This document shows positions 1 to 11,887 of a DNA stretch of 11,887 bases, piece after piece (the stretch's first letter is position 1; each line of letters starts with the position of its first letter). A program made the translations under genes and the position numbers. Source of the DNA: Bdellovibrio sp. (GTDB lineage: Bacteria > Myxococcota > SpSt-1050); NCBI GenBank assembly GCA_020725805.1, contig DYEF01000079.1:1-11887 (forward strand), given 5' to 3'. Below the pieces are notes generated by a model. The model saw nothing but the letters and a program-made list of their open reading frames with translations, was not told the DNA's origin and searched no databases.

Positions 1-67
1 GCTTAACAAAATACCGCACTAATTGGGAAACTCAGGAGAACATATTAAATAAACGTCCATTGATATA
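1..67. other. Region downstream of purF, no feature seen
   Basis: This is the short AT-rich stretch after the purF stop codon. I see no convincing hairpin followed by a T run on the minus strand and no start codon with a ribosome binding site on either strand. Where purF transcription ends is not visible. Confidence 0.5.
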
Positions 68-1501
68 TTACTGACAATGTCCCTTACAACCGGATTTTTT
101 GTATGCGGGCAGACGGGTCGGATACTTCCCGTCCATACAGGCAAAACAGAAATCTTCGGGATTCTGACCGCAGTCCCTGATTACGTTTTTCAGGTTTTCG
201 AGCGTGAGATATTCAAGATGGTCAGCCTCCACAAATTCCTGAATCTTTCTCTCGTCATAGAGCCTTTCACTGGAGGCAATCAGTTCTGCCTTCGTAGGAG
301 TATCAATTCCGTAGAAGCAGGGGAACCGTATCGGAGGTGAAGATATACAGAGATTTACAGTCTTTGCACCGGCATTTTTGAGCATCCTTACAATCTTACG
401 GGATGTCGTGCCTCTCACAATCGAATCATCAACCACATATACATCTTTATCTCTGATTACCGCGCGCACAGGATTATACTTTAGTCTCGCCTTCTCCTCC
501 CTTTCATCTTTCGAGGCAATAAATGTCCTGCCGGTAGAGTGATGCCTGATAAGCATAAATTCAAGCGGGATACCCGATTCCTGATGGAACCCCAGAGCAG
601 CGACATTGCTCGAATCAGGTACCGAACCTACAATGGAATTTTCCTGTCTGCAACCGGTTATCTGCTTTGCAAGATAACTGCCGAGCAGTTTTCTGAATCT
701 GTAGACGGACAGGTTGAATATATTGCTTTCGGGTCTTGCAAAATATATACATTCGAAGACACAGTGAGAGCAGTGTCTGACCGGCTTTCTGATTTTCTTC
801 GAGACATCATAGGTCTTCGGTTCGCTGTTGGGAGAAAAGACAATAATCTCGGCAGGCTTGATCTCCCCGACAAATTTTGCCTTTATTACATCAAGTCCGC
901 AGCTCTCGGAACTTACTATCCACGATGTATGACTGTTCCTCTTCCTCATTCCGTAGACAATCGGTCTGATACCCATCTTATCCCTGAATGCATACATCCT
1001 GCCTTTGTAGACCAGAATAGCAGAGAATGCCCCTTCGATATCGTTCATCAGCTGAACGATAGCATCAACAGGACTTTTACCTCGCTGAATAAGATAAGCC
1101 AGATACTTAGCCTCAAGTTCTCCGTCATTACGGCTCGAGAAATAGACCCCCTTCTTCTCCAGATTGTTCCTGATATCCGTATAATTGACAATATCCCCGT
1201 TTGCACAATACATAAGAGGAGGGTCAAGAACAATATGAGGCTGGGCATTATCAAGGTCGGCAGGTCCCGCGGTAGGATATCTCACGTGCCCGATTGCAAT
1301 ATTCCCTTTCAGTTTAAGTATATCATATTCACTTGCCTCAACTTTACCCATTTTCTTGATAAGATTGAATCTGTCATATTCACCCGCAGAAGTTGTACAT
1401 ATTCCCCACTGTTTTTCACCTCTGTGCTGAAGATAATAGAGACCGTGAATACAGCTCAAAGCAGCCTCTTCATAACCGCAGACACCAAAGATTCCGCACA
1501 T
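68..1501 (-). CDS. purF: Amidophosphoribosyltransferase (PurF-type, Fe-S class, divergent)
   Basis: Catalyses the first committed step of purine synthesis in the cytoplasm: glutamine plus PRPP gives 5-phosphoribosylamine. The 477 aa are of normal length. The N-terminal Ntn glutaminase domain (1 to about 235) starts MCGIFGV with nucleophile Cys2 directly after Met, so there is no Bacillus-type propeptide. It keeps GHVRYPTAG (71-79), Asn101-Gly102 and Asp126. The phosphoribosyltransferase domain has the PRPP motif VVDDSIVRGTTS (356-367). Cys247, Cys395, Cys452 and Cys455 match the spacing of the [4Fe-4S] ligands of Bacillus PurF, including the CxxCxxGKYPT ending. An AAGGAG-like site (complement of 1510-1515) lies 8 nt before the ATG. 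Unusual points: QHRGEKQWGI replaces QHRGQ(E/D)xxGI, ANGD replaces HNGN, and RHHSTGRTFI replaces the usual N(R/H)Y(V/I)GRTFI loop. It may be the housekeeping enzyme of a divergent lineage or a paralogue. Confidence 0.9.
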   Translation of the reverse strand: MCGIFGVCGYEEAALSCIHGLYYLQHRGEKQWGICTTSAGEYDRFNLIKKMGKVEASEYDILKLKGNIAIGHVRYPTAGPADLDNAQPHIVLDPPLMYCANGDIVNYTDIRNNLEKKGVYFSSRNDGELEAKYLAYLIQRGKSPVDAIVQLMNDIEGAFSAILVYKGRMYAFRDKMGIRPIVYGMRKRNSHTSWIVSSESCGLDVIKAKFVGEIKPAEIIVFSPNSEPKTYDVSKKIRKPVRHCSHCVFECIYFARPESNIFNLSVYRFRKLLGSYLAKQITGCRQENSIVGSVPDSSNVAALGFHQESGIPLEFMLIRHHSTGRTFIASKDEREEKARLKYNPVRAVIRDKDVYVVDDSIVRGTTSRKIVRMLKNAGAKTVNLCISSPPIRFPCFYGIDTPTKAELIASSERLYDERKIQEFVEADHLEYLTLENLKNVIRDCGQNPEDFCFACMDGKYPTRLPAYKKSGCKGHCQ

Positions 1502-1530
1502 CCTTCTTACTCCTTCTAAAGAGGCACTAA

Positions 1531-1559
1531 TCTATATTATCTTTTACACCGTATGTAAA
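1531..1559 (-). promoter_or_regulatory. Putative purF promoter overlapping a 6-bp palindrome
   Basis: On the minus strand, TTTACA (1559-1554) is followed after 17 nt by TATAGA (1536-1531), an acceptable -35/-10 pair upstream of purF. The -35 box is one arm of a perfect inverted repeat, TTTACA-N5-TGTAAA (1543-1559), as expected if a repressor bound there. It matches neither the E. coli PurR operator nor the Bacillus PurBox that I know. The call rests on sequence only. Confidence 0.3.
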
Positions 1560-1579
1560 CAAAAAATTATGCCAAAAAA

Positions 1580-1894
1580 CTAATCAGACCGACCGAACAG
1601 ATAATCTGCATTATAAACCGAAACAAGATCGGATATAATAAACACATTATCTCTATTTGTCTCAGTCCAATGAAGCTTTACAACCACTCCATCACCGGAT
1701 ACAAACTCAATGTGCGAATTCACATCAAGCTTGATTGTTACAGGTAATTTAACAATGTCTCCAACTTTTATATCCGAAGGAATTATAGAAGAAGTATCGG
1801 ATACCACACCCCTGATATCACTAACAACTATCTGATGACCGTTAACCGGTACAAGTATTGTCCTGAACCACTCTTCGGCAACGATGATACCCAT
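1580..1894 (-). CDS. Small hypothetical protein (104 aa), possible degenerate PilZ-like fold
   Basis: Not recognised with confidence. The predicted soluble protein has no signal peptide, membrane segment or cysteine. Alternating hydrophobic residues throughout suggest an all-beta fold. Residues 28-72 loosely follow the PilZ layout: a DxSS turn (33-36), then IKVGDIVKLPVTIKLD (42-57), then a strand ending GDGVVVKLHW (67-76). The c-di-GMP-binding RxxxR motif and the glycine of (D/N)xSxxG are absent, so c-di-GMP binding is not supported. Its ATG lies only 6 nt beyond the OmpA stop and its ribosome binding site sits inside the end of that gene, so the two are very likely co-transcribed and translationally coupled. 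This favours a role linked to the envelope protein, as a partner or regulator. The gene call is fairly secure; the function is unknown. Confidence 0.7.
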   Translation of the reverse strand: MGIIVAEEWFRTILVPVNGHQIVVSDIRGVVSDTSSIIPSDIKVGDIVKLPVTIKLDVNSHIEFVSGDGVVVKLHWTETNRDNVFIISDLVSVYNADYLFGRSD

Positions 1895-1900
1895 AATATT

Positions 1901-3856
1901 TCACTCTTCGATAATAAATTCTACCCTTCTGTTCTGCTCCCGTCCCTTTGCAGTCTTATTGGAGGATATCGGTTTGTCGGGACCATATCCGGTTGCCTCG
2001 AGCAGTTCCTCCCTTATGCCCTGCTTTATCAGATAATCCTTCACCGCATCCGCCCTCTCCTGTGAGAGTTTTATGTTCTTCTCCCGATTACCGGTATCAT
2101 CGGTATGCCCTTCTATTTTCACCTTTTTAATCTTCGGATTTGAATTAATCGCATCAACTACCATATCCAGAATAATTGTAGAATTACCCATAATCTTCGC
2201 TGAATTCTTTGCAAACTGAATCTTCTTCTTGAGGGTAATCCTGTCCTTTTCGACAATGACAAGCGTATCCTTCGGCTTATCCTTCAGCTGAAGTTCAAGT
2301 GATGTCTCTGAATTCAGCTGCACCTCTGCTATCTTTCCAGTTGAGAGTCTGTGTTCGGATTTTGCCACCACATACCATTTGCCTGCCGGCAGTTTCGACT
2401 TATAGACGCCCTCCTCTGTCCTTTTGATTTCCACCTGCCTGTCTCCGCTGACAGCCGTAACCTCCGCATCTGATATTTTTACACCCTTTGAATCAAGAAC
2501 GTTTACTACAATTGTGCCGTCTACAATCTTCTTTTTGAGATATATCTTCACAATGGATTTATCATTCTTCTTAATTTCAACTACTGCCATTGCGGGCTCG
2601 TAACCATCCTTGAATATACTGAAATTATATTTGCCCGGACTGAGTGGCGGTGTTGTAAAATCCCCATATATCGGGTCGGTGGCAAGATTGGTTAGACCAG
2701 TACCCTCCATTACTATAATTGCATTACCTACAGCAGTCTCACTCCCTTCCTCATATACGAATCCCTTGGCAAATCCTGTCTCAACAGGAGGAGGCCCTTT
2801 TCTGCAGGATTCATCACAGACCTTCTCAACAACCTTCTCCTTCACCACTTTTACCTCATAGGAAGGTTTAATTCCGTAACTCAGTCCCAAGACGATATTG
2901 TAATGCTGTGTCGTCGGTGCATACCGCGGTGTCCCTCTGAAGATACCAAACTCCGCAACAAGGTCAAAGGTCAGGTCGAACTTCTCGAACGGCTGATATT
3001 TTATACCACCTGAGGCATATCCCGGTCCGTCAGGATAACCGAAACTGACCTCAGTAAAGGGAAGCAGTCTCTCCTTTCTTAAGGGGAAATCGGCTCCGAA
3101 ACCAAACAAAAACTGCTTCTGCTCATTCATATTCAGCAGATAATGACTGTAAATATTGAAATTCTCTCCGAATGGTTTGTCCTGTATAAGATATGCACCC
3201 AAATTCAGATGCAATCTCAGAAAACCGATACCCAGACTCTTTGCATCAAATGTCGTGACTGACTTCAGTGTATAGCCCGTAGCGTCAAACGAATATGTGG
3301 AATCACCGGGTTTTGTATTCAATGTAATAATTGCCGATGCACCTGTTGACAGGTATTTCAGGACCGGATACGCATATCTGACGCCGAGCGAGATATTCCC
3401 CTGTGAGAGCTGAAGTCTGGGAACGACCTTGTCATTGTAAGTCGAGATAGTCTGGTAGAGCGCAAAGATTTCGAGATTATCATAGGGCACCACGCCGAAT
3501 GACAGGTCGCCAACCTGCCTGTGAGTCGTATCCCCTTTTATCAGAAACTCCCTGAAATAGAACCACTCTCCGTGGATATTGAGCCTGAGACCGAGCGCCT
3601 TTAATGGCTCTGCTGACGAGACTTTCCAGAGTCCGGTCTCACCGAAGTAGGCACCACCGGTCGATAAATCCGGGTACTCTCTCGAAGTATTCTGAGAACT
3701 CTCTGTAGTACCAGCAGGCTTCACCTCCGTCTTACTATCCGTAGCCTTAACAGGTCCTTTATGTGAGTCTGCGGCCGTTAAAGGATTCGGCGTCTGTGCC
3801 GAAAGAAAGAGCGGAAAGAGGAAAAGAGCAACTATTACAAGCCAGAATCTCGACAT
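1901..3856 (-). CDS. OmpA-family outer-membrane protein with carboxypeptidase-regulatory-like modules
   Basis: Likely anchors an outer-membrane barrel to peptidoglycan. Residues 1-20 are a signal peptide with cleavage predicted at LSA|QT, followed by a Thr/Ser/Lys-rich linker to about residue 60. Residues 65-330 hold amphipathic beta strands of the barrel type seen in Myxococcota OmpA proteins. A charged hinge, KVVKEKVVEKV (336-346), leads to two cysteines (347 and 351). Two beta-sandwich modules follow: 360-440 resembles a carboxypeptidase-regulatory-like domain (a GxAxGxV start, then PPLSPGKYNF), and 445-525 is a second Ig-like module. Residues 535-651 are an OmpA C-terminal domain with GHTDDTG and NIKLSQERADAV; Asp586 and Arg601 match the peptidoglycan-binding pair Asp271/Arg286 of E. 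coli OmpA. AGGAGG (complement of 3866-3871) lies 9 nt before the ATG. The gene starts 66 nt after the giant cysteine-repeat gene, so an operon is likely. Confidence 0.93.
   Translation of the reverse strand: MSRFWLVIVALFLFPLFLSAQTPNPLTAADSHKGPVKATDSKTEVKPAGTTESSQNTSREYPDLSTGGAYFGETGLWKVSSAEPLKALGLRLNIHGEWFYFREFLIKGDTTHRQVGDLSFGVVPYDNLEIFALYQTISTYNDKVVPRLQLSQGNISLGVRYAYPVLKYLSTGASAIITLNTKPGDSTYSFDATGYTLKSVTTFDAKSLGIGFLRLHLNLGAYLIQDKPFGENFNIYSHYLLNMNEQKQFLFGFGADFPLRKERLLPFTEVSFGYPDGPGYASGGIKYQPFEKFDLTFDLVAEFGIFRGTPRYAPTTQHYNIVLGLSYGIKPSYEVKVVKEKVVEKVCDESCRKGPPPVETGFAKGFVYEEGSETAVGNAIIVMEGTGLTNLATDPIYGDFTTPPLSPGKYNFSIFKDGYEPAMAVVEIKKNDKSIVKIYLKKKIVDGTIVVNVLDSKGVKISDAEVTAVSGDRQVEIKRTEEGVYKSKLPAGKWYVVAKSEHRLSTGKIAEVQLNSETSLELQLKDKPKDTLVIVEKDRITLKKKIQFAKNSAKIMGNSTIILDMVVDAINSNPKIKKVKIEGHTDDTGNREKNIKLSQERADAVKDYLIKQGIREELLEATGYGPDKPISSNKTAKGREQNRRVEFIIEE
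1904..1909 (-). promoter_or_regulatory. Ribosome binding site inside the end of the OmpA gene
   Basis: The last two sense codons of the OmpA gene, GAA GAG, form a purine-rich GAAGAG site immediately before its TGA, 9 nt upstream of the ATG of the 104-aa gene. No other good site precedes that ATG. Ribosomes finishing OmpA would therefore reinitiate here. The site supports this start codon and implies coupled expression. Confidence 0.55.
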
Positions 3857-3922
3857 ATAAAAATACCTCCTGATTTATTTATGAAGCCAAATGATAGCAT
3901 AATCATAAAATCCGGGAAATCA

Positions 3923-6900
3923 TCATTTGGTACAGGTCCCTTTTCTGCACCACTCACCGGGCCCGCAGTCAATATTGCTGAAACACTGCGGCTCATACTG
4001 ACAGTATCCGAATTCACAGATCATTCCGGTCGAACAATCTTTATCGGTAAGACAGTTGATAGCAGGCATAAAATAACAGGCGCCGCCAAGACAATACTGG
4101 TTCTTCGGACACTCTGAATCCTTTTCACATCCTCCCGGATTGACACACATCCTGTTGATACACTGCAACCCGTAGAAAGGACAATCTATATCACTCTCAC
4201 AGTAAAACGGAGGAATGCACCTTCCTGCATGGCAGGTAAAATCCCTGTTGCATTCGGCATCAGAGGAACAACCTATCGGCTGACACCTCCCTCCGTCGCA
4301 TCTCTCACCTGATTTGCAGTCGGAATCGAGCCTGCAGTCAGGCCTCGGATAACATACATTGAACGAACAATATGAGTTTGCAGAGCAGTCAGCATCGGTA
4401 TTGCACAGTCTTGTGGTCATACACGTATCCCCGAAACAGAGCGAGAGTGGCGGACAATCTCCGTCATTATTACATGACAGTCTGGGTGTGCATATACTCA
4501 TAAACAGGTCGCATATCTGACCGGTGGGACAATCGGCATCCTTTGTGCAGTCCTTTTTTACTATACACTGGTAATTTATACAGACAGAACCCTTCGGACA
4601 TTCGGAATCCGTACGGCACTGACCCGCGAATGTACAGAGCCCGTTTATACACTGATACCCTGCGTTACAGTCGGCATCGATTACACAACCACCGGAGACA
4701 GTACATTTCCCATTGACGCAGACCTGTCCTGACTTGCAATCCAGATTGCTATAACATTTATCCTTTGGTTCGCATGATTCATACAGACATCTGTAACCGG
4801 CCGGACAATCTGCATCGGTCTCACACCCCTCTCTCGGCAGACAATAGCCAAATGAACATTTTGTATTTGCATCACAGTCGGCATCGGTCCTGCACATCTG
4901 GGGCCACATATAATAGCAGACTCCCCCCAGACAGGCCTCGGGAGGAGTGCAGTCTGTATCCTTCTGACAACCACCGGAAGGCACAGTACACACATAATTC
5001 CGGCAGACCTGCTGCTCAAACGGGCAATCCTTATCGGTCGAACAATAGAGCGGCGGATAACAGATTCCGTAATGACAGAGCCAGTTGTAATTGCAGTCTG
5101 AATTCTTTGTGCAACTCCCCGGCTGACAATAGCCATAGTCGCATCTGTAACCAGTCTTGCAATCCGAATCCTTTGTACAACTCGGAATAAATGTGCAGAT
5201 ACCCTGATTACAATAGTTCCCCGAAGGGCAGTCTCCGTCGCTTTTGCACGGTATAAGCTGGCTGCACTGATTACTAATACAGATAAATCCTGAACCGCAG
5301 TCGCCGTCGGACTGACAGTACTTGTTTGTCACACATGTATGTGTATAGAAATCGCATATTTTTCCGTAGGGACAATCAGAATTCTTCTCGCATTCGGGCT
5401 TCAATATACAGGAGTAATTGTAGCATCTCATATTCGAGGGGCAATCAGAATCCTTCGTGCACTGTCCCATATACTGACACTTGTTGTTAAGACAGAGATA
5501 ACCTATACCGCATTCCTGGTCGGTTTTGCACTGATAGGCATACGAACAGACGTTATTTGTACAGACATAACCCGGACTGCAGTCTGAGTCCTTAATGCAC
5601 TGACCCTGAAAGATACATTTGAAGGAAATACATTTATAATTCTGAGGACATTCTGAATCAGTCTTACACTCCCCACCGAAGACACACTTAAAATCCTTAC
5701 AGATGTATCCGCTCTGACACTCGCTGTTTGTCTTGCATTCACCGTTAAAGACACACTGTCTGTTCTGACAGATATGTCCTGCGGGACAGTCCGAATTTAC
5801 CAGACACTGACCCTGATACGAGCAGAAGAAATTGATACATTTATAACCGGTCTGACACTCAGAGTCCTTCGTGCACTCGCCTACAAACTGACAATAATAA
5901 TTCTTACAGGCATATCCTGCCGGACAATCTGAGTTGTTGTGACACTGTCCGGTAAACTGGCAGTTCCCTTTATTGCAGATATATCCGTCAGGACAATCCT
6001 TATCGGTCGTACAGCCAGTGGGTACACAATAGTATGACTGGCACTTATAACCCTGCTGACATTCATAATCATACTGACACTCACCGGCAAAACTACAACT
6101 GTAATTTATACATTCATAACCATATGGACAATCATTATTTGTCCTGCACTGACCTGAGAAGACACATTTGTAGTTTATACACTTAAACCCGGCCGTACAA
6201 TCAGTGTCTTTCTGACACTGCGGAGAGAAGGTACACTGATTATTTATACACTTGTAATTTTCCGGACACTCAGAATCACTCTTGCACTGCGGCAGATATA
6301 CACACTGACCGTTCTGACATTTGTACCCGGGCTTGCAGTCCGAATCTGTCTTGCACACAGGAGAATAAACACACTGATTATTAATGCACTTATATCCTGA
6401 CGGGCAATCTGTATCAACCTTACATTGCGGCTGATAGAGACACTGACCATTTACACACTTGTATCCCATAGGACAGTCAGTATCATATTTACAGCTTCCC
6501 GGACACTTACTCCACGTTCCATCCTTGTTGACACAGCCGATACCCGGGTCGCACCAGGGCATAGTACAGCAGGCATTTCTTCTGCTCGAGAGCGGGGCAC
6601 ACATCCCGTTCCCGCAGGCAAGATACTCAGGACAATCACAATCTGTCTTACATACATTCTGCTGACACTGACCATTTATACACAGATAACCATAAGAACA
6701 GTCAGCATCTGATTTACATCCCGTCTGTTGCTGGCACTGTCCGTTAAGACATCTGTAACCGGCAGGACAATCCACATCACTCACACATCCGGCCTTCTCG
6801 CACTTTCCGTCCTTGCATCTGTAACCGGCAGGACAATCCTGGTCAAGTGCACATTCGGGCTTCTGGGAACAATATCCGAAATTACATACATATCCCGGTT

Positions 6901-9475
6901 TGCAATCCCTGTCGGTCTTACAGTTATTCGGCGGCAGCTTGAAACACTTACCCTGAATACACTCATATCCCGCCTTGCAGTCCTCGTCTGCCTTGCACTC
7001 CGCAGCAGTGCATACGCGGTTGATACACTTCATTCCAGGGAAAGGACAATCAGTATCCTGCTCACAATAAAAAGTCGGGAAGCAGTTGTGATTATAACAG
7101 TGCCAGTTATATCTGCAGTCGGAATCTGTGTTGCAGTAGATAACCATACAATATCCGTACTCACACCTCTCATCGGGTTTACACTCATCATCGTTTTTGC
7201 AATCGGGTATAAACTGACAGACTCCGTCCTTACAATACGTCCCGTCCTTACAATCGACATCGCTCTTACAGAGTGTATATTTCTGGCATACTCCTCCGAG
7301 GCAGACATGGTAGACGGGGCAGTCTCTGTCGGTATTACAGCTTATCTTTTTTATACAGGTGTGGTCAAAAAGATTACAGACATATCCATCGGGACAGTCC
7401 TTATCTCCTTCGCATTCCGGCATTGGTTCACACTTTGAGTTGAAGCACTGATACCCGAACGGGCAGTCAGAATCGGTCTTGCAGAGGACTTTGGGTTTAC
7501 AGGTTCCGAATGAACAGTAATAATCCTTCGGACAGTCCGAATCCACCTTACACTCTGTATAAATAACACAGGCTCCGTCCCTGCACACATATCCTGACGG
7601 ACAGTCCTTATCGTATTTGCAGTTCTGAATCTGACACTGATTATTCACACACCTGTAGGAAGGCGGACAATCTGTATCGTAAATGCATTGGGGAGAGTAA
7701 CATTTGTAATCCCTGCAGAGCCATCCTTTGGGGCAATCGGTATCCTTTGTACACTCCGGCTTGAATACACACTTGTACATCTCACAGACATAAGGGTACT
7801 TGCAGTCAGAATCGCTTCTGCACTCTCCCTTGAATACACACTTGTTATATTCACAGACAAATCCGTAGGCACAGTCTGACGAAGTTTTGCACTCCAGAGG
7901 GCAGACCGACCATGTTCCGTCAGGATTCACACACTTCTCATTGGGACCACAGAAGAGATTAGCGCAGCATTGATTGAGCCTGTTTACAACCTGACAGCTC
8001 TTCTGCTCTATCGAGTTCGAGATACAACCCATATACGGGTCACAGTCACAATCAGTCTTACACTCTTTTGCCTTACATACGCCATTAGAGCCGTCGGGAT
8101 TTACGCACTCTTTCCCTTCGGGGCAGGACGGGTTAGTGCAGCACATATTTAATCTGTCTGTCGCCATACATATACCGTTTGTGCAATTCTCTGAATAACT
8201 GCAGTCGCAATCAGTCTTGCAAAAGGTCAGAGGTTCACACCTGTTTTCCCTGCAGTAATAACCTTTCGGACAATCAGCATCTTCCTTACAATATCCTTCC
8301 TTCGGAACACATATATACTGCCTGCATTCATACCCTTTCTCACACTCCGAATCAGTACGGCACTGCATAGCAAACTTGCAATACCTCTCTTTGCATACAT
8401 ATCCGTAAGGGCAATCCTTATCGGTATTACACTCCCCCGGGCACTTCGAATAACTCCCGTCGGGATTTACACAGGATTCGCCAACAGGACAATTATAATC
8501 ACCGCAGCATCTGTTTTCAGAGCCATCAAACGAGCAGTATTGCAGAATAGCATTACAATTACCTTTCCCGATACAATCACAGTCGTTTGTGCATCTTCTG
8601 TTATTACAAATAGCATATGAGCCATCCTGATTAACACACTCTCTACCTTCCATACAATCCGGATTATCGCAGCACATATTTATTCTGTCCGCATACTGGC
8701 AGACATTATCGATACAGGCCATCGAGAAGTCACACTGACAGTCATTGGAACATTTGGACTGCTTCGGCACACACTTGCAGAGGTCTGTATCGCAATAATA
8801 TCCGTATTTGCACTGCTCATCTATAGAACATTCCTTGCCGTAACATTTAGTCTTCTTATAACATTTGCAGTCATAACAGAATTCATCCTTTCCGCATTCG
8901 GAATCAGAACGGCAATCACACTTCTGACATTTGCCTGATATACAGAAATATCCGTAGGGGCAATCTTTATCGGATTTACAATTATCATTGGGAACACACT
9001 GGTTCCCGACACATTCGTAGCCGTCGGGACAGGCCTTGGTGAGTGAACATTCGACCTCCTTGCATATTCCGGCAATACATTTGTTGTTCTCAGGGCAATC
9101 CGAATCTTTGCTACAACTTTCGCCTTTGATGCATTTGTGGTCTTTACATATATATCCGCTTCTGCAATCCGCGTTTACTACACATTCATAACTTTGCTTT
9201 TTACAAAAACCATCTACGCATTTCTCCCCGTCTTTACAATCAGAGTCTTTGATACAGTTGCCGCTGCTCAGACAGACTCCGTCTATGCATTTCTGACCCG
9301 AAACGCAGTCCGAATCGGTCTCGCACTGCTTCTCTGCCACACATCTGTTATTTACGCAGCTGAAACCCGACGGACATTCCGAACTGTACATACAGGTATC
9401 AGGCGCAGTCCTGCCGCACGTAGTCAGAACAAGTGCAAAAAGAAATAATCCCAGACAGAAATATAAATTTTTCAT
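3923..9475 (-). CDS. Giant exported cysteine-repeat protein (1850 aa, 72 units), putative lipoprotein
   Basis: Almost the entire chain from residue 28 is a run of 72 units with consensus C-x5-C-x5-C-x4-C-x5, as in CKTDSDCPSGYKCINNQC: about 320 cysteines and many Asp residues. I know such repeats from Myxococcota secreted proteins, where they draw Dickkopf-N or EB-module-like matches; no enzyme motif is visible. With two disulfides likely per unit, it should form a long, stiff, protease-resistant extracellular rod. Residues 1-19 are a hydrophobic signal, with TTCG at 18-21. Cys20 could be lipidated, although Thr at -1 departs from the usual Gly/Ala/Ser. I chose the ATG at 9475 because AGGAGG lies 6 nt upstream; an in-frame ATG at 9508 has no ribosome binding site and would put a charged extension before the signal. 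It lies between an exported ASH/PKD protein and an OmpA protein, suggesting a shared surface structure. Function unknown. Confidence 0.92.
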   Translation of the reverse strand: MKNLYFCLGLFLFALVLTTCGRTAPDTCMYSSECPSGFSCVNNRCVAEKQCETDSDCVSGQKCIDGVCLSSGNCIKDSDCKDGEKCVDGFCKKQSYECVVNADCRSGYICKDHKCIKGESCSKDSDCPENNKCIAGICKEVECSLTKACPDGYECVGNQCVPNDNCKSDKDCPYGYFCISGKCQKCDCRSDSECGKDEFCYDCKCYKKTKCYGKECSIDEQCKYGYYCDTDLCKCVPKQSKCSNDCQCDFSMACIDNVCQYADRINMCCDNPDCMEGRECVNQDGSYAICNNRRCTNDCDCIGKGNCNAILQYCSFDGSENRCCGDYNCPVGESCVNPDGSYSKCPGECNTDKDCPYGYVCKERYCKFAMQCRTDSECEKGYECRQYICVPKEGYCKEDADCPKGYYCRENRCEPLTFCKTDCDCSYSENCTNGICMATDRLNMCCTNPSCPEGKECVNPDGSNGVCKAKECKTDCDCDPYMGCISNSIEQKSCQVVNRLNQCCANLFCGPNEKCVNPDGTWSVCPLECKTSSDCAYGFVCEYNKCVFKGECRSDSDCKYPYVCEMYKCVFKPECTKDTDCPKGWLCRDYKCYSPQCIYDTDCPPSYRCVNNQCQIQNCKYDKDCPSGYVCRDGACVIYTECKVDSDCPKDYYCSFGTCKPKVLCKTDSDCPFGYQCFNSKCEPMPECEGDKDCPDGYVCNLFDHTCIKKISCNTDRDCPVYHVCLGGVCQKYTLCKSDVDCKDGTYCKDGVCQFIPDCKNDDECKPDERCEYGYCMVIYCNTDSDCRYNWHCYNHNCFPTFYCEQDTDCPFPGMKCINRVCTAAECKADEDCKAGYECIQGKCFKLPPNNCKTDRDCKPGYVCNFGYCSQKPECALDQDCPAGYRCKDGKCEKAGCVSDVDCPAGYRCLNGQCQQQTGCKSDADCSYGYLCINGQCQQNVCKTDCDCPEYLACGNGMCAPLSSRRNACCTMPWCDPGIGCVNKDGTWSKCPGSCKYDTDCPMGYKCVNGQCLYQPQCKVDTDCPSGYKCINNQCVYSPVCKTDSDCKPGYKCQNGQCVYLPQCKSDSECPENYKCINNQCTFSPQCQKDTDCTAGFKCINYKCVFSGQCRTNNDCPYGYECINYSCSFAGECQYDYECQQGYKCQSYYCVPTGCTTDKDCPDGYICNKGNCQFTGQCHNNSDCPAGYACKNYYCQFVGECTKDSECQTGYKCINFFCSYQGQCLVNSDCPAGHICQNRQCVFNGECKTNSECQSGYICKDFKCVFGGECKTDSECPQNYKCISFKCIFQGQCIKDSDCSPGYVCTNNVCSYAYQCKTDQECGIGYLCLNNKCQYMGQCTKDSDCPSNMRCYNYSCILKPECEKNSDCPYGKICDFYTHTCVTNKYCQSDGDCGSGFICISNQCSQLIPCKSDGDCPSGNYCNQGICTFIPSCTKDSDCKTGYRCDYGYCQPGSCTKNSDCNYNWLCHYGICYPPLYCSTDKDCPFEQQVCRNYVCTVPSGGCQKDTDCTPPEACLGGVCYYMWPQMCRTDADCDANTKCSFGYCLPREGCETDADCPAGYRCLYESCEPKDKCYSNLDCKSGQVCVNGKCTVSGGCVIDADCNAGYQCINGLCTFAGQCRTDSECPKGSVCINYQCIVKKDCTKDADCPTGQICDLFMSICTPRLSCNNDGDCPPLSLCFGDTCMTTRLCNTDADCSANSYCSFNVCYPRPDCRLDSDCKSGERCDGGRCQPIGCSSDAECNRDFTCHAGRCIPPFYCESDIDCPFYGLQCINRMCVNPGGCEKDSECPKNQYCLGGACYFMPAINCLTDKDCSTGMICEFGYCQYEPQCFSNIDCGPGEWCRKGTCTK
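3986..4549 (-). repeat. Eight-unit super-repeat, copy 3 (units 64-71, residues 1643-1830)
   Basis: Third copy: DLFMSIC in the first unit, a 22-aa fourth unit (GRCQPIG), IPPFY ending the fifth, CPF with a six-residue loop in the sixth, a long YFMPAIN tail in the seventh and FGYC in the eighth. A final ordinary unit, 72 (residues 1831-1850), closes the protein at Cys-Thr-Lys. Confidence 0.8.
4550..4825 (-). repeat. Spacer units 60-63 (residues 1551-1642)
   Basis: Four ordinary 23-residue units separate super-repeat copies 2 and 3, giving a 12-unit period between these copies. The first, with CPAGYRC, resembles unit 32, which follows copy 1. Confidence 0.8.
4826..5392 (-). repeat. Eight-unit super-repeat, copy 2 (units 52-59, residues 1362-1550)
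   Basis: Units match copy 1 in order: DFYTHTC in the first, a 22-aa fourth unit with GYCQPGS, YNWLC and YPPLY in the fifth, CPF plus a six-residue loop in the sixth, a long YYMWPQM tail in the seventh and FGYC in the eighth. Confidence 0.8.
5393..6493 (-). repeat. Uniform tandem block, units 36-51 (residues 995-1361)
   Basis: Sixteen consecutive units, fifteen of 23 residues and one of 22. Most follow CxxDSxCPxGYKCINxxCxFxG(Q/E). The linker before the next unit usually ends in Gln or Glu, often GQ or GE. This is the most regular part of the protein and lacks the special units seen elsewhere. Confidence 0.85.
6494..6652 (-). repeat. Enlarged ten-cysteine unit 35 (residues 942-994)
   Basis: The fifth and only solitary enlarged unit: CKTDCDC start, RRNACC turn, CVNKDGTW and a terminal CPGS. 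It immediately precedes the longest run of uniform units. Confidence 0.85.
6653..6853 (-). repeat. Ordinary cysteine units 32-34 (residues 875-941)
   Basis: Three standard units of 22, 23 and 22 residues between the first eight-unit block and the last enlarged unit. Units 32 and 33 share CPAGYRC and an identical 24-bp DNA segment. Confidence 0.85.
6750..6839. repeat. 24-bp identical direct repeat, 66-bp period
   Basis: Bases 6750-6773 and 6816-6839 are identical over 24 bp and encode the CPAGYRC core of units 33 and 32. Most other units encode similar residues with different codons, so this pair looks like a comparatively recent local duplication or conversion. Confidence 0.8.
6854..7414 (-). 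repeat. Eight-unit super-repeat, copy 1 (units 24-31, residues 688-874)
   Basis: Eight distinguishable units in fixed order. The first is long, with an extra two residues before its last cysteine (NLFDHTC). The fourth is short (22 aa, ending GYCMVIY). The fifth has YNWHC and FPTFY. The sixth begins its loop CPF with six residues to the next Cys. The seventh has a long tail (FKLPPNN). The eighth carries FGYC. The same order recurs in copies 2 and 3. Confidence 0.8.
7415..7891 (-). repeat. Ordinary cysteine units 17-23 (residues 529-687)
   Basis: Seven standard units of 22-23 residues with the usual C-x5-C-x5-C-x4-C spacing. They lead into the first copy of the eight-unit block. Confidence 0.85.
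7892..8221 (-). repeat. Enlarged ten-cysteine units 15-16 (residues 419-528)
   Basis: A second adjacent pair of enlarged units, 53 and 57 residues. Both start CKTDCDC and contain a (D/N)RLNxCC turn and CVNPDG(S/T). Unit 16 has a five-residue insertion between its fourth and fifth cysteines. Confidence 0.85.
8222..8431 (-). repeat. Ordinary cysteine units 12-14 (residues 349-418)
   Basis: Three standard units of 23, 24 and 23 residues, for example CNTDKDCPYGYVC, separate the first and second pairs of enlarged units. Confidence 0.85.
8432..8752 (-). repeat. Enlarged ten-cysteine units 10-11 (residues 242-348)
   Basis: Two adjacent units of 53 and 54 residues begin CxNDCxC, with Cys in place of Ser of the usual C..DSDC. 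Each adds a second half with a CC pair, then C, then CVN(Q/P)DGSY and a final C. Each has ten cysteines. Three further copies occur downstream (units 15, 16 and 35). Confidence 0.85.
8753..9394 (-). repeat. Cysteine units 1-9 (residues 28-241)
   Basis: Nine N-terminal units of 22-28 residues. Units 1-6 are ordinary four-cysteine units. Units 7-9 gain extra cysteines (5, 6 and 5), for instance YDCKC in unit 8 and DLCKC in unit 9, and lengthen just before the first enlarged units. Repetition is at protein level; the DNA copies are diverged. Confidence 0.85.
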
Positions 9476-9481
9476 TGTATT

Positions 9482-9487
9482 CCTCCT
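9482..9487 (-). promoter_or_regulatory. Ribosome binding site fixing the start of the giant repeat gene
   Basis: The minus strand reads AGGAGG with a 6-nt spacer to the ATG at 9475-9473. The alternative in-frame ATG at 9508 is preceded by AT-rich sequence without any Shine-Dalgarno match. The translation from 9475 begins directly with a standard signal peptide. Confidence 0.85.
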
Positions 9488-9523
9488 CTGACAGAGGGTA
9501 GACACCATATAAACATAACAAAT

Positions 9524-9529
9524 ATTATA
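9524..9529 (-). promoter_or_regulatory. Putative -10 box for the giant repeat gene
   Basis: A perfect TATAAT on the minus strand lies about 50 nt before the start codon. No good -35 box stands at 16-18 nt; TTGATG occurs with a 20-nt spacer. A weak -35 would fit a promoter that needs an activator, and a palindrome lies further upstream. The call is from sequence only. Confidence 0.35.
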
Positions 9530-9573
9530 CCCGCAATAATATAAAAATGCATCAAAATTTTATTTTGCCGGTA

Positions 9574-9595
9574 TATATGACTTATATGTCATATA
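9574..9595. promoter_or_regulatory. 22-bp perfect palindrome, candidate operator
   Basis: TATATGAC-TTATAT-GTCATATA is an 8-bp perfect inverted repeat with a 6-nt spacer. The inner half-sites ATGAC-N6-GTCAT have the layout, though not the exact sequence, of CRP/FNR-family sites. It lies in the only sizeable gap between the ASH/PKD gene and the giant gene, centred about 67 nt upstream of the start site implied by the TATAAT box. The regulator is unknown. Confidence 0.4.
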
Positions 9596-9619
9596 GGTAA
9601 TATTAAGTCACATTTACAG

Positions 9620-9659
9620 ATTTTGCTATTACTAATAATAAAAGCTTCGAAAGCAAAAT
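9620..9659. other. AT-rich inverted repeat, possible weak terminator of the ASH/PKD gene
   Basis: Arms ATTTTGCT (9620-9627) and AGCAAAAT (9652-9659) pair over 8 bp around a 24-nt loop. On the minus strand the alternative small hairpin GCTT-TCG-AAGC (9654-9644) is followed by TTTTATTATT. Both stems are weak and AT-rich, so termination, if any, is probably partial. Confidence 0.25.
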
Positions 9660-9677
9660 GAACGGTAAATGAAAAAA

Positions 9678-11660
9678 TCACCTCAGTTTACAGGTGCAGC
9701 CGATGCACTTTGATATACTTCTGAGTGTCCACGGCTGAAGCGGAACTACTTTTACAGTATCACCACTACCCTTTTTGGGCCACTGGATTATCGCCACATC
9801 CCAGGCCTGTTTGGATTTATTGAGTGTAAAAGGTCCGAAAATCCATTCCGGTTTGTTTATTCCGTTTATATAGAGTTTTACCCATGCATCAGATGAGCCA
9901 ATTCCCTGATCGTTAAAATAATAAACCGTGATTTTGTAATTGCCTTCAGCAGGGCTGACGATATTTATATTCTCTGGCCCAAACCCTTCTACATCATCGA
10001 TATCAAGTGTCGGGTTATCCTCTACTGCCGCTTTATAATCGGGACTATCTGTATCCGGTTCACAGGTCAGCACACACTTATTTCCCCCTTTATAACAGGC
10101 CGGGTCTCTTGTAAGCAGAGATTCACCGGCATCATTTGAGCTTATACAGACAGCATCAACCCCGTAATTCGGTATACACTCGGGGTCACAGGTATTCCCG
10201 AGAGGGTTCTGGCAGCAAAACTGACTATCGCCCGAATCCGCAGGCAACTCCTCGGTATCGCCCGGCTCACCTGCATCCGTTGTCCCGCAGATATTCTTAT
10301 ACGGTACAGGACTCCCCCAGTCGGGATTACGGTTGCCTGTATAGCAATCACAGGGGCAGGAAAACATTCCGTCACTCCCCTGAGGTTCATAGGATATTGC
10401 CGAGAGATTTATAAGATGCAGGTCCATATCTGTCAGAGGGGTATTCCATCTTAACTCTATATGCAGTGCCTGTGCGGCATAACCCTGTATAGGACAGAAT
10501 GCCGGATTGCTCTCGAGCGATGTGGCATCCTTTACAATGAGTTTTACCTTATAATCACCCACAATATCCCCGAAGAATTTCGTTATATCCTTTCTGGAAT
10601 CCTTGAAATGAGTATTCCTCCCCATCGCACAGTCAAAACAATAATCAGAGCCTTCGGGGATTATCTCTCTGCTGTTCTCGTCCTTTGCTACATTCCACTG
10701 AAATCCTACAATCGGGTCATCATTGGGGTCTGTCGAGAACTTCCCTGAAAGTTCTATTTCGCCCGGAACAGCGAGCTGAACAGGATTATTTTCATTGCAC
10801 TCAACCCAGTTTCCTTTTACTTTGGCATATATCTTTGCAACAGGTGGTTCATTCTTTGGCTGTTCTATTCCTCTGCCCTTGAGATTTATCTTTGCCTCAC
10901 GGTTTTCGGGGTCATCGGTATGCAGAGTCAGGATACCTGCATATTCCCTTATCTGCTGGGGGATAAAGCTGACAGTTACCGTTAGTGATTCACCCGCCTT
11001 AACTACAACAGGCAATTCCCTTATGTCCGGCTGGGTTATTGCAAAAGAATCCGGGTCATTCGAAAATTCAAATTTGTAAATGGAGAGCGGACCCGCACCT
11101 GTCCCGTTCCAGTTCGAAACGACGAAATCCCTTGTCTGGGTATATGTAACCCATACATTCCCGAAATCCAGTTCATTTTTATCAAGACTCATCTTCGGCA
11201 GCATCCCCTCGCCGCTTACCGGAATCTTCAGCTCCCTCTTACTGAGAGTCTGCGCATTACTCTTGATTAGAACAAAATACTTATAGATTACAATGTCAGC
11301 CGGAGTAAATGATATTACAACTGCCTCAGGCTTGCCGTTTGAAACCTTGAGAGTTGATTTGTCTGACTTAAAGAGTCCCGAGGGAGCAGGATTCCCCTTG
11401 TCATCAACAAAGAGTATCTCAGAGACCTCGAGTTCCCTGGACTTCTGGACGGTATTCGAGATATAAACCGTGATATCCTTTTTGAATAATTTTGCCACCT
11501 TTCCGAAGAGCAGTTCTGTCACTTCCCTGGACTTTGTCTCATCCAGAACCTTAATATCCGGAGATATAGAACCAATTGAAGTCTCGTCATCGCAACTGCA
11601 TCTGATGAAAAGCAGTGATAAGACAAGCAATACCAAAAAATAGAGTCTGCTTACTGACAT
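9678..11660 (-). CDS. Exported ASH/HYDIN-PKD protein with C-terminal DxDLHL domain
   Basis: An envelope protein of 660 aa with no recognised enzymatic motif. Residues 1-20 are a hydrophobic export signal ending IRCSC; lipidation at Cys21 or Cys23 is possible, but neither has a standard lipobox. Two ASH/HYDIN-like (choice-of-anchor D) Ig domains occupy about 34-152 and 155-265, the second with LDFGNVWV and FVVSNWNGTG. A PKD-like domain (272-378) contains STDPNDDPIVGFQW. The C-terminal domain (398 to about 640) is a type I know from Myxococcota: DMDLHL (411-416), NPDWGS (445-450), LDIDDVEGFGPENI and WDVAIIQWP (620-628). An insert at about 451-535 holds nine cysteines. A GGGAGG site (complement of 11670-11675) lies 9 nt before the ATG. 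The 202-nt gap to the giant gene leaves co-transcription uncertain. A role in binding or assembly at the cell surface is inference. Confidence 0.9.
   Translation of the reverse strand: MSVSRLYFLVLLVLSLLFIRCSCDDETSIGSISPDIKVLDETKSREVTELLFGKVAKLFKKDITVYISNTVQKSRELEVSEILFVDDKGNPAPSGLFKSDKSTLKVSNGKPEAVVISFTPADIVIYKYFVLIKSNAQTLSKRELKIPVSGEGMLPKMSLDKNELDFGNVWVTYTQTRDFVVSNWNGTGAGPLSIYKFEFSNDPDSFAITQPDIRELPVVVKAGESLTVTVSFIPQQIREYAGILTLHTDDPENREAKINLKGRGIEQPKNEPPVAKIYAKVKGNWVECNENNPVQLAVPGEIELSGKFSTDPNDDPIVGFQWNVAKDENSREIIPEGSDYCFDCAMGRNTHFKDSRKDITKFFGDIVGDYKVKLIVKDATSLESNPAFCPIQGYAAQALHIELRWNTPLTDMDLHLINLSAISYEPQGSDGMFSCPCDCYTGNRNPDWGSPVPYKNICGTTDAGEPGDTEELPADSGDSQFCCQNPLGNTCDPECIPNYGVDAVCISSNDAGESLLTRDPACYKGGNKCVLTCEPDTDSPDYKAAVEDNPTLDIDDVEGFGPENINIVSPAEGNYKITVYYFNDQGIGSSDAWVKLYINGINKPEWIFGPFTLNKSKQAWDVAIIQWPKKGSGDTVKVVPLQPWTLRSISKCIGCTCKLR
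10056..10310 (-). other. Cysteine-rich insert in the DxDLHL domain (residues 451-535)
   Basis: This stretch interrupts the domain between NPDWGS and LDIDD and holds nine cysteines (458, 482, 483, 491, 495, 505, 522, 529 and 533). It also has an acidic low-complexity run at about 461-478. Residues 482-505 closely follow the spacing of the second half of the enlarged units of the neighbouring giant protein. Confidence 0.6.
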
Positions 11661-11691
11661 ACCACAGTTCCTCCCTGTAATTGGGTATCAT

Positions 11692-11720
11692 ATTATAATT
11701 CAGCAACCTGTAAAAGTAAA
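11692..11720 (-). promoter_or_regulatory. Putative promoter of the ASH/PKD gene
   Basis: On the minus strand TTTACT (11720-11715), a 17-nt spacer and a perfect TATAAT (11697-11692) precede the gene, placing transcription start near 11685, about 25 nt before the ATG. The -35 box matches the consensus at four of six positions. Confidence 0.35.
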
Positions 11721-11887
11721 ATGATAAATCAAAAAAGAATCAGGATATCCGAGCTTTTTGCGTTGCACTGGGATATATGGAAAATGGGGTATCCCAGAGA
11801 CCTCTTGATAAAAAATTCCCCCAACTCTACAGAGGGAAACACTACTTTTAAACATACATATTTCTTCAATTTCTACCCCAGCCTTTA
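11700..11887 (-). other. Stop-free frame at window edge, possible 3' end of an upstream gene
   Basis: One minus-strand frame stays open for about 62 codons from the window edge to a TGA at 11702-11700, ending YHFTFTGC. That stop would leave 39 nt to the next start, a plausible operon spacing. The translation is rich in Phe and Tyr and matches no family I know. It overlaps the putative promoter and the inverted repeat, so it may equally be non-coding. Apart from these overlapping calls I see nothing else upstream of the ASH/PKD gene. Confidence 0.2.
11768..11797. other. Inverted repeat CTGGGATA / TATCCCAG
   Basis: Perfect 8-bp arms (11768-11775 and 11790-11797) surround a 14-nt loop. No T run follows on either strand, so it is not a standard terminator. 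It may be an operator, an RNA hairpin in an upstream transcript, or chance. Confidence 0.35.

Follow-up and report, generated by a model that had tools for sequence, protein, structure and literature searches.

A conserved, ordered block of eight four-cysteine units in a family of predicted outer-membrane lipoproteins

Comparison of the locus with TraA/TraB and with known repeat families

The closest described counterpart of the locus reported here is the TraA/TraB system of Myxococcus. The cysteine-rich stalk of TraA is thought to present its head and to rest on the barrel of TraB, an AlphaFold prediction places a second TraA head on that barrel, and the OmpA domain of TraB binds peptidoglycan (PMC12045341). 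This OmpA domain is required for exchange and dispensable for adhesion (PMC12045341), and the distal repeats of TraA are essential (PMC6372800).

The locus lies in an 11,887-nucleotide stretch of DNA (hereafter, the window) belonging to the 3.29-Mb draft genome (115 contigs, 97.9% complete) of an uncultured, myxobacterium-like organism. Among relatives whose records carry a name, the closest is Deltaproteobacteria bacterium SKW273, which is metagenome-assembled; its locus, L052, is the same as that of genome G001. On the minus strand of the window, an open frame (9508-3923) encodes a protein of 1861 amino acids, 325 of which are cysteines. Alignment with the corresponding proteins of G001 (same genus) and G002 (same order) makes 9475 (MKNLYFC...) the more likely translation start in place of 9508. 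The N-terminus carries a signal peptide and lipobox, MKNLYFCLGLFLFALVLTTC-GRT, with no aspartate at position +2, and the homologues are built likewise; judged by this signal, the protein is predicted to be a bacterial outer-membrane lipoprotein. The lipid-anchor cysteine, which follows the lipobox LTTC, opens a CGRT motif (9407..9418, minus strand).

The first four-cysteine repeats start 8 residues past the lipid-anchor cysteine. They follow the pattern C-x5-C-x5-C-x4-C and end in tails that are four to seven residues long; the last of them, unit 69 (3926..3985, minus strand), forms the C-terminus of the protein, with endings of identical type in G001 and G002. Five insert modules of the form CKTDCDC...CC...C....CVNPDGSWS.CPG (hereafter, CC/NPDG modules) represent a second, separate module type; four are found among the units of the N-terminal stretch (residues about 253-539; 7892..8752, minus strand) and the fifth at 6494-6652 (minus strand), and they are kept in G001 and partly in G002. 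No separate ligand-binding domain was seen beside the repeats of the lipoprotein. A phage origin was considered and rejected, as the lipoprotein has no PHROGs match and the block described below has no match in viral contigs. The upstream neighbour (9678-11660, minus strand) encodes a lipoprotein-like protein of 660 amino acids with a choice-of-anchor D/ASH-type domain; it does not adjoin the corresponding gene in G001.

The repeats themselves belong to known families. DUF7107 (PF23416) matches 12 stretches of the lipoprotein with 246 bits (gathering cut-off 24.6 bits), Dickkopf_N (PF04706) scores 58.5 bits against a gathering cut-off of 25 bits, and TIGR04201 (Myxo_Cys_RPT) scores 90 bits against a cut-off of 25 bits. 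All three curated models detect units only: the 48 positions of DUF7107 span about two units, DUF7107 and Dickkopf_N describe one or two, and neither they nor TIGR04201 describe an ordered octet. The searches made of Pfam and NCBIfam returned no description of such an octet, and none of the papers retrieved in a search of the open literature names DUF7107 or describes the block.

The gene 66 bp downstream (1901..3856, minus strand; hereafter, the partner) encodes a protein of 651 amino acids with a barrel-like N-terminus, CarboxypepD_reg domains and a C-terminal OmpA domain according to Pfam. The OmpA peptidoglycan-binding domain (PF00691, 78 bits) occupies residues 548-643 (1928..2215, minus strand).

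In being exported, in carrying many TIGR04201-type cysteine-rich repeats and in adjoining a gene for an OmpA protein, the lipoprotein resembles TraA (NF033759). TraA, however, bears a MYXO-CTERM tag and, at its N-terminus, a variable PA14-like domain, whereas the window protein has a lipoprotein anchor, far more repeats, and the eight-unit block that TraA lacks. Assignment as TraA was rejected on a score of 36.3 bits versus the curated cut-off of 750. Pfam returned cysteine-rich repeat families only, with no PA14-like domain in the lipoprotein, and no MYXO-CTERM tag was found, the protein ending in the repeat unit CRKGTCTK with neither a transmembrane segment nor an arginine-rich tail. Conversely, the block model gives true TraA sequences no more than 26.5 bits. 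The partner in turn shares with TraB (NF033763) a barrel-like N-terminus, a C-terminal OmpA domain and its place beside a cysteine-rich repeat protein, but has CarboxypepD_reg domains where TraB has a TSP3 linker (PMC12045341). It scores 80.4 bits, in the OmpA domain only, versus a cut-off of 700, so that assignment as TraB was also rejected. Alignment of the whole partner with TraB is confined to the OmpA domain, and its barrel has no detectable homology to that of TraB (hhalign probability 0.2%, no alignment).

The ordered block and its recurrence in other genomes

The first-pass annotation had described three occurrences in the lipoprotein of a block in which eight distinct four-cysteine units stand in a set order, and this description is confirmed with its coordinates and spacing exact. 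Copy 1 comprises units 22-29 (residues 699-885; 6854..7414), copy 2 units 49-56 (residues 1373-1561; 4826..5392) and copy 3 units 61-68 (residues 1654-1841; 3986..4549), all on the minus strand. The residue offsets between the copies are 674, 281 and 955, precisely as had been claimed; the first units of the copies, 22, 49 and 61 in our numbering, were previously counted as 24, 52 and 64 because the CC/NPDG modules are not counted as units here. The features said to give each unit its identity are likewise present in every copy: the long loop between the third and fourth cysteines of unit 1, the length of 22 amino acids of unit 4, the unit 5 endings FPTFY, YPPLY and IPPFY, the CPF and six-residue loop between the second and third cysteines of unit 6, the long tail of unit 7 and the FGYC of unit 8.

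The proposed register was expected to score above shifted ones, and does so clearly. With Cys-Cys matches set to zero, the three pairs of copies score 221, 246 and 221, versus 124 or less for the available registers shifted by one to eight units. Raw scores alone place the block pairs no higher than 34th and 67th among 1128 octet pairs, since adjacent tandem units (about 27-41) are near-identical. When each unit is centred on its own mean score, the pair 22/61 ranks first and 49/61 third, and the top ten are all block pairs or slides of two units or fewer along the same diagonals. The observed pair and triple scores were never reached when the unit order was shuffled 1000 times, the best shuffled triple being 12.2 versus 23.7 observed. 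Recent duplication or homogenisation was rejected as the source of the likeness between the copies: the three window copies are 43-44% identical to one another, whereas copies in the same place are 82-88% identical between the two genomes of the same genus (88% for copy 2 and its G001 counterpart).

A block profile was run on relatives of the locus and in a scan of one genome per species, returning 79 loci; the contig scan was seeded with alignment A4, the first wide alignment, A3, being too diverse. Seventeen of these loci contain 27 full-length copies whose block scores exceed those from a generic octet profile, built from eight-unit stretches of the same window, by more than 100 bits; loci L067 and L075 each hold one further copy, with a margin of 77 bits. 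The block loci come from Myxococcota and Bradymonadales, including Lujinxingia vulgaris TMQ2. All three copies are present in G001, with the last two again 281 amino acids apart. G002 has the last two copies, also 281 apart, together with a paralogue that carries one copy; copy 1 was not found in this genome. More distant genomes of the phylum hold two to five copies, and across the family a protein carries one to four blocks. Copies are often paired, usually 259-329 amino acids apart, and the C-terminus often lies 20-51 amino acids past the second. Strict block matches came from 7 of the 195 genomes sampled in the phylum, a figure that probably underestimates the spread of the block because only 17 candidates per genome were scored. 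Much of the compared material is metagenome-assembled. Block-related repeats also occur in three contigs labelled as archaeal (L087, L090 and L117; Micrarchaeota, Altiarchaeales and one unclassified), which may reflect misbinning or transfer. A 1576-residue frame in G011 (L048:4249-8979) holds four block copies and adjoins a Ser/Thr-kinase-like gene.

The real module had been proposed to be the block of about 187 amino acids and not the 23-residue unit. Comparison of homologues, which had been suggested as a check, bears this out well beyond the window gene, with all eight units and their order retained across the 17 loci. In an alignment of 31 copies (three from the window, the 27 full-length copies and that of L067), none of the 32 cysteines varies, units 4 and 5 have constant lengths of 22 and 23 amino acids, and the loop between the third and fourth cysteines of unit 1 always has six residues. 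DUF7107 matches every block and Dickkopf_N 30 of the 31. Residues typical of the block (R83, P91, R110, P113, P162-P163 and F180-G181) are conserved in 80-94% of the copies. Register 0 is the best of eight in all 422 block pairs drawn from different lineages, at a mean column identity of about 51%. Between genomes, units at the same position score 12-32 on average, versus about 5 off the diagonal. The claim that the copies keep unit identity stands for the block as a whole, with best matches falling on the corresponding position 68% of the time versus 12.5% by chance, but is weaker for units 2 and 3, for which the figures are only 45% and 33%.

The units flanking the block are not position-specific, with scores of 8-12 between lineages, so the eight-unit length and the edges of the block are right. 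A ninth, upstream unit, suggested by the good score of units 48 and 60 within the window, found no support in the homologues. In a tree, the copies join by position across genera and not by genome, first copies grouping with first and last with last in, for example, the Sandaracinaceae-type and the Bradymonadales loci. The duplications are therefore old, and the copies have not been homogenised.

Predicted structure and conservation of the block

AlphaFold2 predicts the fold of a single block (copy 3, with 31 sequences) confidently, at a pLDDT of 91.7 and a pTM of 0.81, and the model consists of eight beta hairpins in a row. In a model of the C-terminal 489 amino acids (pTM 0.43), the two blocks have pLDDT values of about 68-89, and the linker of units 57-60 between copies 2 and 3 (4550..4825, minus strand) is predicted at a low confidence of about 49-69, a difference that depends also on alignment quality and may partly reflect it. 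These models are consistent with rigid blocks set on a looser linker.

No solved structure covering the eight-unit arrangement was found by sequence or by fold. The best Foldseek match of the block has an E value of 0.22, and VIA gave a Z-score of 2.2 over 28 residues; the N-terminal region of Dkk4 matches the block weakly (E 0.23, TM 0.13-0.24) and is absent from the VIA list. Single units weakly resemble squash inhibitors and Dickkopf domains in structure. With the cysteine-rich domains of Dickkopf, squash-inhibitor (knottin) and TNF-receptor type, the block shares small disulfide-linked hairpins, but none of these covers its arrangement of eight units.

On another reading, each block could act without the OmpA partner, as a module that binds a ligand or a metal, Ca2+ or a glycan being examples. 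Acidic DxDC loops and conserved R, W and Q residues of units 4-5 would suit such a role, and in these two units D75, R83, Q90 and R110 are conserved, with a common aromatic residue at position 104. A paralogue at L064:7383-9947 has one block fused to a PAF-acetylhydrolase-like/dienelactone-hydrolase-like domain, with the partner absent, and 10 of the 18 other loci, some of which are near contig ends, have no partner gene next to that of the block protein. The DxDC loops, however, occur in most units, inside and outside the blocks, and no solved binding protein matches the block. We consider independent binding modules unlikely as an explanation.

Alternatively, the blocks might be the trace of old segmental duplications in repeats that serve as a passive spacer, their order kept by descent alone. 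Proteins of this kind grow by duplication, and both the missing copy 1 of G002 and the varying block number per protein would fit. Against this, the unit order is kept in every one of the cross-lineage pairs at the column identity given above, and the units that adjoin the block lose their identity. In comparison with L052, the nearest relative, dN is 0.07-0.09 for copies 2 and 3 and 0.10 for copy 1, versus 0.13 for the linkers and 0.19-0.26 for the N-terminal repeats; blocks 2 and 3 thus have the lowest dN in the lipoprotein, the comparison being of dN only since dS is saturated. Descent alone appears to us an improbable account. The block may have one defined function.

The OmpA-domain partner and a proposed surface stalk

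The partner adjoins the block gene in 9 of 19 cases, comprising the window and 8 of the 18 other block loci. Its relatives lie downstream of the block gene in L052 and L063 and upstream in L055, L056, L058, L060, L067 (where the gene is cut by the contig end) and L073; in L056 and L073 the stop of the partner overlaps the likely start of the block gene. The existence of two gene orders in divergent lineages argues for a working partnership, and gene order suggests a pairing of the lipoprotein with the OmpA protein. Full-length relatives of the partner are also present in four searched genomes that have no strict block, and the partner therefore has other roles as well.

The block proteins carry CGR[S/T] after the lipobox in nearly all cases, with CAR or CSR in a few, and the motif is found in none of 36 other lipoprotein-like, not cysteine-rich open frames of the same loci. 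In G002 (L050:5345-11494), the gene that follows the partner codes not for the cysteine-rich lipoprotein but for a CGRS lipoprotein of 1240 residues that consists of Big_2 domains. This arrangement implies that CGR[S/T] may mark the lipoproteins that are served by the partner. A giant frame of 3715 amino acids on contig G000:C29 has a CarboxypepD_reg/OmpA end (16872-18596, minus strand) that is 60% identical to the window partner, and also matches the N-terminal model of TraB with 57 bits; a similar but shorter frame is found on G001:C133.

The shared logic of a cysteine-rich repeat protein beside an OmpA protein, and the weak matches to both models, might suggest a divergent form of the TraA/TraB outer-membrane-exchange system, but this reading is very improbable given scores of 36 versus 750 and 80 versus 700 bits (the latter from OmpA only), the lack of a PA14-like domain and MYXO-CTERM tail, the low scores of real TraA on the block model and barrels that do not align.

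We propose instead a surface stalk that is tethered to peptidoglycan through the OmpA partner and in which the block is a rigid disulfide module, an explanation whose chances we judge to be about even. Packed in constant order, eight different two-disulfide hairpin units would form a single stiff supradomain of 187 residues. The family carrying it, in one to four copies, would consist of outer-membrane lipoproteins of Myxococcota and Bradymonadales that are marked by a lipobox and then CGR[S/T]. The lipid would anchor the protein at the outer membrane, from which the disulfide-stiffened stalk would project, presumably exposed on the surface; the blocks would be its rigid segments for binding or docking, with looser generic repeats connecting them. 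The partner encoded alongside, with its putative barrel, its CarboxypepD_reg domains and its OmpA domain, may contact the lipoprotein physically and would link the complex to peptidoglycan in the way that TraB serves TraA. Such a stalk would be compatible with a role in adhesion or recognition. A more specific version, which we put forward tentatively and hold to be doubtful in its entirety, is a two-component surface system distinct from TraAB in Myxococcota and Bradymonadales, in which an ordered-block stalk lipoprotein with CGR[S/T] as its export mark docks with a cognate barrel/OmpA protein and acts in contact or recognition.

Repeat databases see proteins of this kind as strings of one unit of 23 or 48 amino acids. 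The unit of evolution is instead the ordered octet, which has been kept for a very long time and is probably the unit of structure as well. As such, it is a domain open to expression, structure solution and mutation, and its profile singles out one lipoprotein family among the many cysteine-rich repeat proteins. The linked OmpA partner suggests a function for these block lipoproteins, and CGR[S/T] can be tested as a candidate signal for sorting lipoproteins to the surface. Should the pair act in contact or adhesion, the phylum would have a second surface-contact design beside TraAB.
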